Shown here: positions 1 to 64,000 of the stretch, piece by piece
How the letters are laid out: each line of letters begins with the position of its first letter
How positions within the stretch are numbered: position 1 is the first letter of the stretch
NCBI GenBank assembly: GCA_030446715.1
Contig: JAUJMU010000012.1
Location: 1 to 64,000 of the forward strand
Direction: 5' to 3'
From: Cytophagales bacterium
Lineage (GTDB): Bacteria; Bacteroidota; Bacteroidia; Cytophagales; 172606-1
Length of the DNA: 64,000 nt
Translations under genes and position numbers: made by a program
Notes under the pieces: generated by a model
What the model was told of the DNA's origin: nothing
Database searches by the model: none
The model's input: the letters and a program-made list of their open reading frames with translations, nothing else

Positions 1-48
1 TATTGCCCATAACGCTCCTGCAAAAACCGGTGTCTATCATCGCCAGAA

Positions 49-450
49 GTGTACCCTACTGCCCGAACTGTGGCAAACGGTTTCAAGCTTGCAGCGGCGG
101 TATCAACCGTTGTCGGTGGCGAGCTGAACCATTACGAGTCCCCCTTTGGCGGCGAGCTCCACGGCAAGCGGGTCCGGGTAGCCGCCGGTGTAGCGAACCT
201 CCTGCTTTACTACGAAAGGGGGGATGCCTCTAAGCTTCAGCCGCAGCATGTACAGAAGATCAGATTAATTTTAACTCGTCTGGACGCAGCTACTGGCGCT
301 GAAATGATGAAAGTACCTGGCTACGATCTGCACAAGCTATCCGGAGATTTAAAAGATTTCTGGTCAGTGAAAGTGAATAAAAATTTTCGAATTATATTCC
401 GCTTCGATGGCGAAAATGCCGTTGATGTAGATTATCTGGACTATCATTAG
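49..450 (+). CDS. higB: HigB/RelE-type toxin with replaced N-terminus
   Basis: The last ~80 residues (from about base 207) match the HigB branch of the RelE superfamily: the stretch LQPQHVQKIRLILTRLDAAT, then KVPGYDLHKLSGDLKDFWSV, then RIIFRFD and the terminal VDYLDYH. Such toxins are ribosome-dependent mRNA interferases. Family members are about 92 residues and begin with a short MIxSFxxKGLE segment; that segment is not visible. Instead the frame runs on upstream for ~53 residues that do not resemble the family, so the true start is unclear and the toxin may be inactive. The partner antitoxin follows 12 bases downstream, the usual HigBA order. The C-terminal assignment is firm; activity is not. 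Confidence 0.75.
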   Translation: MYPTARTVANGFKLAAAVSTVVGGELNHYESPFGGELHGKRVRVAAGVANLLLYYERGDASKLQPQHVQKIRLILTRLDAATGAEMMKVPGYDLHKLSGDLKDFWSVKVNKNFRIIFRFDGENAVDVDYLDYH

Positions 451-462
451 GAGAACAAAACA

Positions 463-780
463 ATGGCAATGTTTAACCCTGCCCATCCGGGCGAATTGAT
501 CCGCGAGACTATTGAGGGCCTACGCGAAGAAACTGGACAGAAGCTAACGGTTGAAGAAGTAGCCCAAGGATTGGGTATTACCCGTAAAACTCTGTCCGGC
601 ATTATCAATGGCAGGCAAGGTATTACGCCAGAAATGGCGTTACGCTTAGAAGCTGCCTTTGGCAATACAACAGCAGAATTTTGGCTAAGAGTGCAGGAGA
701 ATTATGAATTGGCTCAGGCACGGCAAAAAGTGAATACGGCTAATGTACGCGTGTTTTGGAGACCTGCTATATCATCTTAA
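463..780 (+). CDS. higA: HigA-family antitoxin (HTH-XRE)
   Basis: A 105-residue HTH protein of the HigA/VapI family. It opens with FNPAHPGELIRETIEGL, the signature start of HigA proteins, continues with the helix-turn-helix VEEVAQGLGITRKTLSGIIN at about residues 30-50, and has the typical tail PEMALRLEAAF...FWLRVQENYELAQA. It should bind and neutralise the HigB toxin encoded just upstream and repress the pair's own promoter. The last ~15 residues (TANVRVFWRPAISS) do not look conserved and may be a replaced tail. It sits among remnants of mobilisation genes, which fits arrival on a plasmid or island. Confidence 0.88.
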   Translation: MAMFNPAHPGELIRETIEGLREETGQKLTVEEVAQGLGITRKTLSGIINGRQGITPEMALRLEAAFGNTTAEFWLRVQENYELAQARQKVNTANVRVFWRPAISS

Positions 781-852
781 TAAGCTTGGATGATTGAAAA
801 AATCGGGGCTTCGCCCAAACATCTGCCGCTTTGCCAGGGAAAGAAAAATATA

Positions 853-1405
853 CTATTCTAATTCATGCTCTAGCCCGAAATCATCCCGCTTTAAGTTTTC
901 AAAAGCTTCCCGTATGCGCCTATCTTTTTCGCTCTCCTGTTGTTTAGGCGGCTGATTTTCTTTGAACTGCTGGCGCTTTTCCTCTTTTGACTGTTCCGGC
1001 TTTTGTTTCTGACTGACGTCCTGAAAATTATCATTGGCCGCTTGGCTCCGTTCCTGTCTTCCACTGGCAGTGGTGCGCTCTGTTTCCTGCTCCCTGGTTA
1101 CGTCTCGGAAATTGTCATTTGCTGCTCTAGCTGTAGCCCTGTGTCGCTCCTGTCCTTTTTCTCTTTCCCTGGCAAAAGCTTGTCTTTCATTTTGCGAAGT
1201 CGTGCGATAGCTGCCGGACAAAATCAAGTTTCTGTCCGTCTGGTGTTCTAACGGTATAGGCCCGGCGCTCACCCTTTGCGATTAAATAGCCTTGCTCATA
1301 GGCCCGCTTTATAAAATCCTGTGCATCTATGCTGTTATACCAAAAACCTGTCAGGGTGTGCTTAATATCCTTTGGCTGCAATGTCCTTCTACATCTAAAA
1401 AGCAA
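853..1405 (-). pseudogene. frameshifted C-terminal remnant of a plasmid relaxase
   Basis: Two overlapping minus-strand frames. The upstream one (1405-1187) reads LQPKDIKHTLTGFWYNS, DAQDFIKRAYEQGYLIAKGE, RRAYTVRTPDGQKLDFVRQL. This resembles the C-terminal region of proteobacterial-type mobilisation relaxases, where a DNA-processing domain is followed by 'F...L...GY.LAKGDRR.yv.vD..G..hsl.RQL'. The second frame (1272-853) is a charged, Gln/Arg/Glu-rich tail with the motif AANDNF occurring twice (AANDNFRDV and AANDNFQDV). A single frameshift near 1200 would join them. No catalytic N-terminal relaxase domain is present. I read this as a decayed fragment of an integrated mobilisable element; the family call is by resemblance only. 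Confidence 0.5.
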
Positions 1406-1587
1406 ACGACAGGGCTCTTGCTTTGATCCCTGCCACCTTTAGTAAACTTAAATAGATGAGGATTTTCTAGCTGATCAGGCAGAATAGTCCTTTTCGATGT
1501 CTCTGCCTGGGCCTCCTGACCAGTATTGAAGATTAAAATACTACAAAACAGAAAAGCCAAAAGGGCTATAATCATTATTTTTCTCAT
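1351..1587 (-). CDS. small ORF with signal peptide, not recognised
   Basis: A 78-codon frame that starts with a convincing export signal (MRKIMIIALLAFLFCSILIF, then ...AQA as a possible signal peptidase I site). The mature part is about 48 residues with no motif I know; its last ~18 codons overlap the relaxase remnant in another frame. It could be the 5' end of a secreted protein cut off by the same rearrangement that truncated the relaxase. Function unknown; coding status uncertain. Confidence 0.3.
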   Translation of the reverse strand: MRKIMIIALLAFLFCSILIFNTGQEAQAETSKRTILPDQLENPHLFKFTKGGRDQSKSPVVCFLDVEGHCSQRILSTP

Positions 1588-1612
1588 TCTTTATTTCACT
1601 AACCACTATTTT

Positions 1613-2623
1613 TCACCTGATTCCGCTCTTCGGCCGCTCCACCAGCCTGAGCATTTCTCTCACCACGTCGTCGGGTGTGATGCCGTCGGCGTCGGCCCTG
1701 AAGTTGATCAGGACGCGGTGGCGGAGTACGGGCAGGGCCATGGTCTGGAGGTCTTCCATCGTGACGGCGAAGCGGCCTTTGATCAGGGCCCGGGCTTTGG
1801 CCGTCAGAATCAGCGCCTGCCCGGCGCGCGGACCGGCACCCCAGCGAACCCATTCCTTCACGTAGTCCAGCGGCGTTTCGGCCGGACGCGTGGACCGCAC
1901 CAGCCGCGTCACGTACCGGATCAGATCGTCACTGACCGTCACCTCGCGCACCAGCCCCTGCAAGGCCACGATTTCTTGTCCGCCGATGACGGGGTTTACT
2001 TTGGCCCGGCGGCTGCCGGTGGTATTGGACAAAACCTCGAATTCCTCCTGTTCGGAGGGATAAAATATCCTGATGTACAGCAGGAAGCGGTCCAGTTGTG
2101 CCTCGGGCAGGGGATAAGTACCGGCCTGTTCAATGGGGTTCTGGGTGGCGAGAATGAAGAAAGGTTTTCCGAGGTCGTAGGTCTGGCCGGCGTAGGTTAC
2201 CGAAAACTCCTGCATGGCCTCCAGCAGCGCAGCCTGCGTTTTAGGCGGCGTCCGGTTGATTTCGTCGGCCAGCACAATGTTGGCAAACAGCGGCCCCCGG
2301 TTGAACTTAAAGAAACGTTTGCCCGTAGCGTGATCTTCTTCCAGAATTTCGGTACCGATAATATCCGTCGGCATCAGGTCGGGCGTGAACTGGATGCGTT
2401 GAAACGACAAGTCCAGCGCCTGCGACAACGTGCGGACCATCAGCGTCTTGGCCAGACCCGGCACGCCTTCCAGCAGGCAATGGCCGCCGGCAAGGAAAGC
2501 GACCAGCATTTCTTCGACGGTAGTGGTCTGGCCTACAATGACTTTGGCAATTTCGGCCTGCAGGCGGGACAGTTTGGCGAGGAGATCTTTTACAGAAGCT
2601 TCGGTCAGGGTTTCGGGCTGCAT
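1613..2623 (-). CDS. MoxR-family AAA+ ATPase
   Basis: A full-length (336 aa) MoxR ATPase. Walker A is GVPGLAKT (residues 53-60), Walker B IVLADEINR (116-124), followed by TPPKTQAALLEAMQE and the sensor-1 region FFILATQNPIEQAGTYPLPE that typifies the family; the C-terminal lid is also present. MoxR proteins act as chaperone-like ATPases, usually beside a DUF58 protein and VWA-domain proteins that they help mature. Here none of those partners follows: downstream DNA is the relaxase/higBA scar, so the operon is either split or this copy stands alone. It is divergent from the aminotransferase gene at 2793. The start ATG at 2623 is the first in frame and gives the standard N-terminus. Confidence 0.92.
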   Translation of the reverse strand: MQPETLTEASVKDLLAKLSRLQAEIAKVIVGQTTTVEEMLVAFLAGGHCLLEGVPGLAKTLMVRTLSQALDLSFQRIQFTPDLMPTDIIGTEILEEDHATGKRFFKFNRGPLFANIVLADEINRTPPKTQAALLEAMQEFSVTYAGQTYDLGKPFFILATQNPIEQAGTYPLPEAQLDRFLLYIRIFYPSEQEEFEVLSNTTGSRRAKVNPVIGGQEIVALQGLVREVTVSDDLIRYVTRLVRSTRPAETPLDYVKEWVRWGAGPRAGQALILTAKARALIKGRFAVTMEDLQTMALPVLRHRVLINFRADADGITPDDVVREMLRLVERPKSGIR

Positions 2624-2792
2624 TGGTGGTGATTAAACCCAAAACTTACGCATTTTCGGGTGGAGTGGTGGCAGAGAATGGACTAAATGCACGTTTAAAT
2701 AGATAAACGGCGTCCAAAAGGCCGGATACGCCACGCCTTTTGTGGTAACTTTTGCGTTTCTTACGGTTATTTCCTGCCGAAAATTCTTTTTC

Positions 2793-3959
2793 ATGCCACT
2801 TACCTGTCAGAAACACCTGTTCTCCCTCGACGAAACGGTTCATTACCTCAACTGCTCCTACATGTCGCCGCTGCTCCGGTCGGTGGAAACGGCGGGGCTG
2901 GAAGGAGTAGCCGCCAAACGCAACCCGTTCCGGATTCCGCCGGATGGCTTTTTCAGCGGTGCGGCCCGGCTCAAACCGCTCTTCGCACAACTGGTGAACA
3001 CCCAACCGGACCGGATTGCCCTTATTCCTTCGGTTGCCTACGGAATGGGCATCGTGGCCCGTAACCTGAAAGCCAGCCGGGGCGGGCAGATTGTTGCCAT
3101 TCACGAAGATTTCCCCAGCAATGTGTATCCGTGGCGTAGGGTTGCGGAGGAAAAAGGCTTGCACATCCGGACCGTAGCGCCGCCGGAAGGCACTGACGGG
3201 CGGGGTGAAAAGTGGAACCAAGCCATTCTGGAGGCTATCTCGCCCGGGACGGCAATGGTAGCCCTGCCGCACGTACACTGGGCCGATGGTACCCGGTTTG
3301 ATCTGGAGGCGGTCGGGAAACGGGCAAAGGAAGTCGGTGCGATTCTGGTCGTGGACGGTACGCAGTCGGTCGGCGCTTTGCTCATTGATGTGCAGCAATG
3401 CCGGATCGATGCGCTGGTGTGCGGCGGCTACAAATGGCTGATGGGGCCTTACTCGCTGGGTGTGGCGTATTTGGGTGAGTATTTCGACAACGGCATTCCG
3501 CTGGAAGAGAGCTGGATGAACCGCCAGGGCAGCGAAGATTTCCGGCGGCTGGTGGAATACGAACCGGGCTACCGCCTCGGTGCAGCGCGGTACGACGTAG
3601 GCGAACACAGCAACTTTATTCTGTTGCCCATGCTCACGGCGGCTCTGGAGCAGATTTTAGAATGGAAACCGGCAAGTATTCAGGCGTATTGTCGTCAGCT
3701 CACGGCTCCGCTTATTCATTATCTTCTTGAAAGAGGCTACTGGGTTGAAGATTCCGGATGGCGGGGTGAACACCTGCTGGGCCTCCGGCTGCCGGCCGGC
3801 GCCGATATGGCAACCTTACAGGAAATGCTGGCGCAGCGGCAGGTGCTGGTATCGGTGCGGGGTGATTCGGTCCGGGTGTCGCCGCACCTGTACAATGATG
3901 AACGGGATATTCAGGCGCTGCTGGAAGTGCTGGAAGCGTTTGGGAAGGGGAGGGGGTAA
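2793..3959 (+). CDS. class V aminotransferase-fold PLP enzyme
   Basis: A fold-type I PLP enzyme of aminotransferase class V (cysteine desulfurase / isopenicillin-N epimerase-like superfamily), 388 aa. The Schiff-base lysine is K214 in CGGYKWLMGP, preceded by the cofactor aspartate in LVVDGTQSVGA (about 184-194). The N-terminal half has the usual small segment (HYLNCSYMSPLL) and the F.SGAARLKPLFAQL region. The exact substrate cannot be read from the sequence; desulfurase-type cysteine loops are not evident, so I keep the general name. I chose the ATG at 2793 rather than 2742 because the extra 17 residues are hydrophobic and unlike the family start. Monocistronic. Confidence 0.85.
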   Translation: MPLTCQKHLFSLDETVHYLNCSYMSPLLRSVETAGLEGVAAKRNPFRIPPDGFFSGAARLKPLFAQLVNTQPDRIALIPSVAYGMGIVARNLKASRGGQIVAIHEDFPSNVYPWRRVAEEKGLHIRTVAPPEGTDGRGEKWNQAILEAISPGTAMVALPHVHWADGTRFDLEAVGKRAKEVGAILVVDGTQSVGALLIDVQQCRIDALVCGGYKWLMGPYSLGVAYLGEYFDNGIPLEESWMNRQGSEDFRRLVEYEPGYRLGAARYDVGEHSNFILLPMLTAALEQILEWKPASIQAYCRQLTAPLIHYLLERGYWVEDSGWRGEHLLGLRLPAGADMATLQEMLAQRQVLVSVRGDSVRVSPHLYNDERDIQALLEVLEAFGKGRG

Positions 3960-4164
3960 AATAAATGCCACAGGTATTCGGTTACTTTGCGGATCAGGTT
4001 TATCGCCTTAAAGTGGCTTGCTCTCCTGTGCCCTCCTTTTAAGGATCGAGATTTACCTGCATGTTTGGAGCTTTCAGCCTTCAGTTAGTTTTTTTCTGCT
4101 GAAGCAGGGAAGTATCAGCATGTCTGTCCATGCCGTCTATGAGAAGTAAACATTCTTCTGATTC
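3960..4164. other. intergenic, no gene seen
   Basis: This part of the 517-bp gap between the aminotransferase and valS holds no credible reading frame. The rest of the gap is the hairpin repeat copy at 4165-4362 and about 110 bases of unremarkable sequence before the valS stop codon. Confidence 0.5.
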
Positions 4165-4362
4165 TTACTTTTCTTTTGTTTGCCCAAAAGAAAAGTAACA
4201 AAAGAATCCTGAAAGGATCAGCGAAGCTAACAGGGCAGCAGCAACGAGCCAGTTCCTCCCTTTGAAAAAGGCCCAGCCCCCTTGCCTCCGGCCACCGCAC
4301 AAGGCCCGGAACCGGCCGCGCCGTTGCTGCACCCCAGCCGCACCCGCTTCGCTGACTGCTGA
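4165..4362 (-). repeat. dispersed hairpin-ended repeat R1, copy A
   Basis: About 198 bp that matches, in inverted orientation, the sequence at 8705-8875. The end nearest 4165 is a perfect 14-bp stem, TTACTTTTCTTTTG / CAAAAGAAAAGTAA, with a six-base loop (4165-4198). The other end reads, on the minus strand, GCGAAGCGGGTGCGG. Between them lie shared blocks such as GGTGGCCGG and CTTTTTCAAA. Compared with copy B it has extra bases near the hairpin and in the first third. It contains short open frames in several phases but these are by-products of the repeat. Confidence 0.85.
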
Positions 4363-4476
4363 CGCGCCTTCTACTGGATACCCGTTCATTATTTTTGGGT
4401 AAATCTCAGCTTTGAAAGGAAAAGTCAAGGGTGATTTTCCATCCATCTGATTAAAGATTGGGTTTGTACTTCCCAA

Positions 4477-7209
4477 TCACCCTCCCAAACTTCTCAGTCT
4501 CTCTTCCAGCGACTTGATCTTCGCCTCCGCGTCGCCTAGCTTCTGCCGTTCGGCGGCTACCACTTCAGGTTTGGCATTGGCCACGAACCGTTCATTGTTC
4601 AGCTTTTTCAGCACTGAATCGCGGAAGCCCTTCTGATATTCGAGTTCAGCCTGCAGCTTTTCGCATTCTTTTTGGACGTCCAGCGTCATCGGCAGCGGCA
4701 CGTAAAACTCGTCGCCTTTGACCAGAAAGCTGGAGGCGTCTTCTACTTTCTGCTCCACCCGGGTCACTTCGGATATATTCGCCAGCTTCCGGATAATGGC
4801 CTCAAACTGCCCATAAACTGAAGGATTTTCCGTCCGCACGAACAGTTTCAGCGGTTCTTTGGGCGAAAGTCCCTTGCTGCTGCGGAGGTTACGGATTTGC
4901 GTAATGGCTTCAAACACCACCGCGGCATCCTGCAGCACGGCCGGATTGGCTTCGGCCGATACTTTGGGGTAGGCGGCCACGCAGATGCTTTCGCCGGCTT
5001 TCCGTTTCCCCAGTTGCTGCCAGATTTCCTCGGTGATAAAGGGCATGAATGGATGCAGCACTTTCAGAATGTCCTCGAAAAACCCGACCGTGGCGTCGTA
5101 AGTGGCTTGGTCAATGGGCTGATCCTGTTCGGGTTTCACCATTTCGAGATACCAGGAGCAGAAATCAGTCCAGCCTAACTGATATACCAGTTGCATGGCA
5201 TCAGACATTCGGAACTTTTGGTAATGATCCTCTAATTGAGCCAGAGATTGATTGAAATGTCCGCGGAACCACGCAATGGCCGGCCGGGCACTGGTGTTTT
5301 CAACTCCCCACTGTACCGTCCAGCCGTTTACCAGCCGGAAGGCATTCCAGATTTTATTGTTAAACCGGCTGCCCTGTTCGCAGAGCTTCTCATCAAACAG
5401 CAGGTCGTTGCCCGCCGGGGCGGAGAAAAGCATACCTGTCCGGACGCCGTCGGCACCGAACTTATTCATCAACTCAATCGGGTCGGGGGAGTTGCCCAGT
5501 TGCTTCGACATTTTGCGGCCCTGCTTGTCGCGGACCATGCCCGTAAAGTACACATTGCGGAACGGCTGCTCACCCCGGAAGGCGTAGCCGGCCATGATCA
5601 TCCGGGCCACCCAGAAGAAAATAATATCCGAACCCGTTACCAGGTCATTGGTGGGGTAGAAATATTTGATGTCCGGATTCTCCGGGTCCTTAAACCCGTC
5701 AAATACCGAAATCGGCCACAGCCACGACGAAAACCAGGTGTCAAGCACGTCTTCGTCCTGCTGCAGATGATCCGCGGTCATTTGTTCGTTGCCAGTTGTT
5801 CTTTTCGCGATTTCGAGGGCTTTTTCGCGGGTTTCGGCCACCACGATTTCGCCGTTTGGCAGGTAGTACGCCGGAATCTGCTGGCCCCACCAGAGCTGCC
5901 GGGAGATGGTCCAGTTGTGGATGTTTTCCATCCAGGTGCGGTATAGATTCTTGAACTTCGGCGGGTGAAACTGCACCGTGTCGTTCAAAACGTTGTCCAG
6001 TGCCGGTTTGGCCAGTTCCTCCATTTTCAGGAACCACTGCATGGAAAGCCGCGGCTCAATGACCGCGTTGGTCCGTTCGGAGTAGCCTACGTTACTTTTG
6101 TATTCTTCAATCTTTTCGATGTGGCCGGCCGCTTCCAGATCCTGCGCAATCTGCTTGCGGACGGCGAAGCGGTCCATGCCCACGTAAATCCGGGCGTGGC
6201 CGTTGAGGGTGCCGTCGTCGTTCAGAATGTCAATAACCGGCAGTTTGTGTTTGATGCCCAGTTCGTAGTCGTTAAGGTCGTGGGCGGGAGTCACCTTCAG
6301 GCAGCCGGTACCAAAATCCATGGTCACGTACTCGTCCTGAATCACCGGAATGGCCCGGTTGATGAGCGGAATCAGCACACTCTTGCCGTGCAGGTGCCGG
6401 TACCGTTCGTCGTTGGGGTTCACGCACACTGCCGTATCGGCCATGATGGTTTCGGGCCGGGTGGTGGCAATGACGATGTAGTTTTGCGATGATTGATGTT
6501 CGATGTTCGATTCTCGCGGTCCGGAGTCCGAATCCTGCTTTTGAACATCGAACATCGAACTTCGAACATCTATTTCGTTCGAATCCCGATCACCGATTTC
6601 GTACCGGATGTAATACAGTCTGGCGTTGGCCTCCTTGTAGAGTACTTCCTCGTCGGAGAGGGCGGTGCGGCTCTGGGGGTCCCAGTTCACCATCCGGACG
6701 CCGCGGTAGATCAGTCCCTGGTTGTAAAGCTTTACGAAAACCTCAATGACGGCTTCGGAAAGGCTTTCTTCCATGGTGAACCGCGTCCGGTCCCAGTCGC
6801 AGGAAGCGCCGAGTTTCTTGAGTTGTTCCAGAATAATGCCGCCGTACTTCTCCGTCCATTCCCAGGCATATTTCAGGAATCCTTCCCGGGAAAGGCTGCG
6901 CTTGTCAATGCCTCTTTCGCGCAGCATGGCCACCACCTTGGCCTCCGTGGCAATGGAGGCGTGATCCGTACCCGGCACCCAGCAGGCTTCCTTACCTTCC
7001 ATCCGGGCCTTCCGCACCAGTACATCCTGAATCGTGTTGTTGAGCATGTGGCCCATGTGCAGCACCCCCGTGACGTTGGGCGGGGGAATCACGATGCAGA
7101 AGGGTTCTTTGTCGGGATTGGGTTTGGCGGCGAAAAACTTGTGGTCCAGCCAGTACTGGTACCATTTGTCTTCCACGGCGCTGGGATCGTATGTTTTGGC
7201 TAATTCCAT
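4477..7209 (-). CDS. valS: valine--tRNA ligase
   Basis: Class Ia aminoacyl-tRNA synthetase charging tRNA-Val. From the chosen Met the protein is 910 aa. It has the HIGH-type motif [13 protein letters not shown] (about residues 42-54), the CP1 editing domain with [18 protein letters not shown], the KMSKS-type motif [14 protein letters not shown], the anticodon-binding domain and a C-terminal coiled coil ([15 protein letters not shown]...[10 protein letters not shown]). The start is ATG at 7209 ([20 protein letters not shown], the conserved beginning); the 26 codons upstream are in an AT-rich repeat. Odd feature: about 36 residues inserted between [10 protein letters not shown] and [11 protein letters not shown] at the edge of the editing domain, encoded by a palindromic repeat (see 6484-6575). 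Confidence 0.97.
6484..6575. repeat. palindromic repeat inserted in frame in valS
   Basis: Left arm at 6495-6510 (GATGTTCGATGTTCGA) is complemented by the right arm at 6542-6556 (TGAACATCGAACATC), with a third GAACATC unit at 6564-6570 and a loop of about 31 bases. The insertion keeps the valS frame and has no stop codon. It encodes a Ser/Asp/Gln-rich peptide that other ValRS proteins lack at this point, as judged from the known E. coli-type sequence around RLYYIRY...DYLVVATTRPET. Confidence 0.8.
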
Positions 7210-7226
7210 CTGCCTTGGGGAATGGT

Positions 7227-7323
7227 GAATTTTTAATTTTGAATTCTGAATGGGGGCAGGCCTTACCAGTGCGCCAGTGTCTGACAACTCATTTAAAATT
7301 CAAAATCCAACATTTAAAATTTC
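7227..7323. repeat. AT-rich inverted repeat upstream of valS
   Basis: Left arm 7227-7251 (GAATTTTTAATTTTGAATTC...) pairs imperfectly with the right arm 7290-7323 (CATTTAAAATTCAAAATCC...), around a GC-richer centre of about 40 bases. It lies just in front of the valS start and is the source of the spurious 26-codon extension of that frame. Built like the repeats at 6484-6575 and 9762-9850: low-complexity arms around a unique centre. Confidence 0.6.
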
Positions 7324-7385
7324 TCCGAATCGGGTTGCGAAATTAGATATTTTGGCCGAAAACTTTGCCGGTCAGACAGATCGTT

Positions 7386-7416
7386 TTTGTAACTCAGCGC
7401 GTTTGCCTTACTTTTG
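7386..7416 (+). promoter_or_regulatory. Bacteroidota-type promoter for queA
   Basis: TTTG at 7386-7389, a 19-base spacer, then TACTTTTG at 7409-7416. This is a perfect match to the TTTG-N19-TAnnTTTG consensus of the Bacteroidota primary sigma factor. It would start a transcript about 95 bases ahead of queA. Confidence 0.65.
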
Positions 7417-7518
7417 TGACCTTTGTCTGCCCGGAAGGGAAACTGGTAATCAGCCCTTTTGCAATAAAAATTCCCGTTCGTCCTTTATCTTAACCGATTA
7501 AGTACCGTAATACTTAAC

Positions 7519-8565
7519 ATGAAACTCTCCGAATTCAAGTTCGATCTGCCCGCAAACCTGATTGCAAACTACCCGGCCGAAAACCGCGACGAAGCCAGAC
7601 TGCTGGTGGTAAACCGCAAAACCAAGACTTTTGAACACCGCGTTTTCAAAGACATCATCGAGTACTTTGACGACGGTGACATCATGGTGGTCAACAACAC
7701 CAAAGTGTTCCCGGCGAGGTTGTACGGAAACAAGGAAAAGACGGGAGCCAAGATTGAAGTTTTCCTGCTCCGTGAGCTGAACAAGGAGGCTCACCTCTGG
7801 GATGTTCTCGTGGACCCGGCCCGTAAAATCCGGGTGGGCAACAAGCTCTATTTCGGGGATGGCGACCTGGTAGCCGAAGTGATTGACAACACCACTTCCC
7901 GCGGCCGTACCATCCGGTTTCTGTACGACGGTCCCGACGCCGAGTTTTACCAGATCGTAGATTCCCTGGGCGAAACGCCCCTGCCCAAGAATATCAAGCG
8001 CAAGGTGGAACCCGAGGACCGCGAACGGTACCAGACCATTTTTGCCGAACATAAAGGTGCAGTGGCAGCACCCACGGCCGGTTTGCACTTTACCCGTCAG
8101 GTGGTCAAGCGACTTGAGATCCGGGGCGTTTCCATCGTCCCGATTACCCTGCACGTGGGCCTGGGCACTTTCCGGCCCGTAGATGTGGAAGACCTGACCA
8201 AGCACAAGATGGACTCCGAAAACTTCATTGTGCCTGACCCGACGGCCACCCGCGTCAATGCAGCCCTGGACGCAAAGAAAAAAGTCTGCGCGGTAGGCAC
8301 TACCTCTATGCGGGCCCTCGAATCGTCGGTATCCGCCAATGGCCGCCTGAAAGCCAACCAGGGCTGGACGGACCGGTTTATCTTCCCGCCGTACGAATTC
8401 CGGATTCCCAACGCCCTGATTACCAATCTGCAACTTCCGGAGTCAACGCTGTACATGATGGCCTGCGCCTTCGGAGGGTTTGAACTGGTGCGCGAGGCCT
8501 ACCAGGTGGCCATGAAAGAGAAGTATCGTTTCTTCAGCTACGGCGATGCGATGTTGATCTTATAG
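7519..8565 (+). CDS. queA: tRNA preQ1(34) S-adenosylmethionine ribosyltransferase-isomerase
   Basis: 348 aa, the usual QueA length. The enzyme transfers the ribosyl part of SAM to 7-aminomethyl-7-deazaguanine at tRNA position 34, giving epoxyqueuosine, the penultimate step of queuosine synthesis. Family landmarks are all visible: start [20 protein letters not shown], the [13 protein letters not shown] block, [11 protein letters not shown], the [10 protein letters not shown] motif, [11 protein letters not shown] and the C-terminal [19 protein letters not shown] followed by [12 protein letters not shown]. The ATG at 7519 gives the canonical N-terminus. A consensus promoter lies at 7386-7416. 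No other queuosine gene is adjacent. Confidence 0.97.
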
Positions 8566-8704
8566 GGAAAGGGAGTGTGGCTTATCTTCTTGAGAACTGT
8601 AGCCGTTAGCCTTTAATGGTTGATGCGTCAGGTGTTAATTGTCCCGGCCCTTCCTTCAAAACTGAAGTTTTTACACAAAGAATCAGGTTCTCCGGTCCAA
8701 GGTG

Positions 8705-8875
8705 GGCAGCAATCGGCGAAGCGGGTGCGGCGCAGCAACAGCGCGGCCGGTTCCTTGCTTTGTGCGGTGGCCGGCGGATTGCAGGGTCGGCCTTTTTCAA
8801 AGCGCAGGAACCGGCTCTGTTGCTGCTGCCCTTTTCTTTTGTTACTTTTCTTTTGGGCAAGCAAAAGAAAAGTAA
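8705..8875 (+). repeat. dispersed hairpin-ended repeat R1, copy B
   Basis: Inverted copy of the element at 4165-4362. It starts GCGAAGCGGGTGCGGC, shares GCGCGGCCGGTTCC, GTGCGGTGGCCGG and CTTTTTCAAA, and ends in the same perfect 14-bp stem (8842-8855 with 8862-8875) around a GGCAAG loop. The flanking 140 bases before it and 190 bases after it, up to ispD at 9068, hold nothing I recognise. Confidence 0.85.
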
Positions 8876-9067
8876 GACTTACAGATAAGCTAACTTGTAA
8901 AAGATATGATTGGAATTTTCTGCTTTGGGAGAAACCAAAACTGATCGAAAGATAGAAGCCTCAAACTTGTAGGATAAACCTCAGTTCCTTCAAAAGGAGG
9001 GGCCTACACTACCGTTTTCCGATAGGAAACAATCATCATACGGCTCTTTTCTTTTTTCTACTCCAAA

Positions 9068-9763
9068 ATGACCAATCTTTCCCTCCCTCAGTTTGCCGTG
9101 GTAGTCGCGGGGGGCAGCGGTACCCGCATGGGAACTGACGTGCCCAAGCAGTTTCTGCCCGTCGGCGGTCTGCCGGTGCTGATGCACACGATCCGGCGGT
9201 TTCAGGACTATTCACCGGATGTTTCCCTGATTCTGGTACTGCCCGAAAAGGATATTGTCTACTGGGAAAAGCTTTGCCGTCAGTATCACTTCGCGGCTCC
9301 GGTGACCGTGGTTGCCAGCGGGGAAACCCGGTTCCGGTCGGTGAAGAACGGCCTGGAGGCAATCAAAGCCGGAGAGGGTTTGGTGGCGATTCACGACGGG
9401 GTGCGGCCGCTGGTGCCGGTGTCCGTGATCGAAGAAAGTTACCGCACCGCGTACGAAAAAGGTTCGGCCGTAGCCGCGGTGCCGCTGAAAGACTCGATCC
9501 GGACCGTGGCTGCCGATGGTATCAGCCAGACTGCCGACCGTACGGCGTTCCGGCTGATCCAGACACCGCAGACCTTCCGCCTGCCGGTGATCCGGCAGGC
9601 TTTTGGTCAGCCCGAACAGCCCTGGTTCACCGACGATGCGGGTGTAGCCGAAAGTGCCGGTTTTGCGGTACACCTGATTGAAGGATCTTACCAGAACATT
9701 AAAATTACTACGCCCGAAGACTTGCTGCTGGCGGAGGCTTTGCTGGCCAGTTGGAAACTTTGA
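9068..9763 (+). CDS. ispD: 2-C-methyl-D-erythritol 4-phosphate cytidylyltransferase
   Basis: 231 aa, standard size. IspD joins CTP and MEP to form CDP-methylerythritol in the MEP isoprenoid pathway. The nucleotidyltransferase signature VVAGGSGTRMGTDVPKQFLP is at residues 12-31, followed by ASGETRFRSVKNGL, the catalytic-loop motif AIHDGVRPLV, and near the end IEGSYQNIKITTPEDL, which is diagnostic for IspD. The conserved arginine and lysine of the CTP-binding loop are present (R20, K27). It stands as a single gene; the inverted repeat just after the stop may act as a terminator. Confidence 0.96.
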   Translation: MTNLSLPQFAVVVAGGSGTRMGTDVPKQFLPVGGLPVLMHTIRRFQDYSPDVSLILVLPEKDIVYWEKLCRQYHFAAPVTVVASGETRFRSVKNGLEAIKAGEGLVAIHDGVRPLVPVSVIEESYRTAYEKGSAVAAVPLKDSIRTVAADGISQTADRTAFRLIQTPQTFRLPVIRQAFGQPEQPWFTDDAGVAESAGFAVHLIEGSYQNIKITTPEDLLLAEALLASWKL

Positions 9764-9850
9764 TTGCTGAATTGCTGTCTGTCTGGCATGATCCCTGGGA
9801 AGCAAAAAATCTGACAATTCAGCAAATCAACAATTGAACAATTCAACCAT
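9762..9850. repeat. low-complexity inverted repeat after ispD
   Basis: TTGCTGAATTG at 9764-9774 is exactly complementary to CAATTCAGCAA at 9815-9825; the right arm continues as a run of CAA/ATTC-type units (CAACAATTGAACAATTCAAC) to about 9848. The centre (about 40 bases) is unique. Its position directly after the ispD stop would let it form a hairpin in the transcript, but there is no T-run. It also supplies the spurious N-terminal extension of the next frame. Confidence 0.6.
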
Positions 9851-9905
9851 CTTTACGGCGGAAAGGGTACCTTTTCGTCACCCGCTCCTCAGCTTTTTGC
9901 TCCGT

Positions 9906-11120
9906 ATGAAAATTGGTATAATCCGTGAAGGAAAAGTACCTCCCGACCACCGGGTGGCGCTGTTGCCCGCGCAGTGTGCGGAGGTAATGAAGAGCTATCC
10001 CGGTCTGGAGATTCTGGTACAGCCCAGTCCGGACCGCTGCGTGCCGGATGGGGCGTACGCCAAAGCCGGTTGCACGCTTACCGAAGACATGACCGGCTGC
10101 GACGTTCTTTTCGGCATCAAGGAGGTACCCATTCCTTCGCTGATTCCCGGAAAAATGTATTTTTTCTTTTCCCACACCATCAAAAAGCAGAAGTACAACC
10201 GCCGCCTGCTGCAGACCATTCTGGAGAAAAACATTACCTTGATCGACTACGAATGCCTGACGGACGAAAACGGGCAGCGGATCATTGCTTTTGGCCGCTA
10301 CGCCGGAATCGTAGGCGCTTACAATGCTTTCCTGACGTACGGCCGCAAGTACGGGCTATACAAACTGAAGCGGGCATGGGAATGCCGCGACCGCGCCGAA
10401 ATGGAGGCGGAGTACGCCAGAATCAAGGTGCCGCCCATCCGGATCGTGGTGACCGGCAGCGGCCGGGTAGGGCAGGGGGCGCTGGAAGTACTGACCAGCA
10501 TCGGCATCCGGCGGGTCAGTCCGGAGGAGTTTCTGCAGCGCATTTTTGAGGAGCCGGTATTTACCCTGCTCCAGTCGAGGGACTACCACGTGCACCGGGA
10601 AGGCAAGCTATGGGACTCCGCCGGATTTTACCGGAACCCGCAGCAGTACACGTCCACGTTCAGGATTTTCGCCCAGACCGCCGACATGCTGATCGCCTCT
10701 GCGTACTGGAACCCCAATGCACCCGCCCTTTTTTCGAAGGATGATATGGCAGAAAGCACGTTCCGGATCCGGGTGGTAGCCGATATCACCTGCGACATTG
10801 AAGGCTCTGTTCCCAGCACCGTCCGGGCGAGTACCATCACCGATCCGGTGTTTGATTACGACCGCCTGCACCACACCGTGGCACCGGCTTTTTCGGATCC
10901 GGATCACATTTCCGTGATGGCCATTGACAATCTGCCCTGTGAACTGCCGCTGGATGCGTCGCAGTATTTCGGTGAGCAGCTGATCCGCAACGTGCTGCCG
11001 CATCTGCTGGAGCCCCTGAAGGATACGACCGGCGTGATCCGCCGGGCTACGGTTGCCACCGGCGGCCGGCTGACGCCGGGCTATGGCTATCTGGAGGATT
11101 TTGTCAGGGAAGAGGCGTAA
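9906..11120 (+). CDS. saccharopine dehydrogenase / alanine dehydrogenase-like oxidoreductase
   Basis: 404 aa. The N-terminus MKIGIIREGKVPPDHRVALL and the block FGIKEVPIPSLIPGKMYFFF..HTIKKQKYN match the AlaDh/PNT N-terminal domain in its lysine-forming saccharopine dehydrogenase (LYS1-like) variant. The NAD-binding Rossmann segment IRIVVTGSGRVGQGALEVL follows in the middle, and VVADITCDIEGSVPSTVRAS further on is the conserved C-terminal active-site region. The likely reaction is NAD-linked reductive or oxidative chemistry on an amino acid; the precise substrate is not shown by the sequence. Start chosen at 9906: the 24 codons before it come from the repeat at 9762-9850 and lack family similarity. 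Confidence 0.8.
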   Translation: MKIGIIREGKVPPDHRVALLPAQCAEVMKSYPGLEILVQPSPDRCVPDGAYAKAGCTLTEDMTGCDVLFGIKEVPIPSLIPGKMYFFFSHTIKKQKYNRRLLQTILEKNITLIDYECLTDENGQRIIAFGRYAGIVGAYNAFLTYGRKYGLYKLKRAWECRDRAEMEAEYARIKVPPIRIVVTGSGRVGQGALEVLTSIGIRRVSPEEFLQRIFEEPVFTLLQSRDYHVHREGKLWDSAGFYRNPQQYTSTFRIFAQTADMLIASAYWNPNAPALFSKDDMAESTFRIRVVADITCDIEGSVPSTVRASTITDPVFDYDRLHHTVAPAFSDPDHISVMAIDNLPCELPLDASQYFGEQLIRNVLPHLLEPLKDTTGVIRRATVATGGRLTPGYGYLEDFVREEA

Positions 11121-11275
11121 GGGGTAGGTATTGCTCCCTTTTATTACATCTCCCATCCGGGTGAACCGCAGGAATTAAAAGAAGCCCGGTTTCCTTTATA
11201 AACGGGAGTAGGTATATTCGGATTTGTAATTATATCCTTCCTTCCTCTTTCAGGCACCATATTTTCCAATACTTA

Positions 11276-11283
11276 TACCTTTG
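11276..11283 (+). promoter_or_regulatory. possible TAnnTTTG -7 element, near-leaderless
   Basis: TACCTTTG lies five bases before the ATG at 11288, so a transcript started from it would have almost no leader. The expected TTTG about 19-21 bases further upstream is not present; only TTTC at 11248-11251 with a 24-base gap. A weak call. Confidence 0.35.
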
Positions 11284-11287
11284 CAGT

Positions 11288-14038
11288 ATGAAAATCGGCA
11301 TTTTTTTCGGCGGGCAATCGCGCGAACGGGAGATTTCCTTTGCGGGCGGTCGTACGGTGTACGATAACCTGAACAAAAGTTTGTTTGAGGCAGTCCCGGT
11401 GTTTGTGGACAGCCTCGGTAATTTTATCCAGCTGGACTGGGAATACATCTACAAAGGCACCATCCGCGATTTCTATCCGCCGGTGAGTGCCCTGCCGGCT
11501 TCGGCCCACGCCTTTCAGGTGTACCTGGAGTCGCTGGGCGATCTTTCAGATGAGGAGCTGGACGGGGTTATCAGTAAGGTGGGCAGGCGCATTTACCCGC
11601 AGGATTTTAAAGGTCTGTTTGACTTTGCCTTTCTGGCCCTGCACGGCCCGTACGGCGAAGACGGCAACATTCAGGGAATCCTTGAATGGTACGGCATTCC
11701 GTATTCGGGTTCCGGGGTGCTGCCTTCGGCCATCGGCGTAAACAAGGAGGTGCAGAAAGACCTGATGAAAGCCGCCGGATTCCCCGGACCCAAAACGGCC
11801 ACCATCCCCCGCACCGAATGGCTCGCTGCCCGTTACAAAGGTGACCTGCTCGAAAAGTACGTACACCAGATCGGCCTGCCTTTCGTAATCAAATCGCCCA
11901 ACCAGGGGTCGTCCATCGGCGTGTCGGTGCTGACCGAAAAGGATAATGTCCGCTTCACGGCCGCCGTCAACCGCAGTCTGTTTATTCAGGAGGTGTTTAC
12001 GGCTGCGTGGAAAGGCTATTCTGAAGAACAGAAAGTACGCTTTATCATTTCCCTGACCGACATCCGGGAAGGCATCGGCCTGCCCGTAGCCCTCCACAGC
12101 GGCAGTGCCCAGGCGCAGCCCGCCGTTACGGATCACACTCATTCTATGAGTCAGTCCTTCAATCCTTCAATCGTTTACCACCCCGAAGATCTCTTCAATC
12201 AGCTTAATGAACTTAGTGAAAAGGTTGAAAAAGTAACCCTGATGGCCCTGAGCGGCGAGGAAACGGTGCTGCTGGAGTCTTTCCTGGCCGGCAAGGAGTT
12301 TTCCTGCATCGTGATTCAGGACAACAACGGCCTGCCGGTTGCCCTGCCGCCCACGCAGATCATCAAGGGCGGCGACCTGTTCGACTACCGCTCCAAGTAC
12401 CTGCCGGGCATGAGCCGCAAGATCACGCCCATTGACGTGCCCGACGAACACCTGCAGAAGATCCGGACCGAATGCGTGCGGTTGTTTAACGCGCTGCATT
12501 TCAACGTGTACGCCCGCATTGACGGCTTTGTGAACTCGCTGGGCGAGGTGTTCCTCAACGACCCCAACACGACTTCGGGCATGCTGCCGTCGTCGTTCTT
12601 CTTCCACCAGGCGGCCGAAATCGGCATGAACCCGTCGCAGTTCCTGACCTACATCATCCGGACGTCGCTGGCCGAACGGGTCAAGACGGGCAAGGACAAC
12701 CTGCGCCTCCGGCAGCGGTTGGCCGGACTCGACGAACGGATTGCGCAGCTGCAAAGCGCCAAAACGCAGAAGATCCGCGTGGGCGTGATCATGGGAGGCT
12801 TCTCGTCGGAGCGGCACATTTCGGTGGAAAGCGGCCGGAACATTTACGAAAAACTCAGTTCATCGGAGAAATACGAGGCGCTGCCCATCTTTCTGACCGG
12901 CGACGAAGACAACCACGAGATGTACGTGATGCCGGTTAATATCATGCTGAAGGACAACGCCGACGACATCCGCGACAAGATCAGGTCCGGCGCAAGGAAG
13001 CACCCGCTGATCAGACAGATCATGCAGGAGGCCCGGGGCATTACCGAAAAATACGTGGGCGAAGCCATTGAATACCCGTACGCGATTACCTACGCCGAAC
13101 TGGCCGAAAAGGCAGACGCGGTGTTTATTGCCCTGCACGGCCGGCCGGGCGAAGACGGCGCGGTACAGAGCCGGCTGGAAAGCCACGGCATTCCGTACAA
13201 CGGCTCCGGCGTGGACAGTTCCCGCGTTACCATCAATAAGTACGAAACCAACCGCATTCTCCGGGGGCACGGCATTGCGGTGGCGGCCCACGACCTGGTG
13301 TACCGCCACGACTGGCAGCGCGACCAGCACGCCGTTCTTGAGCGGCTGGAAAGGCAGTTCAAGTACCCGTTCATTGCCAAGCCGGCCGACGACGGTTGTT
13401 CTTCGGCGGTGAAGAAGATCAAGAACCGGGCCGAACTGACCGCCTTTGCCGAGATGATGTTCCGCGATACGCCAGAGTTCCTGCCGGGGCCGGTTGGGGT
13501 ACTTTCGCTGAAGCGCAACGAGGAGTTTCCGCAGAAGAGTTTCTTCCTGGTGGAGGAGCTGATTTCCCGCAACGGCGCGAAGCACTTCCTCGAAATCACC
13601 GGCGGTCTGCTCACGCACTACAATGCATCCGGCGAACCCGAATACGAAATCTTTGAACCTTCCGAGGCGCTGGCTTCCGGCGAAGTGCTGTCACTGGAAG
13701 AGAAGTTTCTGGCGGGTGAAGGACAGAACATTACCCCCTCGCGGTTCTCTCGGGACCCGCAGGCCCAGCAGACCATTTCGCAGCAGGTACGCGACACGCT
13801 GAAGCGCACGGCGCAGGTGCTGAACGTGGAGGGCTACGCCCGGATCGACGCTTTCGTACGGATCTACGACGACAACCGCGCCGAAACGGTGATCATCGAA
13901 GTAAACTCCCTGCCCGGCATGACGCCGGCCACGTGCATCTTCCACCAGACGGCCATCAACGGCTACAAGCCCTACCAGTTCATCGACGCCATCCTCGACT
14001 TCGGCGTCCGGCGGCGGGGGAGGGCGGTAGTAGGGTAG
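11288..14038 (+). CDS. tandem D-alanine--D-alanine ligase-like ATP-grasp protein
   Basis: 916 aa made of two complete Ddl-like modules. Module 1 begins MKIGIFFGGQSREREISFAG, has ALHGPYGEDGNIQGILEWYG, the ATP-grasp loop KSPNQGSSIGVSV and ends near LNDPNTTSGMLPSSFF. Module 2 begins at about residue 495 with RVGVIMGGFSSERHISVESG, has ALHGRPGEDGAVQSRLESHG, KPADDGCSSAVKKI and IIEVNSLPGMTPATCIFHQT. The metal-binding E-x-N is intact in module 2 and is D-x-N in module 1. A normal Ddl is ~300-350 aa, so each half also carries an insertion of ~100 residues. It presumably forms a carboxylate-amine bond; whether the product is D-Ala-D-Ala is not shown. Followed by a strong terminator. Confidence 0.85.
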   Translation: MKIGIFFGGQSREREISFAGGRTVYDNLNKSLFEAVPVFVDSLGNFIQLDWEYIYKGTIRDFYPPVSALPASAHAFQVYLESLGDLSDEELDGVISKVGRRIYPQDFKGLFDFAFLALHGPYGEDGNIQGILEWYGIPYSGSGVLPSAIGVNKEVQKDLMKAAGFPGPKTATIPRTEWLAARYKGDLLEKYVHQIGLPFVIKSPNQGSSIGVSVLTEKDNVRFTAAVNRSLFIQEVFTAAWKGYSEEQKVRFIISLTDIREGIGLPVALHSGSAQAQPAVTDHTHSMSQSFNPSIVYHPEDLFNQLNELSEKVEKVTLMALSGEETVLLESFLAGKEFSCIVIQDNNGLPVALPPTQIIKGGDLFDYRSKYLPGMSRKITPIDVPDEHLQKIRTECVRLFNALHFNVYARIDGFVNSLGEVFLNDPNTTSGMLPSSFFFHQAAEIGMNPSQFLTYIIRTSLAERVKTGKDNLRLRQRLAGLDERIAQLQSAKTQKIRVGVIMGGFSSERHISVESGRNIYEKLSSSEKYEALPIFLTGDEDNHEMYVMPVNIMLKDNADDIRDKIRSGARKHPLIRQIMQEARGITEKYVGEAIEYPYAITYAELAEKADAVFIALHGRPGEDGAVQSRLESHGIPYNGSGVDSSRVTINKYETNRILRGHGIAVAAHDLVYRHDWQRDQHAVLERLERQFKYPFIAKPADDGCSSAVKKIKNRAELTAFAEMMFRDTPEFLPGPVGVLSLKRNEEFPQKSFFLVEELISRNGAKHFLEITGGLLTHYNASGEPEYEIFEPSEALASGEVLSLEEKFLAGEGQNITPSRFSRDPQAQQTISQQVRDTLKRTAQVLNVEGYARIDAFVRIYDDNRAETVIIEVNSLPGMTPATCIFHQTAINGYKPYQFIDAILDFGVRRRGRAVVG

Positions 14039-14059
14039 GGGAGGTCGAATGCAATACAG

Positions 14060-14089
14060 GAGCAGACCAAAAAGTCTGCTCTTTTTTTT
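14060..14089 (+). terminator. rho-independent terminator
   Basis: Perfect 8-bp stem GAGCAGAC (14060-14067) / GTCTGCTC (14074-14081) with a six-base A-rich loop, followed by eight T. It ends the double-Ddl transcript 21 bases after the stop. Confidence 0.9.
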
Positions 14090-14239
14090 GGGATCAATAA
14101 GGGATTAGGAGACTGTTAGGTATAAATTTGCTCTGCTAGACTGCAATTAATTGCCAACCTATTGATGGATTCTTTTTTCATTTAACGGTTAGTAACTGTG
14201 TAGACATTTCTATAAATTTAAAATCACACTTATAAACCT

Positions 14240-17200
14240 ATGGGTCGTTCGACAGTTCATTACGCAGATAACAAAACCAATAACGCTTTAAAGAAACTAC
14301 ACAACAAGTTAAGACCTGCCGGAACCCCGGTGCAACGGGTGGAATACATTATTGAGTTGCTGTTGCTCCGGATTTTCGAAACCAAAATCAAACAGGACGA
14401 CGAGTTCAAACCCCTGCGCAAACTCTTCTCGGCGGATTATTTTTGGAAAAACCCGAAGACCGGAGTAGAAGAAACCAATGAGAACCGCTTGTTTTCCTAT
14501 CTAACGACTGTTGGCTCCGAGCAAATTCTGTCCCACCTGAACGACAACTTCTTCCCTTTCTATTCAAACATTCTGCTCCAGGCCAAGGGGGTGTATGAGG
14601 GAAATCTACCGCAAAAAGTGCAGGATCAATTGGTGCTCATTGAGGAAGTATTCAGCAATTCCAATTTCACCAACAACGTTAACAGCGGCAACCTTAGCGA
14701 AGTCATCAGCATCGTGGCGGGTGACATTGAGGAATCGCGCCTGCTGAAGACGGACTTACTGGGCGACGCGATTGAATCGGCGCTGAGCGAAACGGGCGGC
14801 ACCAAAGACATCGGGCTATTCCGGACGCCCGACCACGTGCGCCAGTTTATGACGGCCCTGGTTGAGCCTGCCTTCGATGACATTATTTTCGATCCGGCCT
14901 GCGGCACGGGTGGCTTCCTGTTCGATGCCTTTGAATTTGTAATGCGCCGGATTGACCCCGAACGGGCGTGGCCCGGCGAAAAAGCCAATACCGAACTGGC
15001 AGCGTGGTTTGACGCGTACTTCGGGGCCAGTCAACTGGAGTTTCCGAGCATTGAGCAAACAACCCAGTTTTACCGCAGCGGCGTTACGGGCATCGAGTAC
15101 CTGGGCATGATCCGCAAAATGGCCGCGATCAACTTTTACATCCGCGGCCTGAACCCTGACAATATCAAACAGGGCGATTCACTGGCGAGATACCTGCCCA
15201 TCACTGACAACGAAAGCAAATCGGTGGTGCTGGCCAACCCGCCTTTCGGTGCGCAGCGCGACCAGGAAAGCTACCCGGACGTATGGAGTGAATACTCGAA
15301 AGAATCGGAAACCACCATTCTGTTCGTGAAGCTGATGTTTGAGCACCTCAAACGGGGCGGCCGGTGCGCCGTGGTGGTTTCGGAAGGTTTTCACACCTGG
15401 GACCAGTTCAGCGCCAAGGCGCTGCGTAAAATGCTGCTGGAAGAAGCGCAACTGAAAGCGGTGATTTCGCTGCCGCAGGGTTTGTTCGTGAGCAAAAGCG
15501 GGCAGGGGCCTAAAACGTCCATTCTCGTCTTCGAAAAAGGCGGAAAAACCGACTGGACCTGGTTTTACAAGGTGACCAACGACGGGTACACGATGGGCGC
15601 CAACCGCCGGGAGCAGAAGGGCAACCAACTGGTGGAGTGCCTGACGTTGTACCACACCTACGTGAAAGGTGGCAAAAGGCCGCCCGAAACCAAGAACCAG
15701 TTTTGCATCCCGGCCGGTTGGATCAAAACGCTTGACCCCCGGGTAAAAGAGAAAATCCGCACGGAAACCCGGGCCGAACTGGAAGCGAAGGGCAAAATCG
15801 ACCGGGAAAAGAAAGAAGCGGAAATTGATAAAAAGATCAAAGCCAGAAAAGCAACGGAAGCCGATAAGCAACTGGAACTGAAAATGTTCGACCAGTTGCA
15901 GGAGAGCAGGATTCTGAACGAGATTGCCAGGCGCATTGATAAGGCGCACAATTACTCCTTTAACCTGGCCAATCACAAAAGCGCCCTCAGCGACGGCCAG
16001 TTGGCGGAGTGGACTGAAGCCCTCAAACACGTGCAGCCCAACGGGGCCGCCAACCTGGAAGAGGTCTACAAGAAGCTGAAAAACGGCCAGCCCGAAAACA
16101 GCCTGCCGTACCTCGTGAAGCTAAACCCAACCAATGCCCTCGAAGCGGACATTGCCCGCGAATACGTAAGCAACCTGGACGGTGATTTTCTGGCGGCGCA
16201 TCGGGAGTTGCATGTAATTAGGGAGATTTTGAAAAGTGGGGCGAAATATCCAAGGGTTAAACTGGGAGCCCTTCTGGAAGAAAGAACAGAAGCTTTACAA
16301 TTGGTTGATGATGAAGTTTACTTACAGGTAACGGTTAAACTATGGGGAAAAGGGGCTGCGCCCCGGGGAAAGAAAAGCGGGGCGGAGATTCAAACCAAGA
16401 AGCAGTACTTGGTTAGAGACGGCGACATTATTATATCAAGAATTGACGCCCGAAACGGGGCTTTTGGTTTGGTGGATTGGCAGCTTGACGGTGCCATCGT
16501 CAGCAATGAGTTTCCGGTTTTTACCGTGAATGAGGGAGAGGCATTGAAAGAATATGTTTTGGCAGCTTTGATTTCCCCTCAGTTCTACAAACAAATTGAA
16601 GATGCGGTTGAGGGAGCATCAGGGCGCAGAAGACTGGATACGGAGAAGTTTTTGGGCTTAGAAATACCACTGCCTTCAATCGACGAACAAAAGGCCATTG
16701 TTGCTCAGATTGAGAAGCAGAAAGCGATAATTGAGGGAGTGGAGAAAATATTATTAAATGTTGAGCATACATTGGAAGAAGTCGATTTTGAAAGAAGGCC
16801 AATCGGGGATTACGCAAAAGTATTAGGTGGTTATTCATTTGCTAGTTCAGAGATATTTGAAACTAGAAATGTAGAAAGGATTCCTGTAGTTAAAATTGGA
16901 AGTGTTTTAAATGGTTCTATTACTAACGATATAAGCTATGTTGACGCAAGCTATCAAGTTAAAAAACCAAGTTTTGTTTTAAGAAAAGGCGATATAGTTT
17001 TCGCTATGACTCGTCCAATGATAAAGTCAGGATTGAAATATGCTACAATTGATGAAGACTTTGAAGGAAGTATGCTAAATCAAAGAGTCGGCAAGTGGCA
17101 ATTCTTCAATGATGGATTACTGCCATCCTATCTAGCCTTCTTCATGAGTACAGACTTATATATAAAACAATTAGAATTATTCTGTTTAGACGAAGCTAAT

Positions 17201-17440
17201 CAGCCAAATGTTAGTAATAGTGAATTTGAATCCATCCTTATACCATCACCTAATCTTGAAATACAACAACAGATTGTATCTAAAGTAAATGAACAATCTC
17301 AGATATTAAATGGTGTTCGCAAAATGAAAGCCGAAGCCGAGCGGAAAATTGCTAAGATTATGGCTGACGTGTGGGGCGTTGAAGTGGCAGCACCCGTCCA
17401 ACTCGTAGAGACGGCGGAGATGGAGGTGGCCGATGAATGA
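14240..17440 (+). CDS. hsdM-hsdS: fused type I restriction methylase-specificity protein
   Basis: 1066 aa. The N-terminal ~650 residues are an HsdM-type N6-adenine methylase: motif I FDPACGTGGFLFDA (217-230) and motif IV NPPF (333-336). A charged linker follows (KEKIRTETRAELEAKGKIDR...). From about residue 655 the protein becomes an HsdS specificity subunit with two target-recognition half-domains, each closing with a conserved helix (LPSIDEQKAIVAQIEKQKAI; PSPNLEIQQQIVSKVNEQSQ). One chain thus both recognises and methylates the site. The DNA of the second recognition domain (about 16780-17320) is clearly more AT-rich than the rest. The gene overlaps the next by 8 bases, indicating one operon with the nuclease and helicase genes. 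Confidence 0.93.
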   Translation: MGRSTVHYADNKTNNALKKLHNKLRPAGTPVQRVEYIIELLLLRIFETKIKQDDEFKPLRKLFSADYFWKNPKTGVEETNENRLFSYLTTVGSEQILSHLNDNFFPFYSNILLQAKGVYEGNLPQKVQDQLVLIEEVFSNSNFTNNVNSGNLSEVISIVAGDIEESRLLKTDLLGDAIESALSETGGTKDIGLFRTPDHVRQFMTALVEPAFDDIIFDPACGTGGFLFDAFEFVMRRIDPERAWPGEKANTELAAWFDAYFGASQLEFPSIEQTTQFYRSGVTGIEYLGMIRKMAAINFYIRGLNPDNIKQGDSLARYLPITDNESKSVVLANPPFGAQRDQESYPDVWSEYSKESETTILFVKLMFEHLKRGGRCAVVVSEGFHTWDQFSAKALRKMLLEEAQLKAVISLPQGLFVSKSGQGPKTSILVFEKGGKTDWTWFYKVTNDGYTMGANRREQKGNQLVECLTLYHTYVKGGKRPPETKNQFCIPAGWIKTLDPRVKEKIRTETRAELEAKGKIDREKKEAEIDKKIKARKATEADKQLELKMFDQLQESRILNEIARRIDKAHNYSFNLANHKSALSDGQLAEWTEALKHVQPNGAANLEEVYKKLKNGQPENSLPYLVKLNPTNALEADIAREYVSNLDGDFLAAHRELHVIREILKSGAKYPRVKLGALLEERTEALQLVDDEVYLQVTVKLWGKGAAPRGKKSGAEIQTKKQYLVRDGDIIISRIDARNGAFGLVDWQLDGAIVSNEFPVFTVNEGEALKEYVLAALISPQFYKQIEDAVEGASGRRRLDTEKFLGLEIPLPSIDEQKAIVAQIEKQKAIIEGVEKILLNVEHTLEEVDFERRPIGDYAKVLGGYSFASSEIFETRNVERIPVVKIGSVLNGSITNDISYVDASYQVKKPSFVLRKGDIVFAMTRPMIKSGLKYATIDEDFEGSMLNQRVGKWQFFNDGLLPSYLAFFMSTDLYIKQLELFCLDEANQPNVSNSEFESILIPSPNLEIQQQIVSKVNEQSQILNGVRKMKAEAERKIAKIMADVWGVEVAAPVQLVETAEMEVADE

Positions 17441-18485
17441 TGAAGTGGACAAAGCCGAAAATCCCTTGTTGGGTAAAGTGGCTTTGCTCATCCAATCGGC
17501 GCGGGGTTTTGTGCACCAAGCCATCAACCAGGGCATGGTGCGGTTGTACTGGCAAATCGGCAAAACCATCCGCGAAGACGTAATCAGCCACGAAAAGCCC
17601 GGGTACGGCGAACAAACCATCCAACTGCTTGCCGACCGCCTCACGGCGCAGTACGGGCGGGGGTACAGCTACCGGAACCTGTACCGCATGTTGCGTTTCC
17701 ACGAATCTTTTCCGGACGAAGACATTTTGACGACACTGTCGTCAAAATTAAGCTGGTCGCACATCGTGGAAATCTTGAAGCAGAAGGACCCGCTGAAACG
17801 GGACTTCTATGCTACGCTTTGTGCCAATGAAGGCTGGAGCGTACGGGAACTGAGCGGCCGGATCGACAGCATGCTTTTCGAGCGCAGCGCCATCAGCAAA
17901 AAGCCCGCCGACACCATTTACAATGATTTGAAGGCGCTGCGGGAGCAGAAAGCCATGAGCGTGGATCTGTTTCTAAGGGACCCGTACGTGCTTGACTTCC
18001 TGGCTCTCAAGGAGGTGTTTACCGAGCAGGAGTTGGAAAGTGCCATCCTGGTGGAGTTGCAGCAGTTCATCCTGGAATTCGGGAGCGACTTTGCATTCCT
18101 GGCGAGGCAGAAACGCATCACGATTGACCAGGAGGATTACTACATGGACCTGCTGTTCTACCACCGGAAGCTCCGGCGCCTGGTGGTGATCGAACTCAAA
18201 TTGGGAAAGTTCAAGCCTGAGCACAAAAGCCAGTTGGAACTCTATCTGCGCTGGCTGGACAAATACGAAAGGCAGGATGGCGAAAACCAACCCATCGGGC
18301 TGTTGCTGTGTTCTGAGAAAAACGACCAGGTGATAGAACTTTTGGAGTTGGACAAATCGGGCATTCACGTAGCTACATACCTTACCGAACTCCCACCCGT
18401 AGAACTGCTCAAATCCAAATTGGAGCAGTCGGTCACCGAAGCCCGGAAACGATTAAATTTAAAGAGCAGTGGCGAAAAAAATTAA
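17433..18485 (+). CDS. YhcG-family (DUF1016) PD-(D/E)XK nuclease
   Basis: 350 aa. The N-terminal DUF1016 helical domain (GMVRLYWQIGKTIRED...YGRGYSYRNLYRMLRF, residues 35-90) is followed by a PD-(D/E)XK nuclease domain with a complete motif: D239 in YYMDLLFYH, then E254 and K256 in VVIELKLG, and K-x-x-x-K-x-Q downstream. Proteins of this family are common passengers in type I restriction loci and are thought to cut DNA, though their role is little known. It overlaps hsdMS by 8 bases and hsdR by 17 bases, so all three are translationally coupled. Compare the degenerate nuclease motif in the helicase that follows. Confidence 0.9.
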   Translation: MNDEVDKAENPLLGKVALLIQSARGFVHQAINQGMVRLYWQIGKTIREDVISHEKPGYGEQTIQLLADRLTAQYGRGYSYRNLYRMLRFHESFPDEDILTTLSSKLSWSHIVEILKQKDPLKRDFYATLCANEGWSVRELSGRIDSMLFERSAISKKPADTIYNDLKALREQKAMSVDLFLRDPYVLDFLALKEVFTEQELESAILVELQQFILEFGSDFAFLARQKRITIDQEDYYMDLLFYHRKLRRLVVIELKLGKFKPEHKSQLELYLRWLDKYERQDGENQPIGLLLCSEKNDQVIELLELDKSGIHVATYLTELPPVELLKSKLEQSVTEARKRLNLKSSGEKN

Positions 18486-20847
18486 CGAAGTGACTTCGAC
18501 CGATTTGCCCGTCATCCAACGGCTGGTGAACGAATACGGCTGGAAAGCAGGCGATACCTTGTTGTACCAGCAGACGTACGACATTCCCGAAAACCTGAAA
18601 AAGGACTACGGCCATTTTAGGAACATTCGTCCTGATATTGTCTTGCAGGATTTGAACGGCGAAGTACTGGCCGTGATCGAGAACAACCTGGACCGCGAGA
18701 ACAAAGACCTGCTGAAACTGCGCACCGTGGTTACGCATTTGCTCAAACCACGCTTTTTGTACGCCTGCAGCGCCGAGCGTATTCTGTTTTACGACAACGC
18801 CTGGCGCGGATTAGACGCGGGCGAGTTTAAGCAGGTAAAGGGCTTCATGACCCTGGAAGAGATGAAGCTTAAACTGGAGCAGCAGAAGAAGATTGCCTCC
18901 AACAAGGAAATCACCATTGATACCACCATTGCGGGCGGGTACGATCCCACCGTGGGTAAAGAGCGGTATTACCAGTTGCAGTGCATCCGGACCGTTATCG
19001 AGCACTACAAAGCGGGCAAAGGGAAAATGCTGGTCCACATGGCTACCGGTCTGGGCAAAACCCGGACCGCCGTAGCATTGGTAAAGGCGTTGTTGAGCAG
19101 CGGGCTTGCCAAACGGATTTTGTTCGTTGTAGACCGGAGAATGCTGGCTAAACAATCGGTAGATGACGGCTTTGCCCTCATCAGCCGCGAATACAGCAGC
19201 AGTTGGATTACTACCTCCAATTTCAGAACGAGAAAGCACGCCAGCATTCACGTGGTGGTGATCGACACCCTGGAATTGATTCACAGCGATCTGCCTTCCA
19301 ACTTCTATGATCTGGTCATTGTGGATGAGTGCCACCGCAGCATCAACGTAAACCGAAAACTCATCTTTGATCACTTCTTATGCCCGCGGGTAGGTTTGAC
19401 CGCTACGCCGAGGATTGCCACCCCTAAGGATGGAATGGAGGTCGACGAAGAAGATTTGGCAATCATAGATACCTATAAGTTGTTTGGTTGCGAAACCGGA
19501 GAGCCCGACTTCCAATTCGACATGAACAAGGGCATCAGCGAAGGTTTCCTTGCCCCATATAAACCCATTGAACTGAAATCGTCTTTGGTGACCGAAGCCG
19601 AAGAAAATGGGATTGCGTTCGACCACGTATTAGACCCACGGGAGAAATACGTAACCAGCCTGGGGGCCGAAAAGAAAATTAAATTAGAGCAGTTGAACCG
19701 TAAGTTTATTTCTGAGGAAAACTGCCTGCGAATTGCGGAAGAATTGAAGAAAAATACGCAATACGGGGAGAAGGTGATTTTATTCGGCGTCAGCCAGGCA
19801 CATTGCATTGAGTTGGCAAAAGCTGTGAATAAGGTTTTCGAGAAGGACCTTTCGGAAAAGCCATATTATGCCGAAGCCGTAATTTCGGAGAACAACGAAC
19901 TGAATGAGACGTTGAAAGCATGGTTTAAAAAACCGTACCAGAAGCCGTACGTCGTTACTTCCGTAGACATTTTAAGCACGGGCGTTGACATTCCCTGTGT
20001 TCGCTACGTTGCTTTCGCTGCACTCACCAAATCCGTTGGCAAGTACATTCAGATGGTAGGTCGTGGCACGCGGCTTGATCCCAAGACTGGCAAGTTCAGC
20101 TTTACTGTGCTTGACTTTGTGGGCTTGTGCAAGCGGATGGGGGACAACGGAAAAGGAACTTTAAAAGAAAATATTCAAATAGTCAAGCCGGGGGTCCCAA
20201 AGCCAAAACAGCCTGGAGCAACACCGAAAGGAGAGTATTTCCTAATTGACAATCCCGATCCGGCACACTTGATTCAACGTGTGGAAATCCATGGCGATTC
20301 AATTATTGTAAAAGATAATATTCCTATTGACGAAGCAAAGCGCATTTTTGAGGAGGAGCTAAATAAAGCGCAAGAGCCGGAAATTACCCATTTGAAAGCA
20401 AAAGCTGAACAAAAGGATTATCAGCCAACAGACGAAGAAATGGCAGCACTCATCGAGTGGTTGCGCCAACCAAATACGTTTCTGGACGAAGGGCATTTGC
20501 AGAAAATGTACGACTTTCCCGAAGGATCAGCCTGGGACTTTTTACTTCATGCTTTAGGTAAAAAGAAAATTCCGACACCAAAGGAGCGCATTGAGAAAAG
20601 CTATCTGTCATACATTCATACTTACAACTTTACGGACGAACAGATTGTGGTTCTGAAAAAGATAAAAGATGTATTCGTTTCTAACATTGCCTCCAAGCGT
20701 ACTATAAACGAGAAGGAAATTTTCGGAAACCCAATTTATGAAAGGTTGATTGGCTCATACGAAGACATAAATAAGAAGTTCGATGGCAAGTTGAGTTTGA
20801 TTTTAAATGATTTAAAACAAACGTTTGGCAACCGGCCAACTGCGTAA
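18469..20847 (+). CDS. hsdR: type I restriction HsdR-like helicase subunit
   Basis: 792 aa, GTG start inside the previous gene. The N-terminal restriction domain has RPDIVLQDLNGEVLAVIENN (residues 54-73): the family's D-x(n)-E-x-K reads D56...E71-N-N73, so the catalytic lysine appears to be asparagine. The SF2 motor is complete: Walker A MATGLGKTRT (191-200), DEAH-type box VIVDECHRS, TATP-like GLTATPR, motif V/VI STGVDIPCV and QMVGRGTRLDP. The C-terminus (after ~650) is the helical region that docks on the methylase. Such subunits translocate DNA and cut at a distance from unmodified sites. Shorter than EcoKI-type HsdR but usual for this compact branch. Confidence 0.9.
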   Translation: MAKKINEVTSTDLPVIQRLVNEYGWKAGDTLLYQQTYDIPENLKKDYGHFRNIRPDIVLQDLNGEVLAVIENNLDRENKDLLKLRTVVTHLLKPRFLYACSAERILFYDNAWRGLDAGEFKQVKGFMTLEEMKLKLEQQKKIASNKEITIDTTIAGGYDPTVGKERYYQLQCIRTVIEHYKAGKGKMLVHMATGLGKTRTAVALVKALLSSGLAKRILFVVDRRMLAKQSVDDGFALISREYSSSWITTSNFRTRKHASIHVVVIDTLELIHSDLPSNFYDLVIVDECHRSINVNRKLIFDHFLCPRVGLTATPRIATPKDGMEVDEEDLAIIDTYKLFGCETGEPDFQFDMNKGISEGFLAPYKPIELKSSLVTEAEENGIAFDHVLDPREKYVTSLGAEKKIKLEQLNRKFISEENCLRIAEELKKNTQYGEKVILFGVSQAHCIELAKAVNKVFEKDLSEKPYYAEAVISENNELNETLKAWFKKPYQKPYVVTSVDILSTGVDIPCVRYVAFAALTKSVGKYIQMVGRGTRLDPKTGKFSFTVLDFVGLCKRMGDNGKGTLKENIQIVKPGVPKPKQPGATPKGEYFLIDNPDPAHLIQRVEIHGDSIIVKDNIPIDEAKRIFEEELNKAQEPEITHLKAKAEQKDYQPTDEEMAALIEWLRQPNTFLDEGHLQKMYDFPEGSAWDFLLHALGKKKIPTPKERIEKSYLSYIHTYNFTDEQIVVLKKIKDVFVSNIASKRTINEKEIFGNPIYERLIGSYEDINKKFDGKLSLILNDLKQTFGNRPTA

Positions 20848-20850
20848 TTG

Positions 20851-20940
20851 CGCTAAGGGTAGTCTTCCTAACTACCTTTTCAGGCTAAACTTAGTTTTGC
20901 TTTCTCTGCTCATCCGATGTAAGCCTTCTTTGGTGACCCC
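20851..20940 (+). repeat. dispersed hairpin repeat R2, 5' half only
   Basis: From CGCTAAGGGTAGTC to GGTGACCCC it matches the first half of the full copy at 25255-25450. It includes a small hairpin (GGTAGT / ACTACC) and a second imperfect one (GCTAAAC tta GTTTTGC). It begins three bases after the hsdR stop. After 20940 the sequence leaves the repeat. Confidence 0.8.
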
Positions 20941-21034
20941 TCTGGAGCCACCCCGGCAACGAAGTCCGCAAGCGCATGAGTCTTTTCAAAGAGAGAAGCC
21001 CGGAGATTCTGAAACCGATACTGGAGAGTTGACA

Positions 21035-21382
21035 ATGGCATTTACAGAAAAACAGCTACAGGAAATCAATGCAGCCGGAGAACGCTTTTTGCGAAGCCGC
21101 CGGCCTCCCGCAGAAATCAGGCATCAACTGGATCTGGCCTGCCGGATAGAAGGGCAGAGTGTGCTGGTGTATGAGATAAGGCCGCACTGGCAAAATCTTG
21201 CCGAAACCACGGAAGAACCAGTCGCCAAGACCACTTTTGTCGGGACTCAGGGTATCTGGAAGGTGTATTGGATGCGTGCAGACTTAAAATGGCACAGTTA
21301 TGCACCAAAAGTTGCTGTTAAAACCATCAAGGAATTTTTTGATTTGGTAAGCGAAGATGCCCATTGCTGTTTTTTTGGTTGA
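21035..21382 (+). CDS. DUF3024 family protein
   Basis: 115 aa. The sequence FLRSRRPPAEIRHQLDLACR followed by QSVLVYEIRPHWQN, a central FVGTQGIWKVYWMRADLKWH and the ending FDLVSEDAHCCFFG matches the small DUF3024 family, often found near restriction or phage-defence genes. Function unknown; the W-K-x-Y-W-x-R-x-D-x-K-W-H core suggests a small nucleic-acid or metal-binding fold but this is a guess. The frame is open upstream to 20825, but only the ATG at 21035 gives the family start; the upstream part lies in repeat R2. Confidence 0.7.
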   Translation: MAFTEKQLQEINAAGERFLRSRRPPAEIRHQLDLACRIEGQSVLVYEIRPHWQNLAETTEEPVAKTTFVGTQGIWKVYWMRADLKWHSYAPKVAVKTIKEFFDLVSEDAHCCFFG

Positions 21383-21572
21383 TGAAACAATCCGGCTTTC
21401 AGAACTGAAACTGAAAGACCGCAGGGACCGCGTGCTGGAATTCCACGACATTTGCCAATACCAGAAAGTAATCGTCGCCCTCACGGCAACCGCACGGCTG
21501 ATAGCCGAAATAGATAAAACCGCGGTTGAAGGAAGTGGTAAGTTTAAAACTGATTCAAGCGTCCACGCTTGA
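21357..21572 (+). CDS. short ORF, not recognised, perhaps a fragment
   Basis: 71 codons overlapping the end of the DUF3024 gene by 26 bases. The segment LEFHDICQYQKVIVALTATA followed by RLIAEIDKT has regular amphipathic helices and looks like real protein, perhaps the C-terminal end of a restriction-modification enzyme, but I cannot tie it to a family. No promoter or start signal is convincing. Could equally be noncoding. Confidence 0.3.
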   Translation: MPIAVFLVDETIRLSELKLKDRRDRVLEFHDICQYQKVIVALTATARLIAEIDKTAVEGSGKFKTDSSVHA

Positions 21573-21659
21573 ACGTGCAGCTGATTGAATGAGGTGAGAA
21601 TAATCCTGCCACTGCATGACTCAACATTTGATCTGCAGGTCACCATTTTATTGTTTCCC

Positions 21660-22328
21660 ATGACGATCCCATTGTTCAATAACAAATACCGGATCCCCTC
21701 CGCCCGTCTGCAAGGGTGGAATTATGCAAATGCGGCCATGTATTTCGTCACGATCTGCACCAGGAACCGGGAACATTATTTTGGTGAAATCGTGGATTCG
21801 GTTCTGCAATCCACCGAAATTGGAAAATTTGCCCATGATGAATGGTACAACACCGCGGCGTTACGGCCGGACATGCATCTGGAACTGGGCGAATTTGTGG
21901 TGATGCCCAACCACGTGCACGGCATTATCATCATCGGGGACAATGGGTATAATTCCTCGCAGGAAAGGGGGTATAATGTAGGTGGTGATGGTGACGATAA
22001 CCGTACCCGTAGAGACGCAATGCATTGCGTCTCTACTCCCAACGCCAACACCCCCATTCCCAACGACGCGGCCTGTACAGACGCAAGGCATTGCGTCTCT
22101 GCCGGATACAAAAACCAATTTGCCCCGCAATCGAAAAACCTGTCGGCCATCATCCGGGGGTATAAATCGGTGGTAACCACCTGCGCCCGGAGAAACAATC
22201 TGGATTTTGGCTGGCAACCCCGTTTTTATGACCATATCATCCGTTCAGCGGACAGTTACCACCGGATTTCCGGTTACATCACAAATAACCCGGCCCGGTG
22301 GAAGGAGGATACATTTTATCAGTCATGA
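21660..22328 (+). CDS. REP-associated tyrosine transposase (RAYT) carrying palindromes in its ORF
   Basis: 222 aa member of the Y1/HUH transposases (TnpA_REP). The N-terminus RIPSARLQGWNYANAAMYFV then TICTRNREHYFG is typical; the HUH pair is H85/H87 in VVMPNHVHGIIII, and the likely catalytic tyrosine is Y190 in WQPRFYDHIIRS, followed by RISGYITNNPARW. RAYTs bind and nick REP-type palindromes scattered through a genome. Residues ~95-152, between the HUH and the tyrosine, are an insertion encoded largely by two palindromes (22009-22036 and 22078-22101), in frame and without stops. Start at 21660 rather than 21585 because residues before it do not fit the family. Confidence 0.9.
   Translation: MTIPLFNNKYRIPSARLQGWNYANAAMYFVTICTRNREHYFGEIVDSVLQSTEIGKFAHDEWYNTAALRPDMHLELGEFVVMPNHVHGIIIIGDNGYNSSQERGYNVGGDGDDNRTRRDAMHCVSTPNANTPIPNDAACTDARHCVSAGYKNQFAPQSKNLSAIIRGYKSVVTTCARRNNLDFGWQPRFYDHIIRSADSYHRISGYITNNPARWKEDTFYQS
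22009..22036. repeat. perfect 28-bp REP-like palindrome inside RAYT gene
   Basis: Perfect inverted repeat: the 14-base arm GTAGAGACGCAATG is followed directly by its complement. Encodes part of the RRDAMHCVST peptide. The core AGACGCAA/TTGCGTCT is shared with the second palindrome 41 bases downstream. Confidence 0.9.
22078..22101. repeat. second REP-like palindrome inside RAYT gene
   Basis: Arms AGACGCAA (22079-22086) and TTGCGTCT (22091-22098) around four bases (GGCA). Same core as the perfect palindrome at 22009-22036, with outer arms less well paired. Encodes TDARHCVSAG in the transposase frame. Confidence 0.85.
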
Positions 22329-22393
22329 GGGAATGGGAAATTTGTGTACCGGAACAAAAAAACAGTAACTTGTTGTGATAAACAGAGAATTCA

Positions 22394-23182
22394 TTGGCCA
22401 GCGATTACGACAAGATACTCAAAGAAAATATTGCGGCTTTACTTCTGCCGCTGACTGAAAAGTACCTGAACATCAAAATCATTGATAGCCGGGAACTGAA
22501 AGACAAGCTGCAAACCACCATAGAAAAAGAGCCGGACTTCATCCGGATTGTGAAAACGGATACTGATGAAGAGTTTATTCTTCACATAGAGTTTCAGACG
22601 CAGGATGAAGAAGGGATGATATACCGCATGCAGGAGTATTTTGGGCTGCTTCGCCGCAAGCACGGCCTACCGGTGAGGCAGTTTGTGATTTATCTGGGTA
22701 AGCAACCTTCAAGAATGCAGACACAATTAGCGCCTGAGGAAGTATTTACCGGCTTTGACCTGAAAAGCCTGCGGGATTATTCCTACGAAAGCTTGCTGGA
22801 TTCACAGGTTCCGGAAGAGATTATTCTGGCTATCCTGAGTGATCTTCGAGAGGAAAAACCTGAAGAAGTCATCCGGCAGATATTAAGCCGGTTACAAGGA
22901 ATCGGTATGGACCAGATTACGTTAAGAAAGTATATCCGGCAATTATCCATGCTTGCCAGATTACGAAAACTGACTAAAGAAACACAGAAACAGATAAAAG
23001 ATATGGGATTTACCTATAATATCACTGAAGATTATCTCTACCAGGAAGGTCAGCAAACAAAAGCAAATGAGTTGATTATTGAAATGTTAAAAGACGGGAC
23101 ATTGACAATTGAGAAAATTGCCTCATTAACCAAAGTGCCGGTAGAACACGTAAAGCAGATAGCAGAGGAACTGAAAAAGTAA
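22394..23182 (+). CDS. Rpn-family (YhgA-like) PD-(D/E)XK nuclease/transposase protein
   Basis: 262 aa with probable TTG start. The pattern of an N-terminal PD-(D/E)XK fold is seen: PDFIRIVKTDTDEEFILHIE then FQTQ (residues 47-70; E66 and Q68 form the E-x-Q variant common in this group), then YRMQEYFGLLRRKHGLPVRQ with FVIYLG, and a helical C-terminal half with a likely HTH near the end (TIEKIASLTKVPVEHVKQIA). Rpn proteins are recombination-promoting DNases, often in multiple copies beside mobile DNA. It lies between a RAYT gene and a decayed RAYT copy. No ATG gives the family start; TTG at 22394 does. Confidence 0.75.
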   Translation: MASDYDKILKENIAALLLPLTEKYLNIKIIDSRELKDKLQTTIEKEPDFIRIVKTDTDEEFILHIEFQTQDEEGMIYRMQEYFGLLRRKHGLPVRQFVIYLGKQPSRMQTQLAPEEVFTGFDLKSLRDYSYESLLDSQVPEEIILAILSDLREEKPEEVIRQILSRLQGIGMDQITLRKYIRQLSMLARLRKLTKETQKQIKDMGFTYNITEDYLYQEGQQTKANELIIEMLKDGTLTIEKIASLTKVPVEHVKQIAEELKK

Positions 23183-23205
23183 AAAACCTTGCCTGACAGT
23201 AGGCA

Positions 23206-23308
23206 GACTTTCCGGACCGCCGCTGTAAGGCCTGACATGCATGTGGAATCGGGCCAATTTGTGGTGATGCTCAACCACATACACGGGATCATCGGGGCCA
23301 ATGATTAG
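23206..23308 (+). pseudogene. fragment of a second RAYT gene
   Basis: About 100 bases closely similar to 21845-21940 of the RAYT gene: RTAAVRPDMHVESGQFVVML then NHIHGIIGAND stop, against NTAALRPDMHLELGEFVVMP then NHVHGIIIIGDN. It keeps the HUH region but no start, no tyrosine domain. It joins repeat R2 directly at its stop codon. Confidence 0.8.
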
Positions 23309-23414
23309 CGTTCCCGCCTGAAAGCGTCCCCGAGGCCGATCCACCGGTACGGGCTCCTTGTACCAAAGGCAAAAGCAGACACCTGCGCCAGTTCAGTACT
23401 TCAGCGGGATTTAC
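23309..23414 (+). repeat. dispersed hairpin repeat R2, 3' half only
   Basis: Matches the second half of the full copy at 25255-25450: GCCTGAAAGCGT, CCCGAGGC.GAT.CACC, GCTCCTTGT, CAAAGGCAAA, CTGCGC.AGTTCAG, ACTTCAG.GGGATTTAC. The first half is absent. The 270 bases from here to the gene at 23686 are GC-rich, with nothing I recognise. Confidence 0.75.
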
Positions 23415-23685
23415 GTATATTCAACCTGTGAACTATCAGGGGGCAAAAAAATAAACTGGAAGGACGGCTTACGGGCCCTTTACTGCATTCTGAAGTATAG
23501 TCGTCTGTGGACGTGCCGGGGCCGGGCCACGGCTCCCGTGCTGCCCGGAGCGGACAAGATACCCCTGGCCGGACCAGCCGGAACCCGTCGTGCTACAGGA
23601 TGTGTAACGCCGCCCGTCAACACCGTTACCCAAGCCCCCCTCAGATAACTTTCTTTCACCCAACCCTTACAATGCTTTCCCTACC

Positions 23686-25260
23686 ATGTTTGCTTCGATT
23701 CCAATAGCCTTCCGGCGTGTCGTGCCGGCCGCCGATGGGCTGGTAGCCATCAGCGTTTTCCTGCTGCTCTTGCTGCTGGATAGGCTGATGTACCACCACA
23801 GTGTAAAGGACGCCGGTTTTTTTTACGAATACGGCCGCGTTGCCGAAGCAGTACTTGCGGGCAAGGGGCACAGGGATGTGTTCGGCACGGCCAGCGGCCC
23901 AACGGCTTGGGTGCTACCAGGATTTTTGTACCTGGTGGTGCTGCTGTACTGGATGTTCGGTGTAAAAACCAAGCTGGCCCTGGCGGCGGCCGTGCTGATC
24001 GGGTACGCACTTGTGTCCCTTACGGTTTATTTCCTGCTCCGGTTGCTGCGCCTGACAGAATTTGGGGTATACCGGTACTGGATTGTGCCCATTTTCCTGA
24101 TAAGCTTTCTGATCACTAGCTGGCCGGGGCCGCAGGATTTACACGACATTGAGTTCATGCTGTTCCTGAACGTTTTTACTCTGTACAGCCTTGTGGCCTA
24201 CGTTCAGCGGGGCAGTTGGTACAACTTGCCTTTGCTGGCGGTGGTGCTGCCACTCACCAACCCGATCATTGCCCTGGCGTTTATTGTGGTGCTGGCCGGG
24301 CTGATATTGCGGGAACTCTACGGGCAGGGCGAACTGCTGAAGCCGCAATGGTATCGCCGCCCGAGGGTAGTGGCATCCGCATGGGTATCTGGCCTGGTGG
24401 CTGCGTGTTTTGCCCTGAGCACCGGCGCCTGGGGCTACCACAATTGGCAAACGATGGGCCGCTTCATTCCGTCCAAGTCCAACTTGTGGTACGAGTTCTA
24501 CCAGTCCAACGCCTACGACGCCGACGGCATACTGGGCTCAAATACCTTTGTAAAACATCATCCCAACGAGAACCGGCCCGAACGCCAGCGCTACACCGAA
24601 CAGGGTGAAATAAGTTATCTGGACAGGTACAGGGAGCGGTCCGCGGCGTTTCTCGGGGAGCAGCGGGCCGTTTACCTGAAAAAAGTGCGGAACCGCCTCA
24701 TTTTTGCCTTTCTCTGGAGCGGTGGATGCTGGAACGCAGGTGACGGGCACGTGCCGCTTACCGGCTTTTCGGCTGCCGATAGCCTGTCGCTGGTACAGGC
24801 CGGGTTGGTAGACGAAAAAGCAACCTCCACTTCCCGGAATCGCTGGCTCTGTCTGGACATGGAAGCCGACCAGTTTGCCGCGGCGGTGAGGCCGCTCCGG
24901 CTTGAGCAGCAAGCCGCCTTAACACAGGACTGGCAAGCCGCAAAACAGTACCTGCTGCGAGACGACTTCCGCCCGGTGGGCCTGGCCAGGGCCGTGCTGT
25001 ATTCGCTGATTCCTTTTGTATCGCTATTGCTCGGCCTGGTCGTACCCGCTATCCGCCGCGAAACCCTGTTCGGGGCCACTGCCGTCCTGTACTTGATCTA
25101 TTCGGCGCCCTACCTGCTGCTGGCCCACTACCCACGCTACCAATTTCCGCTGATAGGGCTACAGTCGGTCCTGATCTTCCTTGCTTCTGCTTTTCTATTG
25201 CAACGGGTGCAGGTGCTTTACCAGAAAGCAACCACCCGAAAAAAGTACCCCCCCCGCTAA
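23686..25260 (+). CDS. polytopic membrane protein, probable GT-C glycosyltransferase
   Basis: 524 aa with about 10-12 predicted membrane helices (for example VAISVFLLLLLLDRLMY, FLYLVVLLYWMFGV, VLIGYALVSLTVYFLLRLL, VLIFLASAFLLQRV). The luminal-looking loop GRVAEAVLAGKGHRDVFGTA then SGPTAWVLPGFLYL resembles the 'NLL.G.GF..PF....PTAW..P.YP' segment of GT39-type bacterial glycosyltransferases that use polyprenyl-phosphate sugars. There is no clear acidic D-E catalytic pair in the first loop, so the enzymatic call is tentative. The gene is bracketed by repeats R2 at both ends; the 3' one overlaps its stop codon. Confidence 0.6.
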   Translation: MFASIPIAFRRVVPAADGLVAISVFLLLLLLDRLMYHHSVKDAGFFYEYGRVAEAVLAGKGHRDVFGTASGPTAWVLPGFLYLVVLLYWMFGVKTKLALAAAVLIGYALVSLTVYFLLRLLRLTEFGVYRYWIVPIFLISFLITSWPGPQDLHDIEFMLFLNVFTLYSLVAYVQRGSWYNLPLLAVVLPLTNPIIALAFIVVLAGLILRELYGQGELLKPQWYRRPRVVASAWVSGLVAACFALSTGAWGYHNWQTMGRFIPSKSNLWYEFYQSNAYDADGILGSNTFVKHHPNENRPERQRYTEQGEISYLDRYRERSAAFLGEQRAVYLKKVRNRLIFAFLWSGGCWNAGDGHVPLTGFSAADSLSLVQAGLVDEKATSTSRNRWLCLDMEADQFAAAVRPLRLEQQAALTQDWQAAKQYLLRDDFRPVGLARAVLYSLIPFVSLLLGLVVPAIRRETLFGATAVLYLIYSAPYLLLAHYPRYQFPLIGLQSVLIFLASAFLLQRVQVLYQKATTRKKYPPR

Positions 25261-25450
25261 GGGTAGTCTTCCTGACTACCCTTTCTTTACAGGCAAAACT
25301 TAGTTTTGCTTTTTTTGCTCATCCGGTGTAAGCCTTCTCTGGTGACCCCGTCTGAAAGCGTACCCGAGGCGGATTCACCTGTAGCCGCTCCTTGTGTCAA
25401 AGGCAAAGGCAAAACCCTGCGCAGTTCAGCACTTCAGAGGGATTTACTCC
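25255..25450 (+). repeat. dispersed hairpin repeat R2, full copy
   Basis: About 196 bp. The 5' part has two stems: AAGGGTAGTC ttcct GACTACCCTT and GCAAAAC tta GTTTTGC. The 3' part matches 23309-23414. The first half matches 20851-20940. The repeat overlaps the last codons and stop of the preceding gene and could end its transcript, though there is only a short T-rich stretch. Confidence 0.85.
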
Positions 25451-25480
25451 CTTTTGGGTGATAGTTTGTAAATTTATAAA

Positions 25481-25822
25481 ATGGGAAACAAAAGGAAAAA
25501 ACTGGAGGCGCAAGGTCTGGATGAAAAGGAGTGGCAGACTTACCTTCATCGCTGTCAACAGGAGTATATCCGAGTGAAGCTCAGGAGTGTGAAACGCTAT
25601 TGGGAAGGGGCCAGCTTTGGACAAGTGGCAGGGGAGTCAGCCATCAGTGAGATGAGTGTACGTAAGTACGTGAATCAGTATTTGCAGGGCGGGTTAAAGG
25701 GCTTAACTACACCCACTACCCGCAGGCAACCCAGGCTACTGACGGCTCAGCAGGAGCAGGCCTTCAGGCAGGTCTTACTGACTACTTTCCCAGAGGATCT
25801 GGAATTGCAACAGTTTACTGGA
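25481..25822 (+). pseudogene. IS630-type transposase, 5' fragment
   Basis: N-terminal ~110 residues of an IS630-like transposase: a charged start (MGNKRKKLEAQGLDEKEWQT), then VKRYWEGASFGQVAGESAIS EMSVRKYVNQYL as the helix-turn-helix and GLKGLTTPTTRRQPRLLTAQ QEQAFRQVLLTTFPED, the linker ahead of the DDE domain. The coding sequence is cut at about 25800-25822, where an IS3 end begins; no DDE domain follows. A C-terminal IS630 fragment elsewhere (38000-38158, other strand) is too different in position to be its missing half. Confidence 0.75.
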
Positions 25823-25830
25823 GGAATTTT

Positions 25831-26178
25831 TCAGGCAGCAGTTCTTTCCTGTTCAAGATAAGGCTGGTACTGTTGGGGACTTCGGTTACCTGATGCAGAA
25901 TGGCGTCTTCTTTTGTTATACCACCCCTCAATATATTCGAAGATAGAGAGTTTGGCCTGCTGCTTTGTCGGATAATCAGTATGGTAGACTAACTCTGTTT
26001 TCAGCGTTTTGGAAAAGCTCTCCGCTACTGCATTATCCCAACGGACCCCAATCAGGGCCTGGTCTGAGGTCCATTCCCTTTTCTATTCATACTTTGCAGC
26101 ACAGATAGTCCTTTTAGCTGATCTTTAAAATCAGTACAGGCATACTGCACCCCTCTGTCAGAATGGAATAATGAGCAT
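25831..26178 (-). pseudogene. IS3-family OrfB transposase fragment
   Basis: Minus-strand reading gives SLFHSDRGVQYACTDFKDQL then KGLSVLQSMNRKGN, a 30-bp foreign element (26043-26072), then in a shifted frame WDNAVAESFSKTLKTELVYH, YPTKQQAKLSIFEYIEGWYN and KRRRHSASGNRSPQQY to a TGA. These are the second Asp and the Glu of the DDE triad and the C-terminus of IS3-group OrfB. The 5' two thirds are gone: at about 26178 the sequence joins the IS21-like element. Confidence 0.85.
26043..26072. repeat. 30-bp GGACC...GGTCC element in IS3 orfB (copy 1)
   Basis: On the minus strand it starts GGACCT and ends GGGTCC, exactly 30 bases, between codons for RKGN and WDNA. It replaces one base of the expected TGY codon, so it shifts the frame. 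Inner 18 bases differ from copy 2 at 29508-29537, but length, ends and insertion point are the same. Confidence 0.8.
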
Positions 26179-26352
26179 ACCACGAAAAATTGAGCCACCC
26201 CTGCCGTTTTCTATTGAGCAGGGGTAACGGAGGAAACTGAGCCAGTTGTGGATAAGCAGGCAGGGTCATAAAAAAGAATAGTTTGAAAGCGCTCTGGCTG
26301 TCAACTACCCCAGCCAGCGGTCTTTCAAGCAATGGCCAACCTTCGAAAACCC

Positions 26353-27890
26353 ATGTTTCAGATCCGTCGCCTCATTGAGTTAAAAATCTAGGGCAAGAGC
26401 AAACGCAAGATTGCCCGGTTGCCGGGCATCTCCCGCAACACGGTTCAAAGCTATCTGAGCAGCTTTGAGCCCCACTTTCCCAACCTTTCAGACCTGCTGG
26501 GCTGGAGTGATGAAGCCATTGACCGGTTCATGCGTCTGCCCGGGACGCCGAGGCTGCACCTGATAAAGCACATGCTCAGCTGTATAAAAGCTTTGAGAGT
26601 TACGAAAAGCAGCTTTCCAGCCCTGGCGTGAGCCGCTACACGCTCTGGATGGAATACCGGAAGGTGAATCCGGAGGGATTAAAATATTCTCAGTTTTGTA
26701 CCCGTTTCCGCAACTGGCAGGCAGCACAGAAGACGGTGATGCATCTGGAGCATAAGGCCGGGGAGAAGTTATTCGTGGATTTTGCCGGTGAAAAGCTCTG
26801 TCTGACCAATGCCACCACCGGAGAGGTAACACCGGTGGAATTCTTTGTGGCGATTCTGCCCTGCTCCCAGCTTTGTTTTGCAATGGCTGTCAGCTCCCAG
26901 TGGAAGGCTGACTTTATTTCAGCCCTCCAGAAGACGTTTGAATATATGGGAGGCGTACCCCGGTCCATTGTACCGGATAATCTGAAAGCAGCCGTTACCA
27001 AAGCTGACCGGTACGAGCCACAGGTCAATGAGACAATGGAAGAGTTTGCTTCTCATTACGGGACGTGTTTTCTGCCGGCAAGAGCGGGTAAGCCAAAAGA
27101 TAAAGCACTGGTAGAATCGGCAGTGAACATTCTCTACGGCCGCATTTACGCTCCCCTTCGGAACCGCATCTTCCATACCCCTGGTGAACTTAACCAGGCG
27201 GTCAGGGAATTACCCGACGAGCATCACCGGATGCTCTTTCAGGGCAGGGACTACTCCCGCAGATCCCGCTTTGAGGCAGTTGAAAAACAGACGCTGCTGC
27301 CCCTGCCCACTCAGCACTACCAGCTGCGCAGTTTCTCGTTTGGCAAAGTCCATCCCAACTGCCACGTGCTCTTCAAAGAGGATAAACATCATTATTCAGT
27401 GCCGTATTACCTGACAGGCAAGCCGGTCAAGCTCATCTGTACGGGTGAAACAGTGGAGATATACCATCAGCACCAGCGGGTAGCGGTGCACGTGCGGAAC
27501 CTGCGCAAGTACGGCTACCCGACTCAGAAAGAACATCTGCCAGCCAATCAGCAGTGGGTATCGGAGTGGTCAGTGGAATACTTTGTAGAGCGGGCCAGCC
27601 GTATCGGCAGCAGTACCCGCTTAGCTATGGAAGACCTGCTCTCCAGGCGCCCTTATCCCGAACAGGCCTACAAGAGCTGCGCCGGAGTACTCTCCCTGGA
27701 GAAAAAGTACGGCAAAGACCGCCTGGAGAAAGCCTGTGAGCGGGCACTGCTGTATCAGGCTACTTCTTACCGGCTGATCTGCTCGATTCTGGAAAAGGAA
27801 CTCGACCGGCTCCCGGCTGACACAGCAGACGGGAAAGAGGAGAAGGTCATCCTGCACGAAAACATCCGCGGTGCCCTTGCTTACCAGTAA
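26353..27890 (+). pseudogene. istA: IS21-family transposase istA, disrupted
   Basis: The N-terminus MFQIRRLIELK, ISRNTVQSYLSSFEPHF and later RYTLWMEYRKVNPEGLKYSQ F, then EKLFVDFAGEKL, GVPRSIVPDNLKAAVTKADR, PKDKALVESAVNILYGRIYA (the DDE core) and a long C-terminal domain identify IstA. Two lesions: TAG as codon 13 (26389-26391) and a frameshift near 26550 between FMRLPGTP and EAAPDKAHAQLYKSFESYEK. The downstream frame from 26628 alone is 420 aa and keeps the DDE domain but lacks the DNA-binding domain. Probably inactive. Confidence 0.88.
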
Positions 27891-27943
27891 CTGCCTTACC
27901 AGTAAATAGCTTCATATCAATCTTTCCCCTTAACCCTTTTTCT

Positions 27944-28240
27944 ATGAACAATCAGGCAACCCTTGACCCTGAGCCTATCTTCGTAGTAGAGATACAATGC
28001 GGGAACTCTCCCTTGTCGGCATGGCCCGGGCTTTCGAGAGCCTGCTCTCCCTGCCGGTGGACAAACAACCAGCCGGTGATCTGATGCTGGCATAACTGCT
28101 GGAAGCCGAACACCTGCACCGCTGGCACCGGAAAACGGAACTCTCGGTTAAAAATGCCCGCTTCCGCTACAAGGCCAGTATCGAAGAAGCGGAGTATCCC
28201 CAGGAGCGGAATCTGGATAAGAAAGGTGTACCGGTTTTTC
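27944..28240 (+). pseudogene. istB: IS21 helper ATPase istB, remnant
   Basis: MNNQATLD matches the IstB start; after a frameshift the reading continues as ELSLVGMARAFESLLSLPVD KQPAGDLMLA, stop (TAA), LLEAEHLHRWHRKTELSVKN ARFRYKASIEEAEYPQERNL DK, the N-terminal domain of IstB. No AAA+ ATPase domain follows; the sequence is cut near 28240 where ISL3 DNA begins. It follows istA by 53 bases, as expected for IS21. Confidence 0.75.
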
Positions 28241-28330
28241 CGTTCCCAAAGCCAGCTATTGCTTCCGCCGTGGCCCGAAGAGCAGCCTGGTTTGTATCCA
28301 GCGTTCGTTTGACTGCATCCCCTGAGTTTT

Positions 28331-29039
28331 TTAATAAATGCCACCGGTCAGCTGCTTGTACGGCTTGAGGCGCCCCTTTCGGGCTGCTTCGGCAAACACG
28401 GTATCGCGGTCCCTGGAAACGATTTTCACCTGCGGGTGCTCTTTAAACCATGCTTCCACCGTTTCTGCTTTGGCATCGGCCGGCAGTTCAATTGGCCTGC
28501 GTGTTTCCAGGTCCACTATTATGGTAGCATAGGTATGTCCTTTCCAAATCGCCCATTCATCAATTCCTGCTATTTCAGGAACAGTATCCGCATGAGCAAG
28601 GGGTGTTTTACGACTCAGGTTCAGCAGCGTACCGGCACTTACTGTACTGATATTAAGTAAATGACAGAGCAAGGCTGCCCCTTCTCCGCCTACTTTTAGC
28701 GCCAGCGTTTCCAGGTAGTGAGCCAGCCGGCTCGTTCTGCGTGCCCAGGCTCGGATAGCTGGGTGAAGTCTTTCGGAAAATACCTTCCTTTTGCAATCCT
28801 CTGCCTGACAGAAAAACCGTCTTACATTCAAGTGCAGCTTGTATTTGCTTATCCGGCCAGGGCAAATCAGCTACCCGACGATGATAGCGGCTATGAATCT
28901 TCTCACTGCTGCATCCACAAACCGGACAATGAACTGTAGGATGGGTACTGATGAGCGATAAGGTAAGCCGTTTGTCCTCGTAGATTATGCTCGTTAGTTG
29001 TAATCCCGCTACTGATGGTAATAAAAAGTCAATCGTCAA
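28331..29039 (-). pseudogene. ISL3-family transposase, frameshifted and truncated
   Basis: Two minus-strand frames form one gene. The first (29039 to ~28825) has the zinc-binding CPVCGCSSEKIHSRYHRRVA DLPWPDKQIQAALEC; the second continues with VRRFFCQAEDCKRKVFSERL, then ALKVGGEGAALLCHLLNIS and the start of the DDE domain IAGIDEWAIWKGHTYATIIV DLETRRPIELP...VKIVSRDRD. The frames are joined by a frameshift near 28825. The C-terminal half is missing from 28331 on. Confidence 0.85.
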
Positions 29040-29049
29040 TTCTTCACTC

Positions 29050-29262
29050 CTCTTTACCTCAATAACAATCTCCGGTTCCAGGAATATCCCCTTTTCATCA
29101 AAAGCTCGGATGAACCACTTTCACCGGTATACTCATTTACTCCGATCAGGTAATGGTAGCCCGCCTCAAGGATTTGTTCGATATGCGGCCCATTGGCATA
29201 GAGGGCATCTTCTACCAGCAGGGCTTTCAGCTTAGGGTACGTTTATTTCAGGTGGGTAACTA
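29050..29262 (-). pseudogene. DDE transposase fragment, family uncertain
   Basis: Minus-strand reading gives LKALLVEDALYANGPHIEQI LEAGYHYLIGVNEY, which resembles the second-aspartate region of IS4/IS1380-like DDE transposases ('LV.DALYA..PHI..L......FLI.VKP'). An in-frame TAA precedes it. Both ends are lost. Confidence 0.5.
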
Positions 29263-29269
29263 TGGGTTT

Positions 29270-30621
29270 CCCCCAAAAATGTGTAGGATGAGGAAAGATC
29301 AGGCAGCCATCTGAAACTGGCCTTTATTTTCAAATTGTTCCGGGCTCAGATAGCCCAGTACCGAGTGCCTTCGTTTGCGGTTATACCATACCTGAATGTA
29401 TTCGAAAATGTCTTGCTTGGCCTCTTGTCGGGTCTGGTACTGGCGGTGGTATACCAACTCCTGTTTTAAGGTAGCAAAGAAACTTTCCATGCAGGCATTA
29501 TCGTAACGGACCTAAGATGAAATCTTATTTCAGGTCCATTGCCTTTCCGGCTCATTGAACAAGTAATTTTATTGTCTTTAAGTAGTTGCTGGTAGTCGTT
29601 GCTTGCGTACTGAGAGCCCCGATCCGAGTGATGCAGCAGTCCTTGCTCTGGTTTTCTGGCCAGCAGAGCCATCTGTAAAGAATTCATTACCAGCCCTCTT
29701 TCCATCGTTTTATCCATCGCCCAGCCTACCACTTTCCGGGAAAACAGATCTGATACTACGGCTATGTACAGCCAGCCTTCCCGAGTCCACACGTAAGTGA
29801 TATCAGTGACCCATTTTTCATCAGGTTTCGTAGCGTTAAACTCTTGGTTGAGTTTGTTTTCAGCCACTGGCAAGTCGTGTTTAGAATCGGTCGTGACGAC
29901 AAACTTTCTTTTTCTGTATCTAAACGTTGATTATCTTCGGCCAGCGGCAATCCGGTGGTTCTTCATTAACCTGGCCACCCGGTTCTCCGGGCAGATTCTT
30001 CCCTTTTCCTGCAAATCCACACGGATACGAGGGCTCCCATACGTTTCACGACTCTGCTGGTGGATCACTTTGATTTCTTCCACTATCGGCTTGTTTTCAT
30101 GTTGCCAAACACTTTCCGGCCGCTTTTTCCAGGCTAAAAGCTGCTCAATGATACATCTGAGGCCTTGCACAGCCGCTCCAGCGAATACTCATTCCGATGC
30201 TCCTCAATGAAGGGGTATCTTTCTGAGAGCGGTTTGCGGACCTCAGGTGCACGATCTGACCGGCAGGTCCGGGATACCCACCGCTTTTTTAATATCTCTG
30301 CCGTTTCTTTCAGCCGCTGATTCTCCCGCTGCAACTGGCGTAATTCTTCATCTGCCGTGTGCCCCTTACCCGGAAAGGCTGACGACCCGGTAACGGGCAT
30401 CGTCAGGGCCGCTCACCCTCATCCTCCTGTTGCTTCTTCCGGCCCCCGGGCACGCTTGGTTGTAATCCGGGATTGCGGGCTGTTTGCGTTACGTTCCCCT
30501 TTTGCCGGGCCAGCCTCACAGCCTCCTCCTTGAACTCTTTCGTGTAGGGCTTCCTGCTTGCCATTGATAAAGTGGTAGAGCGTGGAATATACTCTTTTCC
30601 CTTCCTCCACTTTTACGGGGG
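29270..30621 (-). mobile_element. IS3-family insertion sequence, inactive
   Basis: About 1.35 kb with imperfect terminal repeats: CCCCCAAAAATGTGTAGG at the 29270 end and, from 30621 on the minus strand, CCCCCGTAAAAGTGGAGG. OrfA (from 30552) starts MASRKPYTKEFKEEAVRLAR QKGNVTQTAR but ends early after a frame break. OrfB runs from about 30290 with an in-frame TAA at 29931-29933, resumes through KFVVTTDSKHDLPVAENKLN Q, KWVTDITYVWT, HHSDRGSQYA and, past a 30-bp element (29508-29537), DNACMESFFATLKQELVYHR to the stop at 29299. At least three lesions, so not autonomous. No target duplication is evident. It lies 19 bases beyond the stop of the GT39 gene. Confidence 0.85.
29508..29537. repeat. 30-bp GGACC...GGTCC element in IS3 orfB (copy 2)
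   Basis: On the minus strand it begins GGACCT and ends AGGTCC, exactly 30 bases, placed between RKGN and CYDNA codons. The inner sequence contains the overlapping palindromes TGAAATAAGATTTCA and TAAGATTTCATCTTA. It causes a frameshift by a net 29 bases. Confidence 0.8.
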
Positions 30622-30639
30622 AATACCAGTATGCAAAGA

Positions 30640-32304
30640 TCAGTATGCAGACAAGTCAAACAGGCTTACCTTCATGTCCTGTGTCTCGAAACTCTCTTTT
30701 TCCTGCCCGCGGGCAGTCAGCCGGCCGTAGAGTATCCTGCCGGGTTTGAAATGCTTATAATACCAGGCGGGCTGTCCGAAGGGATCACCGATGGCTTCCC
30801 GCTGGATTTTGCTGTAGATGACCCACACCCTCTTTCTGCCCGAGATGGCCTCAAGGTCAGGCGTCAGGTTGCGGGCATACTCCAGCGTATCACGGGAAGC
30901 AAACCGCACGTCGCTGCCCTGCATGGCGTCGTATCTGAGCCTGTAGGCCTGCCGGTAGTAGCGGTAGAAGTGTCTGAAGTTCCAGTACACGTACACCACA
31001 TCCCCCGGCCTGTAGCGGTCATTGACGTAGAGCAGCGCTTCTCTGGCCGTCATGTTTTTTGCCGGCCGGCCAAATAGCTCTGGATTGACAAGCGTATAGG
31101 CGGAGTTGGCCACTGCCCCTGCCATCAGCAGGACGAGGAGTGCATAGCGCAGGCCGATGGAGGAGAAAGAGTGTAGCAGGCGCTCAAAGCCTTTGACCAG
31201 CATAATAATAATGAAGGGCACCAGAAAGTAGGTGAGCCGCTCGTGGAGCGGATACATCCGTACACCCGAAGCCAGCAGGGCCAGCAGGAAGGGCAGGACC
31301 AGCACCCAGAAGAGCCTGCGGTCCTGCCGGTACACCAGAACACTCCCGCTCACCCAGCAGAAAAGCGGTAAGAATGGCATCCGGGTGACTCCCCTGAACA
31401 CATCACTGTAGCGCCAGTCCAGATCAAGCCAGGAAAGGCCGAGGGAAAGGTGCAGCACATGCAGGGGCTTGATCAGGAACCAGCTCAGGTCTTCCGGCGA
31501 AGCAGGCGGAAGAGGCATAAAGGCCCTGAGATCATCAAACCAGTCAATGAGCCATCCGGAGCCGGCGTGCCTTTGGGTAAAGAGCAGGTAGTTGAGGGCA
31601 AAGCTGACCAGCCAGAGCGAGAAGGGGATCAGGTAGCGGAAAAAGGGTTTCCAGTCCTTTTTCAGCAGGTGCCACAGGCTTATGGCGGCGGCCATGCCGG
31701 CCAGAATGAAGATCACCGAGTAGGAGAACCAGATCAGGCCTGCCCCCAGCAGTCCCCACCGCAGCCCGGCAGCCAAAGCCGTCTTCTGCCCATAGCGTAC
31801 GTACAGGTACAGGGCAGCCAACGTTGCCAGCATCTCGGTGCAGTACTGCTTGGCCTCCACTGAATAAAGCAGCGAAGGCGGGGCAATAGCCAGTATAGCC
31901 ACGGCCACAAACACACCCGCCGGCCGCAGAAAATGCCGTGCAAGGGTACGGAACAGGAACAGGGAGGCAATGCCGCAGAGGAGGGAAACCAGCCGCAGGG
32001 CCATTTCCCCCTTGCCGAAAAGCACAACACACAGCTTTGTGAGCAGCAGGTAGCCGATGGGCGCTTTCTGCTCGTACTCCAGAGGACCGCTCACCAGTTC
32101 ACCGTAGCTCAGGCGGATCAGGCTGTTGGCCAGAAAAGACTCGTCATTAAAAAAAGACCGGTTGTAGAAAAAGTGAAACAGGCGCAGAAGGATACCCGCT
32201 CCGATCACTGCCCAGGTCAGCATCTGCCACCATCTGGCCTTCTGACATTCCCGGTCAAGTATCAAATCTTTTTCAAGCTTTAGAATTGCTGTTGCAAAAA
32301 TCAT
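30640..32304 (-). CDS. GT39-type membrane glycosyltransferase
   Basis: About 554 aa with ~11 membrane helices. The first periplasmic loop has FFNDESFLANSLIRLSYGEL, the acidic D-E motif of GT-C/GT39 (PMT-like) enzymes, followed by APIGYLLLTKLCVVLFGKGE MALRLVSLL and SVEAKQYCTEMLATL, all characteristic. It likely transfers a sugar from a polyprenyl-phosphate carrier on the outer face of the inner membrane. The soluble C-terminal part (after ~430) has YVNDRYRPGDVVYVYWNFRH FYRYY. It is the last gene of the EPS locus and sits next to GtrA and UbiA genes. Start at 32304 (MIFATAI...) is a choice among several; the frame is open to 32337. Confidence 0.85.
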   Translation of the reverse strand: MIFATAILKLEKDLILDRECQKARWWQMLTWAVIGAGILLRLFHFFYNRSFFNDESFLANSLIRLSYGELVSGPLEYEQKAPIGYLLLTKLCVVLFGKGEMALRLVSLLCGIASLFLFRTLARHFLRPAGVFVAVAILAIAPPSLLYSVEAKQYCTEMLATLAALYLYVRYGQKTALAAGLRWGLLGAGLIWFSYSVIFILAGMAAAISLWHLLKKDWKPFFRYLIPFSLWLVSFALNYLLFTQRHAGSGWLIDWFDDLRAFMPLPPASPEDLSWFLIKPLHVLHLSLGLSWLDLDWRYSDVFRGVTRMPFLPLFCWVSGSVLVYRQDRRLFWVLVLPFLLALLASGVRMYPLHERLTYFLVPFIIIMLVKGFERLLHSFSSIGLRYALLVLLMAGAVANSAYTLVNPELFGRPAKNMTAREALLYVNDRYRPGDVVYVYWNFRHFYRYYRQAYRLRYDAMQGSDVRFASRDTLEYARNLTPDLEAISGRKRVWVIYSKIQREAIGDPFGQPAWYYKHFKPGRILYGRLTARGQEKESFETQDMKVSLFDLSAY

Positions 32305-32506
32305 ATTTTCGTAGAGATTCACACGTGCAGAAGCCACCGGCAGGGAATGATTTGTTAAAGGAAACGCGCCTGATGGCAGATCCGGAACTTCTTATACTTC
32401 TCTTCCAACAATACTGTATACCGGCAGTCCGGATACTTCCGCATCAAGCGCTGATTCACATTCTCTGGCCGTCATGTCCACTTCATCCTGCATCCCCGGT
32501 CCGTAA

Positions 32507-32974
32507 TCAGGCTTTAAAGACAATATGTTTTTTGGTAAAGAAATTGAAAAAAGCGACTGTGCCGGTTGCCAGCACCTTACCTGCCATCACATGCACCGTC
32601 AACTTTTCCACCAGAAACCACAGCAGGAACTGATTGAGCAGAAGCCCCGCCAGCGTAAAGAGCATGAACAGGGAGAACGTGACTTTTCCCCGGCTGCGGC
32701 CAGAGCCGAATACCACAGTACAACTCATGAAATAGTTGCAAAGGATGGAGACTGACATAGCCATCAGGTTTGCCCTCATATACTCCACCCGGAGGTAATT
32801 CACCAGCAGGGCAAAAAGGACAAACTCGATCAGCACGGAGAACACGCCAACAGCTAAAAAACGGATTACCTGAAGTTTATAGAGTTGTCTGAGGCTTGCT
32901 ATTCCTGATTTTATCATCTGCCTGTCTGTATTTTGAATTAGAATCTTCTTCTGATCAACAGGGCGCTTCGCCAA
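32507..32974 (-). CDS. GtrA-like membrane protein
   Basis: 155 aa (or 136 from the second Met) with four membrane helices. VIRFLAVGVFSVLIEFVLFA, then SILCNYFMSCTVVF, LLLNQFLLWFLVEKL and the ending FFNFFTKKHIVFK match the GtrA family, proposed to flip polyprenyl-phosphate-linked sugars. Its neighbours, a UbiA-type synthase and a GT39 enzyme, make that role plausible: carrier-linked sugar made by UbiA, moved by GtrA, used by GT39. Same strand, 100 bases after UbiA and about 200 bases before GT39. Confidence 0.9.
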   Translation of the reverse strand: MAKRPVDQKKILIQNTDRQMIKSGIASLRQLYKLQVIRFLAVGVFSVLIEFVLFALLVNYLRVEYMRANLMAMSVSILCNYFMSCTVVFGSGRSRGKVTFSLFMLFTLAGLLLNQFLLWFLVEKLTVHVMAGKVLATGTVAFFNFFTKKHIVFKA

Positions 32975-33074
32975 TTTTCCATTCTTCAGAAGAAGGTGCG
33001 GAAGAAAGGAGACTGCCTGGCAGGTAACTGAATCAGAAGACCTGTACCCGCCGGGCAGTCAGCATCACGCTTGT

Positions 33075-34097
33075 TTAAAAGGATTTCTTCAAAAACCAGT
33101 TCAGGGCAGGAATGTCAAAGTAGATGAGCGCCATCAGCAGAATGGTCAGGAAAACAACATAAGCCATGAACTTCTTTTCGTGGTGGAGTTTCTCGGGGCC
33201 CTGCACCACAGAATCTTTTTTAAGGCCAATCTTCAGGTACCATGCAAACAGAAGGGCAAAGAATGGGAAGCTGAGGAGAAGTTCAATTTTGTTTTTGATG
33301 AGGAATATGCCCAGAAAGAAAGCTGCCGTCAGGGCGTAGAAGAACATGGAGATCAGCAGGCTGTTCTCTGTATATTTTTTGAAGGATTTCCGGTAGAGGC
33401 CGGCCAGCTCAGGGTTGTTGATGAAACGATACTCGGCGAATCGCTTGGTAGCCATCAGGAATGCACCTCCCATCCAGTAAGCCACAAGGATACTGCTGGG
33501 GGGAAGAATCATCCAGGAGGGGTCAAACAGGCTTTCCGGCAGCAGGGCCACCGGTACGAACACAAACCAGCCCAGGGCAAAACGGATGGGATTGTTTACT
33601 GACTCAGAGAGCACATCCAGATATACTCTTTCTTTCGTGCGGAAGGGCCTTACATTGTACATCAGTCCCATGAACAGCAGGAAAGCTTCAATGACCAGAA
33701 ACTGCAAAGAGATAAAGTACGAGAGACTCAGCCCCACGGCCGTGAGCAGCAGCCATTGTCCGGCGATGTAGTAAGGGTTGAGTACGCTTACCACGGCTGA
33801 ACGTTTCTTCTTTTCGGGGTGAAAACGGTCAAACTCTGCGTCCAGGTACTCATTAATCACGTAATTGGCGGAGGCAATCAGACACGTAGCCACAATGCCC
33901 ACTACAATGCGGAAAATGAGGATGGCATCCAGAGGTGTGTTGTAGATAAGAAAAGCAAACAACATACCCGGCAGCATGAAAATATTTTTATTCCAGTGAT
34001 CCGGACGGGCTATGGAAATGTACTCTTTCAGGCCGGCCGGCCGGAGAACCAGTTCAGGCTGCATGGTCTCTGGCTGAGCAGGAGAAGTTGAATTCAT
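33075..34097 (-). CDS. UbiA-family prenyltransferase, DPPR-synthase-like
   Basis: 340 aa, nine or so membrane helices. The Asp-rich motif is ANYVINEYLDAEFDRFHPEK KKR (78-99), the N-D/E-x-x-D-x-x-x-D-R-x-H-P-x-K form specific to decaprenyl-phosphate 5-phosphoribosyltransferases (Rv3806c-like), rather than menA or ubiA. The second motif is YLDVLSESVNNPIRFALGW (about 161-179). The likely reaction joins PRPP to a polyprenyl phosphate. In actinobacteria the product becomes decaprenyl-phosphoryl-arabinose; the DprE1/DprE2 epimerase pair is not in this window, so the sugar may stay as ribose or the genes are elsewhere. Confidence 0.85.
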   Translation of the reverse strand: MNSTSPAQPETMQPELVLRPAGLKEYISIARPDHWNKNIFMLPGMLFAFLIYNTPLDAILIFRIVVGIVATCLIASANYVINEYLDAEFDRFHPEKKKRSAVVSVLNPYYIAGQWLLLTAVGLSLSYFISLQFLVIEAFLLFMGLMYNVRPFRTKERVYLDVLSESVNNPIRFALGWFVFVPVALLPESLFDPSWMILPPSSILVAYWMGGAFLMATKRFAEYRFINNPELAGLYRKSFKKYTENSLLISMFFYALTAAFFLGIFLIKNKIELLLSFPFFALLFAWYLKIGLKKDSVVQGPEKLHHEKKFMAYVVFLTILLMALIYFDIPALNWFLKKSF

Positions 34098-34129
34098 CGG
34101 ATTATTTGATTTTGTTAGGTTAAGTAAAA

Positions 34130-34855
34130 TTAAATCAGATCAGATTTTGCCAAAGGTATATTCAGCCTGGCAACAAGCTTTTGGAAAAAGTCAAACTGGT
34201 CAAAAGGTTTTTTTTCCACGATCAGGCAGGGCATACCGGCATGCCCGGCACAGACGCCATCGAGTTCGGGCCGGTCTCCAATGAAAAGGCATTCCTGCGG
34301 CAACACTTTCAGCTGCCGGACAATGCGGAACAGGCCTGCCGGATCGGGTTTAAGGCGGTCTATCCCGGGATCAGTGGAACTGACTACCAGATCAGCTTTC
34401 AGGCTCATTGCCTCCAGTTTATCCTCCGCCTGATAGTCTGAATAAATGGCGATTTTTATGTCCTGCCGGCGGAGGACGGCAAACAATTCCCGTATTCCCG
34501 GATAGGTACAATCCGCTATGTACCTGAGAGGGTATTCAAACATCCAGTACTGTACAACTTTTTTTACCTGACCTGCAGAAAAATTCCCTTTCTCCGTGCA
34601 CCACGTGTATTGGGCATTCTCCATGTCGGGGCAGTAGATGCCCGCCCTATTCTCTCTATCGGCCCGGAAGTGATGTAATATTAAGAGCTCATTCAGCCTC
34701 CAGGGCCGCGTCAGGTAGTAAGAAAGCAAAGAAAACAACATCTTCTTCCGCAGCCTAGATTGGCTGTAAAGGGTGCCGTCTACGTCAAAAATAACAACCT
34801 TGAGTCGCTGCCAATCTATAGACATCTCATTTTGCGGAGTTACGCTGTTGCTCAT
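34130..34855 (-). CDS. HAD-superfamily hydrolase
   Basis: 241 aa. Motif I is VVIFDVDGTLYSQ (nucleophile D24, acid D26), motif II near IKIAIYSDYQAEDK, motif IV in FIGDRPELDGVCA. The cap is the C1 helical type. It precedes the UbiA-like gene by 32 bases. In the pathway I infer, a phosphatase is needed to remove the 5-phosphate from polyprenyl-phosphoryl-5-phosphoribose; this protein is a candidate, replacing the PAP2 phosphatase used by mycobacteria. That role is inference from position. Confidence 0.85.
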   Translation of the reverse strand: MSNSVTPQNEMSIDWQRLKVVIFDVDGTLYSQSRLRKKMLFSLLSYYLTRPWRLNELLILHHFRADRENRAGIYCPDMENAQYTWCTEKGNFSAGQVKKVVQYWMFEYPLRYIADCTYPGIRELFAVLRRQDIKIAIYSDYQAEDKLEAMSLKADLVVSSTDPGIDRLKPDPAGLFRIVRQLKVLPQECLFIGDRPELDGVCAGHAGMPCLIVEKKPFDQFDFFQKLVARLNIPLAKSDLI

Positions 34856-35738
34856 ATTATTTATCTTTTATACTCCAAATGCTTGTAAGGTAATCAGTCA
34901 AAAGTAACTTTATGCGCTGTTGACATTCATTTAATTTTGCAATAATCTGGGATTAATCTGCCCCGATACAGATCGTGTCTCAACTTGCCGGAAAACCTTC
35001 ATAAGGTTTTGAATCTTATGGAGGTTACGTACAATTTTGCAATTCCGGAAAGTTCAGACGCACAATATATTTCAGACGCACCCTATATATAGACTGCGTC
35101 TGAGCCTTTCGGAAGACCTGTAGGTTTTTAAGTACCCGGACGGAAGCAAACCGGTATTTTCCGGCCTGCCGGCAGACCAGCCGTATTCCCTCTCTGAATC
35201 ATTCAATCCGGATAAGGCGATAAGGCAGAAGTATTGCACAAGCCGGTTTGGCAATTGCCGGGCTATCTTTGGTTTCAGATCAAATGCCGCCGGTACCGGA
35301 GGTCGGTCAGGCGCAGGTCAGTAAACTTCCTTTACAGATTTCTTTGCACACCGGGGCTGGTGGCCCGGCTGGGGAAATATTTTTGTCAGAGCAAGCCTCG
35401 TCCGGCTGGCGGTGAACCTGTCTGGCCAAAGTAAAAAATTTATAATAATTTACCAAGCAGTAAAGATTCTTCTGAGCCTTGCCGGAAAGATTTTCGGGTC
35501 TGTGCCATGCCATTATAAATTCTTCAGAAGCCGTATTTGACAATTCAGGGTAATTATGGTATAAAAGTCAGAATCGGGCTATTTGAAGTTGTAGATTTTT
35601 TTAACAATAAGTTTAAATTTTTATGAATTCCGGTTTTTGTTTCAGCCGGAAAGTAGCTGACGGAAAAAGGAAAGTGATCCGCGTGAGTAGTATTGTTGCA
35701 GTTCTTTTTAACGGATCCGGCAACAGAAAGAAAAAGAT
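34856..35738. other. 883-bp intergenic region, no gene seen
   Basis: Open frames here are short and have no recognisable content. The only structure I see is the AGACGCA repeat cluster at 35053-35103 and a loose inverted repeat near 35464-35530 (ATTCTTCTGAGCC / GGCTTCTGAAGAAT). This gap separates the UbiA-HAD-GtrA-GT39 set from the main glycosyltransferase run, so the set may have its own promoter here. Confidence 0.5.
35053..35103. repeat. AGACGCA direct and inverted repeats
   Basis: TTCAGACGCA occurs at 35053-35062 and again at 35071-35080; TGCGTCTGA at 35095-35103 is the complement of TCAGACGCA. The core AGACGCA/TGCGTCT is the same as in the REP-like palindromes of the RAYT gene at 22 kb. 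It could be a diverged REP, or an operator for the divergent spacer. Confidence 0.55.
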
Positions 35739-36902
35739 TCAGGCCCTTTTTGCCTTATCCCACAATTCAGACTGGCTCTTGTTCAGGTAACGGGCAAGTC
35801 CCAGAAAAACGCTGTAATTCATAAAACTAAAATAGAAGGGAATAAAAAATGCTTTTACTCTCACCTTCTTTCTTTCGAGCAGGTATCCGATGCCGGCAAG
35901 CATATAAAACAGGATCTGGCCGTAAAGAACAGCCTGATAAAAAGTAGAGTAACTGTATAGCAGCACGTTGCTGATCAGTAAGGTCAGCAGGCACAGGGGT
36001 GCTGCCGTCCAGCGCATGACCCGGTGCGAAACATATTGAAAGGTAAGTAGGCCGTACCGGAAGGGATTGAGCAGGGGAGCCAGCCGGACAATGGATTGAA
36101 AGCCCCCGGCGCAGATGCGGATTTTTCTTTTCATTTCCTCCTTTACCGAGAAAGACGGACGCTCCATTGCGTAAGCCTCCGGCTCATATACTACCTTGTA
36201 GCCTTTCCCGGCCAGCCGCATGGAAATCATGAAATCGTCCAGCAGGGTATCTTTTTCGACCGGCGCATAGAGCGCACTGCGCATCGAGAACAGTTCGCCT
36301 GCCGCGCCAACTACCGTATTCAATTCCGAATCCAGCCGTTTCAGCAAAGATTCGTATTTCCAGTAAATGCCTTCCCCGGCTCCGGCAGCATCGGCGCTTT
36401 GACCAGTATCCACTCTCTTCTCACCGGCAACAGCCGCCACCTCAGGGCGTACGTAATGCCGCACCAGCTTTTGCAGTGCATCTTTGTTGAGCATTGTATT
36501 CGCGTCAGAGAAAGCCACTATCGGAGTAGTAACCTGCAGCATCGCCTGATTGATGGCTTCAATTTTTCCCCGCCGGGCACTGCCCCCAATGACCCGGATC
36601 CCTGAAAACCCAGCCAGTATTTCGGGAGTGCCATCGGTGGAACCTTCTGAGACAAACAGGAATTCAAGCTTATTTTCCGGATAGTCGAGTTCAAATGAAT
36701 TGTTTATTTTATCCAGTATACACCCTGCTTCATTGTACGCCGGTACTACCAGCGTAACTGCCGGGAAAAAGGGCACCGGCTTTACGGGCTTTACAAAAAT
36801 TCTCTTCAGCAACACAAGGCCGGCAAGCACAATGCCGTAGCCGAGATAGGTATAGAAAATCAGGAAAAGGGATATCCAGAAAACACTTTCGGTCAGAGGC
36901 AT
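35739..36902 (-). CDS. membrane-anchored GT2 glycosyltransferase
   Basis: 387 aa. An N-terminal membrane helix (ISLFLIFYTYLGYGIVLAGL) precedes a GT-A domain: VTLVVPAYNEAGCILDKINN, EFLFVSEGSTDGTPEIL, GKIEAINQAMLQVTTPIVAF SDANTML (D-A-N in the DXD position), LLDDFMISMRLAGKGYKVVY EPEA. Three or four C-terminal helices follow. This layout is that of processive or membrane-coupled GT2 enzymes of capsule loci. First gene of the block after the long spacer, and last of the main EPS run in transcription order. Confidence 0.88.
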   Translation of the reverse strand: MPLTESVFWISLFLIFYTYLGYGIVLAGLVLLKRIFVKPVKPVPFFPAVTLVVPAYNEAGCILDKINNSFELDYPENKLEFLFVSEGSTDGTPEILAGFSGIRVIGGSARRGKIEAINQAMLQVTTPIVAFSDANTMLNKDALQKLVRHYVRPEVAAVAGEKRVDTGQSADAAGAGEGIYWKYESLLKRLDSELNTVVGAAGELFSMRSALYAPVEKDTLLDDFMISMRLAGKGYKVVYEPEAYAMERPSFSVKEEMKRKIRICAGGFQSIVRLAPLLNPFRYGLLTFQYVSHRVMRWTAAPLCLLTLLISNVLLYSYSTFYQAVLYGQILFYMLAGIGYLLERKKVRVKAFFIPFYFSFMNYSVFLGLARYLNKSQSELWDKAKRA

Positions 36903-36962
36903 AGAGTCAGAATCGCTAGTTGTTGTTTATCAGTTGTTTTACAGTACTTCCGGAGAGCGTTG

Positions 36963-37928
36963 TCAGTAGTATTCATCCAGATAATGGAATACATCTTCCT
37001 CACTTCTGGCATGCAGGACTCTTGCCCCCGACAGGGCAGGAAAAATAGTTGAGAATTCATTGAAGGAATGTTCTACTCCGCTTTTGGACAATACAATGTT
37101 GGTTCCGCCGAAATAGCTGGCCAGTGCGGCGGTGCCACCGTGAACAGATATAAAGTGGCTGCAATTGGCATAAACCATCAGCTGAAGATGATTGAAGTTG
37201 TTTGCCGGAGACTTATGCTGAAGGTATAAATCTTCAAGCAGAATGACTTCCGGGTGCTTTTCCCGCAGCCACCCGTATTCGTCCAGATCAAGGATATCGC
37301 TGTTGTCAGATACGATCCGGCTGGAAAGAGGCCGGTTGTAAATAATCTGGTACTTATTCCCCAATGAAGCTATGATCTTTTCCAGAACCGGGACACTCAG
37401 AAAGTTGAGCGGAGCCTGATTCCATTCAATGTTGAATTTGTTGGCAATAACCAATACCGGTTTTGCAAAGCGAAACACATCATTGCTGTATTTTTCCTTC
37501 AGCGGTACTCGCTTCCATTTACTGAAGCTGAAAGTAAGGCTATGGGTCATATTGGGAACTTCAAACTTTTTTGCGTCATATTCCCAGTCTCTCTGCTCAT
37601 GCTTTTCTTCGTGATCGGGGCTGAAAAAATACAGTTCCCGGGTGCTTTTGCAGGATATGGTTTTATCCAAGGTTCCGTTCAGGTGATGCCAGTAGGCAAA
37701 AGGCAGAACAAAAGTCAGCTCCTGCTGAAACTCACCGTAGTACTCTATCACTTTATATTTTTTTTTCCCCAGATAGTCTCTGAAAAGATACTTTACCTGA
37801 AACAATCTGGAAAAATAATTATCCCGGAGGTAGTAACGGTGTTTTTTCCGGATACCCGGATGTTTCAGCAGGGCAACAAGGTATAAAGATTTTAAAATCA
37901 AATCTCTCATAAAACGAAGGAGGGTCAT
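36963..37928 (-). CDS. unrecognised protein of the EPS locus, possibly GT-B glycosyltransferase
   Basis: 321 aa without membrane helices. I recognise no family by name. The C-terminal third has HFISVHGGTAALASYFGGTN IVLSKSGVEHSF, the sort of glycine-rich 'SVHGG.A.L..yfg...' loop seen in GT-B enzymes such as GT9 and GT61, and an earlier block, KPVLVIANKFNIEWNQAPLN FLSV, that fits the start of a second Rossmann domain. The middle holds KYQIIYNRPLSSRIVSDNSD. Its place among glycosyltransferases supports a sugar-related role. AT-rich codon use relative to the housekeeping genes. Confidence 0.55.
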   Translation of the reverse strand: MTLLRFMRDLILKSLYLVALLKHPGIRKKHRYYLRDNYFSRLFQVKYLFRDYLGKKKYKVIEYYGEFQQELTFVLPFAYWHHLNGTLDKTISCKSTRELYFFSPDHEEKHEQRDWEYDAKKFEVPNMTHSLTFSFSKWKRVPLKEKYSNDVFRFAKPVLVIANKFNIEWNQAPLNFLSVPVLEKIIASLGNKYQIIYNRPLSSRIVSDNSDILDLDEYGWLREKHPEVILLEDLYLQHKSPANNFNHLQLMVYANCSHFISVHGGTAALASYFGGTNIVLSKSGVEHSFNEFSTIFPALSGARVLHARSEEDVFHYLDEYY

Positions 37929-37999
37929 TTAATTAATGACTACTTTGGCCCTGTTCATTCAGGCAGGAGGAGCAACCTGTAAATAACATTCCTGCTGCT

Positions 38000-38158
38000 T
38001 CAAAAACCTTTTGACGGGTATACTTTATTGATTTTCACCATTTTATCTTTGGTAGTGAACTGCCAGTTGGTGCTGATGTTGATTTTGTTTCCTTTCTTCT
38101 GCCAGTCTGCGACCAGTTCCCTGAGTTTTTCAGGACAGTTTGGGATAAAAATATACTA
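38000..38158 (-). pseudogene. C-terminal fragment of an IS630-type transposase
   Basis: Minus-strand reading ends KLSEKLRELVADWQKKGNKI NISTNWQFTTKDKMVKINKV YPSKGF, stop at 38000-38002. This matches the tail of IS630-like proteins, which end in '...NWQFTTKDARIKLKRLYP'. It lies in the gap between two EPS genes and shows that the locus has been invaded before. No other part is present. Confidence 0.6.
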
Positions 38159-38160
38159 AC

Positions 38161-39009
38161 TCACCTGATCTGGTCAAGTTGATCTAAAACTATTGTATCT
38201 TTCTTGATATCAAATTTCCGTGCGAAGAGCCGGGTTGAAGACCTTAGGGATGGCAAATCATCAATGGTCAGAATTTTAGGACTACTACCTCCATGAGACC
38301 AGTCAATGTAGCGCAGGTTATTATTAATAATAGATGTTGATAAAGATGAGTTTAACAAAATTGTATGAATCAAAAACTCGTCTGACCCCCACGTTAGCTT
38401 GGCGAATCTTTTAAGTTGAGGGTGCATATCCATAAAATTTACAAGGTAAGCAGCGCAATCGCGGCTCAGCGTGTACCATCCACCCATATTGCCGCCATAT
38501 ATTTTATTAAATAAAGGAAAAATCCTGCTTGGCAGTAAATAATTAAGAAGTTCTTGAAAAATATACTTCCCAGGAAAGGCAAATTCATTTAAATGATACT
38601 GCGTTATACGGCTCTTATTAATTTGCCACCACTCTGAATCATAAGAATAATATTCAAGAAAAGAATAACCGATATGTTCCTTCAAAAAATCGTGAATAGC
38701 CTCTGGTGGCTTAATTAAATAATCTTCACCACTCATCAGATTAATAAAATCATAGGATACCGGACTTCGTATGATTTCACGAAATCCTTCAAGTGCTGCT
38801 TGAGTTAAGCTAAAGCCTCCCCATGTTACATTATGCCTGTACTTTATAAATCGAATATTAGGCAATAATGCTAAAGGAGCAAATACATGATAGTTGGTTT
38901 TTGCATCTAGATGAATAAAAACATCAGATTGAGGATGTGTTAACCTTCGTATTAGTCGTTCCAGTTGATCAGGGGACTTGTGAGCTAAAATTAAGTGGGC
39001 AATTCTCAT
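38161..39009 (-). CDS. GT14 (core-2/I-branching type) glycosyltransferase
   Basis: 282 aa. The start MRIAHLILAHKSPDQLERLI RRL, then VFIHLDAKTNYHVF, RHNVTWGGFSLTQAALEGFR, YDFINLMSGEDYLIKPPEAI and the later NKIYGGNMGGWYTLSRDCAA Y and KLTWGSDEFLIHTILLNS match the beta-1,6-N-acetylglucosaminyltransferase (branch) family. Bacterial members decorate exopolysaccharides, often with xylose or GlcNAc. Cytoplasmic, no membrane segment. It ends three bases from the IS630 fragment. The 224 bases upstream are AT-rich and hold no gene. Confidence 0.88.
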   Translation of the reverse strand: MRIAHLILAHKSPDQLERLIRRLTHPQSDVFIHLDAKTNYHVFAPLALLPNIRFIKYRHNVTWGGFSLTQAALEGFREIIRSPVSYDFINLMSGEDYLIKPPEAIHDFLKEHIGYSFLEYYSYDSEWWQINKSRITQYHLNEFAFPGKYIFQELLNYLLPSRIFPLFNKIYGGNMGGWYTLSRDCAAYLVNFMDMHPQLKRFAKLTWGSDEFLIHTILLNSSLSTSIINNNLRYIDWSHGGSSPKILTIDDLPSLRSSTRLFARKFDIKKDTIVLDQLDQIR

Positions 39010-39233
39010 AGTTCAATATAAAAAATGTAGTGTTGAGAACCATTTTTAATGGCGACCTATTTTCTTTATAAAATTTTTCAATGACCTTAATTATAGATTT
39101 CCGGATGAGAAACGGCGAAAGTCTTTGAATTCATGAGAAGTTTTTGTTTTGGAGGTCTCTTTCTTGATTGCAATAAATTTTTTTCTTCAAAAAGCCTTTC
39201 AGATGAAAAAGCTAAAATTAATATGTGAACCAG

Positions 39234-40154
39234 TTACTTAAAGGAAGACAAGGCAAGTTTGTTTAGAATGTTCAGAGTCTTCTTTACATACCTCATAGGT
39301 TCGCTGATAGGAATGAAATTCTTCCAAAGAGTTAAATCGAGATACTGAAAAAAAACTTTCTTATACTCTTCTGAAAAGTAATATGATTTGTAAATAGGTT
39401 TTCTCTCAACGAAATGAATCAGATGCGCCTCTGCATTGTACTCGGAAGCAAAGTGATTCCAGAGAGGATCCAGTTCCAGCCATTGGTTTGCCAAAACTAC
39501 ATTCAATCCATACTGATCGGGATAGTTTATAAACTTCATATTGGCATTTACGCATTCGATTACCTTTTCGGCTATCTTGTTTTTTGTGAACTGCGCTACG
39601 TCAATCACCATCAATCCGGTATTGAAATATCTGGTGTCTTCCGTGAATCCCAGCTCACGGAAGTTGGCTATTCCGCCCCAGCTGTTGCTCATCACTTTGA
39701 TTCTGGGATCCTGTACGGCTGCGATTATTCTGCCTTCCAGATGCTGATTCCAGAGAATGCTCACGTCCTTCTGAAGGATCATGTCAACATCCAGATAAAT
39801 AGCTTTTTTTACGTGTCCGGGTAAAAGACCAGGAATAAACAGCCGCATGTAAATGTTCATCGGATATGAACTTTTATCGGTAGGCAGACTGATATTTGCC
39901 GGCAGGCAGTCTTCCATCTTCATCCAATGCAGCGCAGTCATGTCCGGCTTTATGGATTGCTGCAACATTTCCTTACTGTTTTCGGACACTTTGTCCCCGA
40001 CAAGGTAAATGCTCAGTTTCTCTCCGGTAGTGTGATTGGATTCGATTGATTTGAGCAGCGCCGCCAGAAGGACGATGTAATAGTTATCGGTGATGGCAAA
40101 AATGGTTATTTCGTCAGCTTCTTCTATACACATGGAAGGAAAGGGGGTTAACAT
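39234..40154 (-). CDS. GT8 family glycosyltransferase
   Basis: 306 aa. GT8 hallmarks: EITIFAITDNYYIVLLAALL KSIESNH at the N-terminus, YMRLFIPGLLPGHVKKAIYL DVDMILQKDV with the DXD metal site (D-V-D), then YFNTGLMVIDVAQF and YPDQYGLNVVLANQWLELDP LWN. GT8 enzymes are retaining galactosyl- or glucosyltransferases acting on lipopolysaccharide or capsule. The start may be 39 or so bases further in; MLTPFPSMCIEEAD is not conserved. It lies 19 bases after the GT4 gene and is probably cotranscribed. Confidence 0.9.
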   Translation of the reverse strand: MLTPFPSMCIEEADEITIFAITDNYYIVLLAALLKSIESNHTTGEKLSIYLVGDKVSENSKEMLQQSIKPDMTALHWMKMEDCLPANISLPTDKSSYPMNIYMRLFIPGLLPGHVKKAIYLDVDMILQKDVSILWNQHLEGRIIAAVQDPRIKVMSNSWGGIANFRELGFTEDTRYFNTGLMVIDVAQFTKNKIAEKVIECVNANMKFINYPDQYGLNVVLANQWLELDPLWNHFASEYNAEAHLIHFVERKPIYKSYYFSEEYKKVFFQYLDLTLWKNFIPISEPMRYVKKTLNILNKLALSSFK

Positions 40155-40173
40155 CCTGATTTAAATTATACTT

Positions 40174-41499
40174 TTAATAAGGATATAGTTTTTTAATAAT
40201 ACTTAAAAACAATACCTTTTTGATCGGGAAGAAGCGGTTTTTTCCGGTTGCTTCTGGCAATCTGTTCGTGCATTTTGCAGCACTGAAGGCATCTCCTTTA
40301 ATGTAGTCAGATGCACAGGTCTCTTCAATTGCACGATATATTTCATTTACACAATTTTCCCAAGTATGGGTGGCTGCAAAAGCTTTTCTGGCTTTAACTA
40401 CCGGAGGGGAATTATCGGTAAGAGCGCAAGTGATCATCTGAATATAATCCTCCGTGGTCTCTGCTAAATATACATGCTTAGCAAATGTTTCTGCCATAGC
40501 TTCTGTTTTAGTAGCAACTATGGGTTTACCCATTGCTAAATATTCATCTACTTTCAGAGGGTAATTGCCAACCGTAATGTGATTGATCAGCTGCGGATTC
40601 AGACATACGTCAAATCCTTTAATGTATGATGGTATATTGTCAATATGTTTAGGTCCCAGAAAGTGTACATTTTTCATTTTATGTAATTGAGAGGAGGCAA
40701 AAACCTCATCTGCTGGTCCAACCAAAACAATATTCCACTCTGGTTTTGCTCTAGCTATACTCATTAAAAGATTTATATCCAGTCGAATAGATGAAAGTGC
40801 TCCGGCGTACCCGATGATTGGCCCAGGTATTGCCCCAAGGTCTGAAGGCAGCCCTGCAACCTTATCTTCATTGAAGTGCTCCAGGTTACAGCCCTGGCCT
40901 ATGTAAAAGGAATTCTTATTGTACTGATTCAGGAATTTGGTCAGAAAGTGTGAATTCGCAACCCCGATATCGTACTTTTCTATAAGCTGTGGCTCCAGCC
41001 GCTGGCCGTGCTTTTTCCAGTAATCAACTCCCAGCAGAAAGTCCCGGCTGTAATAAATTGAAAGAGCCGGTTTGAGGTATTCAGGAGCATAGAATCCTCT
41101 TACAAAGTGATTGTCGTTGAAAAAGATATAATCTTTAAAATCCAGCTGCTGGAGTGCGGCAGATACATCCTTCAGAAATCTTTTGTTGTTTACTTTATTA
41201 AAAAAATCATGAATTTTCGGACTGCTTATCCAGTTCACGGATTCCAGAACGCAGGATGTATTTAAAATCCAGATGTTCTCGTTCCATCTGACCAGTTTAT
41301 TTTCGTTGTTCCGGGGGCTCCGTCCCTGTATTTTCTCCCTGAGCAGGGTAGCCCTGTCAACAGGAGGATTTACAAATAACACCCGATTGTTTTTCGCTAG
41401 AACTTTAGCAATACTTCTTCCATTAAAACCTATTTCTAAATTCCATGGCTGAGAGCCTATTATTACAAAATCTCGGTCTCTAACGGCAAAGGATGTCAT
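40174..41499 (-). CDS. GT4-like glycosyltransferase (paralogue of 43956-45137)
   Basis: 441 aa, GT-B fold. It begins DFVIIGSQPWNLEIGFNGRS IAKVLAKNNRVLFVNPPVDR, has PGPIIGYAGALSSIRLDINL L and VHFLGPKHIDNIPSYIKGFD VCLNPQLINHITVGNYPLKV DEYLAMGKPIVAT, the C-terminal donor-binding domain of GT1/GT4 enzymes. The order and many blocks (NNKRFLKDVSAALQQLDF, YWKKHGQRLEPQLI, SFYIGQG) are shared with the gene at 43956-45137, so the two are paralogues within one locus. Acceptor and donor unknown. Confidence 0.9.
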   Translation of the reverse strand: MTSFAVRDRDFVIIGSQPWNLEIGFNGRSIAKVLAKNNRVLFVNPPVDRATLLREKIQGRSPRNNENKLVRWNENIWILNTSCVLESVNWISSPKIHDFFNKVNNKRFLKDVSAALQQLDFKDYIFFNDNHFVRGFYAPEYLKPALSIYYSRDFLLGVDYWKKHGQRLEPQLIEKYDIGVANSHFLTKFLNQYNKNSFYIGQGCNLEHFNEDKVAGLPSDLGAIPGPIIGYAGALSSIRLDINLLMSIARAKPEWNIVLVGPADEVFASSQLHKMKNVHFLGPKHIDNIPSYIKGFDVCLNPQLINHITVGNYPLKVDEYLAMGKPIVATKTEAMAETFAKHVYLAETTEDYIQMITCALTDNSPPVVKARKAFAATHTWENCVNEIYRAIEETCASDYIKGDAFSAAKCTNRLPEATGKNRFFPIKKVLFLSIIKKLYPY

Positions 41500-41599
41500 A
41501 AATCTGTAGTAAAATTAAATGTGTATACTTCTTAAATTCTTAATCAATAGCTTAATTAAGAATATACCGTGCGTTTTTGCCTCTGCGGTTCCACAAAAT

Positions 41600-42970
41600 C
41601 TAAGGGTGAATACTGCGTCTGGCTGACATAAATCTGAAAAGGGAAACAGTGATGGTTACAATGTCTTTTGTATAGAAAAGCCTTACGTACCGGAATACGT
41701 TCCAGAATTTTACGTCTAACTCTCTCCGTAAAAAAAATGAATTGATTACTACCGATGTCATCAGTGAAAAAAGCGAACCCCAGAACACCCCGATCAGGCC
41801 GTATAAACGGAGTAACGTATAGCAGAGCACTACGCTGGTGACCGCATTGAACAGCAACAGGTAGAAGTTGATATCAGGCTTGCCCAGGGAGTCCATCACC
41901 GTCCCGAACTGACGGGTAAAGGGAACCAGCAGCATGAGCAGGATTGAAACTCTCAGGTATGGTACCGCGTGGATATACGCCTCCCCAGCTATGAGCCATA
42001 TGATTTCATGGGCAAAGATTTCTACGAAAATCACCGCCGGAATATTGAAGGCCAATAGCCACGCCACGGATTTTTCGTACAGGTGTCTGACTGAATCTTT
42101 TCCGTTTTTTTCGGCCCGGATTGCACTTTGGGGAAAAACGATGGTGGCCAGCGTGGAAACCGGCACCTCAGCCAGCGTGTTTACGCGGGAGACAGTCCCG
42201 AATACGGCCAGTGAAGCCGGTGATAACACACTGCTCAGCAGGATCTGATTGATGATTCCCGATAACGTTGATCCGAGGCTGGTTCCAAGAGAAAACTTGC
42301 CGTAATTATAAAGTTGTTTCATCCACCCGGCATCCAGACTTTTTGAAAACCTCAGATACTTTCTGGACTGCAGATAAGCAACACCCGAAGCCAGTGCTGC
42401 AAAACCGGTCATCAGAAAAGTCAGTTGCATCAGATGTAGTGAAATGCCCCACAGGGATAAAGCCAGAATTGTAAAGAAAAAGAACCCCTGGCGGATGAAA
42501 TTAGTCACAAAGACGCCCCTCAGATCCAGATTTGCCTGCTGGATGAAATTGAACTGCGACCCGGGCAGCGAAGCCAGCAGGGTCAGGATGTAGAACACAA
42601 GCATAGGTTCTAACCGGGGAGCGCCGCTCCATTGGCCGATACTCCGGGCGGTGAGCAGAAAGATCAATGCCACTAACCCGCAAAACACAAAATTGAGGGC
42701 AAAAGAGGCCGTCAGAATCTTTCTGTAGTCGGCATCCGCTGTAGCAGCCGAGTATTTGATCTGGGCATTCTGAATCAACCCGTTGCGTGTTACTTCAACC
42801 AGGGAGGTGATGGCCAAGAAAAGGGACCAGACACCAAAGTCTTCTTTTGACAGTTGCCTGACCAGAATGAAAAACCCGCCGAAGCTGAACCCAATGGAGG
42901 TAAGCTGCAATAAAAACGTGTATGTGCCTGATTTAATCCAGTAAGAAGATACAGCGGAAGCATTATTCAT
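41600..42970 (-). CDS. wzx: Wzx-type oligosaccharide flippase
   Basis: 456 aa with 12-14 membrane helices, MOP superfamily. The N-terminal pattern YWIKSGTYTFLLQLTSIGFS FGGFFILVRQLSKEDFGVWS LFLA is the common start of polysaccharide flippases, and the later KQLYNYGKFSLGTSLGSTLS G..NQILLSSVLSPASLAVF GTVSR is the second-lobe repeat. It should move the undecaprenyl-linked repeat unit across the inner membrane. I chose ATG at 42970; the 23 residues before it (open to 43039) are not family-like. The gene follows the GT2 at 43049 by 78 bases. Confidence 0.9.
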   Translation of the reverse strand: MNNASAVSSYWIKSGTYTFLLQLTSIGFSFGGFFILVRQLSKEDFGVWSLFLAITSLVEVTRNGLIQNAQIKYSAATADADYRKILTASFALNFVFCGLVALIFLLTARSIGQWSGAPRLEPMLVFYILTLLASLPGSQFNFIQQANLDLRGVFVTNFIRQGFFFFTILALSLWGISLHLMQLTFLMTGFAALASGVAYLQSRKYLRFSKSLDAGWMKQLYNYGKFSLGTSLGSTLSGIINQILLSSVLSPASLAVFGTVSRVNTLAEVPVSTLATIVFPQSAIRAEKNGKDSVRHLYEKSVAWLLAFNIPAVIFVEIFAHEIIWLIAGEAYIHAVPYLRVSILLMLLVPFTRQFGTVMDSLGKPDINFYLLLFNAVTSVVLCYTLLRLYGLIGVFWGSLFSLMTSVVINSFFLRRELDVKFWNVFRYVRLFYTKDIVTITVSLFRFMSARRSIHP

Positions 42971-43048
42971 TTGGTATTCATTTAAAAGATGTGGATGCAG
43001 TTCCGGTGGAAGCTCTCTGTGCCACTGCCCGAATTGCACATTAGCGGG

Positions 43049-43891
43049 TTATGCTTTGGACGGAAGGCGGGAATGAAAATTATTGAAAAACCGCTTTAAT
43101 TCTTTACGAAGACGTACGGAAAGAGCAGTAAAAAAGGTGCCATCCTTTTGCAAGGTTCTGATGCCTGTCCAGGCGCGGGCTTTGCCGGACCTGACCTGTC
43201 TGATTTTTCCGTACGGCATCAAATCCAGGCAGAGCTGGCCGTCCTCTCCCCGCCGGTTTATTTTGATAAAGCCGATTTTGAGGCCGTATTCTTTCACGTA
43301 TCCCATGCTGAGACCGTAGGCATTGAAGTAAGGCCGCTTGATGTGGCGTACTTCGCTGATCACATCCTTCATGACTTCCCATACCGTCAGTTTCCAGCGG
43401 GGAAATCCCTTTTCACTGATAAAAGAGTACCGTCCGTACACAAGCACCACTTCCGGCTGCTGAAGTACCCGCATCATTTCATCCACCCAGCAGGGCGGGT
43501 AAAAACAGTCGGCATCAGCCGTCAGGATGTATTTGCCAAGCGCATTTTCCTGCCCCAGCTGCCGGGCGGGTCCGGCTCCCTGGACTGGTTCAAAAAACGA
43601 CCGGATGTGCAGCCGGTCCAGTGTCTGCTGGGTTCTGTCGGTGCTGTTGTTGTTGACTACTATAATCTCAAACGGTATCTGGGTATGCATTCCGGCAAGG
43701 CTTGTCATGCAGTTCAGGATATTGACTTCTTCGTTCCAGGCGGCGATCACAATACTGACCAGGGGCTGTCTGCTCTGAACGGCATCCAGTTTTTTATTGA
43801 TGGCAGCAAAGAACGAATCAGGAATATCATCATACTTCTGGTAAGGGAGCTGATAGTCGGACAGCCACGACGGATTTCTGGAGATTCTCAT
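43049..43891 (-). CDS. GT2 family glycosyltransferase
   Basis: 280 aa GT-A enzyme. QPLVSIVIAAWNEEVNILNC MTSL, then FEIIVVNNNSTDRTQQTLD, GPARQLGQENALGKYILTAD ADCFYPPCWVDEM (D-A-D as DXD) and VLVYGRYSFIS are the standard motifs. A basic C-terminus (RLRKELKRFFNNFHSRLPSK) may touch the membrane; one weak hydrophobic stretch only. Belongs to the EPS run; donor sugar unknown. Confidence 0.88.
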   Translation of the reverse strand: MRISRNPSWLSDYQLPYQKYDDIPDSFFAAINKKLDAVQSRQPLVSIVIAAWNEEVNILNCMTSLAGMHTQIPFEIIVVNNNSTDRTQQTLDRLHIRSFFEPVQGAGPARQLGQENALGKYILTADADCFYPPCWVDEMMRVLQQPEVVLVYGRYSFISEKGFPRWKLTVWEVMKDVISEVRHIKRPYFNAYGLSMGYVKEYGLKIGFIKINRRGEDGQLCLDLMPYGKIRQVRSGKARAWTGIRTLQKDGTFFTALSVRLRKELKRFFNNFHSRLPSKA

Positions 43892-43955
43892 TGTCTGCGT
43901 TTTATGAAGATTATGTTCAGGTACACTGTCGGAAAACTGATTTTTTTCCTATTGC

Positions 43956-45137
43956 TTAATTTACATGATGTAAAAGTGCAGCTACTACCTTTTCCCAGCT
44001 GAAGTTTTTTGCGAAAGCTTTTCTTTTCAGGGCAAAATCTGAATTCTTTTCCCGTAAAGCGGTTTCAATTTGCCCGGTGAAGGACGGTAAATCATCGGCC
44101 AGATAGGTTTGCTCAGCAAAAACTTCCTTCATGGTATTGGTGGCAGTCGCCACTACAGGCTTTCCAAGCGCGAGATATTCGACGATTTTCATAGGGAAGT
44201 TGCCCGCAGTCATCTCATTGATCGCCTGCGGATTGAGGCATACATCAAACGACAGGATGTAGAAAGGCACCTCCCTGTTGTGCTTTCTCCCGAGAAAATG
44301 AACATTCGGGAGGCCGTGCAGAGGACTATCCCTGAAGTTTTTATCTTCAGATCCGATCAGTACAAAACTCCAGTCAGGACGCGTGGTGGCAAGACGGATC
44401 AATAAATCCAGGTTCAGCCTCAGCGTAGTCAAAGCGCCAACGTAACCGATCAGAGGTCTTGGGATATTCTCCAGATCAGCGGGCCGGTCAGCAGTTGCAC
44501 CTTCCTGTTCCGTTGCTTCGCTTTCAATATCTCCGCCGTTTCCGATGTAGAAGCTGTTCGGATTATACAGTTTTGCCCGCTTCGTAAAATCGGTAGAGTT
44601 GCAGACTACAGCGTCAGATTTTTTCATCAGCTGCGGCTCCAGACTTCTTCCGTGTTTCTTCCAGTATTCTACTCCGACCGTGTAATCCCGGTCCAGATAA
44701 ATGTATTTGTCCGGCTTCAGGATTTCCTTTAAATAAAAGCTGCGGAATATATCTTTGTCGTTGATCAGGGTGAAATTCCCGAACTCAAGTTTATTCAGCG
44801 CCGCCTGTATATCTCTGGCAAACCGCTTGTTGTTGATCCGGTTAAAAACCTTGAATACACTCGTAAAAGGCAGCCAGTTAATGGATTCAATTACCCGGGT
44901 GGGTTTGAGTACCCACAGGTTTGTATTGATCCGGGTCAGGTTATCGGAGCCGTTTCTGATGGTTTCAATATGCTCTTTCTGGAAAGTATCAACTCCTCCG
45001 GCGTACAGCGTTTTTCTGTTGATCGGAGGGTTCACATACAAAACTTTGTGATTTTTGGAAAGCTCTCTGGCCAGATGGGTGGAGGTTGATTCACGGTCCG
45101 TATTGATTGGCTGGAGGCTGACAAAAACAAAATTCAT
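43956..45137 (-). CDS. GT4-like glycosyltransferase (paralogue of 40174-41499)
   Basis: 393 aa from the chosen start (MNFVFVSLQPINTDRESTST HLARELSKNHKVLYVNPPIN). The donor domain shows RPLIGYVGALTTLRLNLDLL I, VHFLGRKHNREVPFYILSFD VCLNPQAINEMTAGNFPMKI VEYLALGKPVVAT. It is a close structural match of the gene at 40174-41499. The frame stays open for 93 further codons upstream (to 45416) with a plausible peptide, GKIGPKQVLGWIYGVVGLFS RNVF, that is not part of this family; it may be the tail of another, lost sugar enzyme now fused in frame, or noncoding. Confidence 0.88.
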   Translation of the reverse strand: MNFVFVSLQPINTDRESTSTHLARELSKNHKVLYVNPPINRKTLYAGGVDTFQKEHIETIRNGSDNLTRINTNLWVLKPTRVIESINWLPFTSVFKVFNRINNKRFARDIQAALNKLEFGNFTLINDKDIFRSFYLKEILKPDKYIYLDRDYTVGVEYWKKHGRSLEPQLMKKSDAVVCNSTDFTKRAKLYNPNSFYIGNGGDIESEATEQEGATADRPADLENIPRPLIGYVGALTTLRLNLDLLIRLATTRPDWSFVLIGSEDKNFRDSPLHGLPNVHFLGRKHNREVPFYILSFDVCLNPQAINEMTAGNFPMKIVEYLALGKPVVATATNTMKEVFAEQTYLADDLPSFTGQIETALREKNSDFALKRKAFAKNFSWEKVVAALLHHVN

Positions 45138-45578
45138 TATCAGGCTGGCATTTTGGTCTGGAAAGCTGAAATGTGAACAATAATTTGTTTTCAAATTCAG
45201 GGCTTCAGAGGAACCGCCCTGCCATTTGCTTTTATCCAACCGTCCCGTCTTATTGAATTTATTGAAGACATTGCGGCTGAATAACCCGACAACTCCGTAA
45301 ATCCAGCCGAGAACCTGTTTCGGCCCGATTTTACCAACCGGTTGACCGCTTTTGAAAACCTCCCTGAAATAGCGGTTTCCGCTCAGGGGCCGGCAGAAAG
45401 AGTAAGACTTATTCACGGATTCTGGTAAAATAAGGTCTGCGTTCAGGAATCTGCAGATGAAAATACCAATGCTGCACGTTCAGGTGAATTCTCATTTGCA
45501 TTGTCGTAGTCTGGTAGTTTGTTTATTGCTTCCCCTCAGATGACCGGATCAGGATCAGGGTTACCGGATATGGATCTG

Positions 45579-46229
45579 TCAGGAAACTGCGACAGAAGCC
45601 GGCTCTTTTGCAACGGACTCCCATGCTCCGGTAAGGGCGTTGTATTTCTTGATCAGTCTTGCCGGATTGCCGGCCACTATGGAATAGGGAAGTACATCCT
45701 TGGTGACCACGCTGCCGGCTGCCACTACCGCGTGCTTCCCCACCCTGACCCCGGCCGTAATGACGGCATTGGCCCCGATCCATGCCTCATCTTCAATGAC
45801 AACGGGTTTTGTGGTCACCGGCTGAAGGCTGATGGGTAAGGTAACGTCGGCATAGCCGTGGTTAAGGGCAGATATTACCACATGCTGGGCCAGCATCACG
45901 TCATTGCCGATCTGCAACGGTCCGATCAGCACTGAGGAAATCCCGATCATGGTCCGGTTGCCGATACTTACTTCTCCCACTCCGTTGTTGATGATTGCAA
46001 AATCTTCAATGGTGGCATCATCCCCGAGTCTGAAAGAATTAAAGGGCAGTACATCCATCCGGGTACTTCTTCTGATGACTGCTCTCCGGCCTGTCTTATG
46101 TACAAAAGGATTGACGAAGATGGAAACCCACCACCTGGGACGCGCCTGGTTTCTGGGCATCAACAGGTATAACGCAATGCGTTTTGTGCTTTCGCTCTTT
46201 TTTAAATATCTCTTTATCCCTTCAATCAT
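45579..46229 (-). CDS. hexapeptide-repeat acyltransferase
   Basis: 216 aa left-handed beta-helix protein. Hexapeptide repeats run from about residue 70 (RLGDDATIEDFAIINNGVGE VSIGNRTMIGISSVLIGPLQ) to 190; the extended loop AQHVVISALNHGYADVTLPI with its catalytic His (ALNHGY) and the end WIGANAVITAGVRVGKHAVV AAGSVVTKDVLPYSIVAGNP A are those of the CatB/NodL/WcaF O-acetyltransferases. It likely acetylates a sugar of the EPS repeat unit. An amphipathic N-terminal helix may attach to the membrane. Lies between glycosyltransferase genes on the same strand. Confidence 0.92.
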   Translation of the reverse strand: MIEGIKRYLKKSESTKRIALYLLMPRNQARPRWWVSIFVNPFVHKTGRRAVIRRSTRMDVLPFNSFRLGDDATIEDFAIINNGVGEVSIGNRTMIGISSVLIGPLQIGNDVMLAQHVVISALNHGYADVTLPISLQPVTTKPVVIEDEAWIGANAVITAGVRVGKHAVVAAGSVVTKDVLPYSIVAGNPARLIKKYNALTGAWESVAKEPASVAVS

Positions 46230-46309
46230 ATTGAAAATACTTTATTGATCCGTCAAATGCGCAGAACCGGAGTTGCAGCGTGTATTCTTTTTAAACTTAC
46301 CGTTTAAAC

Positions 46310-47512
46310 TTACCGGCGGATATCACTTGTAATGGTTTTGGATACATGCGGTGTATGAACAAAGGTCTGTCCCGTTTTTCTGCTTCTTAAAAGGGCCCTG
46401 CACATGGATAGGAAGGCCAGCGGCAGGTGAAGTACTGCTTTCCAGAGGCTGGCCCGGTAAAACCTTCCGGGTAAAGCAATCAGCAGGGATCCGCACCCGG
46501 TCAGGAGCAGAATAGCCCAATAGAGGGCAGGAGGGCCGTACGGATTCACCAGTGACTGCATGAACATAATGCTCAGCGCACCCAGCAGCAGTATCCGGGG
46601 CAACAAAAGGGTCTGCACCATTTTATTGAAGAAATCGGTATTGCCGTGCCGGAAAAGCTGCACAAAGCCTTCAAAAAAATACTTTTTGCAGCAGGCAATC
46701 TGGGCTGATATCCAGCGTGACCGCTGTCCGGTGAAAACTTTGGCGTTGGCCACTTTCTCATCGTATACCAGGGCGTGATGCAGGTAGTCGGTTTTTACCT
46801 TGTCCCGTGCAATTCTGAAGTCAATCTCCTTATCCTCTCCGGAAACTTCGCCTATGTTGACCAGAAGCTTTTTCAGGTACGAAAAACCAAAGGCCATTCC
46901 TGATCCGATCAGATTAGGCGATAATCCCAGTGCCTGATGCCCCTTGCGGAACAACTGGTTGTTGATTTCTTCGTTGCAGGCATCCAGAAGAGCAAAGGGA
47001 GTATCCTGATTTTTGGCGGTACGATGTCCCTGCACTACCTGGTAACCTTTCTGAAAGGACAAATTTACCTTTTCCAGAAAATTACTGTCCATTACATTGT
47101 CTGCATCAAGTACCAGCACTGCGTCATACACGTCTTCTGGTAAAGCCGAAACCGCAAACTGAAGGGCTTTTCCTTTGGTGCTTTTTTCAAACTGAACCTC
47201 AATGGCCTTTCCTCCCAGGGTTTCAATGCTCCGCAGGGTTTGTGGCTTAAGGCCGTCAGCGATTACGAATACATCGGATTGGCCCCGGTACTGCTGGGCC
47301 AGAGCTTCCCTGACCGTATCAAGGATCACGACATCTTCTTTGTAGGCAGGAATCAGGATGCAAAACCTGACGAAGCCTGTAGCTTCTTCATCTGGCTCAT
47401 TCCGGGTAACCAGGCCGGCCAGCGCAAAAGTCAGCAGGTAGAGGCAGTTAAACAGCAGGTACAAACCAACCAGGCATAAAAAGAATATCAGAATAGATTC
47501 CAGAATAAGCAT
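46310..47512 (-). CDS. membrane GT2 glycosyltransferase
   Basis: 400 aa from ATG 47512. N-terminal membrane helices (LESILIFFLCLVGLYLLFNC LYLL) precede a GT-A domain: VRFCILIPAYKEDVVILDTV, KALQFAVSALPEDVYDAVLV LDADNVMD with the DXD (D-A-D), VVQGHRTAKNQDTPFALLDA and GSGMAFGFSYLKKL..IGEV SGEDKEIDF; the Q/R-x-x-RW motif is RSRWISAQIACC. Two or three C-terminal helices follow. This resembles chitin/hyaluronan-synthase-like enzymes, so it may be processive. Start 47512 avoids overlap with the upstream gene that ends at 47533; the longer frame to 47641 would overlap it. Confidence 0.88.
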   Translation of the reverse strand: MLILESILIFFLCLVGLYLLFNCLYLLTFALAGLVTRNEPDEEATGFVRFCILIPAYKEDVVILDTVREALAQQYRGQSDVFVIADGLKPQTLRSIETLGGKAIEVQFEKSTKGKALQFAVSALPEDVYDAVLVLDADNVMDSNFLEKVNLSFQKGYQVVQGHRTAKNQDTPFALLDACNEEINNQLFRKGHQALGLSPNLIGSGMAFGFSYLKKLLVNIGEVSGEDKEIDFRIARDKVKTDYLHHALVYDEKVANAKVFTGQRSRWISAQIACCKKYFFEGFVQLFRHGNTDFFNKMVQTLLLPRILLLGALSIMFMQSLVNPYGPPALYWAILLLTGCGSLLIALPGRFYRASLWKAVLHLPLAFLSMCRALLRSRKTGQTFVHTPHVSKTITSDIRR

Positions 47513-47532
47513 TGCAATTTTTTGTTGAATAT

Positions 47533-48465
47533 TCAGCCGAGTACTGCTTCGCCCTGCTTGGGCAAGTAAATGTTCTGGTGGACGCCGGCTGCTTTCAACT
47601 GCCAGTACAGGCCTCTCCAGAGGGCCGACAGGTGTCGCCATTGCCGCTGCAGGCAGAACTTCAAGGAGTTTTTAGGTACTGCCAGCAGCAGAAACACCAG
47701 CAAACTGGTCCAGAAAGGGAGTCCGCGCATATTTCTGCGGATGAAAAGCAGCCGGTTCCGGTTCATATAATAGGTTTTCAAAACCGAGTTTTTGCCGACG
47801 GAAATCGACTCTTTATGATAAATTACCGACTCGGCTACGTACTGGCAGGTAAAGCCGGCTCTTTTGATCTGCTCACACCAGTCAAGTTCCTCATAATAGA
47901 GGAAATACAATTCAGGCATCAGGCCTGTCTGTTTTATAACCCTCATGGGCACCATCATGGCCGCTCCATCGGCCAGATGCGTAGCGTGTGAAATGTCATA
48001 CTGTCCCTGGTCGGTTTCTCCGTTGCCGATGGTTTTACTCCGGCCGGTCCACGGATTGATTCCTGAGGATCCGGCATACTGGATCAGCCCTCCGGTGCCA
48101 AAGTAGATGATTTTGGGAGAAGCAATGCCCGCCTTCAGGTTTTGAGCGAAAACATCGAGCAGGGGCTCAATAAAGCCCGGGTCTACTTCTGTATCGTTGT
48201 TCAGAAAAAGCAGGTAGTCGCCCTGAGCCTGCCGGATGCCCAGATTATTTCCGCCGGCGTAACCAAGGTTAACCGCTGACCTGATCAGTTTTACTTCAGG
48301 AAACAGGTCTTCGATGACACCCGGATCTTCGGAAGGCGAATTGTTGTCAACCACTATTACTTCAATGTTGGAGTAAGTGAGTTTCCGCAGGGAAGCAAGC
48401 ATCTGAAGGGTCACTTCCGTCTGGTTATAGACGACAGAAATAATAGAAACCAAAGGATTTGCCAT
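47533..48465 (-). CDS. GT2 family glycosyltransferase, rhamnosyltransferase-like
   Basis: 310 aa. LVSIISVVYNQTEVTLQMLA SL, IEVIVVDNNSPSEDPGVIED, LGYAGGNNLGIRQAQGDYLL FLNNDTEVDP (N-D-T in DXD position) and LYFLYYEELDWCEQIKRAGF are the classic motifs of WsaE/RfbN-like GT2 enzymes. One hydrophobic segment near residue 265 (PFWTSLLVFLLLAVPKNSLK F) may anchor it. Cotranscribed with its neighbours, 20 bases before the next gene. Confidence 0.92.
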   Translation of the reverse strand: MANPLVSIISVVYNQTEVTLQMLASLRKLTYSNIEVIVVDNNSPSEDPGVIEDLFPEVKLIRSAVNLGYAGGNNLGIRQAQGDYLLFLNNDTEVDPGFIEPLLDVFAQNLKAGIASPKIIYFGTGGLIQYAGSSGINPWTGRSKTIGNGETDQGQYDISHATHLADGAAMMVPMRVIKQTGLMPELYFLYYEELDWCEQIKRAGFTCQYVAESVIYHKESISVGKNSVLKTYYMNRNRLLFIRRNMRGLPFWTSLLVFLLLAVPKNSLKFCLQRQWRHLSALWRGLYWQLKAAGVHQNIYLPKQGEAVLG

Positions 48466-48540
48466 AATTCACGTATTTGCAGTTTTGCGGCCACGGGCAA
48501 GCCATCACGGCATCAGTCCATTTTTTGAACCGGCGGCACT

Positions 48541-50034
48541 TTACCGGCTGGGTTTTACTGCTGAGGGTTTTTGGGCAACTAATAGTTCACCATTGAACGC
48601 CAGCGCAAGGGCTATATAATTGAAAGGTGCAATCGGGAAAGTTCCCCATAACTCGTTGCCGTAACTGGCTACGGCTAATCCGGCAATGGCGCAATAGAGG
48701 GCTGCGGATTTATACCGTATTATTTTATCCTTCAGAGAGAAGATTCTCCTGAAGCCGGCGACCAGCAGATACAAAAGCATAGAGAGGTAGAAGGTAAGGC
48801 CGGTCCAGCCTGTTTCCACCCATATCCGTACGTACCAGTTATCAGTAGGCATTTCTCCAAGGAAGGTATTGGGGGTAAATCTTTTCCCCCAGAAACCAAT
48901 ACTGCCGACTCCGGCCCCGAAAGGACGGGAACCCATGTATTCTGCCAGTATCCGCTGGTTATTTACCCGGACCTGGAAAGAGGCGTCCTCGGGGTTGAGG
49001 GCGCTTCTCATCCGGTATATCTGATAGTTAGTATTGCCGATGCTGGTAAACTTCAGAAACCCGAAAAAAACTATACCCACAATCAACCCGCTGATGAGAA
49101 CCTTTACCTTCCCACAGAGCAGGAAATAAGTTCCAAAACCCGCAAAGATCACAAAAAGGGCACCCCGGGTACCGGATATTGCCATTCCGTAGAAGCAGAG
49201 GACTGCCACCAGGCCATAAATAAGTTTTTTCCGGAAGCCCTCAGCATTCAAGGCAAGAATCCCGGCGATGACTACAGCCATGGCCTGTGCCGCACCAAAC
49301 GTTCCCGCATCCGTAAAGTATGAGAATACCCGCAGTTTCCCGAACAGCACGTGGGTCCGGGCTGCACCTGCTGCCAGCCACGCATTTTCAGCGTCGGTCA
49401 GACCAATGTGCAACTGCCTGATGCCGTTAAGCGCCGCCGGAACCGACCACAACAGAAAGATAAACAGGACACTCTGAAGGTCTTTCGGACTTCTCAGCAG
49501 CAACAAAGCCAGTATGATGGTAATAAACATCTGGAAGGAGGTGCTGCGTATTGCATACAACCATGCCTCTGCACTTCTGGCTTCGGGGTTGAAAATCTGA
49601 AGTGCCGTAAGCAGAAACCAAACCGAGATAAACAGGAGTACGCCTCTGGATACTTTCAGCCAGTCCTCCTGCTTTATTTTCAACAAGGTTGCAACCAGCG
49701 TGACCAGCAGGAAAAAGTCTACCAGCAGACCGGCCGGAAAGGGCAGCGGCGGGAGATAGTTGCTCAGGGGCACAATCGCGAAGCTGCTGTGGATGCTCAT
49801 AAACAGTCCGATGCGCGGATTGTTAAAAATGGCCGCTAACAGCAGAATCAGAAAAGGCAAGCATAAAAAGCCCACCGCGGCCACCAATCCTCCGTTTTCA
49901 ATGGCAAGGGCAATCAGGGCAGCCGCCAGGACGCTCAGCAGACCCGTGACCAGCGGCCCGGAAAGCCTGGCAAACAGTCCGGAAATTAAATTTTCCTTCC
50001 TGATTATTTCGTGTCCGCCCTCTTTCTGTAACAT
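48541..50034 (-). CDS. O-antigen ligase/polymerase-like protein
   Basis: 497 aa with 11-12 membrane helices. The Wzy_C-type signature is in the middle: FYGMAISGTRGALFVIFAGF GTYF, followed by a large periplasmic loop with RILAEYMGSRPFGAGVGSIG FW..RFTPNTFLGEMPTDNW YVRIWVETGWTGLTFYLSM, where the conserved 'P..G.G...' and 'DN.Y....ve.G..gl' elements are visible. It would polymerise or ligate the repeat units after flipping. Lies directly after the Wzc-like gene, 32 bases. Confidence 0.88.
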   Translation of the reverse strand: MLQKEGGHEIIRKENLISGLFARLSGPLVTGLLSVLAAALIALAIENGGLVAAVGFLCLPFLILLLAAIFNNPRIGLFMSIHSSFAIVPLSNYLPPLPFPAGLLVDFFLLVTLVATLLKIKQEDWLKVSRGVLLFISVWFLLTALQIFNPEARSAEAWLYAIRSTSFQMFITIILALLLLRSPKDLQSVLFIFLLWSVPAALNGIRQLHIGLTDAENAWLAAGAARTHVLFGKLRVFSYFTDAGTFGAAQAMAVVIAGILALNAEGFRKKLIYGLVAVLCFYGMAISGTRGALFVIFAGFGTYFLLCGKVKVLISGLIVGIVFFGFLKFTSIGNTNYQIYRMRSALNPEDASFQVRVNNQRILAEYMGSRPFGAGVGSIGFWGKRFTPNTFLGEMPTDNWYVRIWVETGWTGLTFYLSMLLYLLVAGFRRIFSLKDKIIRYKSAALYCAIAGLAVASYGNELWGTFPIAPFNYIALALAFNGELLVAQKPSAVKPSR

Positions 50035-50066
50035 AACCGACTAAATCAATGGTATTTATTTAAAAC

Positions 50067-52253
50067 CTAGCTCTCCATGACCGTTACCGGTTTCTTGACG
50101 CCTGTCCCCGCGGACTTATTGTCCGCCACTACCTCAATTGTTTCTACTATTCTTCTGTTCATGCCGCTGCCCATTAACCGCCGGGCTTCGTCCCATGAAA
50201 TGCGGTTCAGGATTGAAAACGCCGGGTGGGAAATGCTGGTCTTGTAGATGTCAAGGATGTGATCATCGGCTGAAGTCCATTTCCGGTTGGATGGAATGAT
50301 GATCAATGACAAGTCTGCCCTTTTGATCAGATTGATGGGCAGCACATGGGTATTGATGGACTCAAGCTCTACCAGCACGATCTGGTAAGGGGCTTTCCCC
50401 ATCCCAACCGGACCGGGCAGATCTGCGTAGCCCGGCATAACCGCTACCTCACTACTGGTACTACTGCTGGCTTCGTGGCTCAGCTCACTACCGGTGGATG
50501 AAGAGAGCACTGTTTTGTAACCAGAGGCATTCAGATACTTAAGCAGCTTTTTGCCGTAATAAGTCTTTCCATCGCCGGCTTGGGTGCTGAAGAGGGTGAT
50601 CACCAGCGGTGAAGCATCTTCCTGAAAGTGCGGATTGATGGTATTGATGCATTGGTTGAATAACTGGACCTCGGCGCTGCCGGCACCTGCATTGGGGTGC
50701 GTCAGGTCGGGAAGGGCGCCTGCAAACGGAAGCCCGGTTCGTTTCCTGAGGGTGTCTAAGTCTTTTACGGTAGTGTCCAGCATATCCTTACCAACTACAT
50801 ACCCGGTCACCAGAAAAAGCGCCGCAATAAAAGACAGCAGGATGAGCATGTTTGTTTTGGAGGGCTCCGCATCTGCCGGCAGCGTGGGAGCGTCAAATAC
50901 CCTCATGTTAAGCGTTGTATTCAAACCCTGCTCCTTGAGCCGGCTGGCATTCAGATTCTGCAGCACCTGGAGGTAATTCTGCTCGGCCAGCGTAATGTCC
51001 CGCTTGAGGCGGTTGATGACCAGACCTGCGGGCAGAATGGAGTTGAATTCACTTTGCCTGGCCACCTGCAGTTCACGGAGGCTGCGGACCCTGGCTTTGA
51101 TCCGGTCCACCTCAAGCGTAGCATCTATCCAGGAGGTTAGCAGCAGGCTTGGGGGAACACCCTCTCCTGAATTGATGGAAGCCGACAAACCGTTTGTTTC
51201 CCTGCGTGATCTTGCTTCCAGTTGCTGGATCCTTGCCTTCAGGGCGGCAACGTTTTCTTGCTTGCCGGGACTGTTCTCAAGCACGAAAAGCTTGGTATTC
51301 AGGGCGGATATACTGTCCCGCAAATCGTTCAGGTTCGTATTTCTGGATGCCCGTTCCCTCACCCCGACGAGTTTAGCATTCAACTGGTTCAGGACCGCCT
51401 CCGTGGAGGCAAGCGCAGACATCTCCTGCTGAATCTGGTTTTCAATATCTTTCCGGTGAAATGAAATGGCCCGGCTGTCTTCTTCAAAATTGACGATATT
51501 GTTGGAAGAAGAGTATATCTGAAGGCTGTCTTCCTTGTTTTTAAGCACAATGGAAGCTTCTTTCAGTTGATTCTCGAAATACGCCACAACTGATTTTATT
51601 TCTCCCGTTTTTGTCTCCTTGTACTTCTTGATGAATGTGTCAATCAGTTGGGTAAGGGTAAGCTGGGCGAGGGTTGGGTTGGTTGCCTGGAAGGATACTT
51701 CCAGCATGTCGCTGGACCCCAGCCGGCTGGTTTTAAGGGTTGCCATAATGGCCCGTATCCCGAAAGGAGACCCTTCCAAATTGACCACCTCCTCCATGAA
51801 CTGCTCCTTCTCCCGCAGCCCGGCTGAAAGTTCCTTCAGCACACTTTCGTACGGTTTGCCGGCCATCTGCCGTCTTACTCTGGCGGGTATGGTATTGGAA
51901 AGAAAATCCACCGCGTCTTTGTGCAGAAGGGTATCATTTACGTAAGGCGACCCGCTCAGGTAGTGGGCCAGCAGGCGCACGCTTACTTCTTCCAGGGTGC
52001 TCTTGGCCTTGATCATATTGATCAGGTTGTCGAAAGAACTCCACTCACTGTTGGTTGATGAAGACCCGTTCCCTCCCTCAGCGCTTTCAAGGGTATATCC
52101 TGAAGCAAAACCCGTGTAGACCGATGCATTGGAGGTGTATTGCCGGGGCTGGTCGCCCACCAGAAAATAAACCAGTACGGCTACCAGTAGCGGGAAAACA
52201 ATGATAAGTCCTGAATTCTTGATCAGAAGTGGTTTTATTCGGTGAAGGTTCAT
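50067..52253 (-). CDS. Wzc-like chain-length / BY-kinase-like protein with degenerate kinase motifs
   Basis: 728 aa. A membrane helix at 14-31 and another at ~468-488 enclose a long periplasmic Wzz domain with coiled coil (about 230-440), ending with the usual proline-rich FDAPTLPADAEPSKT. The cytoplasmic domain has a P-loop, STQAGDGKT (556-564). But Walker A' (normally DxDxR) reads TVLSSSTGS, Walker B reads IVLVELES instead of a hhhDxPP, and there is no terminal tyrosine cluster. It probably regulates export and chain length without kinase activity. Overlaps the upstream TolC-like gene by 4 bases. Confidence 0.85.
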   Translation of the reverse strand: MNLHRIKPLLIKNSGLIIVFPLLVAVLVYFLVGDQPRQYTSNASVYTGFASGYTLESAEGGNGSSSTNSEWSSFDNLINMIKAKSTLEEVSVRLLAHYLSGSPYVNDTLLHKDAVDFLSNTIPARVRRQMAGKPYESVLKELSAGLREKEQFMEEVVNLEGSPFGIRAIMATLKTSRLGSSDMLEVSFQATNPTLAQLTLTQLIDTFIKKYKETKTGEIKSVVAYFENQLKEASIVLKNKEDSLQIYSSSNNIVNFEEDSRAISFHRKDIENQIQQEMSALASTEAVLNQLNAKLVGVRERASRNTNLNDLRDSISALNTKLFVLENSPGKQENVAALKARIQQLEARSRRETNGLSASINSGEGVPPSLLLTSWIDATLEVDRIKARVRSLRELQVARQSEFNSILPAGLVINRLKRDITLAEQNYLQVLQNLNASRLKEQGLNTTLNMRVFDAPTLPADAEPSKTNMLILLSFIAALFLVTGYVVGKDMLDTTVKDLDTLRKRTGLPFAGALPDLTHPNAGAGSAEVQLFNQCINTINPHFQEDASPLVITLFSTQAGDGKTYYGKKLLKYLNASGYKTVLSSSTGSELSHEASSSTSSEVAVMPGYADLPGPVGMGKAPYQIVLVELESINTHVLPINLIKRADLSLIIIPSNRKWTSADDHILDIYKTSISHPAFSILNRISWDEARRLMGSGMNRRIVETIEVVADNKSAGTGVKKPVTVMES

Positions 52254-53020
52254 GGGATTAATTTCAAGGGTTGACCAACTAAATATTCCATTTGTTTCCA
52301 GGTGAGCAGAAAACTTTGTTTGAATGTCTCATAACTTTCCTGAGCGTTGGCATACTCCCTGACCATCGCCGACATTTCAACGATTCCAATGTTTCCATTC
52401 TGCAGGTCCTTTTCGGCCAGGGCTTTCTGGATCTGAAGCGTTTGCAGGGCATCCCGCCGGATTTTGAGCACATTGATATTGGTGACCAGCTGGAAGTATA
52501 GGGTGGTCACCCGTCCGGTCAGTTCCTCAGCCTGGACATCTTTCTGGAATTTGGCGGCCCTGTACTGCGCTTCTGCCATTCCGACCTGGTTTTTCCTGTC
52601 CACAAACCGGTTAAGCGGGAGGTCAATGTTTACGCCTGCTCTGTACTGGGGGATAATAGTTGATGTGAATCCGGTTTCCACGCCTCCGTTCCAGAGCAGC
52701 ACGTTACCAATACCCGCATTTGTATTTGCACTGATATTATTGGTCCATTCCAGCTTCCGGCTGTTGAGCTGGAACTTCTGTTGCTGTATCTGAGCTTCAC
52801 TCATTTTCAGAGACGGTGAGTTCTTCAGACTAAGACTGATGAGGGAATCCAGTGACGGGAGCGCATAAACGGTTTGTGAATCAGAAAGATCCTGTGCCGC
52901 GGCAAAGGTTAACGAAAAGCACAGGCTCAGACACAGCGAGGCCTTGTACAGCATCACGGGCGGCCTTCGGAGCGAAGAAGCCAGCCAGAGTACGAGATGA
53001 GCTAAATTGGAGTTTTGCAT
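52250..53020 (-). CDS. half-length TolC-family outer-membrane protein
   Basis: 256 aa (234 if the second Met at 52954 is the start). A signal peptide is visible: LYKASLCLSLCFSLTFAAAQ. The mature part has the OEP repeat: LDSLISLSLKNSPSLKMSEA QIQQQK, QYRAGVNIDLPLNRFVDRKN and later helices with LTGRVTTLYFQLVTNINVLK and LAEKDLQNGNIGIVEMSAMV REY. TolC proteins have two such repeats in ~430-480 aa; this one has a single repeat. It overlaps the Wzc-like gene, and no Wza-like OPX gene is in the locus, so it may be the outer-membrane exit. Confidence 0.8.
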   Translation of the reverse strand: MQNSNLAHLVLWLASSLRRPPVMLYKASLCLSLCFSLTFAAAQDLSDSQTVYALPSLDSLISLSLKNSPSLKMSEAQIQQQKFQLNSRKLEWTNNISANTNAGIGNVLLWNGGVETGFTSTIIPQYRAGVNIDLPLNRFVDRKNQVGMAEAQYRAAKFQKDVQAEELTGRVTTLYFQLVTNINVLKIRRDALQTLQIQKALAEKDLQNGNIGIVEMSAMVREYANAQESYETFKQSFLLTWKQMEYLVGQPLKLIP

Positions 53021-53127
53021 TAAATAAAAAGTTGGTAAGAGTATTGACGAAGTAAATTCCCGTGATTAAGGATGGGTCTGCAAGGGATGGTTTGATTGAA
53101 TAAAATGCTGCCTCACCAGACGCCGCA

Positions 53128-54162
53128 TCAGACATTTTCCTTCTGCCTGAGTGCCGAGAAGGTTTTCATGAATATTTCATAATCCATCAGATAGGATTGA
53201 TTATTCGCGTATTGGAGGTCCAGATTCTTACGCTCCAGATCCGTCATATTCTCCTGACCTCTTTTGGTTACCTGCCAGAGACCGGTTATGCCGGCCGGTG
53301 CCATAAAACGCAGGGCCCATTCGTCGGTGGTCAGATTTTCGGCTTCGTACAGGGGCAGCGGCCGGTTTCCTACCAGCGACATATCCCCCTGCAATACATT
53401 GAATAGCTGAGGAAGTTCGTCGAGGCTGGTATTCCGCAGGAATGCACCTAGTTTGGTGATCCGCGGGTCATTTTTGATCTTGATAAAGGAAGAATTGTTG
53501 TACTGATTCAGGTCAGTCAGCCGCTGCAGCTCCTGATCGGCATTAATCCGCATGGACCTGAATTTATAAAATTTGAAAATCTTATAATTATAACCAGCCC
53601 GCCGCGAGATATAGAGCACTGGTCCGGGAGAGTCCAGCTTGATCAGCAGGGCGATCAGAAGCAGAAAGGGAGATAAAATAAATAAAGCAGTACCGGAAAC
53701 AGCTATGTCAAACAGTCTTTTGAATAAAGGGATCCGGGGTACCTCGAATAGCTCGTCTGCCGGCCGGCCGTCAATAACTTTTGCCGTGCTGATGTACTGA
53801 AGGCGGTATTGAATTTCTTTGGCTTCCAGTGGAAGCAGGAAAAAGTCGTCTACCCCCAGAAAATGGGCTTTTTTCCTTATCTCGTTATTGTCAGTAGATG
53901 ACAGAATAATAAACTGTATAGCGGTGTGGAGTTGCAGTTCCTTCAGAATCAGGAACATGGCAAATGCATCTCCGTCCGGCAATTCGAAGTCGCATAGCAT
54001 GATATCCGGAATTCTTTTCTTGCTGTTCATATGATTGCTAAGCCACGATTGGGTTCTGGCGACATCCGGGAATGCAAGGCCAACGTATCCTGCGCCAATC
54101 AAATCCTGGCAAACAGACCTGCTATTGGTACCGATGAAGAGTATTTGCTTAGATGGAAGCAT
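53128..54162 (-). CDS. receiver-domain / priming sugar-phosphotransferase fusion
   Basis: 344 aa. Residues 1-125 fold like a CheY receiver: strand KQILFIG, phospho-acceptor candidate D58 in IPDIMLCDFELPDGDAF, IILSSTD, then LGVDDFFLLPLEAKE. The usual N-terminal acidic pair and the K of 'KP' are not conserved. Residues 145-344 are a PglC/WcaJ-type polyprenyl-phosphate sugar-1-phosphate transferase: membrane helix 150-175, FKFYKFRSMRINAD, DPRITKLGAFLRNTSLDELP QLFNVLQGDMSLVGNRP and PAGITGLWQV. This starts the repeat unit on undecaprenyl phosphate. The receiver replaces the N-terminal helices found in WbaP-type enzymes, and a stand-alone receiver gene lies just upstream. Confidence 0.92.
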   Translation of the reverse strand: MLPSKQILFIGTNSRSVCQDLIGAGYVGLAFPDVARTQSWLSNHMNSKKRIPDIMLCDFELPDGDAFAMFLILKELQLHTAIQFIILSSTDNNEIRKKAHFLGVDDFFLLPLEAKEIQYRLQYISTAKVIDGRPADELFEVPRIPLFKRLFDIAVSGTALFILSPFLLLIALLIKLDSPGPVLYISRRAGYNYKIFKFYKFRSMRINADQELQRLTDLNQYNNSSFIKIKNDPRITKLGAFLRNTSLDELPQLFNVLQGDMSLVGNRPLPLYEAENLTTDEWALRFMAPAGITGLWQVTKRGQENMTDLERKNLDLQYANNQSYLMDYEIFMKTFSALRQKENV

Positions 54163-54215
54163 GACTGGGTGAATGATGGATTGAATATTGACCAGCCAAC
54201 CGGACGCTGATCCGG

Positions 54216-54614
54216 CTAGGCGTAGTAAGCAGAAATGGCATTATCGATTTTTTCCTTCAGTATTTCCGGATTGAATGGCTTCTGGAATATTCCCGATACG
54301 CCCTCACCTTCAAGCATCCCGATCACTTCCGAAAGATTACAGCCTGATATCACAAATACAGGAATATGCTTGTAGAGGCCGCTTTTCTTCAGGTTCCTGA
54401 TGAGTTCCAGTCCGTCGACATAAGGCATAAGGATATCCGTCAGAACCAGATCCGGCATGTCTTCCTTGATAGCAGCCAACGCTTCCAGTCCATTGGCGGC
54501 GGTACGGACATTGTAGCTTGATTTGAGAATATTGTAGAGTAGCCTTCTCAGATGGATATTGTCTTCTACCACCAAAACTGTGTGCCTGAGTGACTGGCTG
54601 GAAGTTTTAAACAT
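54216..54614 (-). CDS. stand-alone response regulator receiver (CheY-like)
   Basis: 132 aa with all receiver residues: acidic pair E17/D18 in LVVEDN, phospho-acceptor D60 in LVLTDILMPYVDG, S90 in VFVISG and K112 in QKPF. No output domain. First gene of the EPS run, 53 bases before the receiver/sugar-transferase fusion, so it probably serves that locus by protein-protein contact. The cognate kinase is not in the window. Confidence 0.93.
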   Translation of the reverse strand: MFKTSSQSLRHTVLVVEDNIHLRRLLYNILKSSYNVRTAANGLEALAAIKEDMPDLVLTDILMPYVDGLELIRNLKKSGLYKHIPVFVISGCNLSEVIGMLEGEGVSGIFQKPFNPEILKEKIDNAISAYYA

Positions 54615-56105
54615 ATATGTGCTGGTATTAGTACGCTTTTAGAGTACTGTAAAAGTTGATGATTGAAATGCAAAAAGCCGGAAGTCAGGTAGTATTCAAA
54701 AGGGCTACTCACATCTTTAAAGTCCAGACTATTCGGGTTAAAGACCAGAAAGAGATAACCCGGATCTATATTCCCACGGCTTTCTGAAAATGACAGACAG
54801 AAAGCTATAGGTAAGGATGCTCAGTCAGAGGCTGAATCCGGTAACAGAACTAATTTTGATGTACTAGCCAAAGATTTATTTTATTTTTTACTCTGCAGAA
54901 CTTATAAACACAAAAAAAGAGTTTCAGATGCTGTTAAAAGTGCTTTTCAGATGTTACCCGATTTCCTGTTACGTTATGAAAAAGTCGTTAAAACAGCATT
55001 CAAACCACTATTAGTGACCATTGCCAAAATATGTTGATTTCCTACACCACACTGGCGCAGTATATGCTCGTAAAGCCTGCCGGTATTACCTGCAAACGTT
55101 ACTTGCAAAAATCCAAAAGTTTGTATGCCTTTTGATTGTCTTCCCATCAGTTTATCCCACGGTTGCCTGTCACTGGGAGTTGCCGGAATGCTATCATAAA
55201 AGTACGCAGGATCGTAAATATTGGCTTTTAATCTCGATCAATATAACAAATAAGGCGTTAAATAATCAAATTTGAAAGACAAATTCAGAGATTATGTTTT
55301 TGTGAATTTTTTTATTGCCCGAATAATAATACAATTTAGCTGTTAAATTATATTATATTTTCAGTGAGTTTATTACCCTTCGGAAAAGCCGATTTTCTGC
55401 CTGTTTCCTACATGGTGGCAAGTAACTTTCACCGGCTGAATCTGACGCAAATCTTACACGTAACACACCTTTATACATATCAGGTGATAAAAGTAAATCG
55501 GATTGTTAATATTTAAGCTGTCTTATCCGAAAAGCAGGTTTTTTGGGGCATCAGGCTGGTTTCGCCGACAATTAGGTATTTGCTGTGGCAAAGGAGCGTA
55601 ACACCAGGGGGCACTTTCAACTCAGATGGCGACGGGCACTTTCCTTCAGCCAACGCTGGTCCTTTACACAATGGAGTGCCTTTAAACCTATCCGGAGTCA
55701 TATGAGTATGGTTCGTAGCAGATAACTCCACTTCACCCATCAAAATATTACCAAAAGGAATTGCATGAAGCGTTGAAAACAGCTGGAAATTGGTTTAGCT
55801 GAGAAATACTTTTGTTTGGCATGTTCTCCGGTGGGGTCAACTGCTTTTCAGCCTCCTTGTGAGCTGATGGTCAATAGGAGCCTATTGCAAAATCTGATTT
55901 AACGCCTGCAGGCTTTTTAGTGAAAATGTAGAATGGGAAAAGAAATAAACACAATGTTAAATTTGTTATTTATCTGGAAAAAGTTGCATATTGTCAGGTG
56001 AAGCTTTTTGTTTAAAGAAAGAATTATATGCTTTGGGAGTTCAGGGAATTCTCCTCCGGTAACTGCGCTACGGTTTTTATTCTATAGAATTATTGGTTAT
56101 TGAAT
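54615..56105. other. 1.49-kb noncoding region
   Basis: AT-rich spacer between the divergent EPS operon (minus) and the sugar ABC operon (plus). Open frames at 55021-55275 (plus) and 55513-55743 (minus) have no motif, poor codon character and no family resemblance; I do not call them. No tRNA or clear terminator seen. Promoters of both flanking operons should be here but I find no exact TTTG-N19-TAnnTTTG match. Confidence 0.5.
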
Positions 56106-57578
56106 ATGCACTTACAGCTGGCAGGCATCAGCAAGTTTTTCCCGGGGGTAAAGGCACTGGACAATATCCGCTTTGATCTGCTGCCCGGAGAAGTGCATGC
56201 CATATGCGGTGAAAACGGGGCGGGCAAAAGCACCCTGATGAACATCCTGGCTGGCAACCTCCAGCCGGATAAGGGACAGATTCTCCTGAACGAACAACCG
56301 GTCAGAATCGCCAACCCGGTACATGCAGCCAGTCTGGGCATTGCGATTGTGTACCAGCAGTTGAGCCTCGTGGATACGCTGTCGGTGGCTGAAAACATTT
56401 TTGCCAATACCCAACCCCGCAACCACTGGGGCATTATTGACCGGGCCGCTCTGCTGGGCCAGACCCGGCAACTGCTGGAAAATCTGCAGTTGCAGTCCAT
56501 CCAGCCCCAAATCCTGGTGGGAGACTTGTCGCAGGGGCAGAAGCAGATGGTGGAGGTAGCCAAAGCCTTATCCAAACACCCGGCTATTCTCATTCTCGAT
56601 GAGCCCACCGCATCCATTACTGAACGCGAAGCGGGCACACTCTTTGCCATCATCCGGCAATTAAAGGATTCCGGGAAATCGGTAATTTATATTTCGCACC
56701 GGATGCAGGAGATTTTCGGAATTGCCGACCGGATCACCGTGCTGAAGGACGGTCAGTATCAGGGCACCCAAGCCATTGCAGAAGTTACACCTACCGACCT
56801 GATCCGGATGATGGTGGGCCGCGACCTTGAGGCTTCTGACGGACCGTCGGCGGCAACCAGAGAAGAACTCCTGAGGGTGAAGGACCTTTCGGGAAATGGC
56901 TTCAGCCAGATCACATTTACCCTGCACCGGGGAGAGATTCTGGGAATGGCCGGACTGGTAGGGGCCGGCCGTACCGAAATTGCCCAAACCCTGTTTGGCT
57001 ACCTTCCCCGCCGGTCGGGTGAGGTCTGGCTGAAAGGCCGGCTGCTCCGGGTAAGCCATCCCCGGGAGGCCATCCGGGCCGGTCTGGGTTACCTGCCCGA
57101 AGACCGGAAATCGCAGGGTCTGTTTATGGACAAATCCTTGACCGACAATATCATCGCGGCCAACTTCCGGGCTGCCCGGCCGGGCAATTGGTTTGATTCC
57201 TCAGTGGCCCGTGAACTGGCGCAGTCATACCGGGAAAAACTGCGGATCGTGACCCCGGATGTGGAGCAGGACGTGCTGCACCTGAGTGGCGGCAACCAGC
57301 AGAAGGTAGTGCTGGCCCGCTGGCTGCTGGCCGACCCCGACGTGCTGATCGTGGATGAACCAACGCACGGCATTGATGTAGGCGCAAAAGCAGAAATTTA
57401 TCGGCTGCTCCGGCAACTCGCCGCTCAGGGTAAAGGCATTATATTGATCTCCAGCGAGTTGCCGGAAGTGCTGGCACTTGCCGACCGGATACTGGTCCTG
57501 CGGGAGGGCACCCTCGCCGGCGAGTTGCCGGGCCGCGGCACCACCGAAGAAGAAGTCATGGCCCTTGCTGCCTGCTAA
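56106..57578 (+). CDS. rbsA: sugar ABC transporter ATPase, RbsA/MglA type
   Basis: 490 aa with two nucleotide-binding domains. NBD1: Walker A GENGAGKST (35-43), signature LSQGQKQMVEVAKALSKHPA, Walker B ILILDEPTAS. NBD2: the typical degenerate Walker A GLVGAGRTEIAQTLFG, intact signature LSGGNQQKVVLARWLLADPD and VLIVDEPTHGIDVGAKAEIY. This is the CUT2 class that imports ribose, xylose, galactose and similar sugars. Start is ATG at 56106; the frame opens with a TTG two codons earlier. It is followed 12 bases later by the permease gene. The substrate cannot be told from the sequence, so 'rbs' is a class label. Confidence 0.92.
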   Translation: MHLQLAGISKFFPGVKALDNIRFDLLPGEVHAICGENGAGKSTLMNILAGNLQPDKGQILLNEQPVRIANPVHAASLGIAIVYQQLSLVDTLSVAENIFANTQPRNHWGIIDRAALLGQTRQLLENLQLQSIQPQILVGDLSQGQKQMVEVAKALSKHPAILILDEPTASITEREAGTLFAIIRQLKDSGKSVIYISHRMQEIFGIADRITVLKDGQYQGTQAIAEVTPTDLIRMMVGRDLEASDGPSAATREELLRVKDLSGNGFSQITFTLHRGEILGMAGLVGAGRTEIAQTLFGYLPRRSGEVWLKGRLLRVSHPREAIRAGLGYLPEDRKSQGLFMDKSLTDNIIAANFRAARPGNWFDSSVARELAQSYREKLRIVTPDVEQDVLHLSGGNQQKVVLARWLLADPDVLIVDEPTHGIDVGAKAEIYRLLRQLAAQGKGIILISSELPEVLALADRILVLREGTLAGELPGRGTTEEEVMALAAC

Positions 57579-57590
57579 CCAAAAGAGAAT

Positions 57591-58601
57591 ATGGAAACCC
57601 AGACCTATACCAATCCTGCAAAGCTGACGGGACCGCAGCCTGAAAAGAGCCGCCTCCGGATGGACAAACTCCTGCAGGACCGGGTGTATTCGCTCAGTAT
57701 TACCATTGTCGTGATCTGCATTGTGGCCAGTGTGGTATTCCCGCAGAACTTCCCGACGTTCGAAAACCTGAGTCAGCTGCTGCTCAACCTGTCCATTGAT
57801 ACCATTGTGGCAGTCGGGATGATGCTGCTGCTGATCTCCGGCATGTTTGATCTGTCGGTGGGGTCAATGGTGGCCTTTGCCGGTGGCCTGACTGCCAACC
57901 TGATGTATTTCCACGGCTTCCCGGTGCCGCTGGCCATCACCATTGGTCTGCTCAGTGCCCTGCTGGTCGGTTGGGTTAACGGCTACCTGATTGCGTATCA
58001 GGGCATCAACCCGATGATTCAGACGCTGGCCATGCTGGGTATTCTCCGGGGCGGTGCCCTGCTGGTGGCGGGGGCCGGTATTCAGAATCTGCCGTACTGG
58101 TTCAACGCCATCGGGCAGTCGCGGCTGCTCGGCATTCAGATGCCCGTCTGGTACATGCTCCTGACCGTTGCTGTATTCAGCTTTCTGGTGAACAGGACAA
58201 TTTTTTTCCGCCGCTACTACTACATCGGCGGCAACGCCAAAGCCGCTGAACTATCGGGCATTGAGGTAAAGAAAATGAAGCAGTTTGCGTTCATTTTATC
58301 AGCAGTGCTGGCCGCCGTTGCGGGCATCCTGCTTACCTCCCGTTTGGGTGCAGCCATGTCAACGCTGGGCCGGGGTCTGGAACTGCGGGTGATTACGGCA
58401 GCCATTCTGGGCGGAGCCAGCCTGACTGGTGGGGTGGGTAAAATCGTGGGAGCCCTGCTGGGTGCCTTGTTTATGGGAATTGTGGCCAATATCATGATCA
58501 TTGCCCGTATTTCGGGACTTTGGCAGGAAATCATCCTTGGCCTGATCCTTATTTCGGCAGTCTGGCTGGATCTTTACCTGATCCGCCGGAGCCGGGCCTG
58601 A
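57591..58601 (+). CDS. rbsC: sugar ABC transporter permease, RbsC type
   Basis: 336 aa with ~10 membrane helices. The conserved CUT2 permease segments are present: SIDTIVAVGMMLLLISGMFD LSVGSMVAFAGG, NGYLIAYQGINPMIQTLAML GILRGGALL, the YYIGGNAKAAELSGIEVKKM KQFAFILSAVLAAVAGILLT SRLG and LELRVITAAILGGASLTGGV GKIVGALLGAL. Together with the ATPase and binding protein on either side it forms a complete importer. 63 bases before the binding-protein frame. Confidence 0.94.
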   Translation: METQTYTNPAKLTGPQPEKSRLRMDKLLQDRVYSLSITIVVICIVASVVFPQNFPTFENLSQLLLNLSIDTIVAVGMMLLLISGMFDLSVGSMVAFAGGLTANLMYFHGFPVPLAITIGLLSALLVGWVNGYLIAYQGINPMIQTLAMLGILRGGALLVAGAGIQNLPYWFNAIGQSRLLGIQMPVWYMLLTVAVFSFLVNRTIFFRRYYYIGGNAKAAELSGIEVKKMKQFAFILSAVLAAVAGILLTSRLGAAMSTLGRGLELRVITAAILGGASLTGGVGKIVGALLGALFMGIVANIMIIARISGLWQEIILGLILISAVWLDLYLIRRSRA

Positions 58602-58700
58602 GACACCTCTGGCGGTGGCACGTAAGTAGGGAGGTAATTTTAAATGACGGATGCTGACTTTTGAATGAACTGCCGGTCGGCAACAAAAAATACTAAGCCA

Positions 58701-59726
58701 ATGAAAAAGCCGCCTTTTCTCCTCTGCGTTTGTACTCTTTTCCTCAGTGTTCTGAATTCCTGTGAGCTGCCGCCCCGCGACGGAAGCGCCGGCGTGCAGA
58801 ATGCCAACATAGCCACCATGGAAGCCGGTGCCGTCAATCCCAACGAGGAGTACGTGATGATCACTACCGCCATCAATATGCCGATGTACGTCAACCACGA
58901 CCAGGCGGCTTTCAGAAGGTGGGGCGAACAGATGGGGGTAAAAGTTTCCATTCTCGGGCCGGCAGAGTGGGACGTGCCCGCGCAGATCGAGACCATCGAG
59001 CAGGTAATTGCCTCGCGGCCGGCTGGTTTGCTGATCAACGGTACTGATCCCGGTATTGCCCAGGCAATCAACAAAGCCGTGGAAGCCGGCATCCCGACGG
59101 TGGTGTATGATTCGGATGTGCCCGGTTCAGAACGACACGCCTTTCTGGGCACCGACTGGTACCAGATCGGCCAGATGCAGGGCGAAGAGATGGCAAGGCT
59201 GACCGGGGGAAAAGGAAAAGTAGCTTACATGGGCATTCTGGGTCTGACCAACATGGAAGACGGTTTCCGGGGCCTGCTGGACGTGCTGAAAAAGTACCCC
59301 GGCATCCGGGTAGTGGGCAGGTACGATGACAAAGCCAGCGTAGAACTCGCCGCCCGGATCACCTCCGATCTGCTGGCCGCCCACCCCGATATTGCCGGTA
59401 TCTGCGGTTTTGACTCCAACTCCGGACCGGGCATTGCCCTGGCAGTGAAGGAAGCCGGCAAGGTGGGCAAAGTGAAAATCACCACCGTGGACTGGGAGCC
59501 CGAACACCTGCTGCTGGTCCGGGATGGAGTGATCCAGATGCTGGCCGGTCAAAAAAGAGAACTTTTTACCTGGTACGGAGCACAGTTTCTCTACGACATG
59601 GTACACCGTACCAACCGCCTTTCGGGCAACGATGCACAGTCTGGTATTTCCAACGTCCCCACTTCCGTAAATACGGGTTTGCTGCGCATAACCCGCGAAA
59701 ATGTAGGCCAGTTTCTGAAAAGATAA
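58701..59726 (+). CDS. rbsB: sugar-binding lipoprotein of the ABC transporter, RbsB type
   Basis: 341 aa from ATG 58701. The signal MKKPPFLLCVCTLFLSVLNS ends in a lipobox LNSC, so the protein should be lipid-anchored, as usual for Bacteroidota. The periplasmic-binding-protein fold (Peripla_BP_4) is plain: ITTAINMPMYVNHDQAAFRR WGEQMGVKVSILGP, ETIEQVIASRPAGLLINGTD PGIAQAINKAVEAGIPTVVY DSDVPGS, GKGKVAYMGILGLTNMEDGF RG, HPDIAGICGFDSNSGPGIAL AVKEAGKVGKVKITTVDWEP. Last gene of the transporter operon; no kinase, isomerase or LacI-type regulator is adjacent, so the substrate is open. Confidence 0.93.
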   Translation: MKKPPFLLCVCTLFLSVLNSCELPPRDGSAGVQNANIATMEAGAVNPNEEYVMITTAINMPMYVNHDQAAFRRWGEQMGVKVSILGPAEWDVPAQIETIEQVIASRPAGLLINGTDPGIAQAINKAVEAGIPTVVYDSDVPGSERHAFLGTDWYQIGQMQGEEMARLTGGKGKVAYMGILGLTNMEDGFRGLLDVLKKYPGIRVVGRYDDKASVELAARITSDLLAAHPDIAGICGFDSNSGPGIALAVKEAGKVGKVKITTVDWEPEHLLLVRDGVIQMLAGQKRELFTWYGAQFLYDMVHRTNRLSGNDAQSGISNVPTSVNTGLLRITRENVGQFLKR

Positions 59727-59997
59727 CGGGCACCCTGCCCCGGAAAAGCTGCATCAGCACCACTGCTTTCTTGCCCTTCAACGGTGGCACCGGCTTACCT
59801 ATATCTCACGCCGGTGCAAAACCCGACCTGCAATCCTTCCGTAAGAAAAGACCGGGCACCCGGTGAGCCGCCGGCAGTAGAAGGGAAAGTTTTGTATCGG
59901 ATGACTTAGGTTTAGGCCGGCTGCCGTGCGGTAAAGGGGTGATCTGTGGCAAACTGAACTTTCCATTGACGGAATTTTGAACGAAAAGAGAAAGTTT

Positions 59998-60471
59998 ATG
60001 AATGCAAAAAAATTGATTTCCCATGTCACCTGCAGCGCCGTTTTTATGGCAATGGTGGCTTGCGGACAGACCCAGCATACGGAGCAGGCCTCCCTCATCG
60101 CACAGCAGGAGCCCGAACCTTATGTTCAGGAAGGCGTGGCTTCTTACTACGCCCCGTCCCTTACCGGCACGAAAATGGCCAACGGGAAGCCCTATCACCC
60201 CTCCAAAATGATTGCCGCCCACAAGCGTTTGCCGCTGGGAACAAAAGTAAAGGTGGTAAACCCCGATAATGACAGCAGCGTAGTGGTGACCATTGCCGAC
60301 CGGGGGCCGTACGTGGGACGGCGCATCATTGACTTGTCAAGGGCAGCGGCCCGGGAACTTGATTTTATCAGGGACGGCAAAACCAACGTGATTGTTGAAG
60401 TAGTGCAGCCGGCTGAAGGTTACTCAATCAGCGATTCGGTGGCAACTGACCGGATTGTGACCAATTATTAA
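59998..60471 (+). CDS. rlpA: RlpA-like double-psi beta-barrel lipoprotein
   Basis: 157 aa. The signal KKLISHVTCSAVFMAMVACG carries a lipobox (MVAC). The RlpA/DPBB domain follows: EGVASYYAPSLTGTKMANGK PYHPSKMIAAHKRLPLGTKV KVVNPDNDSSVVVTIADRGP YVGRRIIDLSRAAARELDFI. The GVASYY, AAHKRLPLGT, DRGP and IIDLS.AAA motifs are those of the septal lytic transglycosylase RlpA; the catalytic Asp is in IADRGP. No SPOR domain is attached. ATG at 59998 chosen over 59977 as it starts the signal peptide. The 271 bases before it hold no gene. Confidence 0.9.
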   Translation: MNAKKLISHVTCSAVFMAMVACGQTQHTEQASLIAQQEPEPYVQEGVASYYAPSLTGTKMANGKPYHPSKMIAAHKRLPLGTKVKVVNPDNDSSVVVTIADRGPYVGRRIIDLSRAAARELDFIRDGKTNVIVEVVQPAEGYSISDSVATDRIVTNY

Positions 60472-60583
60472 GTAGTTGTTGGTTGTTTGTTGTCCGGTAA
60501 ATAAAAAGCTGAGGATCAACTCTTTACTAAGAGAACTGTACCGGGTTGCTTTTGTCCGGGTACCCAAAGTTAAATTATCAACC

Positions 60584-60624
60584 AAAGCTGTAAGGGCTAT
60601 CCGTCGGGTTGCCCTTACAGCTTT
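60584..60624. terminator. bidirectional hairpin between rlpA and carotenoid oxygenase gene
   Basis: Perfect 14-bp stem AAAGCTGTAAGGGC (60584-60597) / GCCCTTACAGCTTT (60611-60624) with a 13-base loop; short A- and T-runs flank it on both sides, so it can end transcripts from either direction. The stop codon of the minus-strand gene (60615-60617) lies inside the right arm. Confidence 0.8.
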
Positions 60625-62045
60625 TCTGACCACGTGCCATGAAATCCCAATGGCAAGGCGTGGGGCAGGGCCGCTTCTGCGATTACCTCAAGGGTCCGGG
60701 CGTCCATTGCCAGCAGCCTGGTTTTCTGCTGGTGCATATCAAACAGCAGCGTGAGCAGCCAGCCTTCATCTTCAGCCCCTCCCGGTTTTGGCACCATCAG
60801 CGGTTCGCCGGGAATATGGGGGTAAAAATCTCTTGACAGGGTTTGCCGGGTCTGGCAATCCACTTTTATCGTTTCGTGCAGCAGGGGCTGGCGGAGGGCC
60901 GGGTCGGCACCCATGGCCCACACGTACCGGTAGGGGCGGCCGCTGTAGCCGGGATTGATGGACGGGAGTTCCATCTGAAAATGAGACAACGCTTCCTCCT
61001 GCACGGTACTTGTCTTCATCCCGATGGTGTAACGGGTAAGCGTAGCGCCGGCCACCACCGAGTCGCCTTCCGTAGGCTGACCGATTTCGGCCATGTTCGG
61101 AAAGTCATCCAGCCGCAGGGCGTCCACCAGCAGCGTGTCGCCGGCTTCGTAGCCGTTGGCAAAATGAAAAACGAAGCAGTAACCCGCCTCGTAAGTTTGC
61201 GTTCCGCTGCCATCCACCACCCAAATCAGGGTCTGGTGGCCCTTCCGGCCGCTGATCGAATCAACCGGTGACTTCATTCCGGCAAAAGTTTTCACCATGT
61301 CGAAAGCAACCGGCGTAATGAAGTAAATCTGCTTTTTCCCCTCCGTCAGCACAAAGTCGTGCACAAAAGTCAGGTCCGGGAGGTCGTGGGCCTCCGGTGG
61401 CCAGGCTTTGCCTTCGGGAGCAACCCGGTAGGTCACCAGCCGCTGTTTCTTGCCGGCCAGTACGCCGAAGTTGTACAGTTCACCCGTACCGGGGTGGATC
61501 TTCGGGTGCGCCGAAAAGGGCAACTCCGGATTAATCAGCTGATCAAACCACGAGAACTGGTTCTGCAGGATGCCGTCGTAGTCAAACCGGCTTTGCGTCT
61601 GGAGAGTGTCCGGGTGAATCAGATGAGGCAAGCCGCCTTCCCAGAGGGCCAGCAGCCTGCCGCCGTGCCACACTACATTGGTATTGGCCGCGTTCTTGAA
61701 GCGCATCCGCATAAAATTACGGGCAAAGCCTCCCGGCAGATTGGTGCCAAAGCTCCGGTACAGCATTTTGCCGGCCTTTTCCTCCTCCAGAAATTCGCGG
61801 GTACGCACGTAGCGGTTCGAGTAGAAGACCTTGCCACCCGTCAGGTGAAAGCGACTCACCATTCCGTCGCCGTCAAAAGGATGCTGGTATGGTACGCCGT
61901 GGTGTACCATGCGACCCGTGCCGTTGCGGAAAAGGTAACCGCTCAGCTCTTCCGGAAAGGAGCCGGCAACCACAGGCAGCTCCTCGTTTTCGTACTCTTT
62001 TTCGACAAGTTTTGTCGCTTCAAGATAGGTATCAATCAATGCCAT
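60615..62045 (-). CDS. carotenoid oxygenase (RPE65 family)
   Basis: 476 aa, typical length. Non-haem iron enzymes of this family cleave double bonds of carotenoids or related compounds. The four iron-binding histidines fit H180 (FSAHPKIHP), H229 (TFVHDFVLT), H294 (VFHFANGYE) and H469 (GFHGTW). Other family blocks: GSFPEELSGYLFRNGTGRMV at the N-terminus, HPFDGDGMVSRFHL, and NTNVVWHGGRLLALWEGGLP. No signal peptide, so cytoplasmic. It is convergent with rlpA and shares a terminator. Substrate unknown; no carotenoid biosynthesis genes are in the window. Confidence 0.92.
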   Translation of the reverse strand: MALIDTYLEATKLVEKEYENEELPVVAGSFPEELSGYLFRNGTGRMVHHGVPYQHPFDGDGMVSRFHLTGGKVFYSNRYVRTREFLEEEKAGKMLYRSFGTNLPGGFARNFMRMRFKNAANTNVVWHGGRLLALWEGGLPHLIHPDTLQTQSRFDYDGILQNQFSWFDQLINPELPFSAHPKIHPGTGELYNFGVLAGKKQRLVTYRVAPEGKAWPPEAHDLPDLTFVHDFVLTEGKKQIYFITPVAFDMVKTFAGMKSPVDSISGRKGHQTLIWVVDGSGTQTYEAGYCFVFHFANGYEAGDTLLVDALRLDDFPNMAEIGQPTEGDSVVAGATLTRYTIGMKTSTVQEEALSHFQMELPSINPGYSGRPYRYVWAMGADPALRQPLLHETIKVDCQTRQTLSRDFYPHIPGEPLMVPKPGGAEDEGWLLTLLFDMHQQKTRLLAMDARTLEVIAEAALPHALPLGFHGTWSEKL

Positions 62046-62371
62046 ACATTATTTGCTTTGCCAACGACGGGTACAGTATAGTATACACTCAGTTTCGGGT
62101 AAACCGGGCACCAGGTACCCGCTTGCCCCGGAGGAGTTCAGGGAACAGATTTTAGTATTTGAATTGAATTTCAGGCAACTGGCGGATTTACGTTATACAT
62201 CGGCTGTTGCCAAAATGTTTGCTCTGGCACCGGGTATTTGTCACAGACTGGCAAAGCTACAGGGGAGAAGCAGCCCTATTTTGGAGTAAAGTAGTCTCAA
62301 AACCTACTCCGGGGTGTATTGGCGTCTGGTTATGCGTATTTTAGCGTTAGTAACACTTCTCTGTACCCACC
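62046..62371. other. 326-bp intergenic region
   Basis: Divergent spacer between the carotenoid oxygenase and the following gene. I see no RNA gene or clear promoter. An ATG at 62332 opens a 45-codon frame starting MRILALVTLLCTHLAAF, which looks like a signal peptide but ends at a stop near 62470; it may be the true start if a frameshift exists. Confidence 0.4.
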
Positions 62372-64000
62372 TTGCCGCTTTTCCGCAGCCTTTCCGGGGC
62401 AATCCGCCTGCTGGGGTGGACAATCAGTCTGCTGACTGGCTGCTGGTTGCAATCCCATGCCCAGACTGGTAACCTGCGGGTAAAGTGGATAAAGAGTACC
62501 GGGGAACCTCAAACGGTTGATTCGCTTACTATTGCGCCGGGTACGCTGAAAGTGCTTTTCCCGGCTCAGTCGCCGGCCGGGTTCCGGTACGATGCCACCG
62601 GAAATACCCTCGGAATAACCGGCAGCAACCTGCCCGATTCAATGCTGATCAGTTACCGGACCTTTCCCGTAAACCTCACCAGAGCAGCCTTTCACCGCGA
62701 CCCCAAAAGCTACGATACCATTGCCGATTTCGGCGGCAAAGACCCGCTGGCACCTTCTATCCGGGAACGCCGGGAAGAATTTTTTGCCACCAAAGGCATA
62801 ACCAAGTCTGGCAGCCTGACGCGGGGTAGTTCGTTTGGCAACGCGCAGAATGTGTTCGTCAACTCTGCCCTTAATCTACAACTGGAGGGCCAGCTGTCGG
62901 ATGACGTCACCATCAACGCCGTGATTTCGGACCAGAATGTTCCTTACCAGCCGGAAGGCAATACCCAGCAACTGCGCGACTTTGACCGGGTATTTGTCCA
63001 ACTGACCGGCAAAGGCTGGAAGCTGATGGCCGGCGACGTGGTGCTGCGCAATCCGGTACGCATCTACGGAGACCGGGAACCTGCTCATTTTCTGCGCTAC
63101 TACCGCAGCGTACAGGGTGGTCAGGCTGAAGCCAGGTATACCAGCATTGGCGGAAGCCAGGCGGTAACCTCGGTGGGTGTGGCCATTTCCAAAGGCAAAT
63201 TTGCCTCCATGCCAGTGCCGGTAAATGAGGGAGTGCAGGGGCCTTACCGGCTGAGGGGCCCGGCCAATGAACGGTTTATCATCGTGCTGGCCAACAGCGA
63301 ACGGGTGTATCTGGACGGCCGGCTGCTGGAAAGGGGTTTTGAGTACGACTACGTGGTTGATTACAACACGGCCGAAATCACCTTTACCCCGAACGTGGTC
63401 ATTACCCAGTATTCCCGGGTGCGGGTGGACTTTGAATATTCCGACCGCAATTACAGCCGTACCATTCTCACGGCCGCGCACCGGCAGGAAAGGGGCAAGT
63501 TCCGGTTTTTTACCAACTTTTATCAGGAAAAAGACAATCCGCGTAATCCGCTGACCCTGCAACTGACGGATGCCGACAAGATAGCCCTGCAGGCCGCAGG
63601 CGACCAGACGGAAGGCGCCTTGCTGCCGGCCGTATCACTGCTGGAAACATACAGCCCTTCGCTGATTTCCTACCGGCAAGTGGATACCCTGATAGAAGGC
63701 CGGGTTTACCGGCTGTACCAGTACGAAAATGATCCGTCACACACCCTGTACCAGCTGCAGTTTACGGAGGTAGGCCTGGGGCAGGGTAATTATCAGTTGC
63801 TCCGCACTACCGCCAACGGCCGTATTTATGGCTGGGTGGCTCCGCAGAGCGGCATTCCTCAGGGAAGTTTCGAGCCGGTCCGGCTGGTGCCATTGCCTGC
63901 GCAGCGCAATCTGCTGGCGGTAGGAGGGGAGTATGCCCCCAGTTCAGAAGAATCTTTTTTCGCCGAAGGAGCTTTTTCAAAACTGGACCAGAACCTGTAC
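62372..64000 (+). CDS. large secreted or outer-membrane protein, partial
   Basis: Open frame of more than 540 codons running off the window end. From a TTG at 62372 it has a signal-like start (PLFRSLSGAIRLLGWTISLL TG.WLQSHAQ, cleavage after AHAQ-type site) directly followed by TGNLRVKWIKSTGE. Later segments, for example RVYLDGRLLERGFEYDYVVD YNTAEITFTPNVVITQYSRV RVDFEYSDRNYSRT, repeat a beta-strand pattern seen in long, uncharacterised Cytophagales surface proteins. The body also has ADFGGKDPLAPSIRERREEF FATKGITKSGSLTRG. No ATG fits; start is uncertain. Function unknown. Confidence 0.7.
   Translation, partial: MPLFRSLSGAIRLLGWTISLLTGCWLQSHAQTGNLRVKWIKSTGEPQTVDSLTIAPGTLKVLFPAQSPAGFRYDATGNTLGITGSNLPDSMLISYRTFPVNLTRAAFHRDPKSYDTIADFGGKDPLAPSIRERREEFFATKGITKSGSLTRGSSFGNAQNVFVNSALNLQLEGQLSDDVTINAVISDQNVPYQPEGNTQQLRDFDRVFVQLTGKGWKLMAGDVVLRNPVRIYGDREPAHFLRYYRSVQGGQAEARYTSIGGSQAVTSVGVAISKGKFASMPVPVNEGVQGPYRLRGPANERFIIVLANSERVYLDGRLLERGFEYDYVVDYNTAEITFTPNVVITQYSRVRVDFEYSDRNYSRTILTAAHRQERGKFRFFTNFYQEKDNPRNPLTLQLTDADKIALQAAGDQTEGALLPAVSLLETYSPSLISYRQVDTLIEGRVYRLYQYENDPSHTLYQLQFTEVGLGQGNYQLLRTTANGRIYGWVAPQSGIPQGSFEPVRLVPLPAQRNLLAVGGEYAPSSEESFFAEGAFSKLDQNLY

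Follow-up and report, generated by a model that had tools for sequence, protein, structure and literature searches.

The window, i.e., the whole stretch of 64,000 nucleotides analysed here, carries a gene for a REP-associated tyrosine transposase (RAYT, or TnpA-REP) whose coding sequence holds two REP palindromes in frame (Table 1). The ORF begins with the ATG at 21660, and an upstream TTG at 21585 is a possible alternative start. As expected for RAYTs, the protein bears the HUH motif (residues 85-87) and a single catalytic tyrosine, Y206, in the YI..NP context; in an alignment of 60 sequences of relatives, H85, H87, Q186, R195, Y206, N210 and P211 were invariant. No Pfam match to the protein was obtained at E 0.001, and the NCBIfam model NF047646 (REP-associated tyrosine transposase) gave 49.4 bits vs. 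a cut-off of 80, with the best stretch at residues 157-213. We attribute this shortfall to the loop described below and to divergence, and regard the threshold as a database matter rather than a biological trait. The alignment profile matched one PDB sequence, E. coli TnpA-REP (4er8_A, E 3.1e-8), and the Foldseek search with the AlphaFold model (mean pLDDT 82.6) had the same 4er8_A as its best match (E 6.1e-6; TM-score, normalised by target length, 0.57), followed by the IS608 and ISDra2 transposases. It is because of these profile and predicted-fold matches to 4er8, a REP-bound RAYT, and not because of the NF047646 score, that we assign the protein to the RAYTs, in agreement with the initial annotation made from the letters of the window.

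Furthermore, NHVH, WQ and YITNNP fit the three motifs of TnpA-REP subclass 2.4 (NH[IFV]H, WQ and YIxNNP), and the variable HuH-Y insertion with in-frame REPs, also a trait of this subclass, is present in the window RAYT. According to Quentin et al. 2018 (PMC6006769), REPs inserted in frame between HuH and Y are found predominantly in subclass 2.4, and RAYT group 4 of Bertels et al. 2017 is placed there. Since the gene fits the three sequence motifs, we file it, as judged by them, as a new example of the known subclass 2.4 phenomenon.

Table 1. Coordinates of the features discussed, numbered from the first letter of the window.
Feature	Position	Strand	Description or basis
RAYT / TnpA-REP gene (subclass 2.4-like)	21660..22328	+	222 aa; NHVH 84-87, WQ 185-186, Y206 in YITNNP
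Low-confidence, predicted disordered loop (residues 101-150) holding both REPs	21960..22109	+	pLDDT; alignment gap to L061
In-frame double-foot REP	22009..22036		perfect 28-bp palindrome, GTAG at both 5' ends; read RRDAMHCVST
Second in-frame REP copy, imperfect	22075..22102		feet GTAC and GCAG at its two ends; read TDARHCVSA
Remnant of a further RAYT (62% identity to residues 61-94)	23204..23305	+	sequence match

The first palindrome consists of two 14-nt arms that are 100% complementary and have no spacer between them. The 20-nt core of the second copy (22079-22098) differs from the first core by one mismatch; over 29 nt the copies are 90% identical, and their starts lie 66 nt apart, so that both share a common reading frame. 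By coordinates, they encode residues 117-126 and 139-148, between H85/H87 and Y206, and the frame stays open through both. At up to 3 mismatches, the REP core has 2 matches in the window vs. 0.01 expected. The palindrome region is predicted to fold strongly as single-stranded DNA (z -8.9), and the RNA fold of 21990-22120 reaches -52.4 kcal/mol (z -7.6), the two copies pairing with each other into one long mRNA hairpin; an effect of this predicted hairpin on the RAYT expression is plausible. In the AlphaFold model, the mean pLDDT per ten residues is 48-54 over residues 101-150, as in disordered loops, and mostly above 90 in the core. Both palindromes fall within this loop, which is predicted to be disordered and which the model places after the HUH strand (85-92) and ahead of the helix that comes next (161-178). 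The perfect palindrome, its same-core companion and their placement in an open frame were thus correctly noticed in the initial annotation, and strong folding of the mRNA, which it envisaged, is likewise predicted.

Other features of the window were inspected as well. The intact gene is followed by a 262-aa ORF (22394-23182) with no Pfam or NCBIfam match at E 0.001 and then, at a distance of about 0.9 kb, by the remnant of the further RAYT. The Rfam search of 20500-24500 returned 2 matches at E up to 1, both far below the gathering scores. The AGACGCA cluster at 35053-35103, initially described as related to the palindromes, was considered as a REP relative and rejected: it consists of two tandem copies of an 18-nt unit (TTCAGACGCAC...) and lies within an imperfect inverted repeat (35043-35114), it has no REP-core match at up to 3 mismatches, and AGACGCAA is found in the window at chance level (46 matches at up to 1 mismatch vs. 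49.6 expected). No ORF of at least 100 aa runs over the 35053-35103 repeat, and the inverted repeat is situated about 190 bp upstream of the minus-strand ORF 34130-34855.

The search of the 6.43-Mb genome with up to 2 mismatches, which the initial annotation had proposed for the 28-mer, yielded 50 forward and 49 reverse matches and revealed a dispersed family with GTAG or GTAC feet. The matches are mainly of two versions, AGACGCAATGCATTGCGTCT and AGACGCCATGCATGGCGTCT, which are distinguished by compensated base changes. We counted 54 distinct copies in the stretches around every listed match, a count that more diverged copies elsewhere would escape; the strict pattern GAGACGN{6,16}CGTCTC, found at 11 places in the same genome, misses most of them. 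To classify the copies, the longest open frame was dropped as an intragenic test, long frames being common in this genome, and codon usage trained on 31 window genes was applied instead to both flanks of each copy. Only 2 of the 54 lay in an unbroken frame scoring as coding on both sides, and both are those in the window RAYT. The other 52 were not scored as coding, which makes the family a dispersed, mostly non-coding multicopy palindrome, as REPs are. Twelve of them have frames open over 160 nt on both sides and score below 0; a few could be coding, because in this test such low values are also obtained for about 5% of true gene segments. The commonest dispersed unit bears the GTAC foot at one end (33/54 copies, among them 3 whose opposite end is GTAG), and GTAG is present at one or both ends of 16 copies and at both ends of 8, including 22009-22036. 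We infer that a GT[AG]G-based search, such as that described in PMC6006769, would miss the GTAC units. Within about 1.5 kb of the window RAYT ORF, no further core copy was found at up to 3 mismatches, so that the flanking REPs by which a REPtron is recognised are absent there.

The distribution of the copies bears on a rival explanation of their position, namely, that REPs go in anywhere and that the RAYT loop is one tolerant site among many, as with Rickettsia palindromic elements and the intragenic REPs described by Di Nocera et al. 2013. The predicted disorder of the loop agrees with such a plain landing, and REPs inside unrelated genes are already in print (PMC3733652). Yet with 52 of 54 copies not scored as coding and the other two both in the RAYT, the explanation is disfavoured for this genome, and we consider it unlikely.

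The initial annotation had called for a comparison with the closest RAYT lacking residues 95-152, and a congeneric RAYT (L061, genome G002) was compared. L061 is 68% identical to the window protein in its N- and C-terminal parts and aligns along it except for the loop segment, lacking most of 21960-22109 and both palindromes. The identical 28-mer is nevertheless present in this gene at another place: it follows FGEIV, in frame, in the N-terminal half of the protein, and more copies are located just upstream and downstream of the gene. L061 is decayed (it contains a TAA, and the second His of HUH is replaced), and we take it as evidence of presence, absence and relocation rather than as a clean empty site. 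Because L061 is without the segment, and because loops free of palindromes are shorter (see below), the palindromes look like insertions, and like ones that relocate. Besides the HUH-Y loop, L061, L055 and L081 have REP-derived sequence in frame at a second permissive site, which follows FGEIV, FGDIV or FGEII in their N-terminal halves. In-frame tandem expansions of palindrome-derived peptides, e.g., NQDIAS, LQNIAS and GVSNLTNEEN, were observed in L055, L064 and L056/L140 (genomes G081, G039 and G072); L055, whose frame is 365 aa long, has an expansion also at the N-terminal site after FGDIV.

To see how common such loops are, we surveyed RAYTs from two sets. The set of relatives comprised 30 loci and 60 further stretches, 194 genomes of relatives having been searched and at least 63 of them having a RAYT match among the matches listed. 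The genome_contigs set comprised 80 loci, the best 80 of 231; the palindrome-encoded DAMHCVST was among the six seeds of its scan, which biases this set, whereas the set of relatives was not found by that seed. A stricter motif filter retained 101 genes; relaxed, it gave 123, of which 120 non-redundant RAYTs with the frame open from HUH to the tyrosine, both RAYTs of this genome included, formed the sample. L061 and other genes interrupted by a stop between HUH and the tyrosine were left out. The results showed an excess of palindromes in the loops: an arm score of at least 8 was reached in 90/120 RAYTs vs. 118/2491 coding windows of the same length taken from long frames nearby. By set, the counts were 39/56 for the relatives and 51/64 for genome_contigs (coding windows, 41/1104 and 77/1387), and the N-terminal parts of the same proteins gave 8/56 and 4/64. 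At a score of at least 10, the corresponding loop counts were 17/56 and 43/64 vs. 8/1104 and 16/1387 in coding windows. Loops with a palindrome were longer than those without (median 82 vs. 46 aa in the relatives and 74 vs. 52 aa in genome_contigs), and 30 of the 120 loops had no palindrome of score 8 or more. An equivalent non-palindromic segment in all close relatives would have spoken against the initial annotation; the relatives have palindromic segments or shorter loops. A GT[AG]G foot was present at one or both ends of 79 of the 90 palindromes (48 at both) vs. 16% of random positions. By codon phase of the foot, 41 were in phase 0, 25 in phase 1, one in phase 2 and 21 had no foot (n=88), a distribution shaped in part by the filter, which required open frames, phase 2 giving a stop.

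The association of each in-gene palindrome with its own enzyme was examined in the gene flanks. The in-gene core recurred within 1.5 kb of its own gene in 37/90 cases vs. 21/6848 swaps with dissimilar palindromes, where neighbouring RAYT genes were unmasked and may inflate the 37; in the remaining 53 cases, the window RAYT among them, the flanks had no in-gene core. Recurrence at the own gene so far above that of swapped palindromes is a further argument against indiscriminate landing in tolerant places. In six genomes with at least two palindromic RAYTs (arm score of at least 7), the core was found in own flanks in 6/15 cases and in the flanks of the other RAYT in 3/22, a weak difference; in G003, own flanks held it in 0/3.

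The genome under study itself has two RAYT enzymes and two REP families. The second RAYT (L138, G000:C18:521390-521905) carries a different REP in its loop, GGGCAGACACAGGGGTCTGCCC (GGGCAGACAC stands for the REP of this second RAYT), which recurs about 120 bp before the matched stretch and, inverted, about 80 bp after it. The upstream copy lies inside the long open frame and may be N-terminal coding sequence or leader DNA. In G002, one RAYT is accompanied by the first family and another (C188) has GGGCGTATGCAATTCGCCC between its two matched halves, both families having further copies in that genome. Among the 194 genomes, the window REP core at up to 1 mismatch was detected in 12 (own included), and 10 of these have a RAYT match. 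All 8 genomes with at least two copies have one, as do 7/7 genomes with the GGGCGTATGC / GGGCGTATGCAATACGCCC core, vs. a background of 63/194, kinship being uncontrolled in both comparisons (G039, G079, G117 and G142 belong to one genus). Hence the palindrome is not the common genomic repeat unrelated to RAYTs that would have undermined the initial annotation. Of its suggestion that these are the enzyme's own substrate sites, one part stands, namely, that the palindromes form a dispersed REP family associated with RAYTs; that they serve as substrate is suggested by this association. In G009, which is rich in double-foot REPs, 88 strict TAGAGAC...GTCTCTA copies were counted; among the places listed there, two core families are represented, GCCCAAATTGGGC and GTTGCATGCAAC, the former being present both within the C5 RAYT and on either side of it.

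We then asked how the palindromes behave along the RAYT phylogeny. An earlier tree of 83/120 rows had dropped proteins with short C-termini; the tree used here includes 117/120 proteins, with most of the loop excluded. The palindrome type followed this tree, with 13 changes among 65 rows typed by our own string rules vs. a minimum of 32 in 300 shuffles, and the GTAGAGAC types alone required 10 changes vs. a shuffle minimum of 19. This is partly trivial, the palindrome being co-inherited with the gene. The presence or absence of a palindrome followed the tree weakly (21 changes, a value reached by 4/300 shuffles).

The 28-mer GTAGAGACGCAATGCATTGCGTCTCTAC is identical in 13/120 RAYT loops, that of the window gene included, 12 of the 13 coming from the set biased by the DAMHCVST seed. 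Outside the loop, these 13 genes share a median of 59% of amino acids, 65% of nucleotides and 59% of third bases at identical residues. The 28-mer occurs in two codon phases (11 genes and 2 genes) and is read as VETQCIASL or RDAMHCVST accordingly; therefore, it is not a single peptide that is being kept. An accidental palindrome, or a coding constraint on a peptide motif, for which the open frame speaks and nothing more, is in effect refuted by this double reading, as well as by the shuffles and the dispersed non-coding copies.

What is kept might instead be the DNA itself. The in-gene REP would then be a selected cis element, either a seed travelling with its enzyme on horizontal transfer or an operator or mRNA hairpin limiting the enzyme's own expression. 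Several observations point this way besides the strong predicted RNA hairpin and the identity of the 28-mer in genes as diverged as those above. Six other RAYTs share AGACAAGGCATGCCTTGTCT at median identities of 62% (aa) and 68% (nt), in one phase. In 177 non-independent pairs with at least 62% core identity, the median identity fell from 0.81 in the palindrome to 0.69 in core nucleotides and 0.47 in the remainder of the loop. The RAYTs of G010, G167 and G175, genomes of two families, have the same in-gene 20-mer; the 7.1 Mb of G167 contain no second copy even when 3 mismatches are allowed, and its congener G175 has, besides the copy in the gene, another immediately downstream. Since the single core copy of G167 lies inside the gene, a dispersed donor pool is not always present. 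Against selection, the 30 palindrome-free loops indicate that the element is not required, its position and frame are variable, and recent re-insertion gives the same pattern. Moreover, the 28-mer genes come mostly from the seeded scan, and, in the pairwise comparison, the palindrome exceeded the core in only 107 of the 177 pairs. We therefore hold it possible but doubtful that a cognate REP is retained in RAYT coding sequences as a selected DNA or mRNA element, making the enzyme and its substrate a self-contained, horizontally portable unit that seeds new REP populations or throttles its own expression.

Taken together, the results lead us to the view, to which we assign a probability of roughly 0.7, that the window gene encodes a RAYT of the subclass 2.4 type with two resident REPs inserted in frame in a probably disordered HUH-Tyr loop, and that the enzyme most likely mobilises that REP family. 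In PMC8266576 and PMC6006769, TnpA-REP is described to cleave and rejoin single-stranded REP, the foot tetranucleotide guiding the cleavage. Probably, the window RAYT would likewise cleave and join single-stranded REP DNA at the foot. It would act preferentially near its own gene, in cis, such that REPs would land repeatedly in and around it. Surviving insertions would be those in protein-tolerant sites (the HUH-Y loop and the other one, behind FGEIV), provided that they are in one of the two codon phases in which no TAG stop arises. From then on, the palindrome would travel with its enzyme; since the predicted loop is peripheral, activity of the protein is expected to be retained. The initial notion of an element inserted into its own gene without destroying it accords with the in-frame REPs in an intact ORF, and the phenomenon is in print (PMC6006769). 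Against this view stand the lack of a further core copy within about 1.5 kb of the window gene, the single core copy of G167 and the GTAC foot on most resident copies (33/54): as reported in PMC8266576, this foot redirected the cleavage site of the Marinomonas enzyme and abolished cleavage by the S. maltophilia one.

These findings touch upon a long-standing question, that of the spread of REPs and the persistence of RAYTs. Even ahead of experiments, the palindrome within a RAYT gene points to the REP that is likely to be its cognate, so that enzyme-substrate specificity becomes testable across a diverged family. A gene that contains its presumed substrate also raises the question of whether the site is kept for seeding or for feedback. 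If it is merely tolerated, the palindromes are a record of repeated local REP insertion and mark dispensable loops of the enzyme.

The phenomenon as such was published in 2018 (PMC6006769). What is added here is the survey of the loops, the flanks, the tree and the shared 28-mer; we found no paper testing the in-gene REP against the gene's flanks or its conservation at the DNA level, though parts of this may be in Figure S10 of the supplement to Quentin et al. The window RAYT resembles subclass 2.4 in the motifs NH[IFV]H, WQ and YIxNNP, in the long variable HuH-Y insertion, in the double-foot REPs and in having REPs in frame within tnpAREP; it differs in the GTAC foot on most resident copies and on the second in-gene copy, and in that the congener has a REP at another in-frame site, after FGEIV. 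With E. coli TnpA-REP (4er8) and the REPtron it shares the HUH-Y1 fold and REPs with a tetranucleotide foot. In E. coli, as described in PMC6006769 and PMC8266576, REPs flank the gene and their stem is bulged, whereas here the palindromes are perfect or near-perfect and located within the gene, with no copy detected in about 1.5 kb on either side. Finally, the case bears resemblance to two kinds of repeat covered by Di Nocera et al. 2013, the GTAG/CGTC REPs within genes and the Rickettsia palindromic elements, which are likewise short in-frame palindromes thought to be tolerated in loops. Hosts named for them are unrelated genes, e.g., for DNA repair, whereas the host here is the presumed transposase of the REP itself.
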